From positions 1-64,000 of the forward strand of contig NZ_FOUD01000005.1 in assembly GCF_900114765.1 (NCBI RefSeq): a DNA stretch of 64,000 nucleotides, read 5' to 3'. The notes under the pieces were generated by a model that was not told where the DNA came from, ran no database searches, and worked only from the letters and a program-made list of their open reading frames with translations. The position numbers and the translations under genes are program-made. This DNA is from Halopseudomonas pachastrellae. GTDB lineage: Bacteria; Pseudomonadota; Gammaproteobacteria; Pseudomonadales; Pseudomonadaceae. Within the stretch, counting starts at the first letter, position 1. Every line of letters starts with the position of its first letter. Positions 1-64,000 of this stretch are shown here, piece by piece.

Positions 1-275
1 AACCAGCGATAGGCAACGTTAACCTGAATCTCGCGCATTAACTGTCGTTCGCTGCGCACGCCGAACAGGTAGCCAATAAACAGCATCTTGAACAGAGTGA
101 CCGGGTCAATCGCCGGGCGACCGTTGTCAGCACAATACAGGTGCTGGGTGGCAGGACGAATGAACTCGAAATCAATGTGCTGGGCGATCTTGCGCAGCAG
201 ATGGTCAGCTGGCACCAGTTCTTCGAGGGTGACCATCTCCAGCGCGTGTTGTTTGGGTGAAGGGGGGTTGAGCAT
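1..275 (-). CDS. IS1182-type transposase, N-terminal part (runs off the left edge)
   Basis: Read leftward from the ATG at 275 this encodes 91 residues in one open frame that continues past base 1. The sequence has the typical N-terminus of IS1182-family DDE transposases: an ELVPADHLLRKI segment, then LYCADNGRPAIDP, LFKMLFIGYLFGVRSERQL and a final EIQVNVAYRW. This is the DNA-binding and dimerisation region; the catalytic DDE residues would lie outside the window. The frame has no stop or shift in the visible part, so the element may be intact. Nothing of the far end can be judged. The family call rests on recalled motif similarity. Confidence 0.8.
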   Translation of the reverse strand, partial: MLNPPSPKQHALEMVTLEELVPADHLLRKIAQHIDFEFIRPATQHLYCADNGRPAIDPVTLFKMLFIGYLFGVRSERQLMREIQVNVAYRW

Positions 276-311
276 CGGGTTGGCCTGCGATAAACGACAA
301 CCCATTAAACA

Positions 312-340
312 AAAGCCCCCGCCTTTCGGCTAGGGGCTTT
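312..340 (-). terminator. Hairpin with T-rich tail on the minus strand
   Basis: AAAGCCCC at 312-319 pairs with GGGGCTTT at 333-340. Read on the minus strand the stem is followed by CTTTTGTTT, as in a Rho-independent terminator. It could end the small gene at 393-737 or belong to the IS end; the start of the transposase lies only about 40 bases further left. Confidence 0.55.
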
Positions 341-352
341 GTCAGCAGTCTG

Positions 353-374
353 AGAGCCCCGGTACCGGGGCTCT
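353..374. repeat. 22-bp perfect palindrome
   Basis: AGAGCCCCGGT at 353-363 is followed at once by its exact reverse complement at 364-374. It lies 19 bases beyond the stop of the 393-737 gene and next to the IS-associated hairpin. It could be a terminator stem for that gene or the site into which the insertion sequence moved. No T-run follows it on either strand. Confidence 0.7.
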
Positions 375-392
375 GTGTCGTGCCTTCGAATG

Positions 393-737
393 TCAGGCCG
401 GTAGGGCCTGACGTAACTCCGTTGCACGTCGAGTCTGGGTTTGAGTCTGGCTTTGCTGTGGCTGAACCACTTCGTAAACGTGAAAGGCTTGGGGGCCAAA
501 AGGGTCCAGAGCAGTGTCGATGTGGCGAAAGCTTACCGGCACCGGTGCGCCGGAACCGACCACCATGAACTGGCGTTTGATAACCGGCAGGTCGATGCTG
601 AGCGGCTCTTCTACCCAGAGGTAGACTTGCTTTTGCGCCAACAGGTACTCGCAGCGCACGACCCGATAGCCCTCGCGCAGCGCGAGGGTAGTGATCTTCT
701 GGTCGCTGTTCAGGGTGTACTGGTGAATAGTTTTCAT
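393..737 (-). CDS. Small protein of unknown function (DUF7352-like)
   Basis: A 114-residue protein starting MKTIHQYTL at an ATG preceded by GGAGAAC at good spacing. It reads like the small beta-rich proteins annotated as DUF7352, often found in phages and plasmids: a short N-terminal strand, a repeated pattern of hydrophobic strands, a VVGSGAPVP turn and a FHVYEV strand near residue 88. The C-terminal tail after residue 92 is rich in Gln and Thr and looks disordered. There is no signal peptide or membrane segment. It stands alone between an insertion sequence and a LysR gene. Function unknown; the family link is a weak recollection. Confidence 0.6.
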   Translation of the reverse strand: MKTIHQYTLNSDQKITTLALREGYRVVRCEYLLAQKQVYLWVEEPLSIDLPVIKRQFMVVGSGAPVPVSFRHIDTALDPFGPQAFHVYEVVQPQQSQTQTQTRRATELRQALPA

Positions 738-789
738 GCCTGTTCTCCGAGCCGGGAATGACGTGGCTAGGATCGCGCGGTGAGAGGTC

Positions 790-820
790 GCAATAAATAG
801 AGTTATTTCTTATTTATTGC
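790..820. repeat. AT-rich inverted repeat at the 3' end of the LysR gene
   Basis: GCAATAAATA at 790-799 pairs perfectly with TATTTATTGC at 811-820 around an 11-base AT-rich loop. The LysR stop codon (814-816) lies inside the right arm. It is unusually AT-rich for this region. It could be a weak terminator for the minus-strand LysR gene or an operator for the downstream 393-737 gene. Confidence 0.5.
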
Positions 821-1731
821 TCGGTTTTTTCGATGCTGTCATCCAGGTCCGGCCGTGTGTGCAGTAGCGCGGCCACACCCGGATTGCTGCTGGCGCGGGC
901 GCGAGTGACCGCATACAGGGTTTCACGTACTTGTTCGATCGCGCCTATGCAGGTTACCTCGTACTGCCTGCATACCTCCTCGCGAATCACGGTTGGTGCA
1001 GCAAAGTAGCCGACCCCTTCGCGACCAAACACCTTGATCAGTGCGCTGTCATCGACTTCTGCAACCACGTTGATACGAATGCGCTGGGCGGCGAACCAGT
1101 TCATCAACTCGTTGATGTAGGGTGCGTTGAGTGAGGTGGTGAGAAAGGGCTCACGGTCCAGACTGGCGGGAAAGCCCGGCATCAGCCTGCTGCTCAGGGC
1201 GGGGGCTGCAAACAGCGAGATGGACGAGCTGGCGAGCTGGGTTGCCCGGAATTGGCCGGCATCCTTGAAGTCGGGCTGACGGTCGGTCAAGAGGATGTCC
1301 AGCTCGCGGCGCCCCAGCCGTTTCAGCAACTCACTGGTTTCGCCCGTCTGACAGCGCAAGTGGACCGGGCGCGGCAAAGCCAGTGCGGGCGCCGTCAGGT
1401 GATAGGCAATGAGTTTGTGAATAGAGGCTGCGATACCAACGGAGAGGTTGAGTGGCCTGGTTTCTGGCGGCTGCTGCAACAGATCGTCCAGCGCCTGGAC
1501 GCTCTGGAAAATTTCTTCTGCGTAGCTGAAGACGGTTTGCCCGAAGTTGGTCAGTTGCAGCGAGCGGTTGCGGCGCAGAAACAGCGCGTTGCCCAGGTTT
1601 GCCTCCAGCGTCGCCAACTGACCGCTCAGCGTTTGTGGCGACAGCTTTAGAACATCTGCGGCGCGCACGATGGAGCCGTTGCGCGCGATCATCCAGAAAT
1701 AATGCAGATGGCGAAGGTTGATATGGTCCAC
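814..1731 (-). CDS. LysR-family regulator, NhaR-like
   Basis: LysR-type regulator of about 305 residues. I chose the GTG at 1731 because GGGAG lies 7 bases upstream and the product begins VDHINLRHLHYFWMIAR, which matches the NhaR start; an upstream ATG at 1770 lacks a good ribosome site. Residues 5-65 form the winged helix-turn-helix (AADVLKLSPQTLSGQLATLE), followed by the LysR substrate-binding domain. NhaR homologues respond to sodium and pH and activate Na+/H+ antiporters or biofilm genes. It is divergent from the potassium transporter genes trkH-trkA, so control of ion homeostasis is plausible but not shown. No antiporter gene is adjacent. Confidence 0.85.
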   Translation of the reverse strand: MDHINLRHLHYFWMIARNGSIVRAADVLKLSPQTLSGQLATLEANLGNALFLRRNRSLQLTNFGQTVFSYAEEIFQSVQALDDLLQQPPETRPLNLSVGIAASIHKLIAYHLTAPALALPRPVHLRCQTGETSELLKRLGRRELDILLTDRQPDFKDAGQFRATQLASSSISLFAAPALSSRLMPGFPASLDREPFLTTSLNAPYINELMNWFAAQRIRINVVAEVDDSALIKVFGREGVGYFAAPTVIREEVCRQYEVTCIGAIEQVRETLYAVTRARASSNPGVAALLHTRPDLDDSIEKTEQ

Positions 1732-1870
1732 TAGTGTCTCCCGGTCGTGCGGGGAGGCCCGCCGGGTCATGGTAGCCTGTCGTTACCTACTCGCACAGCA
1801 GGGAAAGCGCGCGCTTACGCCGTGCTTTGGCTATCATGTGCGGCACTCTTGCGCCGTTGGGGATTGTTGT

Positions 1871-3319
1871 ATGGTGCGCTTTCTGCGACCGGTACTCTTT
1901 GTCTGTGGCATTCTGACTCTTCTGATGGCGGGGCTGATGCTCGCGGTGGCCTGCTTTGCCTGGTTGCGGCAGGACCCGGAGATGGAAGTTTTCCTGATCT
2001 CCTTCGGTATCACCCTGGGTTGCGGTCTAGTGCTGGTGCTGGGATGTCATGATCGCGGCTTTCATCTGGTTGCTCGCCAGCTTTACCTGCTGACCAGCCT
2101 GAGCTGGGTGCTGATGTCGCTGTTCGGCGCGTTGCCGCTGTTCTTCAGTCATTTTCAGCTGAGCGCTGAGGATGCTGTCTTTGAGGCGGTGTCCGGTATC
2201 ACCACCACCGGCTCGACCATTCTCAGTGGCATTGAGCACGTGGCGCCGAGCCTGCTGCTGTGGCGCTCGTTGCTGCAGTGGTTGGGCGGGTTGGGGGTGA
2301 TCGGTATGGCGGTGTCCATCCTGCCGTTTTTGCGGGTTGGTGGCATGCGGCTGTTCCACACCGAGTCCTCCGACTGGTCGGAAAAGTCGATCCCGCGTGT
2401 GCAATCACTGGCGCGCCTGCTGGTGCTGACCTACCTGACCCTCTCGGTCTGCTGCGTACTGTCCTATTGGCTGGCGGGCATGACGCTGTTCGATGCGGTC
2501 AATCACGCCATGGCTACGGTGTCCACGGGCGGCTTTGCCACCGATGACCGATCCATGGGGCGGTTCTCGCTGGGGGTGCTCTGGGTGTCGATCCTGTTCA
2601 TGATTCTGAGCGCCTTGCCCTTTACCCTGCTGATCGGCTTCTTCCGCAGGCCATCAATGGATCTGTTCAGAAACCAGCAGGTGCTTGGGTTCTTTGCGAT
2701 TATCGTGGTGGTGTCGCTACTGCTGACGGCTGATCTGATTGACCTGCAGGTGTTTGCCCCCTTCGAGGCCTTTACCCAGGCGAGCTTCAACCTGGTATCG
2801 GTGATCACGACTACCGGTTTTGCCTCGGCCGACTACACCCAGTGGGGGACCTTCAGTATCGCGCTGTTCTTTGTCGTCATGTTTATTGGTGGTTGCTCGG
2901 GCTCCACCAGTGGCGGCATGAAGGTGTTTCGCTTTCAGCTCAGTTACCTGTTTCTGCGCAGCCAGATTCGCAAGCTGATTCACCCCAGCGGCGTATTTGT
3001 GACCCAGTACAATGGCCGGCCGGTGCAAGATGACATCGTTCTCTCGGCGGTGGCCTTTTCCTTTCTGTTCTTTGTCACGCTGGCAGTCATCACTCTGCTG
3101 CTGGCGCTGATGGGGCTGGAGCTGATGACCAGCCTTACCGCGGCTGCTACGGCGCTGACCAACGTCGGGCCGGGGCTGGGCGAGATTGTCGGGCCGGCGG
3201 GCAACTTTGCCAGCCTGCCGGTGGCGGCCAAGTGGCTGCTGTCCTTCGCCATGTTGATGGGGCGCTTGGAGTTGCTGACGCTGATGGTACTCTTTACCCC
3301 CATGTTCTGGCGTGGGTGA
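1871..3319 (+). CDS. trkH: TrkH potassium uptake channel subunit
   Basis: Inner-membrane K+-translocating subunit of the Trk system, 482 residues from the ATG at 1871. A longer frame upstream would run through the LysR promoter region and lacks TrkH similarity. The four selectivity-filter loops of the TrkH/KtrB superfamily are visible: SGITTTGST (near residue 110), ATVSTGGFA, SVITTTGFA and TALTNVGPG. The glycine-rich GGCSGSTSGGMKVFR segment is also typical. Multiple hydrophobic helices span the whole length. The regulatory partner trkA follows 27 bases downstream, so the two are probably co-transcribed. Divergent from the LysR gene. Confidence 0.95.
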   Translation: MVRFLRPVLFVCGILTLLMAGLMLAVACFAWLRQDPEMEVFLISFGITLGCGLVLVLGCHDRGFHLVARQLYLLTSLSWVLMSLFGALPLFFSHFQLSAEDAVFEAVSGITTTGSTILSGIEHVAPSLLLWRSLLQWLGGLGVIGMAVSILPFLRVGGMRLFHTESSDWSEKSIPRVQSLARLLVLTYLTLSVCCVLSYWLAGMTLFDAVNHAMATVSTGGFATDDRSMGRFSLGVLWVSILFMILSALPFTLLIGFFRRPSMDLFRNQQVLGFFAIIVVVSLLLTADLIDLQVFAPFEAFTQASFNLVSVITTTGFASADYTQWGTFSIALFFVVMFIGGCSGSTSGGMKVFRFQLSYLFLRSQIRKLIHPSGVFVTQYNGRPVQDDIVLSAVAFSFLFFVTLAVITLLLALMGLELMTSLTAAATALTNVGPGLGEIVGPAGNFASLPVAAKWLLSFAMLMGRLELLTLMVLFTPMFWRG

Positions 3320-3346
3320 ATACATGGGATCGGGGGAGACAGTCTG

Positions 3347-4726
3347 ATGCGCATTATCATTCTTGGCGCCGGCCAGGTGGGCCGCAGTCTGGTCGAGCAC
3401 CTGGTCAGCGAGAAAAACCACATAACCGTGGTGGATACCAATGCGGACCGCCTGCAGATGGTGCAGGAGCTGCACGACGTGAACATCCTCTGTGCCCACG
3501 GCGCCCATCCGGTGACCCTGTCCAAGGCGGGGGCCGACGATGCCGATATGCTGGTGGCGGTGACCAACAGCGACGAGGTGAACATGATTGCCTGCCAGGT
3601 CGGGCAGTCCCTGTTTCACGTACCGAACAAGGTGGCGCGTGTGCGCGAGCCGGGCTACATGGAGCAGAATCAGGCGCTGTTTGCCAAGGCGGCGGTGCCG
3701 GTGGATGTCCTGATCAACCCCGAGGCGCTGGTCACCCAGCATCTGAAAAAGCTGATTCGCTATCCGGGCGCCTTGCAGGTCATCAACTTTGCTGATGGCT
3801 TGGCGCAGCTGGTCGCGGTACGCGCCACCACTGGCGGGGCGCTGGTCGGCCAGCGCATTTCTGCGTTGCGTGAGCACTTGCCGGCGGTGGAGATTCGCGT
3901 TGCGGCCATCTTTCGCCAGAATCACTCGGTGGTGCCGGACGGCGATACCGTGATTCAGGATGGCGATGAGGTGTTCTTTGTCGCGGCCAGGCCGGATATC
4001 CGCCTGGTGCTCAACGAGCTGCGTCGCCGCGAAAAACCCTACAAACGGATCGTGATTGCCGGCGGCGGCAATATCGGCGCGCGGCTGGCTCGGGTGTTGG
4101 AGGACGATTATAGGGTCAAGGTGATCGAGCAGGACATGGGCCGTTGCCAATACCTGTCTGAGCGCCTGCGCAAGACAACCGTGCTCTATGGCAGCGCCTC
4201 GGACCGCGAGCTGTTGCTGGAAGAAAGCATCGAGTCGGCCGACGTCTTCCTGGCGCTGACCAACGACGACGAAGCCAACATCATGTCCTCCATGCTGGCC
4301 AAGCGCATGGGAGCCCGTACCGTGATTACCCTGATCAGCAACCCGGCCTACGCCGAGCTGGTGCAGGGCGGCAGTATCGATATCGCCATCTCGCCGCAGC
4401 AGGCAACCATTGGCGCGTTGCTGACCCACGTGCGGCGCGGCGATGTGGTGGCCGTGCACTCCCTGCGCCGAGGTACCGCCGAGGCGATGGAAGCGGTTGC
4501 CCACGGTGATCCGCAAAGTTCACAGGTCGTTGGTAAGCGCATTGACGAGTTGCCGCTGCCGCCCGGCGCGATGGTGGGCGCTGTGGTGCGCGGCGAGGAT
4601 GTGATCATTGCCCATGACAGCACCCAGATCGAGGAGGGTGATCATGTCATTGTGCTGGTGCCGGATAAGCGCGACATGCAGGCGGTAGAGCGCCTGTTCC
4701 AGGTAGGGTTGACGTTTTTGCTGTGA
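3347..4726 (+). CDS. trkA: TrkA, NAD-binding regulatory subunit of Trk potassium uptake
   Basis: Cytoplasmic RCK protein of 459 residues, the usual length for TrkA with two tandem modules. Each module has a Rossmann RCK_N domain and an RCK_C domain. The first nucleotide motif is GAGQVGRSL near residue 8, the second GGGNIGARLARVLE near residue 242. Conserved acidic residues after the second strand (VVDTNADR, VIEQDMGR) fit NAD(H) binding. TrkA gates TrkH in response to nucleotides. In Pseudomonas aeruginosa trkA usually sits apart from trkH, near fmt-rsmB, so the tight trkH-trkA pair may be a second system or a rearranged order. Confidence 0.95.
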   Translation: MRIIILGAGQVGRSLVEHLVSEKNHITVVDTNADRLQMVQELHDVNILCAHGAHPVTLSKAGADDADMLVAVTNSDEVNMIACQVGQSLFHVPNKVARVREPGYMEQNQALFAKAAVPVDVLINPEALVTQHLKKLIRYPGALQVINFADGLAQLVAVRATTGGALVGQRISALREHLPAVEIRVAAIFRQNHSVVPDGDTVIQDGDEVFFVAARPDIRLVLNELRRREKPYKRIVIAGGGNIGARLARVLEDDYRVKVIEQDMGRCQYLSERLRKTTVLYGSASDRELLLEESIESADVFLALTNDDEANIMSSMLAKRMGARTVITLISNPAYAELVQGGSIDIAISPQQATIGALLTHVRRGDVVAVHSLRRGTAEAMEAVAHGDPQSSQVVGKRIDELPLPPGAMVGAVVRGEDVIIAHDSTQIEEGDHVIVLVPDKRDMQAVERLFQVGLTFLL

Positions 4727-4797
4727 TGGGCTGGCGCGTTCAGGTGCTTTTCTGGCTACCTGAGTGCGCTGTCTAGCAGTTGCTGCGCAGTGCCTTA

Positions 4798-5313
4798 TCA
4801 GTCTGCGCTGCGCAGCTCGACCATGAGGTCGTCGGTCAGATTCTCCAGTGCATCGCGCAGGGCATCCAGGTCGGTCTGCGGGTAGACGCCCAGGTGAGCT
4901 TCGGCCTTGAACAGCATGTCGGCACTCATCGGCGCGGGCACGCACTCGGTTTCCAGTGACTCGACATTGACACCGTGGCTGGCCAGTACTCGGGATACTT
5001 CGTGCACGATGCCGGCACGGTCGTTGCCCACCAGGTTCAGAATCAGCGCGCTTTGCACCGGCTCTTCAGCCTGGCCACTGATGGCGACCTGCACGTTGAT
5101 GCCCAGGCTGGTCAAGCCCTCCAGGTCTATGCGCAGGGCTTCGAGCTGGTCGTTGCCAACATCAACCCGCAGAATGCCGGCGAACTGCCCAGCCATGCGC
5201 GCCATGCGGCTTTCCAGCCAGTTGCCGCCATGACGGCTGATGGTCTGGGCAAGGCTCTCTACCAGACCGGGCTTGTCGGCTGAAATCACGGTAATTACGA
5301 GCGGGGTGGTCAT
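4798..5313 (-). CDS. GcvR-like ACT-domain protein
   Basis: A 171-residue protein with two ACT domains, approximately 5-80 and 90-165. Each begins with a strand and turn typical of ACT domains: VITVISADKPGLVESLA and LNLVGNDRAGIVHEVSRVLASHGV. This arrangement matches the glycine cleavage repressor family (GcvR), in which the ACT domains bind glycine or a partner such as GcvA. No DNA-binding domain is present, as expected for the family. It starts 34 bases from the HDOD gene on the same strand and could share its transcript. Which amino acid it senses cannot be told from sequence. Confidence 0.85.
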   Translation of the reverse strand: MTTPLVITVISADKPGLVESLAQTISRHGGNWLESRMARMAGQFAGILRVDVGNDQLEALRIDLEGLTSLGINVQVAISGQAEEPVQSALILNLVGNDRAGIVHEVSRVLASHGVNVESLETECVPAPMSADMLFKAEAHLGVYPQTDLDALRDALENLTDDLMVELRSAD

Positions 5314-5346
5314 GGGTGTCTCCTATGGGCCGGTGGTTGGCCGTTA

Positions 5347-6225
5347 TTAGTAGTAACGACCTTCGCCGGTGGCCGTCATTTCCTGACAGGTGGCCTCCAG
5401 GTTCTCAAAGTCGTAATCCGATAGGCCAACGTATTCGAGAATGGCTGCGCCCACGGCGTTCCATTCGTGATCAACCCGATGGTTGCCGAGGACCCGGTAG
5501 GATTGGCAGATATGCTCTGCCATCTTCAGAATCGCCAGCAGGTTCTTTTGTTCCACATCCTTGCCCAGCGGCGAGAGAAAGGTCTGCTCGGCGTTGTGGT
5601 GGCTGGCGATAGCCTCGCACAGGTGGGGCGGCAGGCGCCATGATTTGGCGGTGTAATAGCCGATCACCGCGTGGTTGGTGTTCATGCGCTGGTTTTCCAC
5701 ATCGACGATGCGCACGTCGTTCTGTGCGTAGGACTCTTCCATGACTTCGATGTAGTAGGGGAAGCGGCTAAGCATCAGCGGGATGCCGCAGTTGTGGAAC
5801 AGCCCCAGCGCGTAGGCTTCGTCCGGCTCCACACAACCAATGCGCTTGGCCAGTGTCATGCACGTCACGGCGATATCCTGGGCGCTGTCCCAGAAGCGGT
5901 TCAGGTTGACGATGTTTTCATCGGTCAGCTCGCCACGAATGGACTGGGCGTTGACGATATTGACCACCCGCGACACGCCCAGCAGGTTGACCGCCTGCTG
6001 AATTGAGCTGATGCGGTTGGTCAGACCAAAAAAGGCCGAGTTGACCACCTTGAGCAGGCTGCCGGACAGGCCCGGGTCCTGGCTGATCAGCCGGGCGATG
6101 ACCTTCAGGTCCGGGTCCGGCATCAGTTGCTCCATCTGCAGGTCGACCATGATCTGCGGCTGCGGCGGCACGCTGATGCCCTGCAGTGCGCTGCTGATCT
6201 GCTGGTCGGTAAGCTCGGCATTCAT
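5347..6225 (-). CDS. HDOD-domain signalling protein
   Basis: A 292-residue cytoplasmic protein made almost entirely of one HDOD domain. The region VIARLISQDPGLSGSLLKVVNSAFFG and the following SIQQAVNLLGVSRVVNIV are hallmark HDOD sequence. The position of the canonical HD metal pair carries GLFHNCGIP, so phosphohydrolase activity is not expected; HDOD domains generally act as non-catalytic signalling adaptors. There is no receiver, GAF or GGDEF domain fused to it. It is the first gene of a probable two-gene minus-strand transcript with the ACT-domain protein and is divergent from rlmI. Confidence 0.88.
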   Translation of the reverse strand: MNAELTDQQISSALQGISVPPQPQIMVDLQMEQLMPDPDLKVIARLISQDPGLSGSLLKVVNSAFFGLTNRISSIQQAVNLLGVSRVVNIVNAQSIRGELTDENIVNLNRFWDSAQDIAVTCMTLAKRIGCVEPDEAYALGLFHNCGIPLMLSRFPYYIEVMEESYAQNDVRIVDVENQRMNTNHAVIGYYTAKSWRLPPHLCEAIASHHNAEQTFLSPLGKDVEQKNLLAILKMAEHICQSYRVLGNHRVDHEWNAVGAAILEYVGLSDYDFENLEATCQEMTATGEGRYY

Positions 6226-6309
6226 GGAGACGATCCGCTGGTGACTGAATCACCGAGTTTAGCGCCACTGGGGGGCGCTTGGGAAACCCCTGCGAGGCTC
6301 TGGCGCAAA

Positions 6310-6338
6310 GGCCCTTCGCGGGCGCGGCGCGAAGGGCC
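6310..6338. promoter_or_regulatory. Strong hairpin and -10-like box in the HDOD/rlmI divergent region
   Basis: GGCCCTTCGCG at 6310-6320 pairs perfectly with CGCGAAGGGCC at 6328-6338 around a 7-base loop. Ten bases downstream is TATAAT at 6348-6353, a perfect -10 hexamer for rlmI. No good -35 box stands at the expected distance; that position falls inside the hairpin. The palindrome could be a binding site or a structural feature. Confidence 0.5.
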
Positions 6339-6398
6339 GGCAGTCTGTATAATCGACCGCTGTATTTCTACATCCCGCTTGTTCCCCAGGAGTTTCTC

Positions 6399-7592
6399 AT
6401 GTCACTGCCCAGTCTGCGTCTCAAAGCCAATGCCGAACGGCGCATCCGCGCAGGGCACCTGTGGGTCTTCAGTAATGAAGTGGATACCGCGCAGACGCCG
6501 CTGACCGCCTTTGAGGCTGGCCAGCAGGCGCAGCTCGAAACCAGCAGCGGTAAGCCTCTGGGCCTGGTGTGCATCAGCCCCAACAACCTGATCTGTGCGC
6601 GCCTGTTTGGTCGCGATACCGGCCACCTGCTCGACAAGTCGCTGCTGGTGCACCGCTTCAAGGTGGCGCTGAGCCTGCGCGAGCGCCTGTTCGACAAGCC
6701 CTTCTATCGCCTGGTGTACGGCGAGTCCGACCTGTTGCCGGGCCTGGTAGTGGACCGCTTTGGCGACTACTTCGTGGTACAGATCGCCAACCCCGGCATG
6801 GAGCGTGTACGCGATGCCATCGTTGAAGCGCTGGTGCAGGTGTTCAAGCCGCAGGCGGTGCTGTTCAAGAACGACAGCGGCGCGCGCAAGCTTGAAGGGC
6901 TGGACTCCTACGTCGAGGATGCCTACGGCGTGATGCCGGAGACGGTGGCGCTGGAGGAAAACGGCGTGCGCTTTGAGGCGCCGGTACGCGAGGGCCAGAA
7001 GACTGGCTGGTTCTACGATCACCGCGCCAACCGCGCGCGCCTGGCGCCCTATGTGGCCGGCAAGCGGGTGCTCGACCTGTACAGTTACATTGGCGGCTGG
7101 GGCGTGCAGGCCGCCGCCTTTGGGGCCAGCGAGGTGATGTGTGTCGACAGCTCGGCACCGGCACTGGATTGCGTCGAGGCCAATGCCGAGCTCAACGGTG
7201 TGGCCGAGAAGATGGCCGTGGTCGAAGGCGACGTGATGGCGGCGCTGCGCGAACTCAAAGGCGCCAACGAGCGCTTTGACCTGGTGATCGCCGATCCGCC
7301 GGCGTTTATCAAAAAGCGCAAGGATATCCGCAACGGCGAAGCCGCCTACCGCCGGCTCAATGAGCAGGCCATGCGCCTGCTCAACAAGGACGGCATTCTG
7401 GTCTCTGCCTCCTGCTCCATGCACCTGGAGGAAGACCGCCTGCGCGACGCCCTGCTCGGCGCCAGCCGCCACCTGGATCGCAACCTGATCATCACCGAGC
7501 GCGGCTTCCAAGGCGCCGACCACCCGCTGCACCCGGCGATTCCGGAGACCGGGTATATCAAGGCGTTGTTTTGTAGGGTAACGCCGGCCTGA
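6399..7592 (+). CDS. rlmI: RlmI, 23S rRNA m5C1962 methyltransferase
   Basis: SAM-dependent methyltransferase of 397 residues that modifies cytosine 1962 of 23S rRNA. The ATG at 6399 has CCAGGAG upstream and gives the expected length (E. coli RlmI is 396). The N-terminal PUA domain covers roughly residues 1-80 (LKANAERRIRAGHLWVFSNEV). The Rossmann methyltransferase core shows motif I at VLDLYSYIGGWGVQAAAFGA and the catalytic-region motif IADPPAFIKKRKD. The second Cys motif appears as LVSASCSMHL. It is monocistronic and ends in the hairpin at 7593-7611. Confidence 0.93.
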   Translation: MSLPSLRLKANAERRIRAGHLWVFSNEVDTAQTPLTAFEAGQQAQLETSSGKPLGLVCISPNNLICARLFGRDTGHLLDKSLLVHRFKVALSLRERLFDKPFYRLVYGESDLLPGLVVDRFGDYFVVQIANPGMERVRDAIVEALVQVFKPQAVLFKNDSGARKLEGLDSYVEDAYGVMPETVALEENGVRFEAPVREGQKTGWFYDHRANRARLAPYVAGKRVLDLYSYIGGWGVQAAAFGASEVMCVDSSAPALDCVEANAELNGVAEKMAVVEGDVMAALRELKGANERFDLVIADPPAFIKKRKDIRNGEAAYRRLNEQAMRLLNKDGILVSASCSMHLEEDRLRDALLGASRHLDRNLIITERGFQGADHPLHPAIPETGYIKALFCRVTPA

Positions 7593-7611
7593 CGCCGGCT
7601 TCGTGCCGGCG
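7593..7611 (+). terminator. GC hairpin directly after rlmI
   Basis: CGCCGGC at 7593-7599 pairs with GCCGGCG at 7605-7611 over a TTCGT loop, starting at the base after the rlmI stop codon. It lacks a T-run; the heptamer element begins 2 bases later. Probable transcript-end structure. Confidence 0.5.
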
Positions 7612-7612
7612 A

Positions 7613-7836
7613 GCTGCAAGCCGCAAGTTGCAAGCAAAACCCGCGTGGCTGCCAATCGCGCGGATTTTCTTGAAGTGGTGAGTGGTTGCACGGGTTTTAG
7701 AAAACACTTGACGGTTTTGCTGCCGAACTCACCCTGATTACGCTTGCAGCTTGCAGCTTGCAGCTTGCAGCTTGCAGCTTGCAGCTTGCAGCTTGCAGCT
7801 TGCAGCTTGCAGCTTGCAGCTTGCAGCTTGCAGCTT
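7613..7836. repeat. Intergenic heptamer-arm element, copy A
   Basis: The left arm at 7613-7635 holds three degenerate heptamers (GCTGCAA, GCCGCAA, GTTGCAA). The right arm at 7743-7836 holds thirteen perfect tandem copies of CTTGCAG plus CTT, the inverse complement of the left-arm unit. In the core CTTGAC at 7707-7712 is followed after 27 bases by ACGCTT at 7740-7745. The element fills the gap between convergent rlmI and the HAD gene. The heptamers open in all six frames (a 21-bp repeat encodes 7 residues), which produces spurious ORFs here. Confidence 0.9.
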
Positions 7837-7850
7837 AGAACGGCTGCGCT

Positions 7851-8504
7851 TCAGCGCAGGCTGATAACCGGCCAACCCTGCGCCTGTGCATGGGCGCGCA
7901 GGGTGTCGTCGGGGTCGACGGCGACGGGGTGGTCGACCATGCCCAGCAGCGGCAGGTCGTTGTGCGAGTCGCTGTAGAAGTAGCTGCCTTCCAGCGTGCG
8001 GTTGTTTTCCAGTAGCCAGCGCTCCAGTCGGTTGACCTTGCCGTCGCGGAAGCAGGGGATGTCGGTGGTGCGGCCGGTGTACTGACCGTTGGCGCGCTCG
8101 CACTCGGTGGCCAGCAGCAGGTCGATGCCCAGGTGGCGGGCAATCGGGCCGGTGATAAAGCGGTTGGTGGCGGTGATGATTATCAGGGTGTCACCGGCTT
8201 GGCGGTGGCGTTCGATCAGCGCCTGTGCCTTGGGCAGGACGATGGGCAGGATCTTCTCCTGCATGAATTGCGCGTGCCAGGCATCCAGCTGGCCTTGCGG
8301 GTGCTCGCCCAGTAGTGCCAGACAGAAGTTCAGGTAGACCTGAATATCCAGCTTGCCGGCCAGGTAGTCGTTGAAAAACTGATCATTGCGCGCTTGATAC
8401 TGCTCAGGGTCGACAATCCGGTGGGCGACGATGAATTCGCCCCAGGCGTGGTCGCTGTCCCCGCCAAGCAGGGTGTTGTCGAGGTCAAAGATGGCAAGTG
8501 GCAA
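7851..8504 (-). CDS. HAD-IB family phosphatase (SerB-like)
   Basis: Phosphatase of about 217 residues. Motif I is [21 protein letters not shown] at the very N-terminus, motif II is IIITATNRF, and motif III/IV is [15 protein letters not shown], all as in the HAD subfamily IB that includes SerB. I favour the TTG start at 8504 because GGGAGAG lies just upstream and homologues begin directly at this segment; an in-frame ATG at 8537 would add 11 residues. Substrate unknown. In Pseudomonas this gene lies divergent from rppH-ptsP, as here. Its stop codon lies in the loop of a small hairpin (7844-7859). Confidence 0.85.
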
Positions 8505-8648
8505 GGCAGCTCTCCCGGGCTGTGTAACAGGCTGCATAGAATAAAGCAGTCTGCGCGCATTTGCCCACGCCGAGGAGGCGCTTCCAGAATTGCCGCCCCG
8601 GCGTCCTTTGTGGAACAATGCGGAGGTTACTGTAGAAGGATAGCGGCT

Positions 8649-9137
8649 GTGATTGACCCCGATGGTTTCAGACCCAATGTAGGCATTATCCTGACCAATG
8701 AGTTGGGGCAGGTGCTTTGGGCCAGGCGCATCGGTCAGGACTCCTGGCAGTTCCCGCAGGGCGGGATTCAGCGCAACGAGAGTCCAGAGCAGGCGCTTTA
8801 CCGCGAGCTGCATGAAGAGGTTGGTCTGCTGCCTGCCGATGTCGAAATTCTGGCTTGCACCCGAGGCTGGCTGCGCTACCGATTGCCGCAGCGCCTTATC
8901 CGCAGCCATTCGCAGCCGGTCTGCGTTGGGCAAAAGCAGAAGTGGTTTCTGTTGCGGCTGAAAAGTGAAGATCAGCGCGTGTGCATGACGCGCAGCGCAA
9001 AACCGGAATTCGACGGTTGGCGTTGGGTCAGCTACTGGTATCCTCTGGGACAGGTTGTCCCGTTCAAACGTGATGTTTACCGCCGCGCCATGAAAGAATT
9101 GGCGCCCCGTCTGCTTTCCAGTTTACCGGGTAGTTGA
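8649..9137 (+). CDS. rppH: RppH, RNA 5' pyrophosphohydrolase
   Basis: Nudix hydrolase of 162 residues that removes pyrophosphate from the 5' end of mRNAs and so triggers RNase E-dependent decay. It starts at a GTG (8649) preceded by AAGGA; the product opens [14 protein letters not shown], the classic RppH start. The Nudix box is complete: [23 protein letters not shown] around residues 38-60. The C-terminal QKWFLLRL and the conserved [10 protein letters not shown] segment also fit. Its stop overlaps the ptsP start region, so the two are translationally coupled. Confidence 0.95.
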
Positions 9138-9139
9138 TG

Positions 9140-11407
9140 ATGCTCAACACGCTCCGCCGTATTGTCCAGGAGGTCAACTCTGCCAGAGATCTGGCAGCGG
9201 CTCTGGACATTATTGTGCAGCGTGTGCGCGAGGCCATGGGCACCGAGGTGTGCTCGGTCTACCTGCTCAACCCGGAGATCGGCCGCTACGTGCTGATGGC
9301 CACCGAAGGTCTGAACAAGGACGCGGTGCGCGCCGTGACCTTGGGCACCAGCGAGGGTCTGATCGGCTATGTCGGCGCTCGCGAGGAGCCGCTCAACCTC
9401 GAAGACGCCGCTTCACACCCCCGTTTCCGTTACTTTGCCGAGACCGGCGAAGAGCGCTTTGCCTCCTTCCTTGGTGTACCCATCATCCACCACCGCCGGG
9501 TGATGGGCGTGCTGGTTGTGCAGCAGAAGGAGCGGCGCCAGTTTGATGAGGGCGAGGAAGCCTTCCTGGTCACCATGAGCGCGCAGCTCGCCGGTGTGAT
9601 TGCCCATGCCGAGGCAACCGGTGCCATTGGCGGGCTCGGCTGGGGTGGTGAGGTGGTACAGGACACCCGCTTCGACGGTGTGGCCGGCGCCCCCGGCATT
9701 GCCATGGGGCACGCGGTGGTGATTCTGCCGCCGGCGGACCTCAAGTCCGTGCCGGACAAGCAGGTGCAGGATGTCGAGGCCGAGGTCGCCCTGTTCCGCC
9801 GGGCGCTGGACGCCGTGCGTGCCGATATGCAGCAGCTGTCCAGCAAGCTGTCGTCGCAGCTCAGGCCGGAAGAACTGGCGCTGTTCGACGTGTATCTGAT
9901 GATGCTTGACGACGCGGCGCTGGGTAACGAAGTAACCAAGATCATTCGCTCCGGCCAGTGGGCCCAGGGCGCACTGCGCGAAGTAGTGCTGGCTCATGTG
10001 ACGCGCTTTGAGCTGATGGACGACCCTTACTTGCGTGAGCGGGCGGCCGACGTCAAGGATTTGGGGCGTCGTATTCTGGCCTATCTGCAGGAAGTGGGTC
10101 GCCAGGAGCTGGTGTTCCCCGACCAGACCATTTTGGTCAGCGAAGAGCTGTCGCCGGTGATGCTGGGGCAGGTGCCCAAGGAGAAGCTGGTCGGTCTGGT
10201 CTCGGTGCTGGGCTCAGGTAGCTCGCACGTCGCCATTCTGGCCCGGGCGATGGGTATCCCGACGGTGATGGGCGCGCTGGACCTGCCCTACACCCGTCTC
10301 GACGGCATGGAGCTGATTGTCGACGGTAACCGGGGAGAGGGCTATTCCAACCCGTCACCCGAGCTGCGTCGCCATTTCCTGGAGCTGGTGCGCGAGGAGC
10401 GTGAGCTGGTTCAGGGGCTGGAGAAGCTGCGCGATGTGCCCTGTGTGACCCTTGACGGCTTCCGTATGCCGTTGATGGTCAACACCGGCCTGCAGGCCGA
10501 TGTGGCGCGCTCGCTGGACCGTGGCGCCGAGGGCGTCGGGCTGTATCGCACCGAAGTGCCCTTCATGATTCAGGATCGTTTCCCGAGCGAGAAGGAGCAG
10601 CAGGCTACCTATCGGGAGCAGCTCGAAGCCTTCCATCCGCTGCCGGTGACCATGCGTTCGCTGGATATCGGTGGTGACAAGGCGCTGACCTACTTCCCCA
10701 TCGATGAAGAAAACCCCTTCCTCGGCTGGCGCGGTATCCGCGTAACGCTGGATCACCCGGAAATCTTTCTGGTGCAGACCCGCGCCATGCTCAAGGCCAG
10801 TCAGGGCCTGAACAACCTGCGCATCATGCTGCCCATGGTCAGTAGCCTGTTTGAGGTGGAAGAGGCGCTGCACCTTATTCACCGAGCCTACAGCGAAGTG
10901 CTGGACGAGGGCGTTGATGTTCCCATGCCGCCGGTCGGGGTGATGATCGAGGTGCCTGCCGCGGTCTATCAGGCGCGCGAGCTGATCCAGATGGTGGATT
11001 TTCTCTCGGTGGGCACCAACGACCTGACCCAGTACCTGCTGGCGGTTGACCGCAACAACCCGCGTGTAGCAGACCTCTATCACTCGCTGCACCCGGCGGT
11101 GTTGCAGGCCTTGATCAAGGTGGCCACGGCCTGCCGGGAAGCGGGCAAGCCCATGAGCGTGTGCGGCGAGATGGCGGGTGACCCGGCAGCGGCGGTGCTG
11201 CTGATGGCGATGGGTTGCGACGCGCTGTCGATGAACGCCACCAACCTGCCGAAGGTGAAGTGGCTGCTGCGTCAGATCAAGCTGACCGACGCCAAGGCGC
11301 TGCTGGACGAGGTGATTGAGCTGGACAACCCGCATCTGGTGCTCAGCACCCTGCACCTTGCCCTGCGCCGCATGGGGCTGGGCAAGGTGCTTAGTCAGCC
11401 GCGTTAA
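9140..11407 (+). CDS. ptsP: PtsP, enzyme I of the nitrogen PTS
   Basis: Phosphoenolpyruvate-protein phosphotransferase of about 755 residues, first enzyme of the PTS-Ntr phosphorelay to NPr and EIIA-Ntr. An N-terminal GAF domain (residues about 15-150, homologous to NifA sensors) precedes the enzyme I module. The phosphohistidine lies in GSGSSHVAILARAMGIPTVMG near residue 358; the PEP-binding barrel contains GVGLYRTEVPFM, MRSLDIGGDK, FLSVGTNDLTQYLL and the catalytic Cys in MSVCGEMAGDP. ATG codons at 9137 and 9140 are both possible; homologues begin MLNTLR. It overlaps or abuts rppH, as in other Pseudomonas. Confidence 0.95.
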   Translation: MLNTLRRIVQEVNSARDLAAALDIIVQRVREAMGTEVCSVYLLNPEIGRYVLMATEGLNKDAVRAVTLGTSEGLIGYVGAREEPLNLEDAASHPRFRYFAETGEERFASFLGVPIIHHRRVMGVLVVQQKERRQFDEGEEAFLVTMSAQLAGVIAHAEATGAIGGLGWGGEVVQDTRFDGVAGAPGIAMGHAVVILPPADLKSVPDKQVQDVEAEVALFRRALDAVRADMQQLSSKLSSQLRPEELALFDVYLMMLDDAALGNEVTKIIRSGQWAQGALREVVLAHVTRFELMDDPYLRERAADVKDLGRRILAYLQEVGRQELVFPDQTILVSEELSPVMLGQVPKEKLVGLVSVLGSGSSHVAILARAMGIPTVMGALDLPYTRLDGMELIVDGNRGEGYSNPSPELRRHFLELVREERELVQGLEKLRDVPCVTLDGFRMPLMVNTGLQADVARSLDRGAEGVGLYRTEVPFMIQDRFPSEKEQQATYREQLEAFHPLPVTMRSLDIGGDKALTYFPIDEENPFLGWRGIRVTLDHPEIFLVQTRAMLKASQGLNNLRIMLPMVSSLFEVEEALHLIHRAYSEVLDEGVDVPMPPVGVMIEVPAAVYQARELIQMVDFLSVGTNDLTQYLLAVDRNNPRVADLYHSLHPAVLQALIKVATACREAGKPMSVCGEMAGDPAAAVLLMAMGCDALSMNATNLPKVKWLLRQIKLTDAKALLDEVIELDNPHLVLSTLHLALRRMGLGKVLSQPR

Positions 11408-11413
11408 TATCTC

Positions 11414-12169
11414 CTAAGCCCACTCGCACAGGCGCTCGCCCTCGGGCTGACCGAGTGGACCAAAGCGTTTTTCAATTAGCTCAATCCCCCCGTCTTGTCC
11501 GATACGCAGCAGGTTGCTGGCGCGGGTGCCGTATTCGCGGTTGCCGGTGATAAAGGCCGGAGCCAGCATGCGCTCCCACTGCTGACTGATACCGGTGGCG
11601 GGTAGTTGCTCATCCGGATAGCTGCGACTGTTGGCCAGCAGGCCCAGCAGGTGTTCGCTGTCGGCGTCGGCCGCTTCGCAGAGCGCGTCGCGCAGGTAGC
11701 CGGTTTTTGGCCAGGGGCTGTCGAGGTCGGCGTTGGACAGACCGTAGACGCCGGGGCCAAGCTCGCGTGGCTGCCCGTCGAGGCTGTTGAGAAACCAGAG
11801 TGCATTGGCATCGCCGACCAGCAGGTTGAAACCGCTGTACTGTTCGCGCTGGGCGGCCAACTGCTGCATAAAGGCCTCGGGTGCTTGTCGGCCCTGCAGG
11901 TAGTCCAGTGGCAATTGGCCCCGCGACAGCGGCGCCTTGGCCGCGCCCGGTGCGCGAATGTTGGTGACGGCGGCAAAGCGCCCGTCACGGGTCACTCCAA
12001 GCCAGGTGCCGCCGGCTTCCAGGTCTCGGCCGGCGAGAAGTTCGGGCTGGTTCAGGTCATCCCACCAGTCCAGTGGGCGGGTGGGGCGGCGGTGGAATTC
12101 ATCACGGTTACCGATCAGGGTCAGACGGTGGTGCTTGGACGTCTGCCAGGCAAAGGCAATCAAACACAT
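11414..12169 (-). CDS. NRDE (TANGO2-like) family protein
   Basis: A 251-residue protein of the NRDE/TANGO2 family. It starts MCLIAFAWQ with a conserved Cys at position 2, and carries the eponymous LIGNRDEFHRRPT near residue 17 and GGTWLGVTRDGRFAAVTNIR near residue 53. The family may be N-terminal nucleophile-type; the biochemical role in bacteria is unclear, and the eukaryotic member is implicated in heme or lipid handling. It is convergent with ptsP, with only 6 bases between stops and no terminator visible there. In Pseudomonas it keeps this place between ptsP and the TauE gene. Confidence 0.85.
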   Translation of the reverse strand: MCLIAFAWQTSKHHRLTLIGNRDEFHRRPTRPLDWWDDLNQPELLAGRDLEAGGTWLGVTRDGRFAAVTNIRAPGAAKAPLSRGQLPLDYLQGRQAPEAFMQQLAAQREQYSGFNLLVGDANALWFLNSLDGQPRELGPGVYGLSNADLDSPWPKTGYLRDALCEAADADSEHLLGLLANSRSYPDEQLPATGISQQWERMLAPAFITGNREYGTRASNLLRIGQDGGIELIEKRFGPLGQPEGERLCEWA

Positions 12170-12310
12170 ATGGCTCTAGGCTCCTTGTTTGTTGTGCCTT
12201 GAGTGTACCTGCTGAGGTCTGCGGCCTGCACGTTTGCGGTGCGCTGACGGGGTGATTTCAGTAGACTAGCCGCTTTGCGCGTCAGGTCCGGCGGCTAGCC
12301 TGGGGGTGTT

Positions 12311-13093
12311 GTGGAGTTTCTGATCTATCTGGTACTGGGCGGCTTTGCCGGCACGCTGGCGGGGCTGTTCGGCGTGGGCGGCGGCATGATTATCGTGCCC
12401 GTGCTGGTCTACAGCTTCTCGCTGCAGGGCATGAACTCCGATGTGCTGACCCACATGGCGGTGGGTACATCGCTGGCGACCATCGTGTTTACCTCAATCA
12501 ACGCGATCCGTGCTCACCATAAGAAAGGTGCCGTGCGTTGGCATTTGTTTGCTTGGCTGACTGTCGGCATCGTGCTGGGTACGGTGCTGGGCGCGCTGAC
12601 AGCCGCGCAGATCAGCGGACCGCTGCTACAGAAGATCATTGGCGTATTCGCCATCTGTGTCGCTATTCAGATGGGCTTTAAGCTGCAGCCCAAGGCGAGC
12701 CTGGGGGAGCCGGGCAAGCCCGTTCTTGGCGTGGCTGGCGGGGTGATCGGCTGGGCATCTGCCATCTTCGGTATTGGCGGGGGCTCGCTGACGGTGCCCT
12801 TTCTGGTCTGGCGCAGCGTGCCTATGCAGCAGGCGGTTGCTACCTCGTCAGCCTGCGGGCTACCGATTGCAGTGGCTGGCGCGTTGTCATTTATTGTTAC
12901 CGGCTGGCATGCAACCGCACTGCCGTCATGGAGTCTGGGGTATGTGTATTTGCCGGCGCTGATCGGCATTGCCGCCACCAGCATGTTGTTCGCCGGCTTT
13001 GGTGCGCGCCTGGCGCATCGGCTATCGCAGGATTTGCTAAAGCGGCTGTTCGCGTTGCTGTTGTTATGTGTTGGACTCAATTTTCTCGTCTAG
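12311..13093 (+). CDS. TauE/SafE-family membrane transporter
   Basis: Integral membrane protein of 260 residues starting at a GTG (12311). It shows the internal duplication of the TauE/SafE family: GGFAGTLAGLFGVGGGMIIVPVL in the first half and GGVIGWASAIFGIGGGSLTVPFL in the second, each followed by a similar AVGTSLATIV / AVATSSACGLPIA segment. About eight hydrophobic helices are visible. Family members export or import small organic or sulfur-containing anions such as sulfite or sulfoacetate; the substrate here is unknown. It is 9 bases upstream of lgt and probably co-transcribed with lgt-thyA-folA. Confidence 0.88.
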   Translation: MEFLIYLVLGGFAGTLAGLFGVGGGMIIVPVLVYSFSLQGMNSDVLTHMAVGTSLATIVFTSINAIRAHHKKGAVRWHLFAWLTVGIVLGTVLGALTAAQISGPLLQKIIGVFAICVAIQMGFKLQPKASLGEPGKPVLGVAGGVIGWASAIFGIGGGSLTVPFLVWRSVPMQQAVATSSACGLPIAVAGALSFIVTGWHATALPSWSLGYVYLPALIGIAATSMLFAGFGARLAHRLSQDLLKRLFALLLLCVGLNFLV

Positions 13094-13102
13094 GAATAGA
13101 GC

Positions 13103-13897
13103 ATGCTGACCTACCCGCAGATTGATCCGGTTGCGCTGGCCATCGGCCCGCTGAAGATCCACTGGTACGGCCTGATGTACCTGATCGGCATTGGTGGCGC
13201 CTGGTGGCTGGCCAAGCGTCGGCTGGCCGACTTCGATCCGACCTGGAGTAAGGAGACCCTGTCCGACCTGGTGTTCTGGGTGGCGCTTGGGGTGATCGCC
13301 GGGGGGCGGCTGGGCTATGTGCTGTTCTACGATCTGCAGGCCTATATCAGCAATCCGCTGCTGATCCTGGAAATCTGGAAGGGCGGCATGTCCTTCCATG
13401 GAGGCCTGCTGGGCGTGCTGCTGGCGCTGCTGTGGTTCTCGCGCAAGCACAACAAGCGGTTCTTCGAGCTGGTCGACTTTGTCGCGCCACTGGTGCCGAT
13501 TGGCCTGGGCGCCGGGCGCATCGGTAACTTCATCAATGCCGAGCTGTGGGGCAAGGCGACCGATCTGCCCTGGGCCATGGTATTCCCGACCGACCCCGCG
13601 CAGTTGGCACGCCACCCCTCGCAGCTGTATCAGTTTGCCCTGGAAGGGGTGGCGCTGTTCACCATCCTCTGGTTCTATTCGCGCAAGCCGCGGCCGACCA
13701 TGGCCGTCAGCGGCCTGTTTGCCATCTGCTACGGCTGTTTCCGCTTTACCGTGGAGTTTGTCCGCGTGCCGGACGAGCAGCTTGGTTACCTGGCCTTCGA
13801 TTGGCTGACCATGGGTCAGCTACTCTGTATTCCCATGATTGTATTTGGCGCCCTGCTAATGGGGCTGGCCTACCGGCGTGAGGGGCGCACCGCATGA
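13103..13897 (+). CDS. lgt: Lgt, prolipoprotein diacylglyceryl transferase
   Basis: Seven-helix inner-membrane enzyme of 264 residues that transfers diacylglycerol from phosphatidylglycerol to the lipobox Cys of prolipoproteins, the first step of lipoprotein maturation. The signature [17 protein letters not shown] lies around residues 134-150, and the [21 protein letters not shown] start and FHGGLLG segments hold conserved functional residues. The stop overlaps the thyA start by 4 bases (ATGA at 13894-13897). The same gene order occurs in many gammaproteobacteria. Confidence 0.96.
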
Positions 13898-14688
13898 AAC
13901 AATACCTCGACCTGATGCGCCACGTGCGCGAGAACGGCACCTTCAAGAGCGATCGCACTGGTACCGGCACCTACAGTGTGTTCGGCCACCAGATGCGGTT
14001 TGACTTGGCCGAAGGCTTCCCGCTGGTCACCACCAAAAAGTGTCACCTCAAGTCGATCATCCATGAGCTGCTGTGGTTCCTGCAGGGCGATACGAACATT
14101 CGTTATCTGAAGGAAAATGGCGTTTCCATCTGGGATGAGTGGGCGGATGAAAAGGGTGACTTGGGCCCGGTGTATGGCTACCAGTGGCGCAGCTGGCCGG
14201 CGCCCAATGGCGAGTCGATTGACCAGATCAGCAAGCTGATTGCCATGATCAAGAGTAACCCGGATTCACGCCGCCTGATCGTGTCGGCCTGGAACCCGGC
14301 GCTGGTCGACCAGATGGCGCTGCCGCCCTGTCATGCACTGTTCCAGTTCTATGTGGCAGACGGCAAGCTGAGCTGCCAGCTCTATCAGCGCTCGGCCGAT
14401 ATCTTCCTCGGTGTGCCGTTCAACATTGCCAGCTATGCGCTGCTGACGCTGATGGTGGCCCAGGTCTGCGACCTGCAACCGGGCGAGTTCATCTGGACCG
14501 GTGGTGATTGCCACCTGTACGCTAACCACATCGAGCAGACCGACCTGCAGCTGACGCGCGAGCCGCTGCCGCTGCCGACCATGCAGCTCAACCCCGAGGT
14601 GCGTGACCTCTTTGCCTTCCGCTTTGAAGACTTTGAGTTGCAGGGCTATCAGGCGCACCCGCACATCAAGGCGCCGGTGGCGGTATGA
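13894..14688 (+). CDS. thyA: ThyA, thymidylate synthase
   Basis: Homodimeric enzyme of 264 residues (the same length as E. coli ThyA) that methylates dUMP to dTMP with 5,10-methylene-tetrahydrofolate. The nucleophilic Cys lies in [12 protein letters not shown] near residue 146. Phosphate-binding [11 protein letters not shown] and [23 protein letters not shown] are present, and the C-terminus ends APVAV as in the family. Start and stop both overlap their neighbours (lgt and folA) by 4 bases, which indicates translational coupling and fits the shared folate cycle with FolA. Confidence 0.97.
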
Positions 14689-15194
14689 GTGAGGTCAAAC
14701 TGGCGCTGATCGCGGCCATGGCGCGCAACCGGGTGATCGGCCGTGACAACGCCATGCCCTGGCATCTGCCGGAGGATCTGCGCTACTTCAAGGCAGCGAC
14801 CTTGGGCAAGCCGATTGTCATGGGCCGCAAAACCTTTGACTCGCTGGGTCGCCCGTTGCCCGGGCGCACCAACATTGTGGTCTCGCGTCAGGCGGATTTA
14901 ACGCTTGATGGCGCGCAGGTGTTTGCGTCCATCGATGACGCACTGAACGCTGCCCGCCAGCAGGCACAGGCCGATGGGGTCGATGAGGTGATGGTTATTG
15001 GTGGCGATAACCTCTATCGCCAGACTCTGGAGCGTGCCGATCGCATCTATCTGACCCGCATTGAGTCGGAGCCTGAGGGCGATGCCTGGTTTCCGGCCTT
15101 TGACGAGCAAGCCTGGGCCGTGGTCAGCGAGCGTGCGGTGGCTGCCGGCGACGGCTATCCAGCGCATGTCTATCAGGTGCTTGAGCGGCGCTGA
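14685..15194 (+). CDS. folA: FolA, dihydrofolate reductase
   Basis: Chromosomal DHFR of 169 residues that regenerates tetrahydrofolate from the dihydrofolate made by ThyA. Visible motifs are [27 protein letters not shown] at the N-terminus (active-site acidic residue in LPEDLRYF), [21 protein letters not shown] (NADPH binding), and [14 protein letters not shown] in the C-terminal half. The ATG overlaps the thyA stop by 4 bases. The following minus-strand gene is convergent, 20 bases away. Confidence 0.96.
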
Positions 15195-15214
15195 CCGCGT
15201 CGCCACGCAGGCTG

Positions 15215-16876
15215 TCAGTGCAGGGCGTTCTGGCTGATCAGCTCATCCAGGGTGCGCGGGTGGCCGATCCAGAAGCCCTGTAGCAGGTTGCCGCCCCAGC
15301 GTGACAGCTGGTCGGCAACGCGGGCGTCTTCGACGTAGTTGGCCGCCACCTGCTTGTCCATCTGGCGCGACAGGGTGATCAGGCTCTGTAGGTAGGCGCC
15401 GTGTTCCTCTCCCTTGCTGCCGGTCAGCTCGCGGCTGTCCAGCTTCACCCCTGTGATTGGCAGGCGGCTCAGGTAGCCCAGCGCGCCGTATTCCGAACCG
15501 AAGTGATCCAGCCAGATTTCCACCCCCAGTGCATGCAGCGCCTGACACAGCTTGCTGGCCTGGTTGGCGTGCTTGAGCAGGGTGTCTTCGCGCAGCTCCA
15601 GCTGGATCATCTGCGGTGGCACCCGGCTGCGTTCCAGCAGTTGCTTCAGTTGCTCGGCAAAGCGCGGCTGCTTGAGCTCGCGATCGCTGAGGTTGATCGA
15701 CAGGCGGCACTGAATGCCGGCGTCCAGCCATTGCCTGACGGCCTCCAGTGCCTGCCCAATCACCCAATGGCCCATCGGCAGGATCAGACCGCTGTGTTCG
15801 GCCAGCTTGAGAAAGGCGTCGGGTGTCAGCAGGCCGAGCTGTGGATGCTGCCAGCGCAGCAGCGCTTCCCAGGACACGGTGTCGCCGTTGCGGGTATCGA
15901 CAATCGGCTGATAGTGCAGGCGGAACTGGCCCTCCAGCAGGCCGTGGCGCAGGCCCTGCTCGATGTCCAGATTGTGCCGGGTGGCGGCGTCTTTTTGCGG
16001 GTTGAAGAAGGCGTAGCCGTTGCGACCGTTGGCCTTGGCTCGGTACAGCGCCTGGTCGGCGTGCTGCAGCAATTCGGCGGCGGTGGCGCCGTGGCTGGGG
16101 TAGGTGGCAATGCCCACGCTGGCCGAGACCAGCAGGTGGTGGCCGCTGAGCGTGACCGGCTCGCTCAGGGCGTGAATGATCTTGCTGGCGATCAGCGCAG
16201 CGTCGTTCGGGTCGTGCAGGTCGTTGAGCAGCGCAACAAATTCGTCGCCGCCAATTCGCGCGATCAGGTCATCCTGGCGCATGGTCCGGCGCAGCCGGTT
16301 GGCGATTACGGCCAGCAGCAGGTCGCCCAGGCCGTGACCAAAGCTATCGTTAATCTGCTTGAAGTAATCCAGGTCGATATACAGCAGGGCAAAGCCGGTC
16401 GGGCTGCGCTGGCCGCGCATGATCATGCGGTCCAGTTCCGCTTCCAGCAGGGCACGGTTGCCGAGGCCGGTGAGCGGGTCCTGGCGCGCCATTTCCTGCA
16501 GCTTGCGGCCGCTGTCGCGGCGGCGCTCGGCATTGATCAGGGCACGCTGCAGGCCCTCGCTGCTCAGTGTCTCGCGCGCCAGGACATCGTCTGCGCCTTC
16601 GGCGATTGCGCCGGCGTCGCGCTCGGCGTTGCCATCGTCGCTGATCAGCAGGAACAGGGTGTTTTCGGCGGTGCGCCGTGCTTCGTTCAGCAGGCCAAGG
16701 TCGTTGGGCAGCAAGCAGGCGCTGTAGGGCTGTTGGCTCAGACGCGAGACGGCCTCGCGTGGGCTGGTGCAGATCTCGACCTGCGCCTGTGGCGAAGAGG
16801 AACGACAAAGCCCGAGCAGTTGCTCGCGCTTGGCGGGATTGCTTTCAACCAGCAGTATGGTGCGTGCGGGATCCAT
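15215..16876 (-). CDS. c-di-GMP protein with degenerate receiver, active-type GGDEF and degenerate EAL
   Basis: A 553-residue protein from the ATG at 16876. Residues 1-115 look like a receiver fold (TILLVESNP) without a clear phosphoacceptor Asp. The GGDEF domain is intact at 209-213, with a product-binding I-site RQDD at 200-203 and the expected five-residue spacing, so diguanylate cyclase activity is expected. The EAL domain keeps EALLRW at 337-342, but the DDFG motif reads DHFG at 457-460 and the AEGVE motif reads ANYVE at 512-516. These are metal or catalytic positions, so phosphodiesterase activity is doubtful. It is monocistronic and convergent with folA. Confidence 0.88.
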   Translation of the reverse strand: MDPARTILLVESNPAKREQLLGLCRSSSPQAQVEICTSPREAVSRLSQQPYSACLLPNDLGLLNEARRTAENTLFLLISDDGNAERDAGAIAEGADDVLARETLSSEGLQRALINAERRRDSGRKLQEMARQDPLTGLGNRALLEAELDRMIMRGQRSPTGFALLYIDLDYFKQINDSFGHGLGDLLLAVIANRLRRTMRQDDLIARIGGDEFVALLNDLHDPNDAALIASKIIHALSEPVTLSGHHLLVSASVGIATYPSHGATAAELLQHADQALYRAKANGRNGYAFFNPQKDAATRHNLDIEQGLRHGLLEGQFRLHYQPIVDTRNGDTVSWEALLRWQHPQLGLLTPDAFLKLAEHSGLILPMGHWVIGQALEAVRQWLDAGIQCRLSINLSDRELKQPRFAEQLKQLLERSRVPPQMIQLELREDTLLKHANQASKLCQALHALGVEIWLDHFGSEYGALGYLSRLPITGVKLDSRELTGSKGEEHGAYLQSLITLSRQMDKQVAANYVEDARVADQLSRWGGNLLQGFWIGHPRTLDELISQNALH

Positions 16877-17075
16877 TAGGTGTGCTCTGTTGGGGGAGCT
16901 TGTTATCGTCCATGCACAAATTGTTGACGGCGGTATGTTAACGCCGTCACGGTTTTGTAGCACCTCTGCTGTTGAGTTAGTGGCCGAAATCTCCGACCAG
17001 CGGTATGGCTAAATGCCTTCAGTGTCAATGCGCCGGCTTAAAAAGTGTGCTACGCGCTGAAAGGGCGGAAAGTTG

Positions 17076-17099
17076 GCGCAGGGGCGGGCGCCCCTGCGC
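17076..17099 (-). terminator. Strong GC hairpin just after ilvD
   Basis: GCGCAGGGGC at 17076-17085 pairs with GCCCCTGCGC at 17090-17099 over a 4-base loop, 9 bases past the ilvD stop on the minus strand. There is no T-run, so it may stabilise the 3' end or act with Rho. Between this hairpin and the GGDEF/EAL start at 16876 I see no gene. Confidence 0.5.
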
Positions 17100-17107
17100 A
17101 GGCGGGA

Positions 17108-18946
17108 TTAGCCTTCCAGCATCGCCTTGTCGCGCACGCCACCTTTGTCGGCGCTGGTAGCGAGCAGGGCGTAGGCCTTGAGCGCGGTGCTGACCTTGCG
17201 CGGGCGCGCCGCCGCGGGTTTCCAGCCCTTGGCGTCCTGTGCGGCGCGGCGAGCAGCCAGTTCCTCATCGGAGACCAGCAGGTTGATGCTGCGGTTGGGG
17301 ATGTCGATCAGCACCTTGTCGCCGTCCTGGACCAGACCAATGGCGCCGCCCGCAGCCGCTTCCGGCGAGGCGTGGCCGATGGACAGACCCGAGGTGCCGC
17401 CGGAGAAGCGACCGTCCGTCAGCAGGGCGCATTCCTTGCCCAGCCCCTTGGACTTCAGGTAACTGGTCGGGTAGAGCATTTCCTGCATGCCGGGGCCGCC
17501 TTTCGGGCCTTCGTAGCGGATGATCACGATATCGCCAGCCTTGACCTCATCGTTGAGGATGCCTTTGACGGCGGTATCCTGGCTTTCGAAGATCTTGGCG
17601 TTGCCTTCGAAGACATGGATGGACTCGTCGACACCGGCGGTTTTTACCACGCAGCCATCCAGTGCGATATTGCCGTACAGCACGGCCAGGCCGCCCTCTT
17701 GCGAGTAGGCGTGCTCGACGCTGCGGATACAACCTTCGGCGCGGTCGTCATCCAGGGTGTCCCAGCGGGTGCTCTGGCTGAACGCGGTTTGCGTCGGGAT
17801 ACCGGCCGGGCCTGCGCGGAAGAAGGTGTGGACGGCTTCGTCGCTGGTCTGGGTGATGTCCCACTGGGCAATGGCATCGGCCATGCTGCGGCTGTGTACG
17901 GTGCTGACGTCGGTGTGCAGCAGGCCGCCGCGCGCCAGTGAACCGAGGATGGAGAAGATGCCGCCGGCGCGGTGCACGTCTTCCATGTGGTACTTCTGGA
18001 TGTTCGGCGCAACCTTGCACAGCTGCGGCACCTTGCGGGACAGGCGGTCGATGTCGCGCAGGTCAAAGTCGACCTCGGCTTCCTGGGCGGCGGCCAGCAG
18101 GTGCAGGATGGTGTTGGTCGAGCCACCCATGGCAATGTCCAGCGTCATGGCGTTTTCAAACGCCTTGAAGTTGGCGATGTTGCGCGGCAGCACGCTGTCG
18201 TCGCCTTCGGCGTAGTAGCGCTTGCACAGCTCGACAACGGTGCGGCCGGCGCGTAGGAACAGTTGCTCGCGGTCGCTGTGGGTAGCCAGGGTCGAGCCGT
18301 TGCCCGGCAGTGACAAGCCGAGTGCTTCGGTCAGGCAGTTCATCGAGTTGGCGGTGAACATGCCGGAGCAGCTGCCGCAGGTCGGGCAGGCGCTGCGCTC
18401 GTACTCTGCGACCTTCTCGTCGGAGCAGCTGTCATCGGCGGCAACCACCATCGCATCAACCAGGTCCAGGCCGTGGCTGGCGAGTTTGGTCTTGCCGGCT
18501 TCCATCGGGCCGCCGGAAACGAAGACCACCGGGATGTTCAGGCGCAAAGCGGCCATCAGCATGCCGGGGGTGATCTTGTCGCAGTTGGAGATACAGACAA
18601 TGGCGTCAGCGCAGTGGGCGTTGACCATGTACTCGACCGAGTCGGCGATGATTTCGCGGCTGGGCAGCGAATACAGCATGCCGTCGTGGCCCATGGCGAT
18701 GCCGTCGTCTACTGCGATGGTGTTGAATTCCTTGGCGACACCGCCGGCCTTTTCAATTTCCCGTGCAACCAGCTGGCCCAGGTCCTTCAGGTGTACGTGC
18801 CCGGGCACGAATTGGGTGAAGGAGTTGGCGATGGCGATGATCGGCTTTTTGAAGTCTTCGTCCTTCATGCCGGTGGCGCGCCACAGGGCGCGTGCGCCGG
18901 CCATGTTGCGGCCGAAGGTGGAGGTTTTCGAGCGGTAATCAGGCAT
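17108..18946 (-). CDS. ilvD: IlvD, dihydroxy-acid dehydratase
   Basis: Iron-sulfur enzyme of 612 residues that dehydrates 2,3-dihydroxy-isovalerate or -methylvalerate in valine, isoleucine and pantothenate synthesis. The ATG at 18946 gives [26 protein letters not shown], the usual start; a longer frame upstream is not needed. Cluster-binding cysteines lie in [12 protein letters not shown] and [17 protein letters not shown]. The catalytic C-terminal region holds [18 protein letters not shown]. It is alone on this strand, with the oprD remnant upstream in the same orientation. Confidence 0.97.
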
Positions 18947-19062
18947 GACGAAGGATCTCGTGGTGTAGAGCTGACAGGCAAGCATACCAATTCGTGGCAG
19001 GGCATGCAGTATGCGGCGATACGCCGAACCACCCTTAGTGGTGGTGGATGCGTGTTTGAGGG

Positions 19063-19092
19063 AAAAGAGACTGGCGCTCGCCAGCCTCTTTT
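19063..19092 (-). terminator. Terminator after the oprD remnant
   Basis: AAAAGAG-A-CTGGCG pairs with CGCCAG-C-CTCTTTT with one internal mismatch and a 2-base loop, 5 bases beyond the porin stop. On the minus strand it ends in TCTTTTCCC. It has been kept even though the porin gene is broken. Confidence 0.65.
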
Positions 19093-19096
19093 CGGC

Positions 19097-19903
19097 TCAG
19101 CGCAGCACGAAGCTGTAGCTGAGAATCGCGCGCACCTCATCGATGTCGCGCTGACCGGCAACCTCGCTGCGCAGGCTGGCGTGACGCAGGGAGATACCCA
19201 GATCCTTCAGGTAGCCGCTTTGCACCTTGTAGTCCACGCGCAGGTCGCGCTCCCACTCGCTGTCCACGTCGGTGCCGCGCAGATAGTTGGCGGTCGCCTT
19301 CAGACCAGGCACGCCGGCTGCGCCAAAATCGTAGCCGTAACGGGCCAGCCAGGTACGTTCACCGGCGCGCTGGAATTTGCCGATCTGCGAGTCGGTGATC
19401 AGTTACGCACTTGCGCCGTCACCGTTGTTGATGATCGGGAAGTTGCTCTTGCCGCTCAGGTGCTGGTAGCCCAGGCCCAGGCTATGACTGCTCTGGCTGA
19501 AGGTGAACAGAGAGCTGGCCGCGCGGTTGTCGACCTCGCCGTTGTTGTTGAAGCCGCTGGCAGCACAGCCGGCACGCTGGTCATCGTTGGTTCCGTGTGC
19601 GTTGCTGTCGAAGTAGCGCAGGTCAGTTGTCAGCTTGCCATCACCCTGCGCGAGATTGTGCACCGCGCCCAGGTAGTGCTGGCGGTAATAGTCCTTCAAC
19701 TCGGCAAAGTAGTAGGAGGTGGTCAGGTTCTCGGTCAGCGCGTAGTCGTCACCGGCGTAGCGGAAGCGGTCAACCCGTTCGGTACCGCCGGCAATGCGCA
19801 GGTCGTTGTAGTTGCCGGAGATGCGGCCGCTGGCTTCGCGAATTTCACCGACAGTCAGCTTGAGGCCGTCGATGTCGCTGGAGGTAACCTGTCGCTTTTC
19901 CGG
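19097..19903 (-). pseudogene. OprD-family porin remnant, 5'-truncated with an internal stop
   Basis: The C-terminal two thirds of an OprD-type substrate-specific porin, about 265 codons against a usual length near 420. From the left end of argA the frame reads VTSSDIDGLKLTVGEIREAS, YNDLRIAGGTERVDRF and YYRQHYLGAVHNLAQGDGKL, all typical OprD sequence. It is broken by an in-frame TAA at 19403-19405, then continues in the same frame with LITDSQIGKFQRAGERTW and the normal porin C-terminus ILSYSFVLR. The signal peptide and N-terminal strands are missing; homology begins within 5 codons of the argA stop, and in the same frame. A deletion fused the argA 3' end to the middle of the porin gene. Confidence 0.88.
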
Positions 19904-21187
19904 TCACAGGGCTTTTTCAAACACCTTGGAGTTGCGCTGGAAGTTGTAGAGCGCGGCGCGCTTGGCCGGCAGGCGTTCGACGCTGCTCGGCACAAAACCA
20001 CGCTCGCGGAACCAGTGCGCGGTGCGGGTGGTGAGCACGAACAGGGTGTCGATTTTCAGGCTGCGTGCCTGGCTTTCGATGTGTTGCAGCAACTGATCCC
20101 CGCGGCCGCCCTGGCGGTAGGTCGGGTCGATGGCGACACAGGCCAACTCGGCAGCGCTGGAGCCTTCGAGTGGATAGAGCGCGGCGCAGCCGATGATGCG
20201 GCCATCGCGCTCAATCAGTGTGAACTGGCCGATCTCGGTCTCCAGTACCTCACGTGAGCGGCGCACCAGAATGCCGGCTTCTTCGAGCGGGCGCAGCAAT
20301 TCGAGCAGGCCGCTGACGTCATCAATGGTGGCGCCGCGCACCTGCTCAAAGGCCTCCTGGCTGACCAGGGTACCGCCGCCGTCGCGTGTGAACAGCTCGG
20401 TCAGCAGGGCGCCGTCGTCGGCAAAGCTGACAATGTGGCTGCGCCGTACACCCGCGTTGCTGGCCTTGCAGGCGGCCTGCAGCAGGTTGCCCGGCAGGCT
20501 GGTGCCCAACTGCTGCAACAGCGGCGCGGCTCGTGTGGGCTTGAGCTCGCGCAGCAGCTCGCCTTGCTCGTTGCGAATGCCAGCGTCTTCGCCAAACAGA
20601 ATCAGTTTGTCCGCGTTCAGCGCCACCGCCACGCTGGTGGCAACGTCTTCGCAGGCGAGGTTAAAGGCTTCGCCGGTTGGCGAGTAGCCGATGCTCGACA
20701 GCAGCACCACGTTCTGCTCGTCCAGGTGGCGGGCGATGGCCTTGCGGTCAATGCGCCGCACCTCGCCGGTGTGGTGAAAATCCACGCCATCGACCACGCC
20801 AATCGGTTTGGCGGTAACCAGGTTGCCGCCGACCACGCGCAGCCGGCTGCCGGATTGTTGGGTACACAGCTGCGCCTCGATGGCGATGCGCAGGCTGCCG
20901 ACGGCGTCGATTACGCAGCCCAGGGTGTCCAGGTCGGTCACCCGCAGATCGTTGTGATAGCGCGACTGCACGCCGCGGGCCGCCAGCCGCTCTTCAATCT
21001 GCGGCCGCGAACCGTGCACCAGCACCAGACGCACGCCCAGGCTGCTGAGCAGCATGATGTCGTGGATGATGTTGTTGAAGTTGGCATGCACCATGGCTTC
21101 GCCCGGCAGCATCAGCACAAAGGTGCAGTCACGATGCTGGTTGATGTAGGGCGTGGAGTGGCGGAACCAGTTGACGTACTCGAGCAT
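19904..21187 (-). CDS. argA: ArgA, N-acetylglutamate synthase
   Basis: First enzyme of arginine synthesis, acetylating glutamate with acetyl-CoA; 427 residues from the ATG at 21187 (an upstream TTG at 21205 would add six). The N-terminal amino-acid kinase-like domain begins YVNWFRHSTPYINQHRD and contains LVLVHGSRPQIEERLAARG, which binds arginine for feedback control. The C-terminal GNAT acetyltransferase domain starts about residue 280 and shows YRQGGRGDQLLQHIESQAR (acetyl-CoA loop) and TRTAHWFRERGF. The C-terminus NSKVFEKAL is that of intact homologues, so the adjacent porin deletion did not damage it. argE lies upstream on the same strand. Confidence 0.95.
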   Translation of the reverse strand: MLEYVNWFRHSTPYINQHRDCTFVLMLPGEAMVHANFNNIIHDIMLLSSLGVRLVLVHGSRPQIEERLAARGVQSRYHNDLRVTDLDTLGCVIDAVGSLRIAIEAQLCTQQSGSRLRVVGGNLVTAKPIGVVDGVDFHHTGEVRRIDRKAIARHLDEQNVVLLSSIGYSPTGEAFNLACEDVATSVAVALNADKLILFGEDAGIRNEQGELLRELKPTRAAPLLQQLGTSLPGNLLQAACKASNAGVRRSHIVSFADDGALLTELFTRDGGGTLVSQEAFEQVRGATIDDVSGLLELLRPLEEAGILVRRSREVLETEIGQFTLIERDGRIIGCAALYPLEGSSAAELACVAIDPTYRQGGRGDQLLQHIESQARSLKIDTLFVLTTRTAHWFRERGFVPSSVERLPAKRAALYNFQRNSKVFEKAL

Positions 21188-21247
21188 GCGCGGTGTTCCA
21201 GACAAAAAGAGTTATTTAACGGGTTTTGCGGCGCCGGCGGCAAGCCG

Positions 21248-22396
21248 TCATTGCAGGCAGAAGCGGCGGATCAGTCCCTGCAGCACGTCTATCGTGGGCT
21301 GCAAACGGTCCATGGCGAGATACTCGTCCGGCTGATGCGCCTGGGCGATATCGCCGGGGCCGAGAATCAGCGTCTGGGCGCCCAGCTGGTTGAGGTATGG
21401 ACCTTCGGTGGCAAAGGCCACGGCCTCGGCACTGTAGCCGGTCAGCGCTTCACAGGCCTGCACGATAGGCGCGTTTTCCGGGGTTTCGAAGGCGGGTACG
21501 CCCGGGAACAGCGGGCGATAGTCGATCTGCACCTGGTGTTCGGCTGCAATGGGGGCAAGGCGTTCGCGGATGGCCTCGCGCAGGGCGTCGCCGGCCATGC
21601 CCGGCAGGGGGCGAATATCAAACTCCAGCGCACATTTGGCACAAATGCGGTTGGGGTTGTCGCCGCCGTGGATGCAGCCCAGGTTCAGTGTGGGCGTTGG
21701 CACGCCGAACAAGGGATTGTTCCAGCGCTTTTGCCAGTCGCTGCGCAGCTGCAGCAGATCGCCGATCACCGCGTGCATGGCCTCCATGGCACTGTGCCCC
21801 AGACTCGGGTCGGAGGAGTGACCGGCCTGCCCGACGATATCGATGCGCTCCATCAGAATGCCCTTGTGCATGCGGATCGGACGCATGCCGGTCGGCTCGC
21901 CGATGACCGCATGGCGGGCGCCCAGCAGGTCCGCCTCGACCAGTGCCCGAGCGCCGCTCATGGAGCATTCTTCGTCAGCCGTTGCGAGGATGATCAACGG
22001 CTGTTTGAAGGGCTGCTCGGCGTAGGCTTTTACCGCCTCGATAATCAGCGGGAAGAAGCCCTTCATGTCGCAACTGCCCAGGCCGTACCAGCGGTTGTCG
22101 GTCTCGGTCAGGGCAAAGGGGTCATGCTGCCAGCGTTCCGGGTTGCAGGGCACGGTATCGGTGTGGCCGGCCAACACCAGGCCGCCGGGGCCGCTGCCCA
22201 GCGTCGCGATCAGGTTGGCCTTGCCTTGTTGGCCGGCTATGGGCTGGATGCGGCAACTGAAGCCCAGCGTTTCGAACCAGCTGGCGAGCTGTTCGACGAC
22301 GGCCAGATTGGACTGGTCCAGTGCTGGCTGGGTACAGCTGATGGAGGGTAGCTTGAGCAGCGCGTCGAATTGCGCCTTCAGCGTCGGCAGTGACAT
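21248..22396 (-). CDS. argE: ArgE, acetylornithine deacetylase
   Basis: M20-family metallohydrolase of 382 residues that releases ornithine from N-acetylornithine. Zinc-site motifs are LAGHTDTVPC (near residue 77), GLGSCDMKGFFPL (bridging Asp) and ATADEECSMSGARA (catalytic Glu pair). AVIGEPTGMRPIRMHKG and the dimerisation domain are present. Pseudomonas make arginine largely by the ArgJ cycle, so ArgE may serve scavenging or an auxiliary linear route. It lies 60 bases upstream of argA and may share a transcript with it. Confidence 0.93.
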   Translation of the reverse strand: MSLPTLKAQFDALLKLPSISCTQPALDQSNLAVVEQLASWFETLGFSCRIQPIAGQQGKANLIATLGSGPGGLVLAGHTDTVPCNPERWQHDPFALTETDNRWYGLGSCDMKGFFPLIIEAVKAYAEQPFKQPLIILATADEECSMSGARALVEADLLGARHAVIGEPTGMRPIRMHKGILMERIDIVGQAGHSSDPSLGHSAMEAMHAVIGDLLQLRSDWQKRWNNPLFGVPTPTLNLGCIHGGDNPNRICAKCALEFDIRPLPGMAGDALREAIRERLAPIAAEHQVQIDYRPLFPGVPAFETPENAPIVQACEALTGYSAEAVAFATEGPYLNQLGAQTLILGPGDIAQAHQPDEYLAMDRLQPTIDVLQGLIRRFCLQ

Positions 22397-22480
22397 GGCA
22401 ACTCCGTGGACCGGTGCCTGCCCGCTGTGAGCGGACAGGCAGTGAAGGTCCTCTGAGCTTACGCGTCGGGCGCTGCGCCG

Positions 22481-23740
22481 TCAGCCGAAAATGCTGGTAA
22501 GCGCGAAGAAGTAGATGATGGCCAGGAAGGCGCCGGCCGGCAGGGTGACCACCCAGGAGGTGAAGATGGTGCCGACCACGCGCAGGTTCAGTGCGCCGAT
22601 ACCGCGGGCCAGACCCACGCCCAGTACCGCGCCCACCAGGGTGTGGGTGGTGGAGATCGGCAGGCCGATGCTGGAGGCGCCGACCACGGTGGTAGCGGTG
22701 GCCAGTTCGGCGGCAAAGCCGCGGCTGGGGGTCAGCTCGGTGATGTGCTTGCCGATGGTGGCGATGACCCGGTAGCCGTAGGTTGCAAGGCCGACCACGA
22801 TACCGACTGCGCCCAGCAGCAGTACCCAGCCCGGGACCACGGACTTGGCGACGATGTCTCCGCCCGAGTGCAGTACGCCGACAATGGCGGCCAGCGGGCC
22901 GACCGCGTTGGCGACGTCGTTGGAGCCGTGGGCAAAAGCCATGGCGCAGGCGGTGAAGATCATCAGTACCGCGAAGACCTTTTCCACGCTGGCAAAGTGG
23001 AAGCTGCGGTCGGCTTCAGGGTCGGCCTTGATGCGGCTCAAAAGGCCCACGCCCAGGGTGGAAACGGCGATACCGGCCAGCAGGGCCAGGCCCAGACTTT
23101 CCCAGCCGTTGAGTTCCAGGCCGATGTGCTTGAGGCCCTTGGTCAGGGTCAGAATGGTGACCACAAAACCGACGGCAAACATGTAGAAGGGCACGTAGCG
23201 CTTGGCGTTGGCGAACGGGTCATCGGTGTCGAGGATCAGCTTGTGTACGCTGATGAAGATCATGAAGGCGACGATACCGGACAGCAGCGGCGAGATGACC
23301 CAGCTGGCGGCAATCGGCACGACACCATCCCAGTGTACGGCGTCCATCGACACGCCAACCGCGCCGAAGCCGATGACCGCGCCGATGATCGAGTGGGTGG
23401 TGGAAACCGGCCAACCCTTGATCGAGGCCACCAGCAGCCAGGTGCCGGCTGCCAGCAGCGCGGCCAGCATGCCAAGGACCATCTGATCCGGGCTGATGGC
23501 TTCGGCATCGACGATGCCGCTGCGAATGGTCTGGGTTACCGAGCCGCCGGCCAGATAGGCGCCCAGAAACTCGAACACCATGGCGACGACGATCGCCTGC
23601 TTGATGGTCAGTGCGCGCGAGCCCACCGAGGTGCCCATGGCGTTGGCAACGTCATTGGCGCCGACGCCCCAGGCCATGAAAAAGCCAAAAAGGCAGGCAA
23701 GAATCAGCAGTATGGTGCCGTATTCCGCGATAAGGGTCAT
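22481..23740 (-). CDS. PiT-family inorganic phosphate transporter
   Basis: Membrane permease of 419 residues of the PiT/PHO4 family, which takes up metal-phosphate with protons or sodium. The duplicated family signature is clear: GVGANDVANAMGTSVGSRAL near residue 27 and AHGSNDVANAVGPLAAI in the second half. Also present are STTHSIIGAVIGFGAVG and ISTTHTLVGAVLGVGLARG. About ten hydrophobic helices with a charged central loop are visible. The DUF47 gene stands directly upstream on the same strand, the usual partner of PiT transporters. Confidence 0.93.
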   Translation of the reverse strand: MTLIAEYGTILLILACLFGFFMAWGVGANDVANAMGTSVGSRALTIKQAIVVAMVFEFLGAYLAGGSVTQTIRSGIVDAEAISPDQMVLGMLAALLAAGTWLLVASIKGWPVSTTHSIIGAVIGFGAVGVSMDAVHWDGVVPIAASWVISPLLSGIVAFMIFISVHKLILDTDDPFANAKRYVPFYMFAVGFVVTILTLTKGLKHIGLELNGWESLGLALLAGIAVSTLGVGLLSRIKADPEADRSFHFASVEKVFAVLMIFTACAMAFAHGSNDVANAVGPLAAIVGVLHSGGDIVAKSVVPGWVLLLGAVGIVVGLATYGYRVIATIGKHITELTPSRGFAAELATATTVVGASSIGLPISTTHTLVGAVLGVGLARGIGALNLRVVGTIFTSWVVTLPAGAFLAIIYFFALTSIFG

Positions 23741-23827
23741 ATGTCACATTCTCTATACGGGTGCATGGGCCGCCGGCGTTTATGGGTGTGCGCCGGCATG
23801 CGTACTGATGGCCAGGGGTTCGCTGTC

Positions 23828-24505
23828 CTAGCGAGCCATCAGCAGTTCCAGGCGGTTGCCCACGCGTTGTGCGCGGTCGGCAACATCGCCAATCCATTCG
23901 ATGATCTGGTACAGGAACATCACGTCTACCGCCGGCAGACCCTTCTCCAGCAGATACAGCTCCGAGCGCAGGCTGATCTGCATGTTGTCGGTGTCGTGTT
24001 CGATGCGATCCAGCTCTTCGATCAGACGTTCGACCAGAGTCACTTCGCGGCCGGCAAAGCCGGTCTCCAGCAGCTCGTCCAGCTCGTTCATCGCCGTCAG
24101 CGCCTGGGCTGCAGCATCAATGGAACGGGAGACGAACGCCTTGAAAGCAGGGAATAGCGGCTCCGGAATGACCATGCGCCGACCCAGCATCAGGCCGGCG
24201 ATATCCTTGGCGCGGTTGGCTACTTTGTCCTGTACACTGAGCAGCTCCAGCAGGTCCGAACGCGGCACAGGCAGGAACAGGCTCTTGGGCAGGTGCACGC
24301 GCACGTCTTTCTTGAGTTTGTCGGCATCGCGCTCAAGTTGGGCAATCTGCTGCTGCAGACGTGCAGCTTCGGCCCAGTCCTCGGCTTGCAGTGCTTCGAT
24401 AAAGGGCAGCAACTGCGCTGCGCACTCGTGGGCCTTGGCGATGTGCTGCTGCATGGGGCCAATCGGCGAACGACCGAACAGGGTGAGGAACGGATTGTTG
24501 GGCAT
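23828..24505 (-). CDS. DUF47 / TIGR00153 phosphate-transport accessory protein
   Basis: A 225-residue, largely alpha-helical cytoplasmic protein resembling PhoU, starting MPNNPFLTLFGRSPIGPMQQHI. Family features are the long amphipathic helices AARLQQQIAQLERDADKLKKDVRVHLPKSLFLPVPRSDLLELLSVQD, with the PRSDLLELL segment, and IADRA-like helices near the C-terminus (EWIGDVADRAQRVGNRLELL). These proteins are encoded with PiT transporters and are thought to regulate them. Here it precedes the transporter by 87 bases. No catalytic motif is visible. Confidence 0.9.
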   Translation of the reverse strand: MPNNPFLTLFGRSPIGPMQQHIAKAHECAAQLLPFIEALQAEDWAEAARLQQQIAQLERDADKLKKDVRVHLPKSLFLPVPRSDLLELLSVQDKVANRAKDIAGLMLGRRMVIPEPLFPAFKAFVSRSIDAAAQALTAMNELDELLETGFAGREVTLVERLIEELDRIEHDTDNMQISLRSELYLLEKGLPAVDVMFLYQIIEWIGDVADRAQRVGNRLELLMAR

Positions 24506-24632
24506 GACGCCTCCCGCTGGAATTGAGGCCGCAAAGTATAGGTGCTGAGTTTGCAGCCGTCATCAGATTGAAAAGAAATGAACATTTTTGCGCGCTGGCG
24601 TTGACTGCCACCGCGCTGTTAGAGAATCGCAC

Positions 24633-26036
24633 ATGGTCAAGGAAACCGAAATCAAACTGCGCGCCAGCGCCGATACTCTGGCTGCCCTGCAGCAACACCC
24701 GCTGCTGAATGAGCGCCGGGCCGGCGAGTGGCAGCGCAGCACCCTGTACAACCAGTATTTCGATACCGCCGCGCGGGATCTGAGCGCCGCGCGGGTGGCG
24801 TTGCGCCTGCGCCGCGACGGCGACACCTACATCCAGACGCTGAAAAGCCGCGGCCAGAGCGTAGCCGGGCTGTCCGAGCGTAATGAGTGGGACTGGTACC
24901 TGAAGACCGATGCGCTGGATCTGGCGCTGCTGGACGACAGCTGTTGGCCGGCCAGTCTGGCGGAGCTGGACAAGCAGCAGCTGCAGCCGCTGTTTACCAC
25001 CGACTTTGAGCGCACCCGTGCCGTGCTGCGCTGGGAGCGCAACGGCGAACTGGTTGAGGTGGAAGCGGCGCTGGACAGCGGCGAGGTGCGCACCGATGCC
25101 GCCGCTGAGCCGATCAGCGAGCTGGAGCTCGAAATTCGTCAGGGGCCAGCGGTGGCGCTGCTGGAGCTGGCGCTGGAGCTGACCCGCGAGCTGCCGCTCA
25201 TGCCCTGCGATATTTCCAAGGCCGAGCGCGGCTACCGCCTGTTCGATGCCGGCAGTTTCAGCCTGCGACTGGAGCAGCCAAGCTGGCAGGCCGACACTCC
25301 CGTCGATCAAGTCATTGCCGAACTGGTTGGCCAGCTGCTGGGCCGGGTGCAACGTCTGGCCGAGCAGTATCGGCACACCCGCCAATGGAAGCTGTTCCGC
25401 GAGCTGACAACCGCCATGGCGCAGTTGCGTGCCTGTTTTGGTGTGTTCGACCTGGCGCTGCCGCGCTCGGCGGCCAGTAGCTTTGTGGCGCCGCTGGATG
25501 CGCTGCTGGCGGCCTTTCAGCCGCTGGTGCTGGCTGGCTGGGCGGACGACGCCGACGGCGAAGCTGCGCGCCGTGAAGCCGAAGCGGTATTCGATCGTCA
25601 GCTGGAGGCTACCGCCTGGGGAACGCTGTTTGTCGACCTGGCGCTGTGGTTGCTGGAGCAGCGCTGGACGCAGAACCGTCCGCCGCGCGGTGGCAAGATT
25701 GCTGCCTTGCCGCTCGAGCGCTGGCTGCTCGCCGCCTGCGGCAAGGAGATTCAGGAGCTGCGGGTGCCGCACAACAATGATCCGGAGCATGCTGTCAGTG
25801 AATGGCTGGATCAGCTGCCACGCCTGGGGCGCCTGCAGCTGTTGCTGGGGCATTTCCGGGCCTTTTTGCAGGTGCCCGAGCCCGACCGCCTGTTTGGCGA
25901 GTTGAACAAACTGCAGGCGTTGCTGGAGCAATACCCGCAGGTGGCCGAAGAGCAGCGCGAGCTGCTGCTTGATGCGCTGCGCAAGCAGGGCGTGCGGCTA
26001 CGTCGCCTCAACGGCTGGCGTGCGCTTAACGGCTGA
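24633..26036 (+). CDS. CYTH-CHAD protein, inorganic triphosphatase YgiF-like
   Basis: A 467-residue two-domain protein from the ATG at 24633. The N-terminal CYTH domain (about 1-200) has the metal-binding ExExK signature in KETEIKL and the basic/acidic strands ALRLRRDGDTYIQTLKSRG and WERNGELVEVEAALDSGEV expected of triphosphate tunnel enzymes. The C-terminal CHAD domain (about 220-460) is helical with conserved histidines and basic residues (QYRHTRQWKLFREL). E. coli YgiF hydrolyses inorganic triphosphate, and CHAD domains bind polyphosphate. It is divergent from DUF47-pit and upstream of the ATPase gene by 37 bases. Confidence 0.9.
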   Translation: MVKETEIKLRASADTLAALQQHPLLNERRAGEWQRSTLYNQYFDTAARDLSAARVALRLRRDGDTYIQTLKSRGQSVAGLSERNEWDWYLKTDALDLALLDDSCWPASLAELDKQQLQPLFTTDFERTRAVLRWERNGELVEVEAALDSGEVRTDAAAEPISELELEIRQGPAVALLELALELTRELPLMPCDISKAERGYRLFDAGSFSLRLEQPSWQADTPVDQVIAELVGQLLGRVQRLAEQYRHTRQWKLFRELTTAMAQLRACFGVFDLALPRSAASSFVAPLDALLAAFQPLVLAGWADDADGEAARREAEAVFDRQLEATAWGTLFVDLALWLLEQRWTQNRPPRGGKIAALPLERWLLAACGKEIQELRVPHNNDPEHAVSEWLDQLPRLGRLQLLLGHFRAFLQVPEPDRLFGELNKLQALLEQYPQVAEEQRELLLDALRKQGVRLRRLNGWRALNG

Positions 26037-26073
26037 GTGGTACCGGGCATCATCTGAGTAAAGGGAGAGACAC

Positions 26074-27873
26074 ATGAAAACACTGGCCGATCTGGCGATC
26101 CCGGGCAGTGATCGTCCACTGGATTTGGGCGATTTTTTACAGATGCTGGTGACCCAGGGGCGGCTGAGCCAGGACAGCGCCGACCACCTGGTCAGCCTGC
26201 GCCGCGCCGCCGTGGGCGATACTGCAAAGCTGCATCCGCTGCAGTTCATTGCCGCGCAGAACGTTGAAGATCAGGCGCGGCCGGGCAAAAAACTGGATTT
26301 GGATACCCTCACCCGCTGGCTGGCGAGTGAAAGTGGTCAGCCGTTTTTTCGCATTGATCCGCTGAAGATCAACGTCTCGGCGGTCACGCCGCTGATGTCC
26401 TTCGCCTTTGCCCAGCGCCACCGCATTCTGGCGGTCGAGGTCAATGATCGCGAGGTCACCATCGCCAGTGCCCAGCCCTTTGTTCAGGGCTGGGAAGCCA
26501 ACCTGCAGCATGTGCTCAAGCGCGATATCCGCCGCGTGGTTGCCAACCCGGAAGATCTGCAGCGCTACTCGGTAGAGTTCTACCGCCTGGCCCGCTCGGT
26601 GACCGGTGCCAACGCCACTGACCAGAAGAGCAGCGGCGTCGGCAACTTCGAGCAGTTGCTGAATCTGGGCAGCATGAGTCAGGAGCCGGATGCCAACGAC
26701 GCCCACGTGGTCAATATCGTTGACTGGCTGTTCCAGTACGCCTTTGAGCAGCGCGCCAGTGATATTCATATCGAGCCGCGCCGCGAAACCGGCAGCGTGC
26801 GCCTGCGCATTGATGGCGTGCTGCACACCGTGTATCAGTTCCCGTTGCAGGTGACTGTGGCTGTGGTCAGCCGGCTGAAAAGCCTGGGGCGCATGAACGT
26901 AGCGGAAAAGCGCAAGCCGCAGGATGGCCGTATCAAGACCCGCACGCCCAAGGGCAATGAGGTGGAGCTGCGCCTGTCGACGCTGCCTACGGCCTTTGGT
27001 GAGAAGATGGTGATGCGGATCTTTGACCCGGACGTGCTGCTGCGCACCTTTGATCAGCTCGGCTTTTCCGGCGAGGATCAGCGCCGTTGGCAGGAGATGG
27101 TCAGTCAGCCCAACGGCATTGTGCTGGTGACCGGGCCAACGGGCTCGGGCAAGACCACCACCCTGTACACCACGCTGAAGCAGCTGGCCACGCCCGAGGT
27201 GAACGTCTGCACCATTGAAGACCCGATCGAGATGGTCGAGGACAGCTTCAACCAGATGCAGGTGCAGCACAATATCGAGCTCAACTTTGCCAGTGGTGTA
27301 CGTGCGCTTATGCGCCAAGATCCGGACATCATCATGGTGGGCGAGATCCGTGACCTGGAAACCGCCGAGATGGCGATTCAGGCCGCCCTGACTGGCCACC
27401 TGGTGCTTTCCACCCTGCACACCAATGATGCACCCAGCGCCATCAGTCGTCTGATTGAGCTGGGCGTGCCGCCCTACCTGATCAAGGCAACGGTGCTGGG
27501 TGTGATGGCCCAGCGCCTGGTGCGTACCCTGTGTCCGCATTGCCGGGCGCCGGCGCCGGTTGATGAAGAGGCCTGGGCGGCGCTGACCAAGCCCTGGAAT
27601 GCGCCGCTGCCGACCCAATCGCGCCATGCCGAGGGCTGTCTGGAGTGCCGTGAAACCGGTTACCGTGGCCGGGCCGGGGTCTACGAGCTGATGCCCCTGA
27701 GCGATGGCATCAAGGGCTTGATTCACGGTGACACCGACCTGGGCCAGCTGCGTCGGCAGGCCTACAAGGAAGGCATGCACAGTCTGCGTCTGTCCGGGGC
27801 GCAGAAAGTCGGCGCCGGGCTGACCACCATCGAAGAGGTGTTGCGGGTGACGCCGCAAAGCCAGCAAACCTGA
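26074..27873 (+). CDS. PilB/GspE-family ATPase (orphan)
   Basis: Type II secretion/type IV pilus assembly ATPase of 599 residues. An N-terminal MshEN-like domain (about 60-190) precedes the ATPase core. Visible are Walker A VTGPTGSGKTTTLY near residue 355, the Asp box EDPIEM, Walker B-region DPDIIMVGEIRDLETAEMA, the His box LVLSTLHTNDAPSA, and a tetracysteine zinc site CPHC...CLEC at about 486-523. The enzyme hydrolyses ATP to drive pseudopilus or pilus assembly. No secretin, pilin or inner-membrane platform gene is near, so it is an orphan. It probably shares a transcript with the CYTH-CHAD gene, an order seen in other Pseudomonas. Confidence 0.9.
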   Translation: MKTLADLAIPGSDRPLDLGDFLQMLVTQGRLSQDSADHLVSLRRAAVGDTAKLHPLQFIAAQNVEDQARPGKKLDLDTLTRWLASESGQPFFRIDPLKINVSAVTPLMSFAFAQRHRILAVEVNDREVTIASAQPFVQGWEANLQHVLKRDIRRVVANPEDLQRYSVEFYRLARSVTGANATDQKSSGVGNFEQLLNLGSMSQEPDANDAHVVNIVDWLFQYAFEQRASDIHIEPRRETGSVRLRIDGVLHTVYQFPLQVTVAVVSRLKSLGRMNVAEKRKPQDGRIKTRTPKGNEVELRLSTLPTAFGEKMVMRIFDPDVLLRTFDQLGFSGEDQRRWQEMVSQPNGIVLVTGPTGSGKTTTLYTTLKQLATPEVNVCTIEDPIEMVEDSFNQMQVQHNIELNFASGVRALMRQDPDIIMVGEIRDLETAEMAIQAALTGHLVLSTLHTNDAPSAISRLIELGVPPYLIKATVLGVMAQRLVRTLCPHCRAPAPVDEEAWAALTKPWNAPLPTQSRHAEGCLECRETGYRGRAGVYELMPLSDGIKGLIHGDTDLGQLRRQAYKEGMHSLRLSGAQKVGAGLTTIEEVLRVTPQSQQT

Positions 27874-27941
27874 GTCACCTCATCTCCCGCCGCTAGCGCG
27901 GCGCAATAGATCGCAGCGCATCACCCTCGCCTGAGTATTCA

Positions 27942-27964
27942 GGGGGGGGGCGGCTGCTGCCCCC
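27942..27964 (+). terminator. G9 tract and hairpin after the ATPase gene
   Basis: A run of nine G (27942-27950) forms the left arm of a hairpin: GGGGGC at 27946-27951 pairs with GCCCCC at 27959-27964 over GGCTGCT. It lies about 70 bases after the ATPase stop. There is no T-run, so terminator function is uncertain. Confidence 0.45.
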
Positions 27965-28067
27965 TATCCCTTCCATCTCGTCTCGGGCCCGCAGGGCGCA
28001 ACCGCTCTTGATCGGGCGTTGCGTGATGCATGTCGCATCGGCAGCGAAACATTTGCTCACAAGTACC

Positions 28068-28096
28068 TTGATAGTGAGAATCTATCTCATTACTAT
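28068..28096 (+). promoter_or_regulatory. piuA promoter overlapped by a Fur box
   Basis: A -35 box TTGATA at 28068-28073 and a -10 box TACTAT at 28091-28096 are separated by 17 bases. The spacer and -35 are covered by GATAGTGAGAATCTATCTCAT at 28070-28090, a good match to the Fur consensus of repeated GATAAT units. Bound Fur would block RNA polymerase, so the receptor should be expressed when iron is scarce. Confidence 0.75.
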
Positions 28097-28114
28097 CCGC
28101 ATCTGACTATAAAT

Positions 28115-28141
28115 CAGGAGCATGTTGACTCCTGAACATGC
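28115..28141 (+). promoter_or_regulatory. Interleaved inverted repeats in the piuA leader
   Basis: CAGGAG at 28115-28120 can pair with CTCCTG at 28129-28134. GCATGTT at 28120-28126 can pair with AACATGC at 28135-28141. The two hairpins share bases and cannot form together. They end just upstream of the ribosome site GAGGAAAG (28144-28151). Confidence 0.5.
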
Positions 28142-28163
28142 TAGAGGAAAGGGTAGCTAAGCC

Positions 28164-30458
28164 ATGCAAAAAACAACGTCGCCGTTCATTCGCGCCAGAA
28201 AGCATCGTTTGCAGCAACCGGTCGCCACCGCGGTCTCGTCACTGTTGCTGTTGTCCGGTACTGCCATCGCGCAGGAAGCCGCTGATGTGGTTGAGCTGGA
28301 CACCATCCAGATCGAGGGCGAAGCGTCCTCCTACCGGGCCGACTCGGTCAGCTCCGCCAAGTTTACCCAGCCGCTGCTGGATACCCCGCAGACCATTCAG
28401 GTCATCACCAATCAGGTCTTTACCGAGCAGGGCGCCACCACCCTGACCGAAGCCCTGCGCAACAGCGCCGGGGTGGGTACCTTCTACGCCGGTGAGAATG
28501 GCAACACCACCACCGGCGACTCCATCTATATGCGCGGCTTTGATACCTCCGGCAGCATTTTTGTCGATGGTGTGCGGGACATTGGTTCTATTTCACGCGA
28601 TCTGTTCAATATCGAGCAGGTTGAGGTGCAGAAGGGGCCGGCCGGCACCGACAGCGGCCGCAGCTCGCCTTCGGGCTCGATCAACCTGAGCACCAAGCAG
28701 GCCAACCTGCGCGACACCAACCTGGCCAGCATGACCATGGGCACCGATGGTCAGAAGCGCGTCACGGCTGACCTGAACCGCACACTGGATACGCTGCCCG
28801 GCAGTGCGGTGCGTCTGAACCTGCTTTGGCAGGACAGCGACGTGGCTGGGCGTGACCACGTCAACAACAGTCGAAACGGCATCGCCGCCTCCTTTGGCTT
28901 CGGGCTGGATAGCGCTACGCGGGCCTACCTCAACCTGCTGTACGTAAAGCAGGACAATATTCCGGACGGTTACGTGCCGACGGTCGGCATTGACCACTGG
29001 ACTCCGCAGCCAGGGCTGGAAAACCTGGTGGGCAACCCGGTCGACAGCGAAAACTTCTACGGCACGAAGCAGGATCACGACGATGTGACGGCCAAGATGG
29101 CCACCTTCCGCCTGGAGCATGACTTCTCCGACCAGGTGAAACTGACCAACGTGCTGCGCTGGGGCGAGACCAAGCAGGACTACCTGCTGACCGCCTTTAT
29201 GAGCACCGGCACCAACATCACCTATACCGATGTCAACGACCTGTCGACCTACATGCTGGCGCGCAGCCTGCCGACCTTCAAGGACATCGAGAACACCATC
29301 TTCACCGACCAGCTGAACCTGCGGGTGGACTTTCATATCGGCAGCATCGAGCACAACCTGCTGACCGGTGTCGAGCTGACCCGGGAAGAGCAGACCAGCT
29401 ATGGCGTCAGCTCCTCCGGCAGTCGTCCGGATGCCAGCCTGTTCAACCCGAACTGGAACGACACCGGCGACCTGACCTACGGGCGCAATGGCGCCAACAG
29501 CGAAGGCTCGACCGACACCTACTCGCTGTATGTGTTCGATACCCTGAAATTCGGTGAGCAGTTCCTGATCTCCGGCGGCGTGCGCGCCGACCACTACACC
29601 ACCGAATACAGCAACGACGCCATCTGCGGCGGCACCGGGCGTCGCGCCGTGCCCTGTGGCGCGCTGCCGACCGGTAGTATCGTCAACACCATCGACACCG
29701 ATGACAGCGACACCCTGATCAACTGGAAGCTGGGCGCGGTGTACAAGCCGGTGCCGCAGACCAGTCTGTACATCAACTACGCGCTGTCCCAGCAGCCGCC
29801 GGGCGGTCTCAATTTCCAGCTGAGTGACTCCGCCACCAGCGCCAACAACCCGAGCATGGACCCGCAGGAAGCGCGTACCTATGAGGTTGGCGTCAAGTGG
29901 GACGCGGTGCCCGATGCCCTGACCCTGAACGCAGCGGTGTTCCGCACCGATGTGCTCAACGAGGTGAGCGAGGATGACCTGGGTAACCCGACGCAGGATG
30001 GCGAAAAGCGCGTGCAGGGCATCGAGCTGTCGATGATCGGCAACATCACACCGGACTGGTCGGTCTCCGCCGGTTATACCTACCTGGATACCGAAGTGAC
30101 CGAGGGCGATGCGATCACCGCCAGCGGCTCCAGCGATCTGACTTACACGCCGGACAGCGCCTTTACCAGCTGGACCACCTATCGCCTGCCGTCCGGGCTG
30201 ACCATCGGCGGTGGCGCACGCTACACCGCTGGCTTGACCCGCGGCCGCGACGGCGCGGTGGGCACGCCCGATCACACCGATTCCTACACGGTGTTTGACG
30301 CGATGGTGTCTTACCCTGTGTCGGACAATTTGTCGCTGCGCCTTAATGCCTACAACCTGACGGACGAGGAGTACGTGGCGGCCATCAACAAGAGTGGTTA
30401 CCGCTACACGCCGGGTGCGGCGCGTACCTACCTGCTAAGTGCCGACATGAGCTTCTGA
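28164..30458 (+). CDS. piuA: TonB-dependent siderophore receptor, PiuA/Fiu type
   Basis: Outer-membrane receptor of 764 residues for catecholate-type siderophores or monomeric catechols. A signal peptide of about 35 residues ends near GTAIAQEA; a TonB-box-like DTIQIEG follows. The plug domain holds LLDTPQTIQVITNQVF, YMRGFDTSGSIFVDGVRD and EVQKGPAGTDSGRSSPSGSINLSTKQ. The beta-barrel ends in the canonical C-terminal Phe (LLSADMSF). Resemblance to Fiu/PiuA is supported by piuC downstream, the usual partner. A Fur-box promoter precedes it and a terminator follows it. Such receptors also admit catechol-substituted beta-lactams. Confidence 0.9.
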   Translation: MQKTTSPFIRARKHRLQQPVATAVSSLLLLSGTAIAQEAADVVELDTIQIEGEASSYRADSVSSAKFTQPLLDTPQTIQVITNQVFTEQGATTLTEALRNSAGVGTFYAGENGNTTTGDSIYMRGFDTSGSIFVDGVRDIGSISRDLFNIEQVEVQKGPAGTDSGRSSPSGSINLSTKQANLRDTNLASMTMGTDGQKRVTADLNRTLDTLPGSAVRLNLLWQDSDVAGRDHVNNSRNGIAASFGFGLDSATRAYLNLLYVKQDNIPDGYVPTVGIDHWTPQPGLENLVGNPVDSENFYGTKQDHDDVTAKMATFRLEHDFSDQVKLTNVLRWGETKQDYLLTAFMSTGTNITYTDVNDLSTYMLARSLPTFKDIENTIFTDQLNLRVDFHIGSIEHNLLTGVELTREEQTSYGVSSSGSRPDASLFNPNWNDTGDLTYGRNGANSEGSTDTYSLYVFDTLKFGEQFLISGGVRADHYTTEYSNDAICGGTGRRAVPCGALPTGSIVNTIDTDDSDTLINWKLGAVYKPVPQTSLYINYALSQQPPGGLNFQLSDSATSANNPSMDPQEARTYEVGVKWDAVPDALTLNAAVFRTDVLNEVSEDDLGNPTQDGEKRVQGIELSMIGNITPDWSVSAGYTYLDTEVTEGDAITASGSSDLTYTPDSAFTSWTTYRLPSGLTIGGGARYTAGLTRGRDGAVGTPDHTDSYTVFDAMVSYPVSDNLSLRLNAYNLTDEEYVAAINKSGYRYTPGAARTYLLSADMSF

Positions 30459-30514
30459 GCCGGGCGCAGGCTTTGGCCTGCATACAGCTGCAGGCATTGC
30501 AGTTGAGGTTTACC

Positions 30515-30548
30515 GGCAACACCCGCACTCTGCGGGTGTTGCCGTTTT
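30515..30548 (+). terminator. Rho-independent terminator of piuA
   Basis: GGCAACACCCGCA at 30515-30527 pairs with TGCGGGTGTTGCC at 30531-30543 over a 3-base loop, followed by GTTTT. It separates piuA from piuC, so piuC depends on read-through or its own promoter. Confidence 0.85.
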
Positions 30549-30629
30549 CAGTCATTGCTCAGACTGAATCCGCGCGTTGCCGACCCGCCGCGCGGGCGTC
30601 AGCCTGAGCCCATAGCAGGTGAGCAAGTT

Positions 30630-31310
30630 ATGTTGGTGCATATCCCCGAGGTGCTCAGCAAGGCCGAGGTGGCAGACGTGCGCAAGCGCCTGGCCGCCGC
30701 CGACTGGGTGGATGGCCGCGCGACGGTCGGGCAGCAGGGCGCGGTGGTCAAGCGCAATCGCCAGTTGCCGGTCGACTCGCCGGTCGCCCGAGAGCTGGGC
30801 GAACTCATCCTCAAGCGGCTCTACGCCACCCCGTTGTTTATGGCGGCGGCGCTGCCGCTGCGCTCCGTGCCGCCCTTGTTCAGCACATACAGTGGCGGCG
30901 AGCACTACGGCTTTCATGTCGATGGCGCGGTGCGTCAGTTGCCGTTCAATCAGTTGAGTTTGCGCACCGACGTGTCCTCCACGCTGTTCCTGTCTGAGCC
31001 AGAGGAGTACGACGGCGGCGAGCTGGAGGTGCAGGACACCTACGGTATCCACGAGGTCAAGCTGCCGGCGGGCGACCTGATTCTGTATCCGTCCAGCAGC
31101 TTGCATCAGGTAACGCCGGTCACCCGGGGTGAGCGGGTGTGCAGCGTATTCTGGAGCCAGAGCATGGTGCGCTCTGATGCCCAGCGCTCGCAGCTGTATG
31201 AGTTGGATACCACTATTCAGCAATTGCGCGGCAAGCTGGGTGACTGCCCCGAGGTGCTCACCCTGACCGGTCACTACCATAACCTGCTGCGGCAGTGGGC
31301 TGAGGTGTAA
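30630..31310 (+). CDS. piuC: PiuC, Fe(II)/2-oxoglutarate dioxygenase (PKHD type)
   Basis: A 226-residue PKHD-type hydroxylase, matching the known length of PiuC/YbiX; the ATG at 30630 gives [14 protein letters not shown]. The 2-oxoglutarate dioxygenase iron triad is HYGFHVDGA (HxD near residue 98) and the distal His in [12 protein letters not shown], with the oxoglutarate-binding Arg in [14 protein letters not shown]. Members of the family are encoded next to catecholate receptors and may hydroxylate an iron-uptake component; the substrate is not established. It follows piuA but is separated by a strong terminator. Confidence 0.92.
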
Positions 31311-31371
31311 GGCGCTTGCTCGCTGCTGTTAGAATGCCCGGCTTACGTCGAGCCAATCAGCAGAGCTGTCC

Positions 31372-32214
31372 ATGAACTACCGCCACAGTTACCACGCCGG
31401 AAACCACGCCGATGTCTTCAAGCACGCCTTGCTGCGCCAGTTGTTAGTGCTGATGCAGCGCAAGGACACGCCGCTGTGCTGTCTGGACAGCCACGCCGGC
31501 ACCGCCTTCTACGATTTGCAGGGCGAGGCGGCTGGCAAGACCGGCGAGTACGTTGAGGGCATTGGCCGCCTCTGGACGCGTGACGACCTGCCGCTGTGGC
31601 TGGCCGACTACCGCGATGCCGTGGCGCGCCACAACCCGGATGGGCAACTGCGCTGGTACCCGGGCTCGCCGCAGATCATGGCCGAGCTGTTGCGCGAGCA
31701 GGACCGCATGATTCTCAGCGAACTGCACCCCGAAGACGCCGACACCCTGCGCCAATACTTTGCGCCGCAGCCCGACATCGCGGTGCATCAGCGCGATGGT
31801 TATGAGCTGCCCAAAGCCTTTTTGCCGGTGGCTGAAAAGCGCGCGCTGTGGCTGCTGGACCCGCCCTTTGAAAAGACCGATGACCTGCAGCGCTGCGTGG
31901 CTGCGGTGCAGCAGGCGATTAGCCGCATGCGTCAGACGGTGATCGCAATCTGGTATCCGATCAAGGATCAACGGCTGCTCAAGGACTTCTACCAGGGCAT
32001 CGCCGACAGCGGGGCGCCCAAGGCGTTGCGCGTGGAGCTGAACGTGCGTCCGGCCGACAACCAGCTGGGGCTGAACGGTTCAGGCATGATGCTGATCAAT
32101 CCGCCTTGGCCGATCTGGGAAGAGCTGGAGCAGGTGTTGCTATGGCTGAGCCAGGAGTTGGCGCAGTCAGGTGGCGGGAGTTGGCGAATGGATTGGCTGG
32201 CTGGCGCGCCCTGA
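31372..32214 (+). CDS. rlmJ: RlmJ, 23S rRNA m6A2030 methyltransferase
   Basis: SAM-dependent methyltransferase of 280 residues that methylates N6 of A2030 in 23S rRNA. It opens with the family-specific MNYRHSYHAGNHADVFKHALL. The SAM-binding region contains CCLDSHAGTAFYDLQGEAA, and the catalytic motif is LLDPPFEKTDDL near residue 163. KDQRLLKDFYQGI and GLNGSGMMLINPPW close the protein. It stands alone, with a palindromic sequence between it and the convergent oxidoreductase gene. Confidence 0.94.
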   Translation: MNYRHSYHAGNHADVFKHALLRQLLVLMQRKDTPLCCLDSHAGTAFYDLQGEAAGKTGEYVEGIGRLWTRDDLPLWLADYRDAVARHNPDGQLRWYPGSPQIMAELLREQDRMILSELHPEDADTLRQYFAPQPDIAVHQRDGYELPKAFLPVAEKRALWLLDPPFEKTDDLQRCVAAVQQAISRMRQTVIAIWYPIKDQRLLKDFYQGIADSGAPKALRVELNVRPADNQLGLNGSGMMLINPPWPIWEELEQVLLWLSQELAQSGGGSWRMDWLAGAP

Positions 32215-32245
32215 GGTCAGAGCGCACCGGAGCCGGCTTGGCGTG

Positions 32246-32265
32246 GGGCACGGCATGCCGTGCCC
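32246..32265. terminator. 20-bp palindrome between convergent rlmJ and the oxidoreductase gene
   Basis: GGGCACGGCA is followed by its exact reverse complement TGCCGTGCCC. Outer bases TGGCG/CGCCA extend the stem with a small bulge. Lying between two convergent stops, it may act as a bidirectional transcript-end structure, although no T-run is present. Confidence 0.5.
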
Positions 32266-32283
32266 GCCAGGATTGCTGCGCGA

Positions 32284-33462
32284 TCAACCCTCCAGCTTGA
32301 AGGTCAGCCCGGCGTGCCCCTGCAGGCGCTTGATCAGCTTGTCGCCCATGGCCGGTGCGGTCGTCCAGATGCCGCCCTGGGTATCGGTGGCGTCGCGTAC
32401 CAGGCAAATGGCGCTTTCGGCAATCATGCGCGAGGTGGAGCCGTAGCCTGGGTCGCGTTTGCCTGCCACGCTCGCCATCAGCGTCTTGCCGTCGGCGCCT
32501 TCACCAATAAACAGCACGTCGTAGAAGCCGTTTTCACGCTCTTCCTTGGTGGGGCCTTCACCGGGCTTGGGCGCGTCGTCGCCGGCCAGTGACTTGTCGC
32601 CTGTTACTGCCTTGGCGATGGCTTCGCCCTGTTCGCCGGGGCCGGTCAAGATCATCTCGTCGTAGACAAAATCACTGCCGTAAGCATGCCCAAGCAGGGC
32701 ATTGGAGCGGTGCACGTTGCGGGTGTTGATGGCCGCCATGACAAAGGGCGCGGCCCAGCTGCCGAGGGACTCGTCAAACTCCGGCTTGGCCGCCGGCGGT
32801 TGGGCCGGGCCGGTGAAACCGGGCGTCAGCGCAAAGGGGTTGCCCAGCAACTGGTAGACCTCCGGATTGGCCTTGGCGGCTGCCAGTGTCGCCTTCAGGC
32901 TGGCAGCGGTACCGCCCGAGAAGGTGCCCTTCATCTTGCGTACGCGGCCCTTGACCCGAGGCAGGGCAGCGCCGAATTTCTCTTTGGCGGCTTTTTGCAG
33001 GAAGTACACGCCCAGATCGAAGGGGATGGAATCAAAACCGCAGGAAAAGACGATCCGCGCGCCGCTTTGCTTGGCGGTTTCGCCATGGGCATCAATCATC
33101 TGGCGCATCCAGGCTGGCTCACCACACAGGTCGACGTAGTCGGTGCCGGTTTCCGCGCAGATGCGTACCAGGTCGGAGCCGTACAACTGGTAAGGGCCAA
33201 CGGTGGTCAGCACCACCCGGGTACGCTCGGTCATCGCGCGCAGGCTGTCGGCGTCGCCGGTGTCAGCGACCACCAGCGGGGTGTCGGCAGGGGCATTGAT
33301 CTCATCGCGAACGGCTTCCAGTTTGCTCTGGCTGCGGCCGGCCATGGCCCAGCGCAGGCCGCTGTCGTCGGCGTACTCCTGGCTCAGGTATTCTGCAACC
33401 AGACGGCCGGTGTAGCCGGTGGCGCCGTAGACGATGATGTCAAACTCTGGCGTACTGCTCAT
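32284..33462 (-). CDS. Saccharopine dehydrogenase-like NAD(P)-binding oxidoreductase
   Basis: A 392-residue protein of the saccharopine dehydrogenase/trans-acting enoyl reductase family. The Rossmann motif is IIVYGATGYTGRLVAEYL at the N-terminus. TVGPYQLYGSDLVRICAETGTDYVDLCGEPAWMRQMID around residue 85-125 is the family's most conserved stretch. The C-terminal half carries a second conserved region near GYGSTSRMIAESAICLV. True saccharopine dehydrogenases are involved in lysine metabolism, but bacterial members of this branch have unknown substrates and may act on lipids. Monocistronic, convergent with rlmJ. Confidence 0.85.
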   Translation of the reverse strand: MSSTPEFDIIVYGATGYTGRLVAEYLSQEYADDSGLRWAMAGRSQSKLEAVRDEINAPADTPLVVADTGDADSLRAMTERTRVVLTTVGPYQLYGSDLVRICAETGTDYVDLCGEPAWMRQMIDAHGETAKQSGARIVFSCGFDSIPFDLGVYFLQKAAKEKFGAALPRVKGRVRKMKGTFSGGTAASLKATLAAAKANPEVYQLLGNPFALTPGFTGPAQPPAAKPEFDESLGSWAAPFVMAAINTRNVHRSNALLGHAYGSDFVYDEMILTGPGEQGEAIAKAVTGDKSLAGDDAPKPGEGPTKEERENGFYDVLFIGEGADGKTLMASVAGKRDPGYGSTSRMIAESAICLVRDATDTQGGIWTTAPAMGDKLIKRLQGHAGLTFKLEG

Positions 33463-33707
33463 GCGGGGTGTCCTCCTGGTGGGCGGGGAACGGCGGCTGA
33501 ACTTTGTGTCATGCGCGCCAGTCCCAGCCAGTGTGGGTGCTTGAGTTTCAAGCTAGTCTGGCACAGATTGCGGAGCAGGGTTGAGCGCTCGCACCGGTTT
33601 CTCCGGGGCGAATGGCGGTCGATAATCCGCAGCCATGACGGGCGGCACCTATAGTGGACTGATGGCCGGTCAACGGCCTGACAAACAACGAATGCAAGGA
33701 GATCGAC

Positions 33708-34010
33708 ATGGCTGCAGAGAAGACACCGCAAAGCGCCCCGACCAAACAGAGTGAGCTGGCTGCCAGCAAGGTAGCGGTTGGCGAGGCCTACGAAAAATTG
33801 CTGGAGGCGCGCGACCACTTTGCCTCCGCTGCCCAGGCCGCCGGACTGGAAGTACGACACGACGCCCTTGAACATCTGCTCAAGGGGCGCGAGAAGGCCG
33901 AAGAGCTGGGCGCTCAGGCCAACACCTATATTCGTGAGAAACCGCTGGCGACCATCAGCCTGGCCTTTGCCGCCGGCTTTGTACTGTCGCAACTGCTTTC
34001 GCGCAAATGA
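33708..34010 (+). CDS. DUF883/ElaB-YqjD-like membrane-anchored protein
   Basis: A 100-residue protein with an N-terminal helical, charged part and one C-terminal membrane segment ending in RK: REKPLATISLAFAAGFVLSQLLSRK. This architecture and the RxxPL-A-GxGxxxG-like tail match the DUF883 (ElaB/YqjD) family, which in E. coli anchors to the inner membrane and associates with ribosomes in stationary phase. A good Shine-Dalgarno AAGGAG precedes the ATG. The stop overlaps the next gene by 4 bases, forming a YqjD-YqjE-YqjK-like trio. Confidence 0.8.
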   Translation: MAAEKTPQSAPTKQSELAASKVAVGEAYEKLLEARDHFASAAQAAGLEVRHDALEHLLKGREKAEELGAQANTYIREKPLATISLAFAAGFVLSQLLSRK

Positions 34011-34513
34011 TTGAGCCGACGCGCGATCAGCCGGAAGCGGAGCCCCAGGGCGCCGCTGCCGGCGAACAGCAAGCCGAGCAACCCGATCAGCAATCACAGC
34101 AGCAGCCAGAACAGGAGGCTGCCAGTGAAGCGCTGTTGCAGCAAACCGCCGCCTGGCTGGAGCAGATTGCCTCGGCCAGCGGTGAGTTGTTCCGTCTGTT
34201 CCGCCTGGAATGGAAGCTGACGCTGGGCGATGCCAAGCGTGTTCTGCTGCTGGGGGTGGCACTGATCCCGCTGCTGTTGTTCGCCTGGTTGTTGCTGAGC
34301 GCGCTGGTGGGCTGGTGGGTCTGGCAGGCCGCGCAGTCGGTCAGCCTTGCCCTGCTCGCCGCGCTGGCGCTGCAATTGCTGTGCGCCGGACTGCTGGTCA
34401 GGCAGATCGGCATTTATCAACGGTCCCATGGGTTCCGCCGTACGCGCGCACACCTGAAGCGACTCATGCAGGGAGCAGATGATGAAGCGAAAGCAACTGA
34501 TCGACGAGATTGA
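34007..34513 (+). CDS. YqjE-like holin-superfamily membrane protein
   Basis: A 168-residue protein whose first 55 residues are rich in Gln, Glu and Ala and probably disordered. Two long hydrophobic helices follow (ALIPLLLFAWLLLSALVGWW and SLALLAALALQLLCAGLLV), and the C-terminus is basic. The two-helix core with a preceding amphipathic region matches the putative holin superfamily III/YqjE proteins. It overlaps both neighbours (ATGA at 34007-34010; 35 bases with the next frame), indicating translational coupling. No enzymatic motif is visible. Confidence 0.75.
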   Translation: MIEPTRDQPEAEPQGAAAGEQQAEQPDQQSQQQPEQEAASEALLQQTAAWLEQIASASGELFRLFRLEWKLTLGDAKRVLLLGVALIPLLLFAWLLLSALVGWWVWQAAQSVSLALLAALALQLLCAGLLVRQIGIYQRSHGFRRTRAHLKRLMQGADDEAKATDRRD

Positions 34514-34754
34514 ACAGCTGGACAAGCAGCTGACGCTGCGCCTGGACATTGTCGAGCTGAGTGGTGCGCTGGTGCGCCATCAGTTGCGCCAGGTTAATCC
34601 GGCGTTGCTGGTTGGTGGTGGTGCTTTGGCTGGCGCGGCGACGCAGCGCTTGGGGCTGGGGCGCACCTGGGGCTTGGGTGTGACCGGGGTACGCCTGTTG
34701 CCGGTGGTACAGAGTGTGCTGCCGCTGCTGCGTAACCTGGGGTTGGCGCTGTGA
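34479..34754 (+). CDS. Small YqjK-like protein
   Basis: A 91-residue protein starting MMKRKQLIDEIEQLDKQLTLR after a GGGAG ribosome site inside the preceding gene. The N-terminal third is a probable coiled coil; a Gly/Ala-rich stretch (PALLVGGGALAGAATQRLGLG) and a hydrophobic C-terminus (LPLLRNLGLAL) follow. Position after YqjD- and YqjE-like genes suggests the YqjK role, but sequence alone gives only weak support. Its stop overlaps the GTG start of the AI-2E transporter gene. Confidence 0.65.
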   Translation: MMKRKQLIDEIEQLDKQLTLRLDIVELSGALVRHQLRQVNPALLVGGGALAGAATQRLGLGRTWGLGVTGVRLLPVVQSVLPLLRNLGLAL

Positions 34755-35926
34755 ACGAGCAGACGCCGCCAAGCGAGATTGAAGAAATTACCGGGCCCAG
34801 AGCCAAGATGCCGCCGGTACAGATGGCGCTCTACTGGTTGCTGGCGTTGGCTTGTTTGTACACCCTGTACCTGGCCAAGACCCTGTTGTTGCCGGTTGCG
34901 GTAGCGGCGCTCTTTGCCTTGCTGCTGAGCCCACTGGTTGGGCTGTTCAAGCGCTTCCACATTCCGCGAACGCTGTCGGCGCTGTTGCTGCTGGCGGCTA
35001 TTGGCGGGCCGTTTACCTTGATGGGTATGCAGCTCTCCGAGCCGGCGGAGAAATGGTTTCAGCGCATTCCGGAGCTGTCGGCGCAGTTGACCGATGAGCT
35101 GGACGAATTCAGCCGCAAGCTATCTGTCAGCGAGTCGCCGGTCACGGTGACCGAGCCGGAGAAGGAAGAGGGCTTTCGGTTTTTTGGCTGGTTTCGTGAT
35201 GACGAAGAGCCGCGTGCCGCGCCGTCTCCAGCGCCATCGCCGGTCGGCGACAGTGCGGTGTCGGACCGGGTGATGCAAGGCGGGGTTGAGCTGATGGTGC
35301 AGATGCTGGGCGCAACCCCAGCCGTGCTGGCGCAGTTCTTCACCTTTCTGGTGCTGGTGCTGTTTATGCTGATCTTCGGGCCGACGCTGTACAGCACCTT
35401 TATCCAGGTATTCCCGCAGATTCGTGACAAGCAGGCGGCGACTGACCTGCTGGAGCAGGTGCAGCATGAGCTGTCGCGTTACATTCTGACCGTCAGCGTG
35501 ATCAATATCCTGCTGGGTGTGGTCACCGGCTGCGTGCTGTTTTTCATGGGCGTGGAAGATGCGCTGCTGTGGGGCGTGATGGTCGCCTTGCTCAACTTTG
35601 CCCCTTACGTGGGGCCGGTCATCGGCATGGGCGTGCTCTGCCTGGCAGGCGTGGTGCAGTACGGCCCGGTGCTGGCGGCGCTGCTGCCGGCGCTGATCTA
35701 TTTCTGCATCAACCTGGTCGAGGCCCAGTTTGTCACGCCCACCGTGCTGGGCCACAACATGCGTCTGCACCCGCTGGTGCTGATGCTGTGGCTGATTCTC
35801 TGGGGCTGGATGTGGGGCGTGGTCGGCGTACTGATCGCCGTGCCGCTACTGGTGTGCCTGAAGCTGGCAGCCGCGCGGCTGCGGTTGTTCCCGCACTGGG
35901 TCAAACTGATCGAGAGCCCGATCTAG
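34751..35926 (+). CDS. AI-2E (PerM/TqsA) family transporter
   Basis: Integral membrane protein of 391 residues starting at a GTG that overlaps the previous stop. The first membrane helices (MALYWLLALACLYTLYLAKTLLLPVAVAALFALLLSPL) are followed by a soluble insert of about 100 residues rich in charged residues and Pro-Ala (PRAAPSPAPSPVG). The second hydrophobic half holds YYILTV-like and ALLWGVMVALLNFAPYVGPVIG, the family signature. Members include TqsA (AI-2 export) and PerM; most are Na+ or H+ driven exporters with unknown substrates. Last gene of the four-gene run starting at 33708. Confidence 0.85.
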   Translation: MNEQTPPSEIEEITGPRAKMPPVQMALYWLLALACLYTLYLAKTLLLPVAVAALFALLLSPLVGLFKRFHIPRTLSALLLLAAIGGPFTLMGMQLSEPAEKWFQRIPELSAQLTDELDEFSRKLSVSESPVTVTEPEKEEGFRFFGWFRDDEEPRAAPSPAPSPVGDSAVSDRVMQGGVELMVQMLGATPAVLAQFFTFLVLVLFMLIFGPTLYSTFIQVFPQIRDKQAATDLLEQVQHELSRYILTVSVINILLGVVTGCVLFFMGVEDALLWGVMVALLNFAPYVGPVIGMGVLCLAGVVQYGPVLAALLPALIYFCINLVEAQFVTPTVLGHNMRLHPLVLMLWLILWGWMWGVVGVLIAVPLLVCLKLAAARLRLFPHWVKLIESPI

Positions 35927-35957
35927 CCGCTATCAACCCCGCGCGCTGCGCTGCCGC

Positions 35958-36824
35958 TCAGGCCGGCTTGGGCGCGCGCTGTACCATCAGCACCGCACTG
36001 ATGATCAGCGCGCCGCCCAACAGCATGCGCAGGGTTGGCTGTTCGGCAAACAGCCACCAGGCGATGAGAATGCCGTAGACCGGCTCCAGCGCGAAGAACA
36101 GCGAGGCCACCCGCGCCCTCAGCACGCTCAGGCTGGAAACAAAAAGCACGTGCGCCAGACCGGTACAGAGCACGCCCAGCAAGCCTATCCACAGCCAGTC
36201 CAGTGCCGGCATCTCCAGCATGGCGCCGGCGCCGAAGGGCAGCACGCACGCCATCACCACCAGGTTCTGCCAGCATGCGATTTGTACCGGATGCAGCTGG
36301 CCGCTGGTCAGGCGGTTGCCAACCGACACCGCAGCAAAGCAGAAGCCAGAGAGGATCGCCCACAACAGCCCTGTTGTGTTGCTGGCCGCCAGATCAAACT
36401 GCGGTGGAATCAGCAGCAGGCCGGCGCACACCAGGGCCACCTTCAGCAGGTCTGAGGCGCTGGGCTTTTCACGCCAGAACACCGCTTCCAGCACCACAAC
36501 AAAGGCCGGAAAGCTGGCAAAGCCGAGGGTCGCGATGCCGACACCCGACAGCTTGATCGCGTGAAAAAACGTCAGCCAGTGAATCGCCAGAAACACCCCG
36601 CACAGCAACAGGCTCGCCAGCCGCTTGCCGGTCAGCCCGGCAGCCAGCGGGTTGCGCGCCCACAGAGCGAAAAGCACCAGCGCGGCTACCGCGAACACGG
36701 CGCGGCCCAGAACGATGGCATCGGTTGAGGTGCTGGCCAGCTTGCCAAAGATGCCGGTCAGGCCGAACAGCAGGGCGGCAACATGCATGAACAGCAGGGC
36801 GCGGTTGTGGGTCAGGTCAGTCAT
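35958..36824 (-). CDS. EamA-family (DMT) transporter
   Basis: A 288-residue inner-membrane protein with ten predicted helices in two EamA repeats. The first repeat begins LLFMHVAALLFGLTGIFGKLASTSTDAIVLGR, and the second holds GLLWAILSGFCFAAVSVGNRLTSG and ARVASLFFALEPVYGILIAWWLFAEQPTLRMLLGGALI, the standard DMT end. Family members export metabolites or amino acids; the substrate cannot be assigned. The AraC gene lies 83 bases upstream on the same strand and may control or co-transcribe with it. Confidence 0.88.
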   Translation of the reverse strand: MTDLTHNRALLFMHVAALLFGLTGIFGKLASTSTDAIVLGRAVFAVAALVLFALWARNPLAAGLTGKRLASLLLCGVFLAIHWLTFFHAIKLSGVGIATLGFASFPAFVVVLEAVFWREKPSASDLLKVALVCAGLLLIPPQFDLAASNTTGLLWAILSGFCFAAVSVGNRLTSGQLHPVQIACWQNLVVMACVLPFGAGAMLEMPALDWLWIGLLGVLCTGLAHVLFVSSLSVLRARVASLFFALEPVYGILIAWWLFAEQPTLRMLLGGALIISAVLMVQRAPKPA

Positions 36825-36906
36825 GACGCTCTCAGGGCAGGGTGAGGCGCCATCTTAGCGCTGCCGTCGAGCGCTTGCTGTTGCGCGCGTGTTGAATATT
36901 GTCGCG

Positions 36907-37650
36907 TTATTGCTGACGCCGCAGCGCACTGGGTGATATCTGCCAGTGCCGGCGAAAGGCCTGGCTGAAGGCGCTCTGGCTGCTATAGCCGCATTCGGCG
37001 GCAATGCGCGACAGCGGCAAGGCGCTGTGCTGCAGGCGTTGGCGAGCGTACTGCAGACGGCGCTGGCGTACGTATTCCAGCGGGGTGCAGCCCAGTTCCT
37101 GCAGGCACCAGTGGTTGAGGCGAGAGGCCGACAGGCCGGCGACGGTCGCCAGGTCCTGCACGCCCAGCGGGTGCGCCAGGTGCGCATCGATGTAGCGATT
37201 CAGTTGTGCCAGCGGTAGGCGAGTAGGCGTGGCAGGCTGACCCAGCAGGGCGCTGACCAGTAGCGCGGCGCTGGTGTCGGTCAGGTGGGGCTGGCTGCGG
37301 ATCAGCCCGGCCAGGCTGCGCACCAGCGCGCCCTGTTCGCTGCTGAGGGTGAGCAGTTGGTTAGCCTCCAGTAGTCGTCGCTGGCGGCTGCGCTCATGCT
37401 CAAGGCCGGCCAGTGGCGAGTTGCTATCGATATCCAGCACCAGGCAGTTGCCCTGATCAGGGCTGAAGAAGGCATGGCGCTCGCCCGGCGCGATGATTGC
37501 CACGCTACCGTGTTGCACGCGTCCACCGCTCGCGCCGTACTCAAGCTCCAGACTGCCCTGCAGGCCAAATACCAGCTGCGCCTGCAGCTCGTGGCTGTGC
37601 GCCGCGCTGGCGTCAGGGTAGTGGTGAATGTCGAGTCGTGTCGTGGCCAT
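36907..37650 (-). CDS. AraC-family regulator with cupin sensor domain
   Basis: Regulator of 247 residues from the ATG at 37650 (the frame extends 15 codons upstream). The N-terminal cupin-like domain has the metal/ligand-type pattern SAAHSHELQAQLVFGLQGSLELEYG and IAPGERHAFFSPD. The C-terminal AraC DNA-binding domain has two helix-turn-helix units: GVQDLATVAGLSASRLNHWCLQELGC and LPLSRIAAECGYSSQSAFSQAFRRHWQISPSALR, the latter being the family signature. Adjacent to an EamA exporter, which is a common regulator-target pairing. The inducer is unknown. Confidence 0.88.
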   Translation of the reverse strand: MATTRLDIHHYPDASAAHSHELQAQLVFGLQGSLELEYGASGGRVQHGSVAIIAPGERHAFFSPDQGNCLVLDIDSNSPLAGLEHERSRQRRLLEANQLLTLSSEQGALVRSLAGLIRSQPHLTDTSAALLVSALLGQPATPTRLPLAQLNRYIDAHLAHPLGVQDLATVAGLSASRLNHWCLQELGCTPLEYVRQRRLQYARQRLQHSALPLSRIAAECGYSSQSAFSQAFRRHWQISPSALRRQQ

Positions 37651-37746
37651 GCGGCCATTGTATCTGCCGGGCGGAGATTTTTCAGCGGGCTGCAAGCTTG
37701 TCTCTGGCTGATGCTATAGTGCCATTAGATAAGTGGAGATAAGACG

Positions 37747-39243
37747 TTGGACAACAAGACCTTCGGGCTGCGGGCCTGGATGGAGCAGCTCAATCGATCC
37801 GAGCTGCCTGCCATGGCGGTGGTGGTGCATGACTTGCTGCGCCTGGCGCAGTCGGAAACCGCCTCGGTCGGGCAACTGACCGACGTGCTGATGCGCGATG
37901 CCGCATTGGCAACCAAGGTGCTGCGCGTCAGCAACAGTGTTTACTGCAACCCGGGTCGCGAGGTCATCAAGACCCTGTCGCGTGCGGTTGTGGTGGTGGG
38001 CTTTGATCAGGTGCGCATGATCGGGCTGTCGGTCAGCCTGCTTGATGGTTTGCTGACGCAGTCGCCGCGTGAGCAGTTGCAGGCGCTGCTGGCGCGCTCG
38101 TTTCATGGTGCGGTGCAGGCCCGCAACCTGGCCCAGTATTTGGACCAGCGGCAGCAGGAGGAGGTGTTTATCGCCACGTTGCTGAGCCATATCGGTGAGC
38201 TGGCGTTCTGGAGTCACGCGGGCAAGCAGGCCGATCGCCTGGCGGCCGCGTTGGCGGAACCTGGCGCCGAGCCGGACAAGGTCATGCGTCGCGAGTTGGG
38301 GGTCACCTTCGAGCAATTGACGGTGGGCCTTTTGAAAACCTGGAACATGGGCGAGATCGGCCAACTGGTGCAGGCCAGCCGCACCAGCGACGGGCCGGCA
38401 GCCAGAGCCGTTGCTCTAGGCAGCAACCTGGCCGGCCGGGTGGCCGCTGCCGGCTGGACCGACGCCTCGGTGCAGGCGTTGATTGAGCCGGTCGCCGAGT
38501 TGATCGGCACCGATGCAGAGCATGCCTGGCAGCAACTGGTCAGCAGTGGTCAGGAAGCGGTACGTGTGGCCGGCCATTGCTCCAATGCCGACCTGCAGCA
38601 GTGGATTCCGCGCGCCGATGACCTGCCTCTGGACCTGTCCGCACTGCTGCAGATGGAGGTGGTCCCTGAGGTTGAGCAAGCGCCGTCAGAGCGCGCCCCG
38701 GAGCTTGAGCCGGAAACCTTGCTGCAACCTAATCTGAAGCTGTTCAAGCTGTCGGTTGATCACCTGAAGCTGATGGTACGGGCGGCCATGGATGTCGACA
38801 CTATCCTCAATACCCTCATGCAGGGGCTGCATAGGGGCGCCGGTATCGAGCGTGTGGCCCTGATGGTGCTGGCCGAGCAGAAAACCCAGGTTCGGGTGAG
38901 GGCTGCCATCGGCAAGGGGGCGCAGCGCTGGCGTGACACCTTTGTGCTGCCCTGCAGCGGTCAGCCACATGTGTTCTCCCACGCCCTTGAGCAGCGTGAC
39001 TGCCTGCTGCTGGGGGGCGCGGAGCAGGGCGCGCTGAATACGCTGCTGACAACGGAGGTCGTGGCGCTGGTCGGCAGCGGCCCACTGGTTATCGCCCCAG
39101 TGGTGGCCGGTAGCCGCCGGGTGGGTGTGCTGTATGGTGATATGCGTCTGTCGGGCCGCGAACTGGCGCAGCCCCAAGTGACGGCGTTTGCCCGTATGGC
39201 CGAGTTGACCGGGCAGTGCCTGCAGCGCCTGAGCCAGCGTTAG
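37747..39243 (+). CDS. HDOD-GAF signalling protein
   Basis: A 498-residue protein starting at a TTG with GTGGAG upstream. The HDOD domain spans about residues 10-215 (DVLMRDAALATKVLRVSNSVY, IKTLSRAVVVVGFDQVRMIGLSV), and a GAF-like domain covers about 340-490 (DVDTILNTLMQGLHRGAGIERVALMVLAE, RRVGVLYGDMRL). A linker rich in Glu and Pro lies between. HDOD-GAF proteins act in signal transduction and two-component phosphorelays; no catalytic residues are evident. Monocistronic; second HDOD gene of the window, with low similarity to the first. Confidence 0.83.
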   Translation: MDNKTFGLRAWMEQLNRSELPAMAVVVHDLLRLAQSETASVGQLTDVLMRDAALATKVLRVSNSVYCNPGREVIKTLSRAVVVVGFDQVRMIGLSVSLLDGLLTQSPREQLQALLARSFHGAVQARNLAQYLDQRQQEEVFIATLLSHIGELAFWSHAGKQADRLAAALAEPGAEPDKVMRRELGVTFEQLTVGLLKTWNMGEIGQLVQASRTSDGPAARAVALGSNLAGRVAAAGWTDASVQALIEPVAELIGTDAEHAWQQLVSSGQEAVRVAGHCSNADLQQWIPRADDLPLDLSALLQMEVVPEVEQAPSERAPELEPETLLQPNLKLFKLSVDHLKLMVRAAMDVDTILNTLMQGLHRGAGIERVALMVLAEQKTQVRVRAAIGKGAQRWRDTFVLPCSGQPHVFSHALEQRDCLLLGGAEQGALNTLLTTEVVALVGSGPLVIAPVVAGSRRVGVLYGDMRLSGRELAQPQVTAFARMAELTGQCLQRLSQR

Positions 39244-39280
39244 GGAGCACTGGCTAAGTCTCGGTCAGTACTCCCTCGTC

Positions 39281-39928
39281 TCAGCCCGGCAGGCAAACGC
39301 CGGTGCCGCCCAGTCCGCAATAGCCGTTGGGGTTTTTGGCCAGGTACTGCTGGTGGTAGTCCTCGGCGTAATAGAACGTCGGCGCTGGCAGAATTTCGGT
39401 GGTGATGTCGGCCTTGCCTGCCTGTTGCAGGGCATCGGCAAAGGTCGCTCGACTGGTTTCGGCAAAGGCGCGCTGTGACAGGTCGGTGACGTAAATGCCG
39501 GAGCGGTACTGGGTGCCCTGATCGTTGCCCTGGCGCATGCCCTGAGTCGGGTCGTGGGACTCCCAGAACACCTTGAGCAACTGCTGCAGGGGCACTTCAT
39601 CCGGGTCGAATACCACCAGCACCACCTCGTTGTGCCCGGTCATGCCGGTACACACTTCCTCGTAGGTCGGGTTGGGCGTTGAGCCCGCGCAGTAGCCGAC
39701 GGCGGTGGTGTAGACGCCGGGCACCTGCCAGAAGCGCCGCTCGGCGCCCCAGAAACAGCCCATGCCAAAGATGATCTGCTGCGTGCCTTCGGGAAAGGGG
39801 CCGTGCAGCGGCGTTTTCAGTACGCTGTGGTGGGTTTGGCTGGTGGCAAGCGGCGTGTCTCGGCCGGGCAGGGCTTCTTCTGCCGTGGGCAGGCGCAGCT
39901 TGTGTTCGGGGATACGTTGGAAAAACAT
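39281..39928 (-). CDS. msrA: MsrA, peptide methionine-(S)-sulfoxide reductase
   Basis: A 215-residue enzyme that repairs oxidised methionine in proteins. The catalytic Cys lies in [13 protein letters not shown] near residue 57, followed by [23 protein letters not shown] and [12 protein letters not shown], all canonical. Resolving cysteines lie in the C-terminal [14 protein letters not shown]. The N-terminal extension of about 45 residues ([22 protein letters not shown]) is normal for the longer MsrA type seen in Pseudomonas and E. coli. Single gene, 16 bases downstream of nudE on the same strand. Confidence 0.95.
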
Positions 39929-39944
39929 CAGAACCTCCAGTGGC

Positions 39945-40511
39945 TCAGCGTTGCAGCTCGCCGCGTTGTTCCAGCAGGTCGCGTACCAGATAGAGCGCTG
40001 CCAGCGCCCGGCCCTCGGTGAAGTTGGCGCGGGCGGTCAGCTCGCTGAGCTGATACAGGTCAACCTGATCGACGCGGATGGGCTCGGGCTCATCACCCGG
40101 CAGCCGCTTTTCATACAGGCCGCGGGCCAGTACCACGGCGATCTTCTGGCTCATGTAGCCGGGCGACAGCGACAGGTGGGTCAGAAACTCCAGCTGCTGC
40201 GCGCCAAAGCCGGCTTCTTCCATCAGCTCGCGGTTGGCTGCTTCGAGCACATCCTCGCCTGGCTCGACCAGCCCCTTGGGCAGCGACAGCTGATAGTCGT
40301 CGGTGCCGCCGCAATATTCCTCGATCAGCAGGGCGGTGCGTTCATCCTGCATGGCTACCACCATCACGGCGCCGTAGCCCTGTCCCTTGTTGACCAGGCG
40401 TTCGTAGGTGCGTTCAACACCATTGCTGAAGCGCAACTGCACCTGCTCGACGGTGAACAGGCGGCTCTTGGCAACGATTTTGGCTTCCAGCGTTTGCGGC
40501 TTTTGCGGCAT
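39945..40511 (-). CDS. nudE: NudE, ADP-compounds Nudix hydrolase
   Basis: Nudix hydrolase of 188 residues from the ATG at 40511; longer frames overlap the divergent promoter. The Nudix box is [24 protein letters not shown] near residues 90-112. The start [31 protein letters not shown] and PLSPGYMSQ-like [16 protein letters not shown] are typical of NudE, which cleaves ADP-ribose, NADH and Ap3A-type molecules. Divergent from the YrfG-like HAD gene; the nudE/yrfG pair is conserved in Pseudomonas and Enterobacteria. msrA follows closely. Confidence 0.9.
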
Positions 40512-40593
40512 GGAGACTCCGTGGTGATAGGCCGGGTGCTTGGGTATCATAGCCGCACCCAAAGCACATTCCCAAGCCCAAGTCCGAGGCGCA

Positions 40594-41268
40594 ATGCTGA
40601 ACTGGAACATGATCGATACCGTCCTGCTGGATATGGACGGAACCCTGCTGGATCTGCACTTTGACAACCACTTCTGGCTGGAACACATGCCCGCCTGCTA
40701 CGCGCGGCACCACGGCCAGTCTGTCGACTGGGCCAAGGCCGAGCTGTACCCCATGATGCAGGCCATTCAGGGGCAGCTGGAGTGGTACTGTCTGGATTAC
40801 TGGACCCGTGAGCTGGGCCTGCCGATTGTCGAGCTCAAGCGCGAGATCGCCCACCTGATCAGCCTGCGGCCGGATGCCGACCTGTTTCTGCAGACACTGC
40901 AGCAGACCGGGCGCGAGGTGGTGCTGATTACCAATGCCCACCGCGACTCGCTGTCGCTCAAGCTGGAGCGGGTAGAGCTGCGCACCTGGATTCAGCGCCT
41001 GATCAGCTCCCACGACTACGGTTATCCCAAGGAAACCCAGGCGTTCTGGCATGCCCTGCAGGCGGATATGCCCTTTGACCCGGAGCGTACGCTGTTTATC
41101 GACGACAGCCTGAGCGTACTGCGCTCAGCCCGCGACTACGGCATCGCCCACCTGCTCGCCGTACGCGAACCCGACAGCCGCGGCGCACGCCGGGACACGG
41201 AGGAGTTTGAGGCGGTGGAGGACTACGCAGAGCTTGCGCTGGCAGCGAGGCTGCTACCGGGAAGCTAG
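40594..41268 (+). CDS. yrfG: YrfG-like HAD hydrolase (GMP/IMP nucleotidase)
   Basis: A 224-residue HAD hydrolase from the ATG at 40594. Motif I is VLLDMDGTLLDLHFDNHFW, motif II VLITNAHRDSLSLK, and motif III/IV YPKETQAFW... with TLFIDDSLSVLRSARDYG. E. coli YrfG acts on purine nucleotides GMP and IMP; the neighbouring nudE is shared with that genome. The C-terminal end LAARLLPGS stops inside the first heptamer of intergenic element copy B, so the last few residues are encoded by or directly abut the element. Confidence 0.88.
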   Translation: MLNWNMIDTVLLDMDGTLLDLHFDNHFWLEHMPACYARHHGQSVDWAKAELYPMMQAIQGQLEWYCLDYWTRELGLPIVELKREIAHLISLRPDADLFLQTLQQTGREVVLITNAHRDSLSLKLERVELRTWIQRLISSHDYGYPKETQAFWHALQADMPFDPERTLFIDDSLSVLRSARDYGIAHLLAVREPDSRGARRDTEEFEAVEDYAELALAARLLPGS

Positions 41269-41390
41269 AAGCTGGAAGTTGGAAGCTGGAAGTAGTTTGG
41301 GGGCTCTTGCAGCTGGTGTGCCCGGTCCAGTATTAGCTTGACACCGTTTGGAGTAGGCTCATGCTATTGACGCTTCCAGCTTCCGCTAGC
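41261..41390. repeat. Intergenic heptamer-arm element, copy B
   Basis: The left arm at 41261-41292 holds GAAGCTA, GAAGCTG, GAAGTTG, GAAGCTG and GAAG. The right arm at 41372-41390 holds CTTCCAG and CTTCCGC-TAGC, the inverse complement type. CTTGAC at 41337-41342 is followed after 27 bases by ACGCTT at 41370-41375. The element joins two convergent genes: the yrfG stop (41266-41268) lies in the left arm and the rimK stop (41386-41388) in the right arm. Confidence 0.88.
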
Positions 41391-42291
41391 CCTTCCCCCT
41401 CGTCCGCGTCTGATTGGGCCGTGCGGTTTTCTCTATATAGTCGATGATCAGGCCGGCGACGTCCTTGCCGGTGGTGGCTTCGATGCCTTCGAGGCCGGGG
41501 GATGAGTTGACCTCCATCACCACCGGGCCGTGGTTGGAGCGCAGGATGTCCACGCCAGCAACATTCAGCCCCATGACCTTGGCGGCGCGTACGGCGGTCA
41601 TGCGCTCCTCGGGGGTAATCTTGATCAGGCTGGCGCTGCCGCCTCGGTGCAGGTTGGAGCGGAACTCGCCGGGCTTGGCCTGGCGCTTCATGGCGGCAAT
41701 CACCTTGTCGCCCACCACCAGGCAGCGGATGTCGGCACCACCGGCTTCGCGGATGTATTCCTGCACCATGATGTTGGCCTTCAGCCCCATAAAGGCTTCC
41801 AGTACCGATTCGGCTGCCTTCTCGGTCTCGCACAGCACCACGCCGATACCCTGGGTGCCTTCGAGCAGCTTGATGACCAGCGGCGCGCCACCGACCATGC
41901 TGATCAGGTCGGGGATGTCGTCGGGCGAGTGCGCAAAGCCGGTCACCGGCAGGCCAACGCCCTTGCGTGCCAGCAACTGCAGTGAACGCAGCTTGTCGCG
42001 TGAGCGGCTGATGGCGACCGACTCGTTGAGCGGAAATACGCCCATCATCTCGAACTGACGCAGCACAGCCGTACCGTAGAAGGTAATGGACGCGCCAATA
42101 CGCGGGATGACCGCGTCAAAGCCCTCCAGCTCCTCGCCCTTGTAGTGGATCGACGGCTTGTGGCTGGCGATGTTCATGTAGGCGCGCAGGGTGTCGATCA
42201 CGCGCACCTCGTGGCCGCGCTCGGTCGCAGCCTCGATCAGGCGACGGGTGGAATACAGCTTGGCGTTGCGCGACAGAATCGCAAGTTTCAT
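41386..42291 (-). CDS. rimK: RimK, ribosomal protein S6 glutamate ligase
   Basis: ATP-grasp ligase of 301 residues that adds glutamates to the C-terminus of ribosomal protein S6 and can make poly-glutamate. The N-terminal domain begins [25 protein letters not shown]-grasp residues are seen in [47 protein letters not shown] and the metal-binding [14 protein letters not shown]. The C-terminal tail [13 protein letters not shown] is short and basic and ends in the right arm of repeat copy B. The RimB-like protease gene precedes it by 45 bases on the same strand. Confidence 0.95.
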
Positions 42292-42336
42292 GGTACTTCC
42301 CTTGGCGCGGCTATGGGCGGTGTGAGGGGTGATGGG

Positions 42337-42798
42337 TCAGCCGAGGGTATCGGTCTGTGGTTTGTCCTGAACGAAACGCAGGCCCGGATTGATTACCAGC
42401 TGGGCGTCCTGCATCGCGGTGCAGCCAAGCAGCATGCGGTAGCGCATTGCCTTGCGGCAGGTCAGGGTAAAGTCGACCAGCCAGCTGCGATCACCCAGCA
42501 CCAGCGGTGTGCGGATGACAAAGCGTTCCTGCAACTGGCCGTTGGAGCTCTTGATGCGCTTGAGGTCGATCAGCCGGGCCTCGCAGGTGCGGGTCTTCTG
42601 CTTGCTGCGGCTGCCGACATGGGCGTCAAAGCGGACCCAGTCCTGCCCGTCGCGTTCAAAGGTGGATATGTTGCTGGCGTGCAGGGCCGAGGTTTTGGCG
42701 CCGCTATCGACCTTGGCAATCATCTGGCTGATGCCTAGGTCGGGCAACGCGACCCACTCGCGCAGGCCGATCACGCTCAGATGATCAAAGGTTTTCAC
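42337..42798 (-). CDS. RimB-like retropepsin protease
   Basis: A 153-residue protein of the retropepsin-like aspartic protease family, often annotated as ATP-dependent zinc protease or RimK-associated. The active-site sequence is KVDSGAKTSALHA near residue 31, the DSGA variant of the aspartic protease DTG motif. RTPLVLGDRSWLVDFTLTCRKAMRYRMLLGCTAM closes the fold (LLGxxAM is the second signature). In P. fluorescens RimB cooperates with RimA and RimK in S6 modification. Here rimB and rimK are present side by side but no rimA is visible. Confidence 0.85.
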   Translation of the reverse strand: MKTFDHLSVIGLREWVALPDLGISQMIAKVDSGAKTSALHASNISTFERDGQDWVRFDAHVGSRSKQKTRTCEARLIDLKRIKSSNGQLQERFVIRTPLVLGDRSWLVDFTLTCRKAMRYRMLLGCTAMQDAQLVINPGLRFVQDKPQTDTLG

Positions 42799-42900
42799 GC
42801 TGGATTCTCCGGGCCAAAGGCCGTTGGGCGCGCATCATGCGGCAACTCTGAAAATTCGACAAGCCTGTTATAGTGACGCGGCAAGAGGAGTACAGACCCT

Positions 42901-43308
42901 ATGCAGGATGTTGGCAAGTTACGCCTGGACAAGTGGCTCTGGGCGGCCCGTTTTTTCAAGACCCGCTCGCTGGCCAAAAGCGCCATCGAAGGGGGCAAGG
43001 TGCACTGTGGCGGCGAGCGTTGCAAGGCCAGCAGGGAAATACGTGTTGGCGATCAGTTGCAGATCCGGCAAGGCTTTGATCAGCGTAGCGTCGAAGTATT
43101 GCAGTTGTCCGACCAGCGGCGCGGTGCGCCTGAAGCGCAGTTGCTGTATCGCGAAAGCGAGGAGAGCATCGCTGCCCGTGAGGCCGCCGCAGCCCAGCGC
43201 AAGGCACAAGGCGCCGGTGGGCTGATCAGCGATGGGCGCCCGAGCAAGAAGCAGCGGCGACAGATCTTTCGCTTTCGCGATGAGCGTAATACACCGTCGG
43301 CGGACTGA
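42901..43308 (+). CDS. hslR: HslR, heat-shock protein 15
   Basis: S4-domain RNA-binding protein of 135 residues that rescues stalled 50S subunits carrying tRNA after heat shock. The S4 domain fills the N-terminal half: GKLRLDKWLWAARFFKTRSLAKSAIEGGKVHCGGERCKASREIRVGDQL. The C-terminus is basic and probably disordered (RPSKKQRRQIFRFRDER). A TTATAGT element lies 30 bases upstream, but a proper heat-shock promoter is not clear. hslO follows 33 bases downstream on the same strand. Confidence 0.92.
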   Translation: MQDVGKLRLDKWLWAARFFKTRSLAKSAIEGGKVHCGGERCKASREIRVGDQLQIRQGFDQRSVEVLQLSDQRRGAPEAQLLYRESEESIAAREAAAAQRKAQGAGGLISDGRPSKKQRRQIFRFRDERNTPSAD

Positions 43309-43341
43309 TTGGTTATAATTGCCGCTTTTTGAAGGTGCATC

Positions 43342-44223
43342 ATGGCCGCTCAGGACATTACCCAGCGCTTTATCTTCGACAACGCCGATGTGCGCGGTGA
43401 GCTGGCGTCGCTCGATAGCAGCTATCGCGAAATTCTGGCAAAGCATGCCTATCCGCAGCCGGTACAGGCGTTGCTCGGCGAGATGCTCGCCGCTGCCGTG
43501 CTGCTGTCGACCACCATCAAGTTCGATGGTTTGCTGATTCTGCAGGCGCGCTCCAGCGGCCCTGTGTCTACCTTGATGGTGGAGTGCTCCAGCGACCAGG
43601 CGGTGCGCGGCATCGCCCGTTATGCCGATGACCTGCAGGGCGAAACGCTGGACGAGCTGATGCCCGACGGCGTGCTGGCTATCACCATCGATCCGACCAA
43701 TGGTCAGCGTTACCAGGGCATCGTCTCGCTGGAAGGTGGCTCGCTGGCTGCCGCGCTGGACAGCTATTTTGCCAATTCCGAACAGTTGCCCACCCGTTTC
43801 CGTCTGCTGGCCGATGGCCGCGCGGCACGTGGCTTCCTGCTGCAGGCGCTGCCGGCCGGCCGCCAGCCTGATGCCCAGGAGCGCGAAGAGACCTGGCAGC
43901 GGCTGAACATTCTGGCCGACACCCTGAGCGCCGAAGAGTTGATCAGTCTGGACAACCAGACCCTGCTGCATCGCCTGTATCACGAGGAAGATGTGCGGCT
44001 GTTTGACGCACGTCCGGCCCGGTTTGAATGCAGCTGCTCGGCGGAGCGTTCCGGTAACGCGCTGGTCAGCCTGGGGCGCGAGGATGTGCTGCAGCTACTG
44101 CAGGAGCAGGGCGGAGAGATCACCGTCGACTGTCAGTTCTGCAACAGCCGTTATCAGTACGACGAGGCTGCCGTGCACGCGCTGTTTGATGCCGCCGCCG
44201 AGCACGCGCGCAGCCTGCATTGA
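43342..44223 (+). CDS. hslO: HslO, Hsp33 redox-regulated chaperone
   Basis: A 293-residue holdase chaperone activated by oxidation. The N-terminal domain runs from DITQRFIFDNADVRGELASLD. The C-terminal redox switch has the zinc-binding cysteines as CSC (FECSCSAERSGNAL) and CQFC (VDCQFCNSRYQYD), with spacing as in E. coli Hsp33. AEELISLDNQTLLHRLYHEEDVRLF links the domains. Follows hslR and ends at the start of a 45-base hairpin. pckA lies downstream with its own leader. Confidence 0.95.
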   Translation: MAAQDITQRFIFDNADVRGELASLDSSYREILAKHAYPQPVQALLGEMLAAAVLLSTTIKFDGLLILQARSSGPVSTLMVECSSDQAVRGIARYADDLQGETLDELMPDGVLAITIDPTNGQRYQGIVSLEGGSLAAALDSYFANSEQLPTRFRLLADGRAARGFLLQALPAGRQPDAQEREETWQRLNILADTLSAEELISLDNQTLLHRLYHEEDVRLFDARPARFECSCSAERSGNALVSLGREDVLQLLQEQGGEITVDCQFCNSRYQYDEAAVHALFDAAAEHARSLH

Positions 44224-44224
44224 G

Positions 44225-44269
44225 GCAGGCTGCGTCATTGTCTTTTTTTTGGCATAATGACGCGCCTGC
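44225..44269 (+). terminator. Long hairpin with T8 loop after hslO
   Basis: GCAGGC(T)GCGTCATT at 44225-44239 pairs with AATGACGCGCCTGC at 44256-44269, a 14-bp stem with a single bulged T. The 16-base loop contains eight T in a row. It starts 2 bases past the hslO stop. The T-run is in the loop and not after the stem, so it is not a standard terminator. Confidence 0.55.
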
Positions 44270-44323
44270 GCGCTAGCCAGCGCTGTATTCCATGGATGAA
44301 ACCTAATTGAACCCCACAGACTT

Positions 44324-44342
44324 AGACCGAACTGGTCGGTCT
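44324..44342 (+). promoter_or_regulatory. Inverted repeat in the pckA leader
   Basis: AGACCGA at 44324-44330 pairs with TCGGTCT at 44336-44342 around ACTGG, about 40 bases upstream of the pckA start. The flanking TTAG/TTAG are near-symmetric. It could be an operator or a leader hairpin. Confidence 0.45.
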
Positions 44343-44382
44343 TAGCGCTATATTCGGTCAAAGTCGAAGAGGACCCTGTTTG

Positions 44383-45930
44383 ATGACGCAAGCTACCAAC
44401 ACCGTGTACACCGACCTCAGCGTCGCACATTTGATCGAGCTGGCCATTCAGCGCAACGAAGGCCAACTGGCCGACACCGGCGCTCTGGTAGTCAAGACCG
44501 GTGAGCGCACTGGCCGCTCGCCGATGGACCGCTTCATCGTCGATGAGCCCTCCACCAGCTCTGCTATCGCCTGGGGCGCAGTCAACCGTCCTTTCCCGGC
44601 CGACAAGTTCGATGGTCTGTGGGCCCGCGTTGCCGATTACCTGGGCAGCAAGGAAAGCTTTGTTTCCCACGTTCACGTTGGTGCCGATCCGCAGCACTAC
44701 CTGCCCGTCGTCATGGAAACCGAGACCGCCTGGCACAACGTGTTCGGCCGTACCCTGTTCATCAATCCCGAGGCTTATAACCCGGCTGGTCGTGATGCAT
44801 GGCAGATCATGAACGCGCCGTACTTTGTCTGCGAGCCTGAGCGTGACGGCACCAACAGCGATGGTTGCGTGATCATCAACTTTGCTCAGCGCAAAGTCCT
44901 GCTTGCGGGCATGCAGTACGCCGGTGAAATGAAGAAGGCCATGTTCTCGGTACAGAACTTCCTGCTGCCGGCCAAGGACGTGCTGCCGATGCACTGCGCC
45001 GCCAACGTTGGTGATGACGGTGACACCACGCTGTTCTTCGGTCTGTCCGGCACCGGCAAGACCACTCTGTCCGCCGACGAAGCGCGTAACCTGATTGGCG
45101 ACGACGAGCACGGCTGGGCCGAAGGCTCCGTGTTCAACATCGAAGGTGGCTGCTACGCCAAGTGCATCGACCTGTCGCAGAAGAACGAGCCGGTTATCTG
45201 GAATGCCATCAAGTTCGGCTCCATTGTCGAGAACGTCGTCATCGACGAAACCACTCGTCACGCCGACTACACCGATGTCAGCCTGACCCAGAACACCCGT
45301 GCAGCCTACCCGCTGGAGCACGTCGAGAAGCGCGTTGAAGCCAACCTGGCCGGTGAGCCGAACGCGATCATCTTCCTGACCTGCGACCTGGCTGGTGTTC
45401 TGCCGCCGGTGTCCATCCTCAACAACGAGCAGGCGGCCTACCACTTCCTGTCCGGTTACACCGCACTGGTCGGCTCTACCGAGATGGGTTCTGGCGGCGG
45501 CATCAAGTCCACCTTCTCTACCTGCTTCGGCGCGCCGTTCTTCCCGCGTCCGGCTGGTGAATACGCCGAGCTGCTGATCAAGCGCATCAACGCCTTCGGC
45601 AGCAAGGTCTATCTGGTCAACACCGGCTGGACCGGTGGCTCCTACGGTACTGGCAGCCGCTTCAGCATCCCGACTACCCGCGCGATTATCGCCGCGATCC
45701 AGTCTGGCGCGCTGATCGGTGCCGAGACCGAGCACCTGCCCGGTATCAACCTGGATGTGCCCAAGGCTGTTCCGGGCGTTGAAACCAAGCTGCTGAACCC
45801 GCGTAACACGTGGGCCAATGGCGCTGACTACGATCAGGCTGCCCAGGAACTGGCCAAGCTGTTCGTTGAAAACTTCAAGAAATTCGAGGTTTCCGACGCC
45901 ATCGTTGCAGCAGGTCCGCAGCTGGGCTGA
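44383..45930 (+). CDS. pckA: PckA, phosphoenolpyruvate carboxykinase (ATP)
   Basis: ATP-dependent enzyme of 515 residues that converts oxaloacetate to PEP, the first committed step of gluconeogenesis. The ATG at 44383 has GAGGA upstream. Kinase motifs are [28 protein letters not shown] near residue 220, with metal-ligand regions [12 protein letters not shown] and [51 protein letters not shown] is the family signature. It ends in a perfect terminator at 45951-45978. The strong, even codon use suggests high expression. Same neighbourhood (hslO-pckA) as in P. aeruginosa. Confidence 0.97.
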
Positions 45931-45950
45931 GTAGCCAGATTGGTGCTCTG

Positions 45951-45978
45951 ACGAAACCCGCCTTCTGGCGGGTTTCGT
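45951..45978 (+). terminator. Rho-independent terminator of pckA
   Basis: ACGAAACCCGCC at 45951-45962 pairs perfectly with GGCGGGTTTCGT at 45967-45978 over a TTCT loop, then GTTTCT. Twenty bases after the pckA stop. Confidence 0.85.
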
Positions 45979-46027
45979 GTTTCTGGGCGACAGGCATAGA
46001 ACGTTGAAATAAAAGAGATAAAAAGGG

Positions 46028-46055
46028 TTGACACTCCTGCGCTGGTCGGTAAAAT
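46028..46055 (+). promoter_or_regulatory. Sigma-70 promoter of the tRNA cluster
   Basis: A perfect -35 TTGACA at 46028-46033 and a -10 TAAAAT at 46050-46055 are separated by 16 bases. The G+C-rich sequence GGCGCGCC directly after the -10 is typical of stringently controlled stable-RNA promoters. The first tRNA begins at 46119. Confidence 0.8.
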
Positions 46056-46118
46056 GGCGCGCCTCAGCAGGGGATATGTGTACCAACCACTACCCCTGTT
46101 GAGGTGTTTCAAGTCCGG

Positions 46119-46194
46119 TCCGCGATAGCTCAGTCGGTAGAGCAAATGACTGTTAATCATTGGGTCCCAGGTTCGAGTCCTGGTCGCGGAGCCA
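46119..46194 (+). tRNA. tRNA-Asn (GTT)
   Basis: Complete cloverleaf of 76 bases with CCA encoded. The acceptor stem TCCGCGA pairs with TCGCGGA; D-arm TAGCTCAGTCGGTAGAGC; anticodon GTT at 46152-46154 in loop CTGTTAA; T-arm CAGGTTCGAGTCCTG. First of three tRNAs on one transcript. Confidence 0.97.
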
Positions 46195-46207
46195 ACTTGA
46201 AATAGTA

Positions 46208-46284
46208 CGGGGTATAGCGCAGCCTGGTAGCGCGCCTGCTTTGGGAGCAGGATGTCGAGAGTTCGAATCCCTCTACCCCGACCA
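46208..46284 (+). tRNA. tRNA-Pro (TGG)
   Basis: Complete cloverleaf of 77 bases with CCA. The acceptor stem CGGGGTA pairs with TACCCCG; anticodon stem CCTGC/GCAGG with loop TTTGGGA gives anticodon TGG at 46242-46244; T-loop GTTCGAATC is standard. Lies 13 bases after tRNA-Asn. Confidence 0.97.
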
Positions 46285-46298
46285 GTTTTTTTGAGCAT

Positions 46299-46374
46299 GG
46301 GTCGTTAGCTCAGTTGGTAGAGCAGTTGGCTTTTAACCAATTGGTCGTAGGTTCGAATCCTACACGACCCACCA
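46299..46374 (+). tRNA. tRNA-Lys (TTT)
   Basis: Complete cloverleaf of 76 bases with CCA. Acceptor GGGTCGT pairs with ACGACCC; anticodon loop CTTTTAA gives TTT at 46332-46334; T-loop GTTCGAATC. Last tRNA of the cluster; a T-rich stretch (TTCTTTTTTATTT, about 46399-46411) follows. Confidence 0.97.
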
Positions 46375-46836
46375 CTCAAACCCTTCCTTGTAGTACCTCT
46401 TCTTTTTTATTTGAATATCTTTATCCGTCCTGCCTTGAGCGGGTTTTTGCGTTTGTGGTTGGCGTGGGCTAATGGCATGTGCTGTGCCTGTGGGTACGCT
46501 CAGAAAGCGGCCATTTCTTGCATTGTGCTGTTGCTTAGTCAGCCTTTCGCCTTCATGGCGAGCCAAGGGGGGCTGCTTGCCCAGCCCCCCTTAGCAATCC
46601 CCCGGGCACCCGACTACGCGGCCCTTCGGGTTCGCTGCGTTGCTTGGGCTGACGGGGAGTCGCAGAACTCGGGGCTGCGCCCCTCAAACATGCTGCGACT
46701 CTTTTTCCCGCCAGCCCTGCGCTACTCGCCCGCGTAAACGGGACGAACCCTGCGTGCACGCTGCGCCACCGAAGTATTGGCCAACCAGGAAAAGAGCTTT
46801 ATCGCGTTACCTCAACGTGCCACGAAGGATTAAACA
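46375..46836. other. 462-bp stretch without a credible gene, rich in structure
   Basis: After a T-rich stretch behind the tRNAs, the sequence is unusually structured. A 108-codon plus-strand frame (46411-46737) exists, but it has no homology I recognise and its low-complexity Ala/Arg/Leu pattern looks like chance coding of a repeat. The 11-bp hairpin at 46565-46592 and GGGGCTGCGCCCC near 46674 lie inside. The composition (CGGCCCTTCGGGTTCGCTGCG, AACTCGGGGCTGCGCCCCTC) resembles multi-copy intergenic repeats. Confidence 0.5.
46565..46592. repeat. Perfect 11-bp hairpin in the post-tRNA stretch
   Basis: AAGGGGGGCTG at 46565-46575 pairs perfectly with CAGCCCCCCTT at 46582-46592 over CTTGCC. No T-run follows on either strand. 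Confidence 0.75.
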
Positions 46837-46859
46837 AAACCCCGCACGCGGCGGGGTTT
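46837..46859. terminator. Bidirectional terminator at the 3' end of ndh
   Basis: AAACCCCGC at 46837-46845 pairs with GCGGGGTTT at 46851-46859 over ACGCG. It ends 20 bases before the ndh stop, reading on the minus strand, where GTTTTGTTTAAT follows the stem. A- and T-tracts on both sides allow function in either direction. Confidence 0.8.
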
Positions 46860-46879
46860 GTTGGTGGCCTCAGAGGCGC

Positions 46880-48202
46880 TCAGTGCAGCTTCAGGCGCGG
46901 TTCAGTGGTTCGCCCGAACTGGTCGCTGAGCATCAGCATCAGCGTGCGTGGCACGCCGTACAGGGCCATCTGGTGCATGCGGTAGAGCGAGATGTAGAAC
47001 ATGCGTGCCAGACGCCCCTCCAGCATCACGTTGCCGGTCAGGTTGCCCATCAGATTCCCCACAGCGCTGAAGCTCGACAGCGAGATCAGCGAGCCGTAGT
47101 CACGGTAGCTGTATTCTTTTTCGGGTTTGCCGTCGAGCAGGTTGCGCAGGTTTTTCGCCAGCAGGCTAGCCTGCTGGTGAGCTGCTTGCGCCCGTGGCGG
47201 TACAAACTTGCCGGGCTCATCGGTAGGGCAGGCGGCGCAGTCGCCGAAGGCGTAAATGCGCTCTTCGCCGTTGACCTTCAGGGTGCGGTCGACTTCGAGC
47301 TGGTTGATGCGGTTGGTGGGCATGCCCAGGCCGGCGAGGAAGGCCGGGGCGCGAATGCCGGCTGCCCAGACTTTGAGGCTGGCGGGGATTTCCTCACCGT
47401 TGCCCAGGATCAGGCGGTCGGCCTTGACCTCTTTGACCGGCGAGCCGGTATGCAGGTGCACACCCAGGTCACGGAGGATTTCCGTTACCGGGCCACCAAT
47501 GCGCTCGGGCAGGGCCGGGAGCAGCCGTGGGCTGGCTTCGATAATGTTGATGTTGAGGTCTTCCGGGCTGATGCGGTTGAAGCCGTAGGCGCGCAGCAGC
47601 TGGGCGGCATGGTGCAGCTCGGCGGCCAGCTCGACGCCGGTGGCGCCGGCGCCAATGATGGCGACGTTGATCGGCTCACGGGCGGCGCCGCGTTCGCTGG
47701 CCTGGGCCTTCATGTACTGGTTGAGCAGATGGCGGTGGAACCGCTCTGCCTGGGCGCGGGTATCGAGGAACAGGCAGTGTTCGGCGGCGCCCGGGGTGTT
47801 GAAGTCGTTGGTGGTACTGCCGACGGCGATGACCAGGTAGTCGTAGTCGAGTTCACGCGGGGCGATCAGCTCGACGCCTTTTTCATCCTGAATGGCAGCC
47901 AGCTGAATGGTACGGCGCTCGCGGTCCAGCCCGGTCATGGCGCCCAGCTGAAAGGCAAAGTGATTCCACTTGCCCTGGGCGACGTAGTTCAGCTCGTCCT
48001 CGGTCGAGTTGAGCGAGCCGGCGGCGACTTCGTGCAGCAGCGGCTTCCAGATGTGGGTCATGTTGGCGTCGACCAGAGTGATTCTGGCCTTGCCCTTGCG
48101 GCCGAGCTTGCGGCCCAGGCGGGTAACCAGTTCCAGGCCGCCGGCGCCACCGCCGACAACGACAATGCGCGGGGGCGCGCTGGGGTTTGATGAGTCTGAC
48201 AT
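46880..48202 (-). CDS. ndh: Ndh, type II NADH:quinone dehydrogenase
   Basis: Membrane-associated flavoenzyme of 440 residues that passes electrons from NADH to quinone without proton pumping. FAD-binding motif RIVVVGGGAGGLELVTRLGRKLG lies at the N-terminus and the NADH-binding motif NVAIIGAGATGVELAAELHH near residue 178. ERIYAFGDCAACPTD is the second FAD contact. The C-terminal amphipathic part (FYISLYRMHQMALYGVPRTLMLML) anchors the protein to the membrane. The DUF3094 gene stands upstream on the same strand, as in other Pseudomonas. Confidence 0.95.
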   Translation of the reverse strand: MSDSSNPSAPPRIVVVGGGAGGLELVTRLGRKLGRKGKARITLVDANMTHIWKPLLHEVAAGSLNSTEDELNYVAQGKWNHFAFQLGAMTGLDRERRTIQLAAIQDEKGVELIAPRELDYDYLVIAVGSTTNDFNTPGAAEHCLFLDTRAQAERFHRHLLNQYMKAQASERGAAREPINVAIIGAGATGVELAAELHHAAQLLRAYGFNRISPEDLNINIIEASPRLLPALPERIGGPVTEILRDLGVHLHTGSPVKEVKADRLILGNGEEIPASLKVWAAGIRAPAFLAGLGMPTNRINQLEVDRTLKVNGEERIYAFGDCAACPTDEPGKFVPPRAQAAHQQASLLAKNLRNLLDGKPEKEYSYRDYGSLISLSSFSAVGNLMGNLTGNVMLEGRLARMFYISLYRMHQMALYGVPRTLMLMLSDQFGRTTEPRLKLH

Positions 48203-48292
48203 CTTGGTTTCTCACGGATAATGGAAACGGGGCGTCAGTCTGCGCTCCGGTCGGCTGTCATCGGGCGGGCGGGAGCTGGCGTGGTCGAGTGA

Positions 48293-48469
48293 TCAGACGG
48301 CGACGAGCTGGGCCAGCAGGCGTGACAGTAAACCCAGGCCAACTACCGAGCCGACTACCAGGGCGATGAGTATCCAGACCCGGAACGGGCGGCGCTCTAC
48401 CTGGTGAACCGGTGAGGCGAGGTATTGGTCAACACGCTTCTGGTCTTCGGGGTGTAGACGACTGGGCAT
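48293..48469 (-). CDS. DUF3094-family small membrane protein
   Basis: A 58-residue protein below the usual length cut-off, reading MPSRLHPEDQKRVDQYL from the ATG at 48469. The soluble N-terminus is followed by RRPFRVWILIALV and one hydrophobic helix (ILIALVVGSVVGLGLLSRLL). This pattern is that of DUF3094 proteins, conserved in Pseudomonas next to ndh. The gene ends 91 bases upstream of ndh. Its role is unknown; a membrane partner of a respiratory enzyme is conceivable from position only. Confidence 0.8.
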   Translation of the reverse strand: MPSRLHPEDQKRVDQYLASPVHQVERRPFRVWILIALVVGSVVGLGLLSRLLAQLVAV

Positions 48470-48614
48470 GGGGCGGCCTTTTTTGTGTGCATTGCAGTGC
48501 GTTGCTGCGCCAAGGCTTGACTGACTTTGCGGTCATTCTAGACCCTCGCTGGCCTGATTGCATTACTCCTTTGGAGCTGCCTGCTATCATCGCTGTCACC
48601 AATGGGAGGTTGTC

Positions 48615-49298
48615 ATGTTGTCCGCCGCGCTGTTAACACCCGTTCAATCGGTTCTCTGCCTGCTGATCTATGCAGCGGCGACCCTGTGGGCCCTGACCCG
48701 GGTCAGCTGGGTTGAGCTGGTGGCCGACAGCCGCAGGCAGCACCTGTTTTACGGGTGTGCCTTTGCCCTGTTTGCGCTGTGGCTGGTGCGCCGTGGTTTC
48801 GATAGCGGGCTGACGGTGCATTTTCTCGGCCTGACTGCCGTAACGCTGATTCTTGATTGGCCATTGGCACTGGTTGCTGGCGCCATCGCGCAGTTGGCGC
48901 TGGTACTGCTGGGGCTGGACGATCTGGCTGCGTTGGGCGCCAACGGGTTGTTGCGGGTGCTGGTGCCGGTCGCCATTACCCTGGCGCTCAGCCGCGCGCT
49001 GGAAGCGCGCCAGCCGCGTAACCTGTTCCTCTATATCTTCATCAGCGCCTTTTTTGCTGCGGGCCTTAGCGCTGTGGGCACGGTGATGGCCGGCATGGGC
49101 CTGCTGCACTGGTCGGGGCAACTGGTGCCGCCGGGCAGTCTGGTCGAGCTGCTAGGTTATCTGCTGCTGGTGATGTTTCCCGAAGGCTTCGTCAATGGCA
49201 CGGCAATCGCGGCGCTTATTGTCTTCCATCCGGACTGGGTTGAGACGTTCAATACCGACAGGTATCTGCAGGCGCCGCTGGATGATGACAAGCCCTGA
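48615..49298 (+). CDS. Polytopic membrane protein (ECF-type substrate component-like)
   Basis: A 227-residue, very hydrophobic protein with about six helices, from the ATG at 48615 with GGGAGG upstream. Segments such as HFLGLTAVTLILDWPLALVAGAIAQLAL, YIFISAFFAAGLSAVGTVMAGMG and LLLVMFPEGFVNGTAIAALIVFHPDWVETFN resemble the CbiM-like permeases of energy-coupling-factor systems. Most related Pseudomonas genes carry this annotation, but no ATPase or T component is nearby and the metal-binding N-terminal His of CbiM is not evident, so transport function is unproven. Confidence 0.7.
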   Translation: MLSAALLTPVQSVLCLLIYAAATLWALTRVSWVELVADSRRQHLFYGCAFALFALWLVRRGFDSGLTVHFLGLTAVTLILDWPLALVAGAIAQLALVLLGLDDLAALGANGLLRVLVPVAITLALSRALEARQPRNLFLYIFISAFFAAGLSAVGTVMAGMGLLHWSGQLVPPGSLVELLGYLLLVMFPEGFVNGTAIAALIVFHPDWVETFNTDRYLQAPLDDDKP

Positions 49299-49360
49299 GG
49301 CAGGTCAATGTCCGGTGCTGGCGCTTATGCTCAAATGCATCATCGAACAGGAGAGAAGCG

Positions 49361-49576
49361 ATGTCTGCATACAAAATTGCTCAACAGGTAATGGTCGAGG
49401 CGATCGAGAAGGCTGCTGCCGCGGGACACGATGAACAGGCGCTGGCGCGCGCGTTGATGAGTGAAGTGATTGCGGTCTACAAGAAGGGGCGCTCGCAGGC
49501 GGATATCGCCAGCGAGCTGGATTTTCTGGCGAATAACCTGGATGACGATCAGGACTACGCCTTCATGCGCCCCTGA
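49361..49576 (+). CDS. Conserved small cytoplasmic protein, function unknown
   Basis: A 71-residue acidic, helical protein beginning MSAYKIAQQVMVEAIEKAAAAG with GGAGAG upstream of the ATG. It has two helix-rich halves and a C-terminal DDDQDYAFMRP tail. A segment AVYKKGRSQADIASELDFLANNL suggests a helix-turn-helix-like packing but no signature is certain. It follows the membrane protein gene by 62 bases. I do not recognise a function. Confidence 0.65.
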   Translation: MSAYKIAQQVMVEAIEKAAAAGHDEQALARALMSEVIAVYKKGRSQADIASELDFLANNLDDDQDYAFMRP

Positions 49577-49600
49577 GGGGGCGCATTGCCTGACGGCTAG

Positions 49601-50302
49601 TTAGTCGCGTACTTCGATCACGCCATTGGCACTGACGCTGACGTCTGACTGACCGCCTTCGACCTGCGGCGCGCCGCCAGCGGCGTCGGAGGCCATCATC
49701 AGCTTCTCGGCGCGGTAGCGGACCGGTTGCATGTACTGGGTATTGAGGTTCAGGTTGACGATCTTGTAGTCGCTGCCGCCCAGGCTGCGTGTGGCGATAT
49801 CGGCGCGTGCCTTGAACGCCTCGATGGCTTTGGCGATCAACTGGTCTTCGGTCTCGCGGCGGCTGTCAGCGGACAGGCTGAACTGCATGCTGCCAAGGCT
49901 CAGGTCGCCAAGCAGCTCGCCGGTCAGCGCAGATATGGCGGCAAAGTCGCTGCCCTCGATATTCAGTTCGCCGCGCTCGCGCCAGGCAATGATGTTTTCA
50001 CCCTTCTCGTCATACACCGGGTGGCTGCTGCGGCTGCCGCTGCTGACGCGAATATTCTGGCTCTGGCGTGCGGTTTCCAGACCGGCATTGAGGCGCTGGG
50101 TAATGGCTGCGGCCAGTTTGGCCGGGTCGCGGTCCTGGTCCTCGGCGTAGAAGGTCACTTGCATGGTGTCATGATTGACCGCCTGCTCGACCTGGGTTTG
50201 CAGGGAAATCTGGTTGTAACGGGGCTCGTCGGCCTGGGCGGCGCTGGCCAGCAGGCTGCCACTGAGCAGCAGGCCGGTCAGGGGCAGAAACAGTGTACGC
50301 AT
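49601..50302 (-). CDS. SIMPL-domain (DUF541) periplasmic protein
   Basis: A 233-residue exported protein with a clear signal peptide (MRTLFLPLTGLLLSGSLLASAAQA, cut after about residue 24). The mature part is the SIMPL/DUF541 fold: VEQAVNHDTMQVTFYAEDQDRDPAKLAAAITQRLNAGL, TSALTGELLGDLSLGSMQFSLS-like region and a C-terminal VSVSANGVIEVRD strand. Members are periplasmic or outer-membrane-associated oligomers; E. coli YggE relates to oxidative stress. Divergent from roxS. Confidence 0.85.
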   Translation of the reverse strand: MRTLFLPLTGLLLSGSLLASAAQADEPRYNQISLQTQVEQAVNHDTMQVTFYAEDQDRDPAKLAAAITQRLNAGLETARQSQNIRVSSGSRSSHPVYDEKGENIIAWRERGELNIEGSDFAAISALTGELLGDLSLGSMQFSLSADSRRETEDQLIAKAIEAFKARADIATRSLGGSDYKIVNLNLNTQYMQPVRYRAEKLMMASDAAGGAPQVEGGQSDVSVSANGVIEVRD

Positions 50303-50477
50303 GGTGTTCTCCTTTGCAGTGTTGAGTCAGACAGGTGCGGTGGCGGCGGGTTCCCGGCACCTGTGCTTGCGGCAGTTTTTCAGCAGCGCCCGGGCAGTTT
50401 ATGCGACCCTGTGTCACATCGGCCCCTGCGGCGGGCGCCCTATACTGGAGTTTTTCGGCGTGCCCCATCGTACCCTC

Positions 50478-51746
50478 ATGAGTCCCAACACGCTGGCCTT
50501 GTCCCCGTCCCGGCAGAACCTCTGGCGCCTGGTGCTGATTCGCCTGCTGGTGTTGCTGGCGCAGAGCGTGTCGGTGCTGGCTGCGTATCTCAGCGGCTGG
50601 TTTCCGCTGCCCTGGACGCCTTTGCTGGCGGCGCTGAGCGTCTCGGCGCTGGTCAGTATCCTGACCTTGCTGCGCTTGCGCTTCAGTTGGCCAGTGACCA
50701 GTCTGGAGTACGCGCTGCAGCTGCTGTTCGACATGGTCGTGCACAGCGTGTTGCTCTACTACTCGGGTGGCCCGACCAACCCCTTCGTATCCTATTACCT
50801 GGTGCCGCTGACCATCGCCGCGGCAACCTTGCCGTGGTTCTTCACTGCGGTGTTGGCCGTAGTAGCGGTTACCTCCTATAGCGCGCTGCTGGTGTGGTAT
50901 CAGCCATTGACCGCGTTCGAAATTCCGCTGGGCGGCGGGCTGATCAACCTGCATGTGATCGGCATGTGGCTTAACTTTGCCATGAGCGCCGGGCTGATCA
51001 GCCTGTTTGTGGTACGCATGGCCGATGCCCTGCGTCAGCACGCCGAGCGCCTTGCCCAGCGCCGGGAGCAGAGCGCGCGCGACGCTCAGCTGCTGGGCAT
51101 TGCCAGTGTTGCGGCTGGCGCGGCGCACGAGCTGTCTACGCCACTATCGACCATGAGCGTACTGCTCAAGGAAATCAGTAAGGATTATTCCGACCCGCAG
51201 CTGCAGGAAGACATGGCCGTGCTGCAGGAGCAGGTCAGGCTGTGCAAGGACAGTCTCCAGCATATGGTGCGCAGCGCCGAAAGCAGTCGCCTGCAGCCGG
51301 AAAAGAGCGAGTCCGCCGATGTCTGGCTGCGCGCCATGCTGGAGCGCTGGCAGCTGATGCGGCCCGAGGCTGCCTGGCAATTGCTGCCGTTGCAGGAGGG
51401 CACGCCGCCGGTGATGCGCGCCACGCCCGAGCTGGGCCAGGCGGTGTTGAACCTGCTGAACAATGCCGCCGATGCCTGTCCGGACAATATTCAGATCAGC
51501 CTGCAATGGGATGCCCAGCTGCTGACGCTGCGCATTCGTGATCATGGGCCGGGCGTGCCGCTGCATATCGCTGAGCAGCTGGGGACGGCCTTTGTCACAA
51601 CCAAGGGCAAGAAGGGCTTTGGCCTGGGGCTGTTCCTCAGCCAGGCTGCGGTAGAGCGATTGGGGGGCAGTGTACGGCTGTTCAATCAGGACGGCGGTGG
51701 TACCCTGACCGAAGTACAGTTGCCGGTGGCGGCAGGAGAACGTTGA
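50478..51746 (+). CDS. roxS: RoxS, redox-sensing histidine kinase (RegB/PrrB type)
   Basis: Inner-membrane sensor kinase of 422 residues from the ATG at 50478 with six membrane helices in the first 180 residues. The RegB quinone-sensing heptapeptide GGxxNPF is present as GGPTNPF at 97-103. The phosphorylated His is H216 in ASVAAGAAHELSTPLSTM; the redox-active Cys of RegB has a counterpart in QVRLCKDSL (C255). The ATPase domain has NAADAC, DHGPGVP and GKKGFGLGLFLSQ. It governs respiratory and cyanide-insensitive oxidase genes in Pseudomonas. The stop overlaps the roxR start. Confidence 0.94.
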   Translation: MSPNTLALSPSRQNLWRLVLIRLLVLLAQSVSVLAAYLSGWFPLPWTPLLAALSVSALVSILTLLRLRFSWPVTSLEYALQLLFDMVVHSVLLYYSGGPTNPFVSYYLVPLTIAAATLPWFFTAVLAVVAVTSYSALLVWYQPLTAFEIPLGGGLINLHVIGMWLNFAMSAGLISLFVVRMADALRQHAERLAQRREQSARDAQLLGIASVAAGAAHELSTPLSTMSVLLKEISKDYSDPQLQEDMAVLQEQVRLCKDSLQHMVRSAESSRLQPEKSESADVWLRAMLERWQLMRPEAAWQLLPLQEGTPPVMRATPELGQAVLNLLNNAADACPDNIQISLQWDAQLLTLRIRDHGPGVPLHIAEQLGTAFVTTKGKKGFGLGLFLSQAAVERLGGSVRLFNQDGGGTLTEVQLPVAAGER

Positions 51747-52300
51747 TGACCGACGAGTTGAATCAGGAAGAGCAGCCCCGTGTGCTGCTGGTGGACGATG
51801 ACCCTACCTTTACCCGCGTGATGGCGCGCGCCCTTAGCCGGCGCGGCCTGCAGGTGGATACAGCCGGTGGAGCAGAGGAGGCGATGGAGGTTGCCCGCGC
51901 CCAGCGTCCTGACTACGCCGTGCTCGATCTGAAGATGGAAGGGGATTCGGGCCTGGTATTGATGCCACGCCTGCTGGAGCTCTACCCGGACCTGCGCATC
52001 GTGATTCTGACCGGCTACTCCAGTATTGCCACGGCGGTAGAAGCCATCAAGCGTGGCGCCTGCAACTACCTGTGCAAACCGGCTGATGCCGACGATGTAT
52101 TGACTGCCCTGCTGTCCGAGCAAGCCGACCCGGAAACGCTGGTGCCCGAGCACCCGATGTCGGTTGATCGCCTGCAGTGGGAGCACATTCAACGGGTGCT
52201 CGCCGAGCACGAAGGCAACATCTCCGCCACCGCCCGCGCCCTGGGCATGCACCGGCGGACATTGCAGCGGAAGTTGCAGAAGCGGCCAGTGCGCCGCTGA
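51746..52300 (+). CDS. roxR: RoxR, response regulator (RegA/PrrA type)
   Basis: Response regulator of 184 residues; the ATG overlaps the roxS stop by one base. The receiver domain has phosphoacceptor D61 in YAVLDLKMEGDSG, with the acidic pocket LLVDDDP and the conserved Lys in YLCKPADADD. The output is a Fis-type helix-turn-helix: GNISATARALGMHRRTLQRKLQKRP, as in RegA/ActR. Works with RoxS to tune respiration to redox state. Its stop codon lies in the loop of a GC hairpin (52289-52310). Confidence 0.94.
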   Translation: MTDELNQEEQPRVLLVDDDPTFTRVMARALSRRGLQVDTAGGAEEAMEVARAQRPDYAVLDLKMEGDSGLVLMPRLLELYPDLRIVILTGYSSIATAVEAIKRGACNYLCKPADADDVLTALLSEQADPETLVPEHPMSVDRLQWEHIQRVLAEHEGNISATARALGMHRRTLQRKLQKRPVRR

Positions 52301-52310
52301 GGCGGCGCAC
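52289..52310 (+). terminator. GC hairpin enclosing the roxR stop codon
   Basis: GTGCGCCGC at 52289-52297 pairs perfectly with GCGGCGCAC at 52302-52310. The loop TGAG contains the roxR stop TGA. Heptamer element copy C begins 4 bases later. Confidence 0.7.
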
Positions 52311-52313
52311 TGG

Positions 52314-52452
52314 GCTGGAAGCTGGAGGCATGAAGCTGGAAGCAGTCCGAGTTGCCTCGGATCTTTTGCTTCTAGTTCGGCCTTGGCTTGAACGGGACTG
52401 CCGCTAATTCACACTGATTGGCTGCCAGCTTCCAGCTTCCAGCTTGCAGCTT
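52314..52452. repeat. Intergenic heptamer-arm element, copy C
   Basis: The left arm holds GCTGGAA, GCTGGAG, then GAAGCTG-GAAGC (52314-52344). The right arm holds CTGCCAG, CTTCCAG, CTTCCAG and CTTGCAG (52422-52449). The core CTTGAA at 52387-52392 is followed after 27 bases by a one-base-shorter version of the ACGCTT junction (52420). CAGTCCGAG at 52343-52351 is shared with copy D. It sits between convergent roxR and the Tim44-like gene. Confidence 0.85.
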
Positions 52453-52476
52453 AAGCGCGCCAGCGGCGCGCTTAAG
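52450..52476 (-). terminator. Hairpin enclosing the Tim44-like gene stop
   Basis: CTTAAGCGCGC at 52450-52460 pairs perfectly with GCGCGCTTAAG at 52466-52476 over CAGCG. The TAA stop of the Tim44-like gene (52472-52474) lies in one arm, and the heptamer arm of copy C abuts the other. Confidence 0.65.
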
Positions 52477-53314
52477 CGTTCTGCCGTATTCCCACAATAA
52501 CCCAAGGCTGGTTGTCGCCGTCGGCGCGTTCCAGGGCCCAGCTTTCGTCAAACCAGTGACCGGCGTCTTCGGCGCTGTCGCGGTCCAGGCCGCTGAAGCT
52601 GACGGTGACCAGGGTATGGCCGTCGCGCTGGGTGATGCCGTCCAGGCGTGCTTCCAGGTGATCAACAAAGCCATTGGCGGTCGGCGGCTGGTGGGCGCGT
52701 TCCTGCTGCAGTTGGCGCACCAGTTCGGGCGTCATGTACTCGCTCATGCCGGCAATGTCGTTGTCGCGCCAATGGCGCTGCAGGGTGTAGAAGTGCTCCT
52801 GCGCGCCGCGCAAAAATACCTCTGCGTCAAACCAGGCTGGTGCTTCGTATTGCGCTGCCGGTTGCGCGCGCGGGGCGGCGGAGGCGGGCGTGAACATCCC
52901 GGAGGCTTCGCGCTGCATGCCGGCCGGGCCGCCGGCTGATTGCAGCTGTGGCTGCGGGCGACGGGCGAACAGCTTGAACAGGACAAAGGCAATCCCACCC
53001 AGCAGCAGGATGTCGAACAGCTGGATCCCCTCAAAGCCGTCACCAAACAGCATGGCAGCCAACAGACCGCCAGCGGCGATACCGGCCAGCGGGCCCAGCC
53101 AGCGGCTTGCGCCGGAGTTGGCCGCAGCGCCCGGTTGCTGTTGGCGCGGTGCTGCTTGCTGATCACGCGGGGCTTGCTGGCGCTGGGCCGGCTGGCTTTG
53201 GTGCGTCGGTGAGCTGCCAAAGCTCTTGCCGCCACCCATGCGGCGCGCTTCGGCATCAGGAGTGCTGACTGCAACCATCAGCAGCACGGTGAAAAAAGGC
53301 AGTAACCAACGCAT
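52472..53314 (-). CDS. Tim44-like domain membrane protein
   Basis: A 280-residue protein from the ATG at 53314 (GGAGAG upstream). A signal or anchor segment (MRWLLPFFTVLLMVAVSTPDAEA) is followed by a Gln/Pro-rich disordered stretch (about 25-75), two hydrophobic segments (SRWLGPLAGIAAGGLLAAMLFG and ILLLGGIAFVLFKLFA) and a C-terminal Tim44-like domain (FDAEVFLRGAQEHFYTLQRHWRDNDIAGMSEYMTPELVRQLQQ) that is NTF2-like. Bacterial Tim44-like proteins resemble a lipid- or protein-binding fold; no specific function is known. Convergent with roxR. Confidence 0.83.
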   Translation of the reverse strand: MRWLLPFFTVLLMVAVSTPDAEARRMGGGKSFGSSPTHQSQPAQRQQAPRDQQAAPRQQQPGAAANSGASRWLGPLAGIAAGGLLAAMLFGDGFEGIQLFDILLLGGIAFVLFKLFARRPQPQLQSAGGPAGMQREASGMFTPASAAPRAQPAAQYEAPAWFDAEVFLRGAQEHFYTLQRHWRDNDIAGMSEYMTPELVRQLQQERAHQPPTANGFVDHLEARLDGITQRDGHTLVTVSFSGLDRDSAEDAGHWFDESWALERADGDNQPWVIVGIRQNA

Positions 53315-53479
53315 GTTCAACTCTCCATTAGGCAGGACCGCAAGTTTGCCAAAGCGTCACGGGCAATGGCGGGGAATAGTGTGTATGGTTATTTCACAGG
53401 CGATTGAAAACCCTGGCGCTGGCACGCAGGTCGCTTCGCAATTGCCTGTTCAGACACTCTGAAAGGTGGGAGAGCATAC

Positions 53480-54499
53480 ATGTTTGCAGCCATGCGGTCA
53501 GAGCGAATGGAAGCGCTGCACCTGTACAGCGACCCGGCAACCGGGCTGGAAGCGGTGGTCGCCATTCACAACACAAAGCTCGGCCCGGCGTTGGGCGGCT
53601 GTCGCTACCTGGCCTATAACTCGCTGGACGACGCCCTTGCCGATGCCATGCGTCTGGCCAGGGGCATGAGCTACAAGGCGGCGCTGGCCGGGCTGGAGCA
53701 GGGTGGTGGCAAGGCGGTTATTCTGCGGCAGCCTCACGTGGCTGACCGGGCCGCTCTGTTCGAGGCCTTTGGCCGCTGCATCGAGTCACTGCGCGGCGGC
53801 TATATCACCGCGGTCGACAGTGGCACCAGCAGCGCCGACATGGACTGCATTGCCCAGCACACCGCACACGTCACCAGTACCACCCACGCCGGCGATCCGT
53901 CCCCCCACACCGCCCTCGGCGTCTTGGCCGGCATGCGCTCAGCCGTCAACGCGCGCCTGGGACAGTCGTCGCTGGCCGGGGTCAGGGTTGTGCTGCAGGG
54001 TCTGGGTAATGTCGGCTATGCGCTGGCCGAGCTATTGCAGGCCGAAGGCGCCGAGTTGCTGGTGGCCGACCTGGATCAGGGCAAGGTGCGGCTGGCGGCA
54101 GAGGAGTTGGGCGCGCAACCCTTGGCGCCGGAGGCGGTGTATGAAACGCCGTGCGATCTGTTTGCGCCCTGTGGCCTGGGTGGCGCGATCAGTCAGCGCA
54201 GTGCGGCCTTGCTGCGCTGCGCCGTGATTGCTGGTGCCGCCAATAACCAGTTGGTGGAGCCGGAGCTGGCCGAGCAACTGGCGGCCCGCGGCATCCTGTA
54301 CACCCCTGACTATGTGATCAATGCCGGCGGCTTGCTGCACGTGGCGCTGACCCACCGTGGTGTCGATGCCGGGGAGATTGCCGGGCGGGTAAAGGGCATC
54401 GGTGAGCGGCTCGATAGCATCTTTGCACAGAGCCGCGCCGAGGGCCGGTCGCCGGCCGAGGTCGCTGACCGGCAGGCAGAAGAGATCCTCTACGCCTAG
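53480..54499 (+). CDS. Leucine/branched-chain amino acid dehydrogenase
   Basis: A 339-residue GLFV-family NAD-dependent dehydrogenase that deaminates leucine, valine or phenylalanine. It starts at an ATG with GGTGGGAG upstream. The catalytic Lys lies in MSYKAALAGLEQGGGKAVI near residue 66 and the N-terminal GLEAVVAIHNTKLGPALGGCRYLAY is the family start. The NAD-binding motif is VVLQGLGNVGYALAELLQAEG near residue 170. It lacks the hexameric glutamate dehydrogenase features. In Pseudomonas related genes serve amino-acid catabolism. Ends in a strong bidirectional terminator. Confidence 0.9.
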   Translation: MFAAMRSERMEALHLYSDPATGLEAVVAIHNTKLGPALGGCRYLAYNSLDDALADAMRLARGMSYKAALAGLEQGGGKAVILRQPHVADRAALFEAFGRCIESLRGGYITAVDSGTSSADMDCIAQHTAHVTSTTHAGDPSPHTALGVLAGMRSAVNARLGQSSLAGVRVVLQGLGNVGYALAELLQAEGAELLVADLDQGKVRLAAEELGAQPLAPEAVYETPCDLFAPCGLGGAISQRSAALLRCAVIAGAANNQLVEPELAEQLAARGILYTPDYVINAGGLLHVALTHRGVDAGEIAGRVKGIGERLDSIFAQSRAEGRSPAEVADRQAEEILYA

Positions 54500-54509
54500 C
54501 CACGCATAC

Positions 54510-54544
54510 AAAAGCGCTGGAACAGCACCTGTTCCAGCGCTTTT
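54510..54544. terminator. Bidirectional terminator between the dehydrogenase and SDR genes
   Basis: AAAAGCGCTGGAACA at 54510-54524 pairs with TGTTCCAGCGCTTTT at 54530-54544, a 15-bp perfect stem with A- and T-tracts on either side, between convergent genes. Confidence 0.9.
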
Positions 54545-54569
54545 GGTGCGTTGAGCGGGGCGCCGTCTG

Positions 54570-55388
54570 CTATTCGAGCTTGAAACGCTTGCGCAGGCGC
54601 TTGTCCAGAATCGAGGTGGGCAGCCAGCGCTTCAGGCGCACCATGCTGCGCGCGCCCGAGCCGATCAGCGCATTTTCCGGGCGCACCGGGTTGCGGATGT
54701 AGCCGAGTAGCTCGGTGGCAAAGTCGGTTGCGCTGGTTGAACGTGCATTTTGCGACGCTTTGGCGCGTGCCTGCACCGCCTTTTCCCAGGGTTTGAACCA
54801 GGATGTCTCTGCCATGGTGATGGCTGCGGTAGCGTTGTTGCCAAAATCCGAGGCGATGGCACCGGGCATGACGTTCAGCACCTGAATGCCGAAGGGGTGC
54901 AGCTCCAGGCGCAGAGCGTCGGAGATGGCGTGCAGCGCTGCCTTGGACGCGCAGTAGACGCCGGAGAAGGGCGTGGTAGTGACGCCCGAGACACTGCCGA
55001 TGTTGACGATCAGTCCCTTGGCAGTGCGCAGCAGATCCGCGCTGTCGCGCACCAGTTGCAGCGGCGCAAAGACGTTGGTGTCGAACTGTTTCAGCAGGGT
55101 GTCGCGGTCGGCGTCCAGGAGGGGGCCCATGGCGCCGTAGCCGGCGTTATTGACCAGCAGATCCAGCCGACCTGCCTGGCTGCGAATCTGCTCGACGCAC
55201 TGCTGGCGTTGTTGCGGGTCGTTGACGTCCAGGGCGATGGCGATCGCGCCCTTGGCGGTCAGTGGGTCCAGGGTTTCGATGCGGCGCGCCGCAGCAAATA
55301 CCTGATAGTCGGCTTCTAGGCAGGCCAGGGCCAGCGCCTGGCCGATGCCGGATGAACAGCCGGTGATCAGTGCTACGGGCTTGGTCAT
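54570..55388 (-). CDS. Short-chain dehydrogenase/reductase
   Basis: SDR of 272 residues from the ATG at 55388 (GGAGCAAAGC upstream). Classical motifs are present: cofactor loop ALITGCSSGIGQALALACLE, NNAGYGAMGP near residue 82, the catalytic Ser in NIGSVSGVTTTPFSGV, and YCASK at residue 147. The C-terminal third (SWFKPWEKAVQARAKASQNARS) is polar and outside the core. Cofactor is likely NADP(H) from the basic loop AARR. Substrate unknown. The upstream DUF gene is 13 bases away on the same strand. Confidence 0.88.
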   Translation of the reverse strand: MTKPVALITGCSSGIGQALALACLEADYQVFAAARRIETLDPLTAKGAIAIALDVNDPQQRQQCVEQIRSQAGRLDLLVNNAGYGAMGPLLDADRDTLLKQFDTNVFAPLQLVRDSADLLRTAKGLIVNIGSVSGVTTTPFSGVYCASKAALHAISDALRLELHPFGIQVLNVMPGAIASDFGNNATAAITMAETSWFKPWEKAVQARAKASQNARSTSATDFATELLGYIRNPVRPENALIGSGARSMVRLKRWLPTSILDKRLRKRFKLE

Positions 55389-55401
55389 GCTTTGCTCCTT
55401 G

Positions 55402-55869
55402 TTATTCTTTGATGAAGTCCGCGCGTACCGCGTCGGCCCGGTATTCCAGTTCGCTCTCGCGATAGCCGCGCCGCAGCCGCGGCAGGCTGTAGCACGCCTG
55501 GGTGTCGGCACCGGGTTGCAGCTCAATACCCAGGTTGAAACGTTGGTCGTTACTGGCCACATCGACCAGGTTCGAATTGTATCCGCTCTGGCTGGCCCAC
55601 AGCTGCCAGCTGATATTGCGTGCGGTGCGCTCGCCGTGATTGCGGATGCTGACAAACAGCGGCTGACCGAACGGGCAGCTCTCGGGCTGGTACTGCAGCT
55701 CAAATGCCAGCTTCTCGATACGCTGGCCCTGTTGCCATTGCAGCACGCCCATCACCGCCGCAAGCAGCAGACCGAGGGCGGCGACAATACCGCTGACCGG
55801 CAGCATGACGCGGGGAAAGCGCAGCAGCAATACCAGCCAGATCAGAAACAGCGCAATGCCGTAGGGCAT
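55402..55869 (-). CDS. Membrane protein of unknown function
   Basis: A 155-residue protein beginning MPYGIALFLIWLVLLLRF with two hydrophobic segments (residues 1-20 and 21-45), then a soluble domain. The soluble part resembles a periplasmic beta-sandwich: LQYQPESCPFGQPLFVSIRNHGERTARNISWQL and SGYNSNLVDVASNDQRF. It ends in LEYRADAVRADFIKE. I recognise no family with confidence, though multi-domain DUF homologues exist in Pseudomonas. Forms a short operon with the SDR gene. Confidence 0.65.
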   Translation of the reverse strand: MPYGIALFLIWLVLLLRFPRVMLPVSGIVAALGLLLAAVMGVLQWQQGQRIEKLAFELQYQPESCPFGQPLFVSIRNHGERTARNISWQLWASQSGYNSNLVDVASNDQRFNLGIELQPGADTQACYSLPRLRRGYRESELEYRADAVRADFIKE

Positions 55870-55977
55870 GAATAGCTCCTTGTTGCAGCGTCGGGACGCA
55901 GTAGCAGTGTACGACGTGTCGGGACTGTGAGGGCACCTGTATACCGCTTAGTGATCAGCCTATCAAACCTCGTCGGG

Positions 55978-56760
55978 TCAGGCGGACCATTGAAACAGCT
56001 CGCAACTGTTCTGCCAGCAGCGCGCGCTGAACTGCGCCACTGACTCGCCCCGCAATGCTGCCAGCTGCGCCGCGATCTGCGGCAGCAGGGCGGGGCTGTT
56101 GCGCTGGTGGGCGTGGAAGGCGGGGGCCATATCCGGGCTGTCTGTCTCCAGCACCAGTTGCTCACCGGGCAGCTGTGCAATGGTCTGGCGCAGTCGGGTT
56201 GCCTGCGGCCAGGTAGCTGCGCCGCCCAGGCCCAGCTTGAAGCCGAGTTTGTGGTACTCGCGTGCTTCCTCCGAGCTGCCGCTAAAGGCATGGATGATGC
56301 CACCACGCGCCGGGCGATAGCGCTTGAGTGTGGCGATCACGTCAGCATGGGCCTTGCGAACATGCAGCAAACTGGGCAACTGATACTCCACCGCCAGCTG
56401 CAACTGCGCCTCAAACAGCTGCTGCTGCGCCGCCCGGTCTGTGCCTTTGTGCCAGTAGTCCAGCCCAAATTCCCCCACCGCGCAGCAGCGCGCGTCCCCC
56501 AGCCGCTCGGCCAGGCACTGCTGCAACGCGGTCACGTGCTCAGCGGCATGCTCGGCCATGAACATGGGGTGCAGGCCAAAGGCGGCGTACAGGCTGGTAT
56601 GTTGCTTGCACATCTGCCAGACCGCCTGCCAGTTACTGCGGGTGACACCCAGCACCACCAGCCGCTCCACACCCAGCCGCGCGCAATCACTCAGCACCTG
56701 ATCACGATCAGGGTCAAAGGCGGCAAAGTCGAGGTGGGTGTGGGTGTCGATGTAGGGCAT
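55978..56760 (-). CDS. TatD-family metal-dependent DNase
   Basis: A 260-residue amidohydrolase-fold nuclease. The metal site is seen in MPYIDTHTHLDFAAFD (HxH at the start), AVGEFGLDYWHKG near residue 95, LPSLLHVRKAHADVI, GIIHAFSGS and the final LETDSPDMAP near residue 205. TatD proteins have 3'-5' exonuclease activity and are not part of the Tat translocase. This gene may be a paralogue (TatD/YjjV type) rather than the tatABCD-linked one. Upstream hairpins (56773-56820) lie before its start on the same strand. Confidence 0.9.
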   Translation of the reverse strand: MPYIDTHTHLDFAAFDPDRDQVLSDCARLGVERLVVLGVTRSNWQAVWQMCKQHTSLYAAFGLHPMFMAEHAAEHVTALQQCLAERLGDARCCAVGEFGLDYWHKGTDRAAQQQLFEAQLQLAVEYQLPSLLHVRKAHADVIATLKRYRPARGGIIHAFSGSSEEAREYHKLGFKLGLGGAATWPQATRLRQTIAQLPGEQLVLETDSPDMAPAFHAHQRNSPALLPQIAAQLAALRGESVAQFSARCWQNSCELFQWSA

Positions 56761-56772
56761 GGGGGGACGCTA

Positions 56773-56820
56773 CGCCTGCTTGCCTTGATAGGCAAGCAGG
56801 CGTCCGGCTGGGCCGGACGC
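56773..56820 (-). promoter_or_regulatory. Two adjacent hairpins upstream of tatD
   Basis: CGCCTGCTTGCC at 56773-56784 pairs with GGCAAGCAGGCG at 56791-56802 (12-bp perfect stem). GCGTCCGG at 56800-56807 pairs with CCGGACGC at 56813-56820. The two stems share three bases. On the minus strand this is between the prfC element and the tatD start. Confidence 0.7.
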
Positions 56821-56821
56821 G

Positions 56822-56971
56822 GCTGGAAGCTGAAGGCTTGAAGCTTGAAGCAGTCCGAGGTGTTGGAGACTGCAGCTCTCAACCGGGCTTTACCTTGACG
56901 CGGTTTACGTCGAGCTCATGCTGAAGACGCTTCCAGCTTCCAGCTTCCAGCTTCCAGCTTCCAGCTTCCAG
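56822..56971. repeat. Intergenic heptamer-arm element, copy D
   Basis: The left arm holds GCTGGAA, GCTGAAG, GCTTGAA and GCTTGAA (56822-56849). The right arm holds six perfect CTTCCAG units at 56930-56971. CTTGAC at 56894-56899 is followed after 27 bases by ACGCTT at 56927-56932. CAGTCCGAG at 56851-56859 is shared with copy C. Unlike the other copies it lies between two same-strand genes, tatD and prfC, just after the prfC stop. Confidence 0.88.
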
Positions 56972-56973
56972 CT

Positions 56974-57010
56974 GAGCATCACTGCGCGGCTACGCCGCTC
57001 AGTGATGCTC
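56974..57010 (-). terminator. Hairpin enclosing the prfC stop codon
   Basis: GAGCATCACTG at 56974-56984 pairs with CAGTGATGCTC at 57000-57010; the loop itself contains GCGGC/GCCGC, making a long stem-loop. The prfC TGA stop (56999-57001) spans the loop-stem junction, so the last two His codons lie in the stem. Confidence 0.7.
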
Positions 57011-58585
57011 TCGCGTCGCGCGGAAGCTGATTTCCGGCCAGCGTTCTTCGGTCAGGCTCAGGTTGACGCGCGTTGGAGCCAGATAGGTCAGGTGGCCGCC
57101 GCCGTCGACGGCGAGGTTATCGGTGGCCTTGTTGCTGAACTCGTCCAGTTTCTTGCGATCACTGGATTCGACCCAACGCGCTGACCAGACGTTGACCGGC
57201 TCGTAGATGCACTCGACCTTGTATTCCTGCTTCAGGCGCTCTGCCACCACGTCGAACTGCAGCACACCGACTGCACCCAGGATGATGTCGTTGTTGCGCT
57301 CGGGGAAGAACACCTGGGTGGCGCCTTCCTCGGCCAGTTCCTGCAGGCCCTGGCGCAGCTGCTTGGATTTCAGCGGGTCTTTCAGGCGTACGCGGCGGAA
57401 CAGTTCCGGGGCAAAGTGCGGGATGCCGGTGAAGCCGATCTTCTCGCCTTCGGTGAAGGTGTCGCCGATCTGGATGGTGCCGTGGTTGTGCAGACCGATT
57501 ATGTCGCCGGCCCAGGCTTCTTCCAGGTGCTCACGTTCGGCGGCGAAGAAGGTCAGCGCGTCGGCGATGCGCACTTCCTTGCCGGTGCGCACGTGGTGCA
57601 GCTTCATGCCCTTTTCGTAGCGGCCGGAGCAGATACGCACGAAGGCAATACGGTCGCGGTGTTTCGGGTCCATGTTCGCCTGAATCTTGAACACAAAACC
57701 GGTGAAGGGCGCTTCGGTCGGCTGCACGTCACGCTCGTGGCTGGCGCGCGGCTGCGGGCGCGGTGCCCAGTCGACGATAGCGTCCAGCACCTGATCAACA
57801 CCGAAGTTACCCAGTGCGGTACCAAAGAATACCGGTGTCATCTCGCCCTTGATGAAGGCGTCCTGATCAAACTCGTGGCAGGCGCCCTGCACCAGTTCCA
57901 GCTCTTCAACGAAGTTGTCGTACAGGTCGCCCAGGTGCGCGCGGGCTTCGTCGGAGTCCAGGCCGTCGATGACCTGCTGCTCGGTGCGCTCGTGGCCGTG
58001 GCCCGGCACATAGACGATGATCTTGTCGTCAGCCAGGTGATACACGCCCTTGAAGTCGCGGTAGCAGCCAATCGGCCAGGTGATCGGCGCGGCCTTGATG
58101 TTCAGGACCGCTTCGATCTCGTCGAGCAGCTCGATCGGGTCGCGGATGTCGCGGTCGAGTTTGTTGACGAAGCTGACGATGGGCGTGTCGCGCAGACGGC
58201 ACACGTCCATCAGCGCAATGGTACGCGGCTCAACACCCTTACCGCCGTCCAGCACCATCAGCGCCGAGTCCACCGCGGTCAGGGTGCGGTAGGTGTCTTC
58301 CGAGAAGTCTTCGTGGCCGGGGGTGTCGAGCAGGTTGACCATGGCGTCGCGATAGGGGAACTGCATCACCGAGGTGGTCACCGAAATGCCCCGCTCCTTT
58401 TCCATCGCCATCCAGTCGGAGGTGGCGTGGCGGTCGGATTTGCGCGACTTGACCGTACCGGCCACGCTGATCGCCTGGCCCATCAGCAGCAGGCGCTCGG
58501 TGATGGTGGTCTTACCCGCATCCGGGTGGGAGATGATGGCGAAGGTGCGCCGCTTGGCGACTTCTTTTTCAATGGCGTTGGACAT
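56999..58585 (-). CDS. prfC: PrfC, peptide chain release factor 3
   Basis: Translational GTPase of 528 residues that removes RF1 and RF2 from the ribosome after termination. The ATG at 58585 gives [28 protein letters not shown] motifs are [11 protein letters not shown] (G1), [11 protein letters not shown] (G2), DTPGHEDF (G3), [11 protein letters not shown] (G4). The later domains hold FRICSGR-like [20 protein letters not shown] and [21 protein letters not shown]. Length equals E. coli RF3 (529). A strong hairpin encloses its stop codon. Confidence 0.97.
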
Positions 58586-58701
58586 GTCGGCTACTGAGCA
58601 GTTGGCGGGGCGCGATGGTGGCACGCTTAAGCGCGCTGCGGCCCGGCAAGAAAATTGGCTGCGTATTGTCGCCGATCAACCGGGGGATGACAAAGGGAAA
58701 A

Positions 58702-58724
58702 GCCGGCGGGTGGGGCCCGCCGGC
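58702..58724 (-). terminator. Terminator of the lipoprotein gene
   Basis: GCCGGCGGG at 58702-58710 pairs with CCCGCCGGC at 58716-58724 over TGGGG. On the minus strand CTTTTCCCTTTG follows, so it terminates the 58777-60681 gene, 53 bases past its stop. Confidence 0.75.
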
Positions 58725-58776
58725 GTGAGGGTCTGTTGCCTTATCGTTTAGCCGCCTGCCGGCAGCCATTCAGGGG

Positions 58777-60681
58777 TTACTGGAAGGCCTCGCAGTTGGC
58801 GGTGGCAATCTGCGTCGGGTCGGTGCTGGCCTGATCGCGGATGATGCCGCCGTTGAACTGCTGCAGCTCAACCTCGCCGTCGTCGCGCAGCAGGATCTGC
58901 AAACGCTCCAGGGCTGCACGTTCACCGTTGCTTTCAGCTGCGTAGTAGGCGTTGCGCAGGCTGAAGGTTTCAGTGCCTTTCTGGCCGTTGCTGATGCCGG
59001 GTGTGGTAACGCCCTTGGGGTTAAGGTCGTAGCGCCACGGATCGGCGATGCTGCCGTCGCCTTCGATGCTCAGGTCAACTTCTTCGCAGAGGGTAAAGCC
59101 TGATTGCAGTGTGCTGTCGACAAAACCGGTCAGGGTGATCGGGCTGCGCGCCTGCAGGGCCTGGAACAGGGTGGTGATTTCCGGTGCCAGCGGGCGGTCC
59201 TCCAGGTCCATGTAGCTGTTGCTGTAGGCGCCGGAGCCGATGCGGGTGGTCACGGCAACGCGCCAGGCGACCGGGGTTTTGCGCTGCTGGTCGAGTGTTG
59301 CGGTCAAGGTGTGGGTCACATCCTCGCTGGGCTTGACGGTGAGCTGGTACACCGGTGTGTTCTGGTAGGGCGAGTTGCTGCCGTCCCAGAAATTGAAGGT
59401 TGGGTCGCTCGGGTCAAACTCAAAGTCTTCAATGCTCACCACGCCGTTGCTCTGCACCAGTACCTGCGCCTGATCGCCCAGTGCCAGTGCGGTGGCGTCA
59501 AAGCGGGCGCTGCGGTTGACGAAGGTCGGTGTGTAGGTGCCTGCCAGCGCGCCAACAGCGGTAGCTGCGGGGTTGACCGGTTGCTCGACGCGTAGCTGAC
59601 CGAGGAAGGCCGGGGTGTTGAACGGCCCGCTGCTATTGCTCAGATCACCCACGTTGATCTCGTTGAAATGCCCAACCTCGTTGTCGCTCAGGGCGTAGTC
59701 GATGTTGCCGTCCTGCCAGATGATTTCCGGCAGATGCGGGCTGTCGCCAAGAATGCGGTGGATCGGGTTGGTCAGGGTCTTGCCGTTGATGGTCAGGCTG
59801 TTGTCGGCGCCCAGTACCACGCTGACGGCCTGATCTTCGCTGAAGGCGCAGACGCTACCGCAGCCGGCACCGCTGCCTTGTTTGAAGACCAGATCCAGAC
59901 TGCCGACCAGTGCGCTGTTCAAGGTTGCCGGAACGCTGCCGCCACCACTTTGCGAGCCGGGCGCTGCCGGCATGCTGGCGCCGCCGAGCAAGGAGCTGAC
60001 CAGTGCGTTGTAGTCGCTCAGGTTGGGGTTATCGCTAATTGCCTGGGCCAGGGCCTCAAGCAACTGATCATAGGGGTCGCTGTTCGGGTCCGGTGTAAAC
60101 GCGGTGCTGAACGGCGCGGTGGAGCCGGCGCCCCAACTGGCGGGCAGCGTGTAGCCGGCAGCGTCGAGCAGGGTGCGCAGGGCGTCGGCCGCAGCGCTGA
60201 GCTGAGCGCCCAGGGTTGCCAGGTCGGCGCTACCGTCATTGGGTGCACTGAACCAGTCTGCCAGGTTCTGCCCCGACAGATCGTTGACCTGCAGGGCCAG
60301 TGCCAGGTCGGTGAGCGGTGTGATGTTCACGTTGCCGGTCGCGGTGGCCAGGCTGTAGAGCGTAACGCTTGGCGTACCGCCGTTGATGCGCAGGGCGCAG
60401 GGCAGCACCTGTGCATTGCTGATCTCGCCGCGCCAGCTGCCGTCAGTGTCGGTGGTCACGGTATCGGTAAAGCCGGAGCCGTCTGCGCAGACCGCCGTGA
60501 CCGTGCCGCTGACAATGGCTGCGCCGGTGGCGGCAGTGCCGCTCACGGTAGCGCTGGCGGCTGCGCCACCGCCGTCACTGCCACCGCCACCTCCGCCGCC
60601 ACCACCCAGGCAGGCACTCAGCAGCGCTGCGCCAAGCAGGGTGCCTGGTAGTTTCAGGTAGCTCCATGGATGATTGGTCAT
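58777..60681 (-). CDS. Large Gly-rich surface lipoprotein, function unknown
   Basis: A 634-residue protein from the ATG at 60681, which has GGAGTGGGG just upstream. A lipoprotein signal is clear: hydrophobic LKLPGTLLGAALL then the lipobox LSAC with lipid-modified Cys24, followed by a run of nine Gly and a flexible SDGGGAAA linker. Residues about 40-110 read like an invasin/carboxypeptidase-regulatory beta-sandwich (VSGTAATGAAIVSGTVTAVC, GSWRGEI). The rest has no motif I know; paired cysteines (LPCAL; SGAGCGSVCAF; LCEEV; NCEAFQ) suggest disulfides. Asp and Asn are abundant, so an outer-membrane-anchored exported protein is likely. Confidence 0.8.
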   Translation of the reverse strand: MTNHPWSYLKLPGTLLGAALLSACLGGGGGGGGGSDGGGAAASATVSGTAATGAAIVSGTVTAVCADGSGFTDTVTTDTDGSWRGEISNAQVLPCALRINGGTPSVTLYSLATATGNVNITPLTDLALALQVNDLSGQNLADWFSAPNDGSADLATLGAQLSAAADALRTLLDAAGYTLPASWGAGSTAPFSTAFTPDPNSDPYDQLLEALAQAISDNPNLSDYNALVSSLLGGASMPAAPGSQSGGGSVPATLNSALVGSLDLVFKQGSGAGCGSVCAFSEDQAVSVVLGADNSLTINGKTLTNPIHRILGDSPHLPEIIWQDGNIDYALSDNEVGHFNEINVGDLSNSSGPFNTPAFLGQLRVEQPVNPAATAVGALAGTYTPTFVNRSARFDATALALGDQAQVLVQSNGVVSIEDFEFDPSDPTFNFWDGSNSPYQNTPVYQLTVKPSEDVTHTLTATLDQQRKTPVAWRVAVTTRIGSGAYSNSYMDLEDRPLAPEITTLFQALQARSPITLTGFVDSTLQSGFTLCEEVDLSIEGDGSIADPWRYDLNPKGVTTPGISNGQKGTETFSLRNAYYAAESNGERAALERLQILLRDDGEVELQQFNGGIIRDQASTDPTQIATANCEAFQ

Positions 60682-60796
60682 GCCCCACTCCCTATTCATG
60701 TAGTTGTTCCGGTAGGCTAGCCATGTGCCTGCCTACCGGGCAGCCCGTAAACAGGGGGGTAGGGACGTGGCGACAGACCCTGAAGCGAGAAACCCT

Positions 60797-61624
60797 ATGC
60801 ACGACGATTTTGGCGACAATCTGCGGCTGCTGTGCAGCTACTACAAGTCCACCGCCGAGGTGTGCCGCCGGCTGGGTATCAATCGCCCGCAGTTCAATCG
60901 CTATCTCAACGGCGTCAACCGTCCATCCGACAGCACCATGCGGCGGCTGTGCGACTTCTTCGGCGTGGAGGTGCACGAGATACTGCTTCCCCACGGCCAG
61001 TTCCAGCGGCTTATTCAGGTGCGCCCGCACCAGACAGAGCGACCTGCCTTGGTACCGTCACAGCCCGATTCGCTGGAGCAGGAGTATCTGGCCAGACTCA
61101 GTCAGGTCGGTCAGAGCGGGCTGGACAAGTATCTGGGCTATTACTTCGAGTACTACCTGTCGATGGCCTATCCCGGCAGCATTCTGCGCACGTTGGTGTG
61201 TCTGGAAGAACATGAAGGCAAGACCTACTACCAGCGCACCGAGCGGATTCGCGAGCGGCCGGGCAGCAAGCCGTTTCACGGGGTGTATCGTGGCATGGTG
61301 CAATTTCTGTCGGACCGAATCTTTCTTGCCGACTATGAAACCCTGACCAATTTCGAGATGACCCAGACGGTGCTCTACCCGTCGTTCCGCAATCGGGTGG
61401 ATCGGCTGACCGGGCTGCGCATCGGCGTCTCCGGCAGCGGCGAGCGGGTGCCGTGCTGCACCCGGGTGCTCTACGAGTATCTGGGCCGAGAGGTCGATCG
61501 CCAGCGGGTGCTGGCGCTGTGCGGGTTGTATGCCTGCGATGATCCGGTGCTGGATGCGGATATCCGGGCGGCTATCCGCAATGACATTGGCCCGGGCGAG
61601 TGGCACTTCCGGGCACGATTCTAA
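60797..61624 (+). CDS. XRE-type transcriptional regulator with unknown effector domain
   Basis: A 275-residue protein from the ATG at 60797. An N-terminal helix-turn-helix (residues about 8-55) reads NLRLLCSYYKSTAEVCRRLGINRPQFNRYLNGVNRPSDSTMRRLCDFFG, with the XRE pattern. A 200-residue domain follows with YLGYYFEYYLSMAYPGSILRTLVCLEEH and QTVLYPSFRNRVDRLTGLRIG; I know no family name, although many marine gammaproteobacteria have similar proteins. Divergent from the lipoprotein gene across 115 bases and convergent with the asparaginase gene. Control of the lipoprotein is a reasonable guess. Confidence 0.75.
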   Translation: MHDDFGDNLRLLCSYYKSTAEVCRRLGINRPQFNRYLNGVNRPSDSTMRRLCDFFGVEVHEILLPHGQFQRLIQVRPHQTERPALVPSQPDSLEQEYLARLSQVGQSGLDKYLGYYFEYYLSMAYPGSILRTLVCLEEHEGKTYYQRTERIRERPGSKPFHGVYRGMVQFLSDRIFLADYETLTNFEMTQTVLYPSFRNRVDRLTGLRIGVSGSGERVPCCTRVLYEYLGREVDRQRVLALCGLYACDDPVLDADIRAAIRNDIGPGEWHFRARF

Positions 61625-61627
61625 CGT

Positions 61628-62652
61628 TTAGAGCTGAGTGCGTTCGTCGCTCAGGTTGAGTGCCCAGTCGCGGATCACGGCGGCGGTGTCGCGGCCGCCG
61701 GCCAGCAACCAGTGCAGTTTGCAGAACGCCGCTTCCGGCGTCATGTCGCCGCCGTCCAGCACGCCTTGCTCCTGTAGCCCTGCGCTCGCCGCGTAGGCAC
61801 CGGGGCTGATGCCGCCTTGCAGGCATTGGGTCACGTTGACTACGACCTTATCGCGGGCTGCAGCGCGTTTGATGAACGCATTGAAGGCCGGATCGCGGCT
61901 CGGAATGTTGCCCGCGCCAAAGCTCTGCAGCACCACGGCTTTGCAGTTGTTGTCGGCCAGAACCGCGTCGTACAGCGCGGTCGGCATTGAGGGATGCAGA
62001 CAGAGCATGGCAACCGCACCCGGCTGGAAGTTCAGCGCCGCGGCCTCGCGCGGATGGCGGCTGGCAACACGCTCACCAAGCAGTCTTTCGCGATGGAGCA
62101 GCGGGCGGATATTGAGTTCGGCCAGCGGCGCGGCGTTGGGCGTGTCGAAGGCTTGAAACTGTTGGCTGCTGACTTTGCGCAGGCGGCTGCCGTTGAGCAA
62201 TCGGTTGTTGAACACCAATCCGACATTACCCAGACGCGGGCCTGCTGCCAGCTGCAGCGCTGCCTGCAGGTGCGCCACCGCGTCGCTGCGCGGCAGTCCA
62301 AGCGGAACTTGGGAGCCGGTGAGCAGCACGTTGCGCTCGCTGGCGCCAAGCATGAACGACAGCGCCGCGGCGCTGTAAGCCATGGTGTCGGTGCCGTGCA
62401 GAATGATGAAGCCGCGGTAGCCATCCCAGTGCTCGGCCAGCAGGGCGGCCAGTTGCTGCCAGTGGCCGGGCGTCAGGTCCGCGCTGTCGATCAGCGGACT
62501 GATTTCCAGCAGGTCAAAGCTGGGCAGCAGCGCAAGACTGCTACCCAGTTGCTGTTCGATGCGCTGCTGCAGGCCGGGGGCGGGTGCCAGCCCATTCGGG
62601 CCGGGCACCATGCCGATGGTGCCCCCGGTATGCAGGATCAGAACCTCGGCGG

Positions 62653-62656
<4 letters not shown>
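61628..62656 (-). CDS. L-asparaginase, type I (cytoplasmic)
   Basis: A 342-residue asparaginase from the ATG at 62656. Both catalytic threonine motifs are present: ILHTGGTIGMVPG at the N-terminus and FIILHGTDTMAYSAAALSF near residue 90, with the Lys-containing VVNVTQC segment later. There is no signal peptide, so the cytoplasmic low-affinity (AnsA) type is likely. The start overlaps the aspA stop by 4 bases (62653-62656), so translation is coupled. Together they convert Asn to Asp and then to fumarate and ammonia. Confidence 0.92.

Positions 62657-64000
<1,344 letters not shown>

Follow-up and report, generated by a model that had tools for sequence, protein, structure and literature searches.

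MITEs are short, carry inverted-repeat ends, and occur in many copies at unrelated loci, with both occupied and empty sites. REP/REPIN sequences with RAYT are extragenic and palindromic and reach many copies in Pseudomonas-type genomes, while the STRR (short tandemly repeated heptamers) of cyanobacteria form heptamer arrays between genes, for which we know of no paired arms plus core. The nearest published case that we found is that of the intergenic heptamers GGGAATC and GGGGA(C/T)T of Xanthomonas and Nostoc, which frequently form inverted-repeat pairs (70 in Xcc), lie close to ORFs, and keep the same locations between species while their length and sequence vary (PMC4692102). The name Pseudomonas has 0 occurrences in the main text of that paper, and the openly licensed literature on Pseudomonas heptamer repeats, Stutzerimonas, and Halopseudomonas yielded nothing on the element described here.

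We studied four intergenic copies (A to D) of this element in the window, i.e., the whole 64,000-nucleotide stretch of Halopseudomonas pachastrellae DNA analyzed, and their relatives elsewhere (genomes, loci, contigs, and families carry our own handles G, L, C, and f, with G000 being the own genome). The element is like the Xanthomonas/Nostoc repeats in its period of 7, intergenic position, inverted pairing, and proximity to ORFs, but their unit differs (G-quadruplex type) and a fixed two-box core is not described in the available portion of that source (PMC4692102). Like MITEs, it is short, with no ORF seen, has inverted-repeat ends, and lies at many unrelated loci with occupied and empty sites. 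Unlike them, its heptamer ends can expand and it has a strong bias toward stop codons; in the loci read, no target-site duplication was recognized by eye, the empty sites being too diverged, and no autonomous parent transposon with the same ends was noticed (the families searched were Y1_Tnp and RVT_1). With REP/REPIN it shares an extragenic, palindromic, and multicopy nature, but the presence of Y1_Tnp does not track it and, to our knowledge, the sequence differs. With the cyanobacterial STRR it has intergenic heptamer arrays in common. We put at about even the chance that this is a non-autonomous, MITE-like family of ca. 130 to 230 bp at gene 3' ends that would terminate transcription of its neighbors and whose core, with its promoter geometry, would provide an antisense start.

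Four copies in the window

The sequence-only reading had placed the copies at 7613-7836 (A), 41261-41390 (B), 52314-52452 (C), and 56822-56971 (D), and all are present there, on the plus strand. Each can be read as a short AAGC-type left arm, a variable body, a two-box core, and a mostly uniform right heptamer array. As claimed, CTTGAC-N27-ACGCTT is exact in copies A, B, and D (at 7707, 41337, and 56894), and copy C has CTTGAA with a junction one base shorter. By our reading of the sequence, the base that C lacks lies beyond the second box, and all four copies space their boxes identically, with 16 bases between the hexamers. The two further shared stretches also hold: CAGTCCGAG, common to C and D, is exact in 8 of 17 aligned own-genome copies, and GCTCATGCT, common to B and D, corresponds to the core's second box.

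Copy A follows the stop of a plus-strand ORF ending at 7592, with a left arm of degenerate heptamers, AGCTGCAAGCCGCAAGTTGCAAGC, at 7612 to 7635. Its body hairpin with A/T tails (7636 to 7672) has a terminator-like stem at 7641 to 7663, the one hit of a terminator scan that averaged 1.1 in shuffles and is weak alone; hairpins of group-1 copies, AAAACCCGCGCGG..CGCGGGTTTT, resemble it. The core (7708 to 7735) consists of TTGACG (7708 to 7713), 16 bases, and CACCCT (7730 to 7735), and the right arm, (GCTTGCA)n with 14 GCTT units, spans 7742 to 7836. The left arm of copy B (41261 to 41293) overlaps the TAG stop (41266 to 41268) of a plus-strand ORF, its core (41338 to 41365) reads TTGACA, 16 bases, and CATGCT, and its right arm, of 2 GCTT units (41372 to 41382), adjoins the 3' end of a minus-strand ORF at 41386. 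In copy C, the left arm (52314 to 52343) is followed by a terminator-like body hairpin (52345 to 52362; one found versus a mean of 0.4 in shuffles), a core of TTGAAC, 16 bases, and CACACT (52388 to 52415), and a right arm with GCTG first and then 4 GCTT units (52421 to 52452). Copy D has a left arm at 56822 to 56851, a group-2 body that begins AGTCCGAG (56852 to 56894), a core at 56895 to 56922 (TTGACG at 56895 to 56900, 16 bases, and CATGCT at 56917 to 56922), and a right arm, (GCTTCCA)n with 6 GCTT units, at 56929 to 56973. The terminator scan found none in copies B and D. Left arms were read in the sequence, with the ORF list for B and the copy alignment for C and D; the cores of A, B, and D were placed by pattern and core alignment and that of C by sequence and copy alignment, as was the body of D by copy alignment; right arms come from GCTT-run counts, with the ORF list for B and the sequence for C and D.

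According to the ORF list, convergent ORFs flank copies A, B, and C, and copy D has a minus-strand ORF on either side, with the array of D lying at the 3' end of the ORF that ends at 56999. Next to copy D, on neither strand in particular, a hairpin at 56974 to 57010 (sequence and inverted-repeat scan) combines this ORF's 3' end with an inverted copy past its stop. GCTT runs of at least 3 units occur three times in the window, versus a mean of 0.0 in 20 mononucleotide shuffles. The proposed pairing of the arms into long hairpins gained support, since predicted folds beat dinucleotide shuffles (z of -4.3 for D, -3.5 for the first 150 nt only of A, -2.5 for B, and -5.6 for C). Searching the window with Rfam at gathering score left the element unmatched and found only three tRNAs; three consecutive tRNA genes occupy 46119 to 46371.

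A conserved two-box core

Across copies, the conserved signal is TTGAC-N17-CANNCT with the array at once behind it; in full, TTGAC, 17 nearly free bases, CANNCT(GATTA), and then directly the period-7 array. The originally proposed CTTGAC-N27-ACGCTT is therefore real but too narrow, since the array unit varies. Among 158 distinct heptamer-array starts (from locus L020 onward, retrieved with patterns lacking TTGAC), TTGA[CAT] starts exactly 34 bases upstream in 34, while no other distance exceeds 7 (37 bases in 7, 33 bases in 4); for many of these loci the search pattern was built around CTGNNNACGCTT or CTGATTA, so that the second half of the core is not independent. A slightly narrower reversed control, [CA]AGTT, never exceeded 2 at any distance among the same starts. 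In 44 cores picked for TTG at -34, four of which look like chance (L007 minus, L012 minus, L102, and L104), A-11 is found in 42, T-7 in 43, C-8 in 39, C-12 in 33, and G-6 in 38, and the bases between the two boxes vary; shared descent and repeated orthologues inflate these counts as well as those of core direction, location, arm pairing, and array uniformity given below, and the patterns that selected several of the locus sets already contained part of the core or GCTT. The second box of family f47 is AT-rich (AATAAT in three cores, CAGAAT in one), and by eye the copies of this family look closer to the sigma-70 consensus. Six of the eight Stutzerimonas kirkiae copies have TTGAC 37, not 34, bases from the array, while L084 has TCGAC and L088 TTGGC in its place.

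From its sequence, the most likely role of the core would be that of a promoter, because of the spacing, the kept A and T, the AT-rich f47 box, and the array at the expected start site. The geometry is that of TTGAC and yAnnCT boxes with 16 bp between hexamers; the A and T of the second box occupy the two key -10 positions, and the C preceding its final T resembles RpoS-type -10 boxes. A transcript from such a promoter would start where the array does. A consensus sigma-70 scan (-35 TTGACA, spacer of 16 to 18, -10 TATAAT, at least 9/12 matches) detected no promoter in copies A, B, C, and D. The conserved C-12 and C-8 count against a plain sigma-70 promoter, which leaves both unexplained, and the 37-base distance in six S. 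kirkiae copies counts against the promoter reading. An RpoH promoter was rejected, as CTTGAC..CCCCAT fits a few copies (L007 and L010) but not most second boxes. RNA structure in the core was likewise discarded (RNAalifold on 39 cores gave -0.76 kcal/mol with no compensatory pair), and a TTGACGG..CCGTCA stem apparent in some copies did not hold.

The main rival to termination plus an antisense start is a protein-binding role, in which an unknown recombinase or transposase, or else a protein of the nucleoid or of termination, would recognize the two boxes of the core; the arms would then be terminal inverted repeats, and repeated nicking or slippage at the core's edge would lengthen the array. 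Such a site is possible, though on balance unlikely. It would fit two conserved boxes with fixed spacing and free bases between them, the array starting at the edge of the core, the dispersed copies, the body inverted in G011 versus G002, and the absence of a consensus promoter from the four window copies, but the A at -11, the T at -7, and the AT-rich second box of f47 fit a promoter, and among the families tested (RT and Y1) no associated enzyme gene was found.

Position at gene ends and complementarity of the arms

The bias toward gene 3' ends, left as a check by the sequence-only reading, was confirmed. When a 3' end faces the site, its stop codon lies at a median of 14 nt (n = 144, including some negative distances from wrong ORF ends, with gene calls made by a crude GC3 heuristic). 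Among 128 heptamer sites in the fetched loci of several genera, with orthologues repeated, 19 lay within a called ORF and one had no called neighbor; the 108 classified sites comprise 40 convergent, 63 same-strand, and 5 divergent junctions, and the 60 junctions of the window 13, 34, and 13, respectively. In 48 of 62 cases, the core points toward the end of a gene on the opposite strand.

At some sites (52288 to 52313 and 56974 to 57010 in the window; L195, L153, and L109), the last 9 to 12 bases of the gene end recur as an inverted copy past the stop, giving a hairpin around it. A general inversion of coding-sequence ends past the stop was set aside as weak, with inverted repeats of at least 9 at 6 of 98 gene ends with arms versus 4 of 305 without, and means near those of shuffles.

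The two arms match each other even at a variable position, the fifth base. The base before AAGC on the left complements the base after GCTT on the right in 34 of 41 core elements (ca. 20 expected from the margins; one row shows the L012 site a second time, and descent is shared within groups) and in 58 of 75 other pairs outside core elements. Predicted binding is -34.5 kcal/mol for own arms versus -31.4 kcal/mol for swapped ones, with 0 of 50 shuffles as good. Arrays are uniform in 61 of 65 cases beside a core (median, 8 units) versus 45 of 141 elsewhere (median, 4 units); the proportions are 15/16 and 23/79 for arrays of 4 to 6 units, and a non-decisive 4/6 and 24/55 for loci retrieved with the degenerate pattern or as orthologues. 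Strict conservation of GCTT is ruled out by the GTTTGCC type in G001 and the CCTTCAG/GCCTCCA types in G008. A short hairpin, GGGGGCGGCCATCCGCCTT, shared by L005, L011, L064, and L076, interrupts the right array, and in L064 the unit beyond it is the same variant as in the array.

Terminator-like hairpins (GC stem plus T run) were found in 14 of 69 bodies, versus a mean of 1.5 in mononucleotide shuffles; that most bodies, those of copies B and D among them, show none counts against a role in termination. In the MITE-like reading with a promoter core, the arms may pair into a long hairpin beside gene ends and the element would help to end transcription of the neighboring genes, while from the core a short RNA would be transcribed across the array, in most cases antisense to the facing gene's 3' end; this transcription, together with slippage, might hold the array long and uniform. 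Far more speculatively, and in our opinion improbably, (GCUUNNN)n repeat RNAs from such 3'-end promoter-plus-array cassettes in several Pseudomonadales families could pair with AAGC-type 3' UTR arms in cis and in trans, as a genome-wide network of 3'-end control with a specificity that drifts as arrays homogenize.

We also judge it improbable that the copies are plain bidirectional terminator hairpins between gene ends, with stems turned repetitive and an incidental core. The gene-end location, the 14/69 terminator-like bodies, and the arms of G010 and G018 around a plain terminator without core agree with it, but the retained two-box core and the dispersal of the whole unit are left unexplained.

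Dispersal across genomes and turnover at orthologous loci

In the 3.93-Mb own genome, CTTGAC-N27-ACGCTT has four matches, the fourth on contig C18, and the reversed pattern 0. With one more array unit, the strict pattern occurs in 6 of the 37 genus genomes and, among 398 family genomes, only in those same 6. A looser right-core pattern reached 17 of 37 genus genomes, with 18 matches in the own genome and 0 for its reverse, while a narrow 3-mismatch pattern gave 0 in the own genome. The sequence-only reading had reserved the name of independent microsatellites for the case in which heptamers recur and the core does not; these searches gave the opposite result. A collection scan retrieved 21 stretches, which come from Halopseudomonas and related Pseudomonas names, S. 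kirkiae (8), S. stutzeri (one), and some metagenome bins; the one Clostridiales match among them looks like chance.

Heptamers alone are only partly specific, because the degenerate array GCTT(N3GCTT)3, present in 44 of 194 order genomes, has a reversed control found, by our count, in 17 of 194, and in G552 control matches outnumber those of the array. TTGAC-N29-GCTT plus two more units was found in 8 of 390 order genomes versus 1 with the reversed pattern: 8 copies in G000, 8 in G439 and 1 in G593 (family f43), 2 each in G493 and G520 (family f47), and single, possibly chance, matches in G596, G745, and G075. Judging by these sequences, related cores occur outside the genus, in S. kirkiae and in two families of the order (f43 and f47). 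At L092 and L096 of G439, a second heptamer family, AAAGTTN/NAACTTT, lies inside or beside the GCTT family.

Within the own genome, 17 copies align from the left arm through the first array units, three with AAAACCCGCG-type bodies (A, L004, and L050) and 14 with AGTCCGAG or looser ones. Copies at the unrelated loci L051 and L052 share 149 of 166 bp (90%), 60 of these in the array; without the array, 89 of 106 are identical (84%). Against other G000 loci, the L052 copy gives identities of 90, 82, 81, 79, and 78%, part of each match being array, and similar bodies lie at different loci of S. kirkiae (L073, L088, and L090) and G010 (L007, L012, L015, and L019). As in MITEs, similar short copies are found at unrelated loci, and there are terminal inverted repeats, with GCTGGA...TCCAGC ends recognized by eye in addition to the complementarity of the arms.

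Of the claim that these are copies of one mobile or non-autonomous unit, the single dispersed unit stands, as the 17 copies align, but the word mobile has no known enzyme behind it; mobility is suggested by dispersal and by occupied versus empty spacers. The suggestion of a RAYT next to related arms failed. Y1_Tnp is present in 32 of 37 genus genomes, including many without looser right-core matches, and was not detected in G017 and G023 (the latter 83% complete), which carry copies, so that it was rejected as the mobilizer. RVT_1 reverse transcriptase (16 of 37 genus genomes) does not track the element either and was rejected, with 0 matches in the copy-bearing G001, G008, G013, G017, and G023. 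Phage searches with copy D and the L052 copy, and a plasmid search with the whole L052 copy, gave no match. Three other loci had peculiarities of their own: the array portion of the L052 query gives chained and overlapping matches of 100% identity over >500 bp in G016 (contig C56, ca. 47400 to 47922); a reverse-transcriptase domain lies ca. 1 kb from a GTAGCTT array in G010 (contig C34, 209510 to 210130 and 211113); and L017 (G010, contig C26) has a repeated unit of ca. 100 bp, itself with heptamers.

The spacer holding the L052 copy could be fetched from 20 of 36 relatives. A rule of TTG, 19 bases, [CT]A..CT, and a period-7 run at +34 matched exactly six of them (G001, G002, G008, G017, G023, and G024), and none of the other 14 fits TTG-N19-[CT]A..CT. 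The spacer measures 198 bases in G000 and 176 to 244 in the six, versus 17 to 48 bases with no element in G007, G014, G015, G016, G020, G022, G029, and G032; it has other sequence in G018 (45 bases), G028 (82), and G033 (133), heptamer traces in G021 (53), and heptamer arms without this core in G010 (131) and G013 (245). In the seven species, the core is retained while its surroundings turn over: boxes and spacing are kept, and the arrays vary, as do the bases that separate the boxes. The first box is TTGAC in G000, G001, G002, and G008, TTGGC in G023, TTGGT in G017, and TTGCA in G024, and the arrays are of GCTTCCA (G000), GTTTGCC (G001), CCTCCAG (G008), GCCTCCA (G024), two GCTTGCA units (G017 and G023), or N's (G002).

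The spacers of copies C and D have other bodies between similar arms in relatives (5 of 20 gave no result for C). Those of G010 and G018 have arms around a plain terminator without core, and some, e.g., in G036, are without heptamers. Bodies can apparently invert, because one group-1 body of the copy C spacer (L112 and L110) lies opposite to the flanking gene in G011 versus G002, with 91% identity over 120 bp. What the flanks indicate to be a single site in three species (L011, L064, and L065) has arrays of GCA, GCC, and GCG types.

Very little probability remains for the view that replication slippage produced the heptamer microsatellites independently and that their cores are alike by chance. 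Heptameric repeats are reportedly over-represented in bacteria (PMC4692102), heptamer arrays without core are common, and the units of the arrays are freely replaced (GCA, GCC, and GCG; GTTTGCC and GCCTCCA types), and the microsatellite reading may hold for core-less arrays. The core-bearing copies are not independent microsatellites, given the fixed core spacing, the bodies common to unrelated loci, and the complementarity of the arms. LINE/SINE pairs have microsatellite tails, and a retroposed element of that kind, its 3' tail prone to slippage, as suggested by the conserved 3' core and uniform array tail behind a variable body, is just as hard to credit, with RVT_1 undetected in the five copy-bearing genomes named above and no conserved RNA structure in the core.

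Under the favored reading of a dispersed, MITE-like element with a promoter-like core, scattered "heptamer microsatellites" of the Pseudomonadales would become a defined class of elements with a conserved core. They would let one follow in nature, at a single locus, how arrays turn over next to a fixed core from species to species, and would make testable the idea of dedicated antisense starts and hairpins at gene 3' ends in these bacteria.
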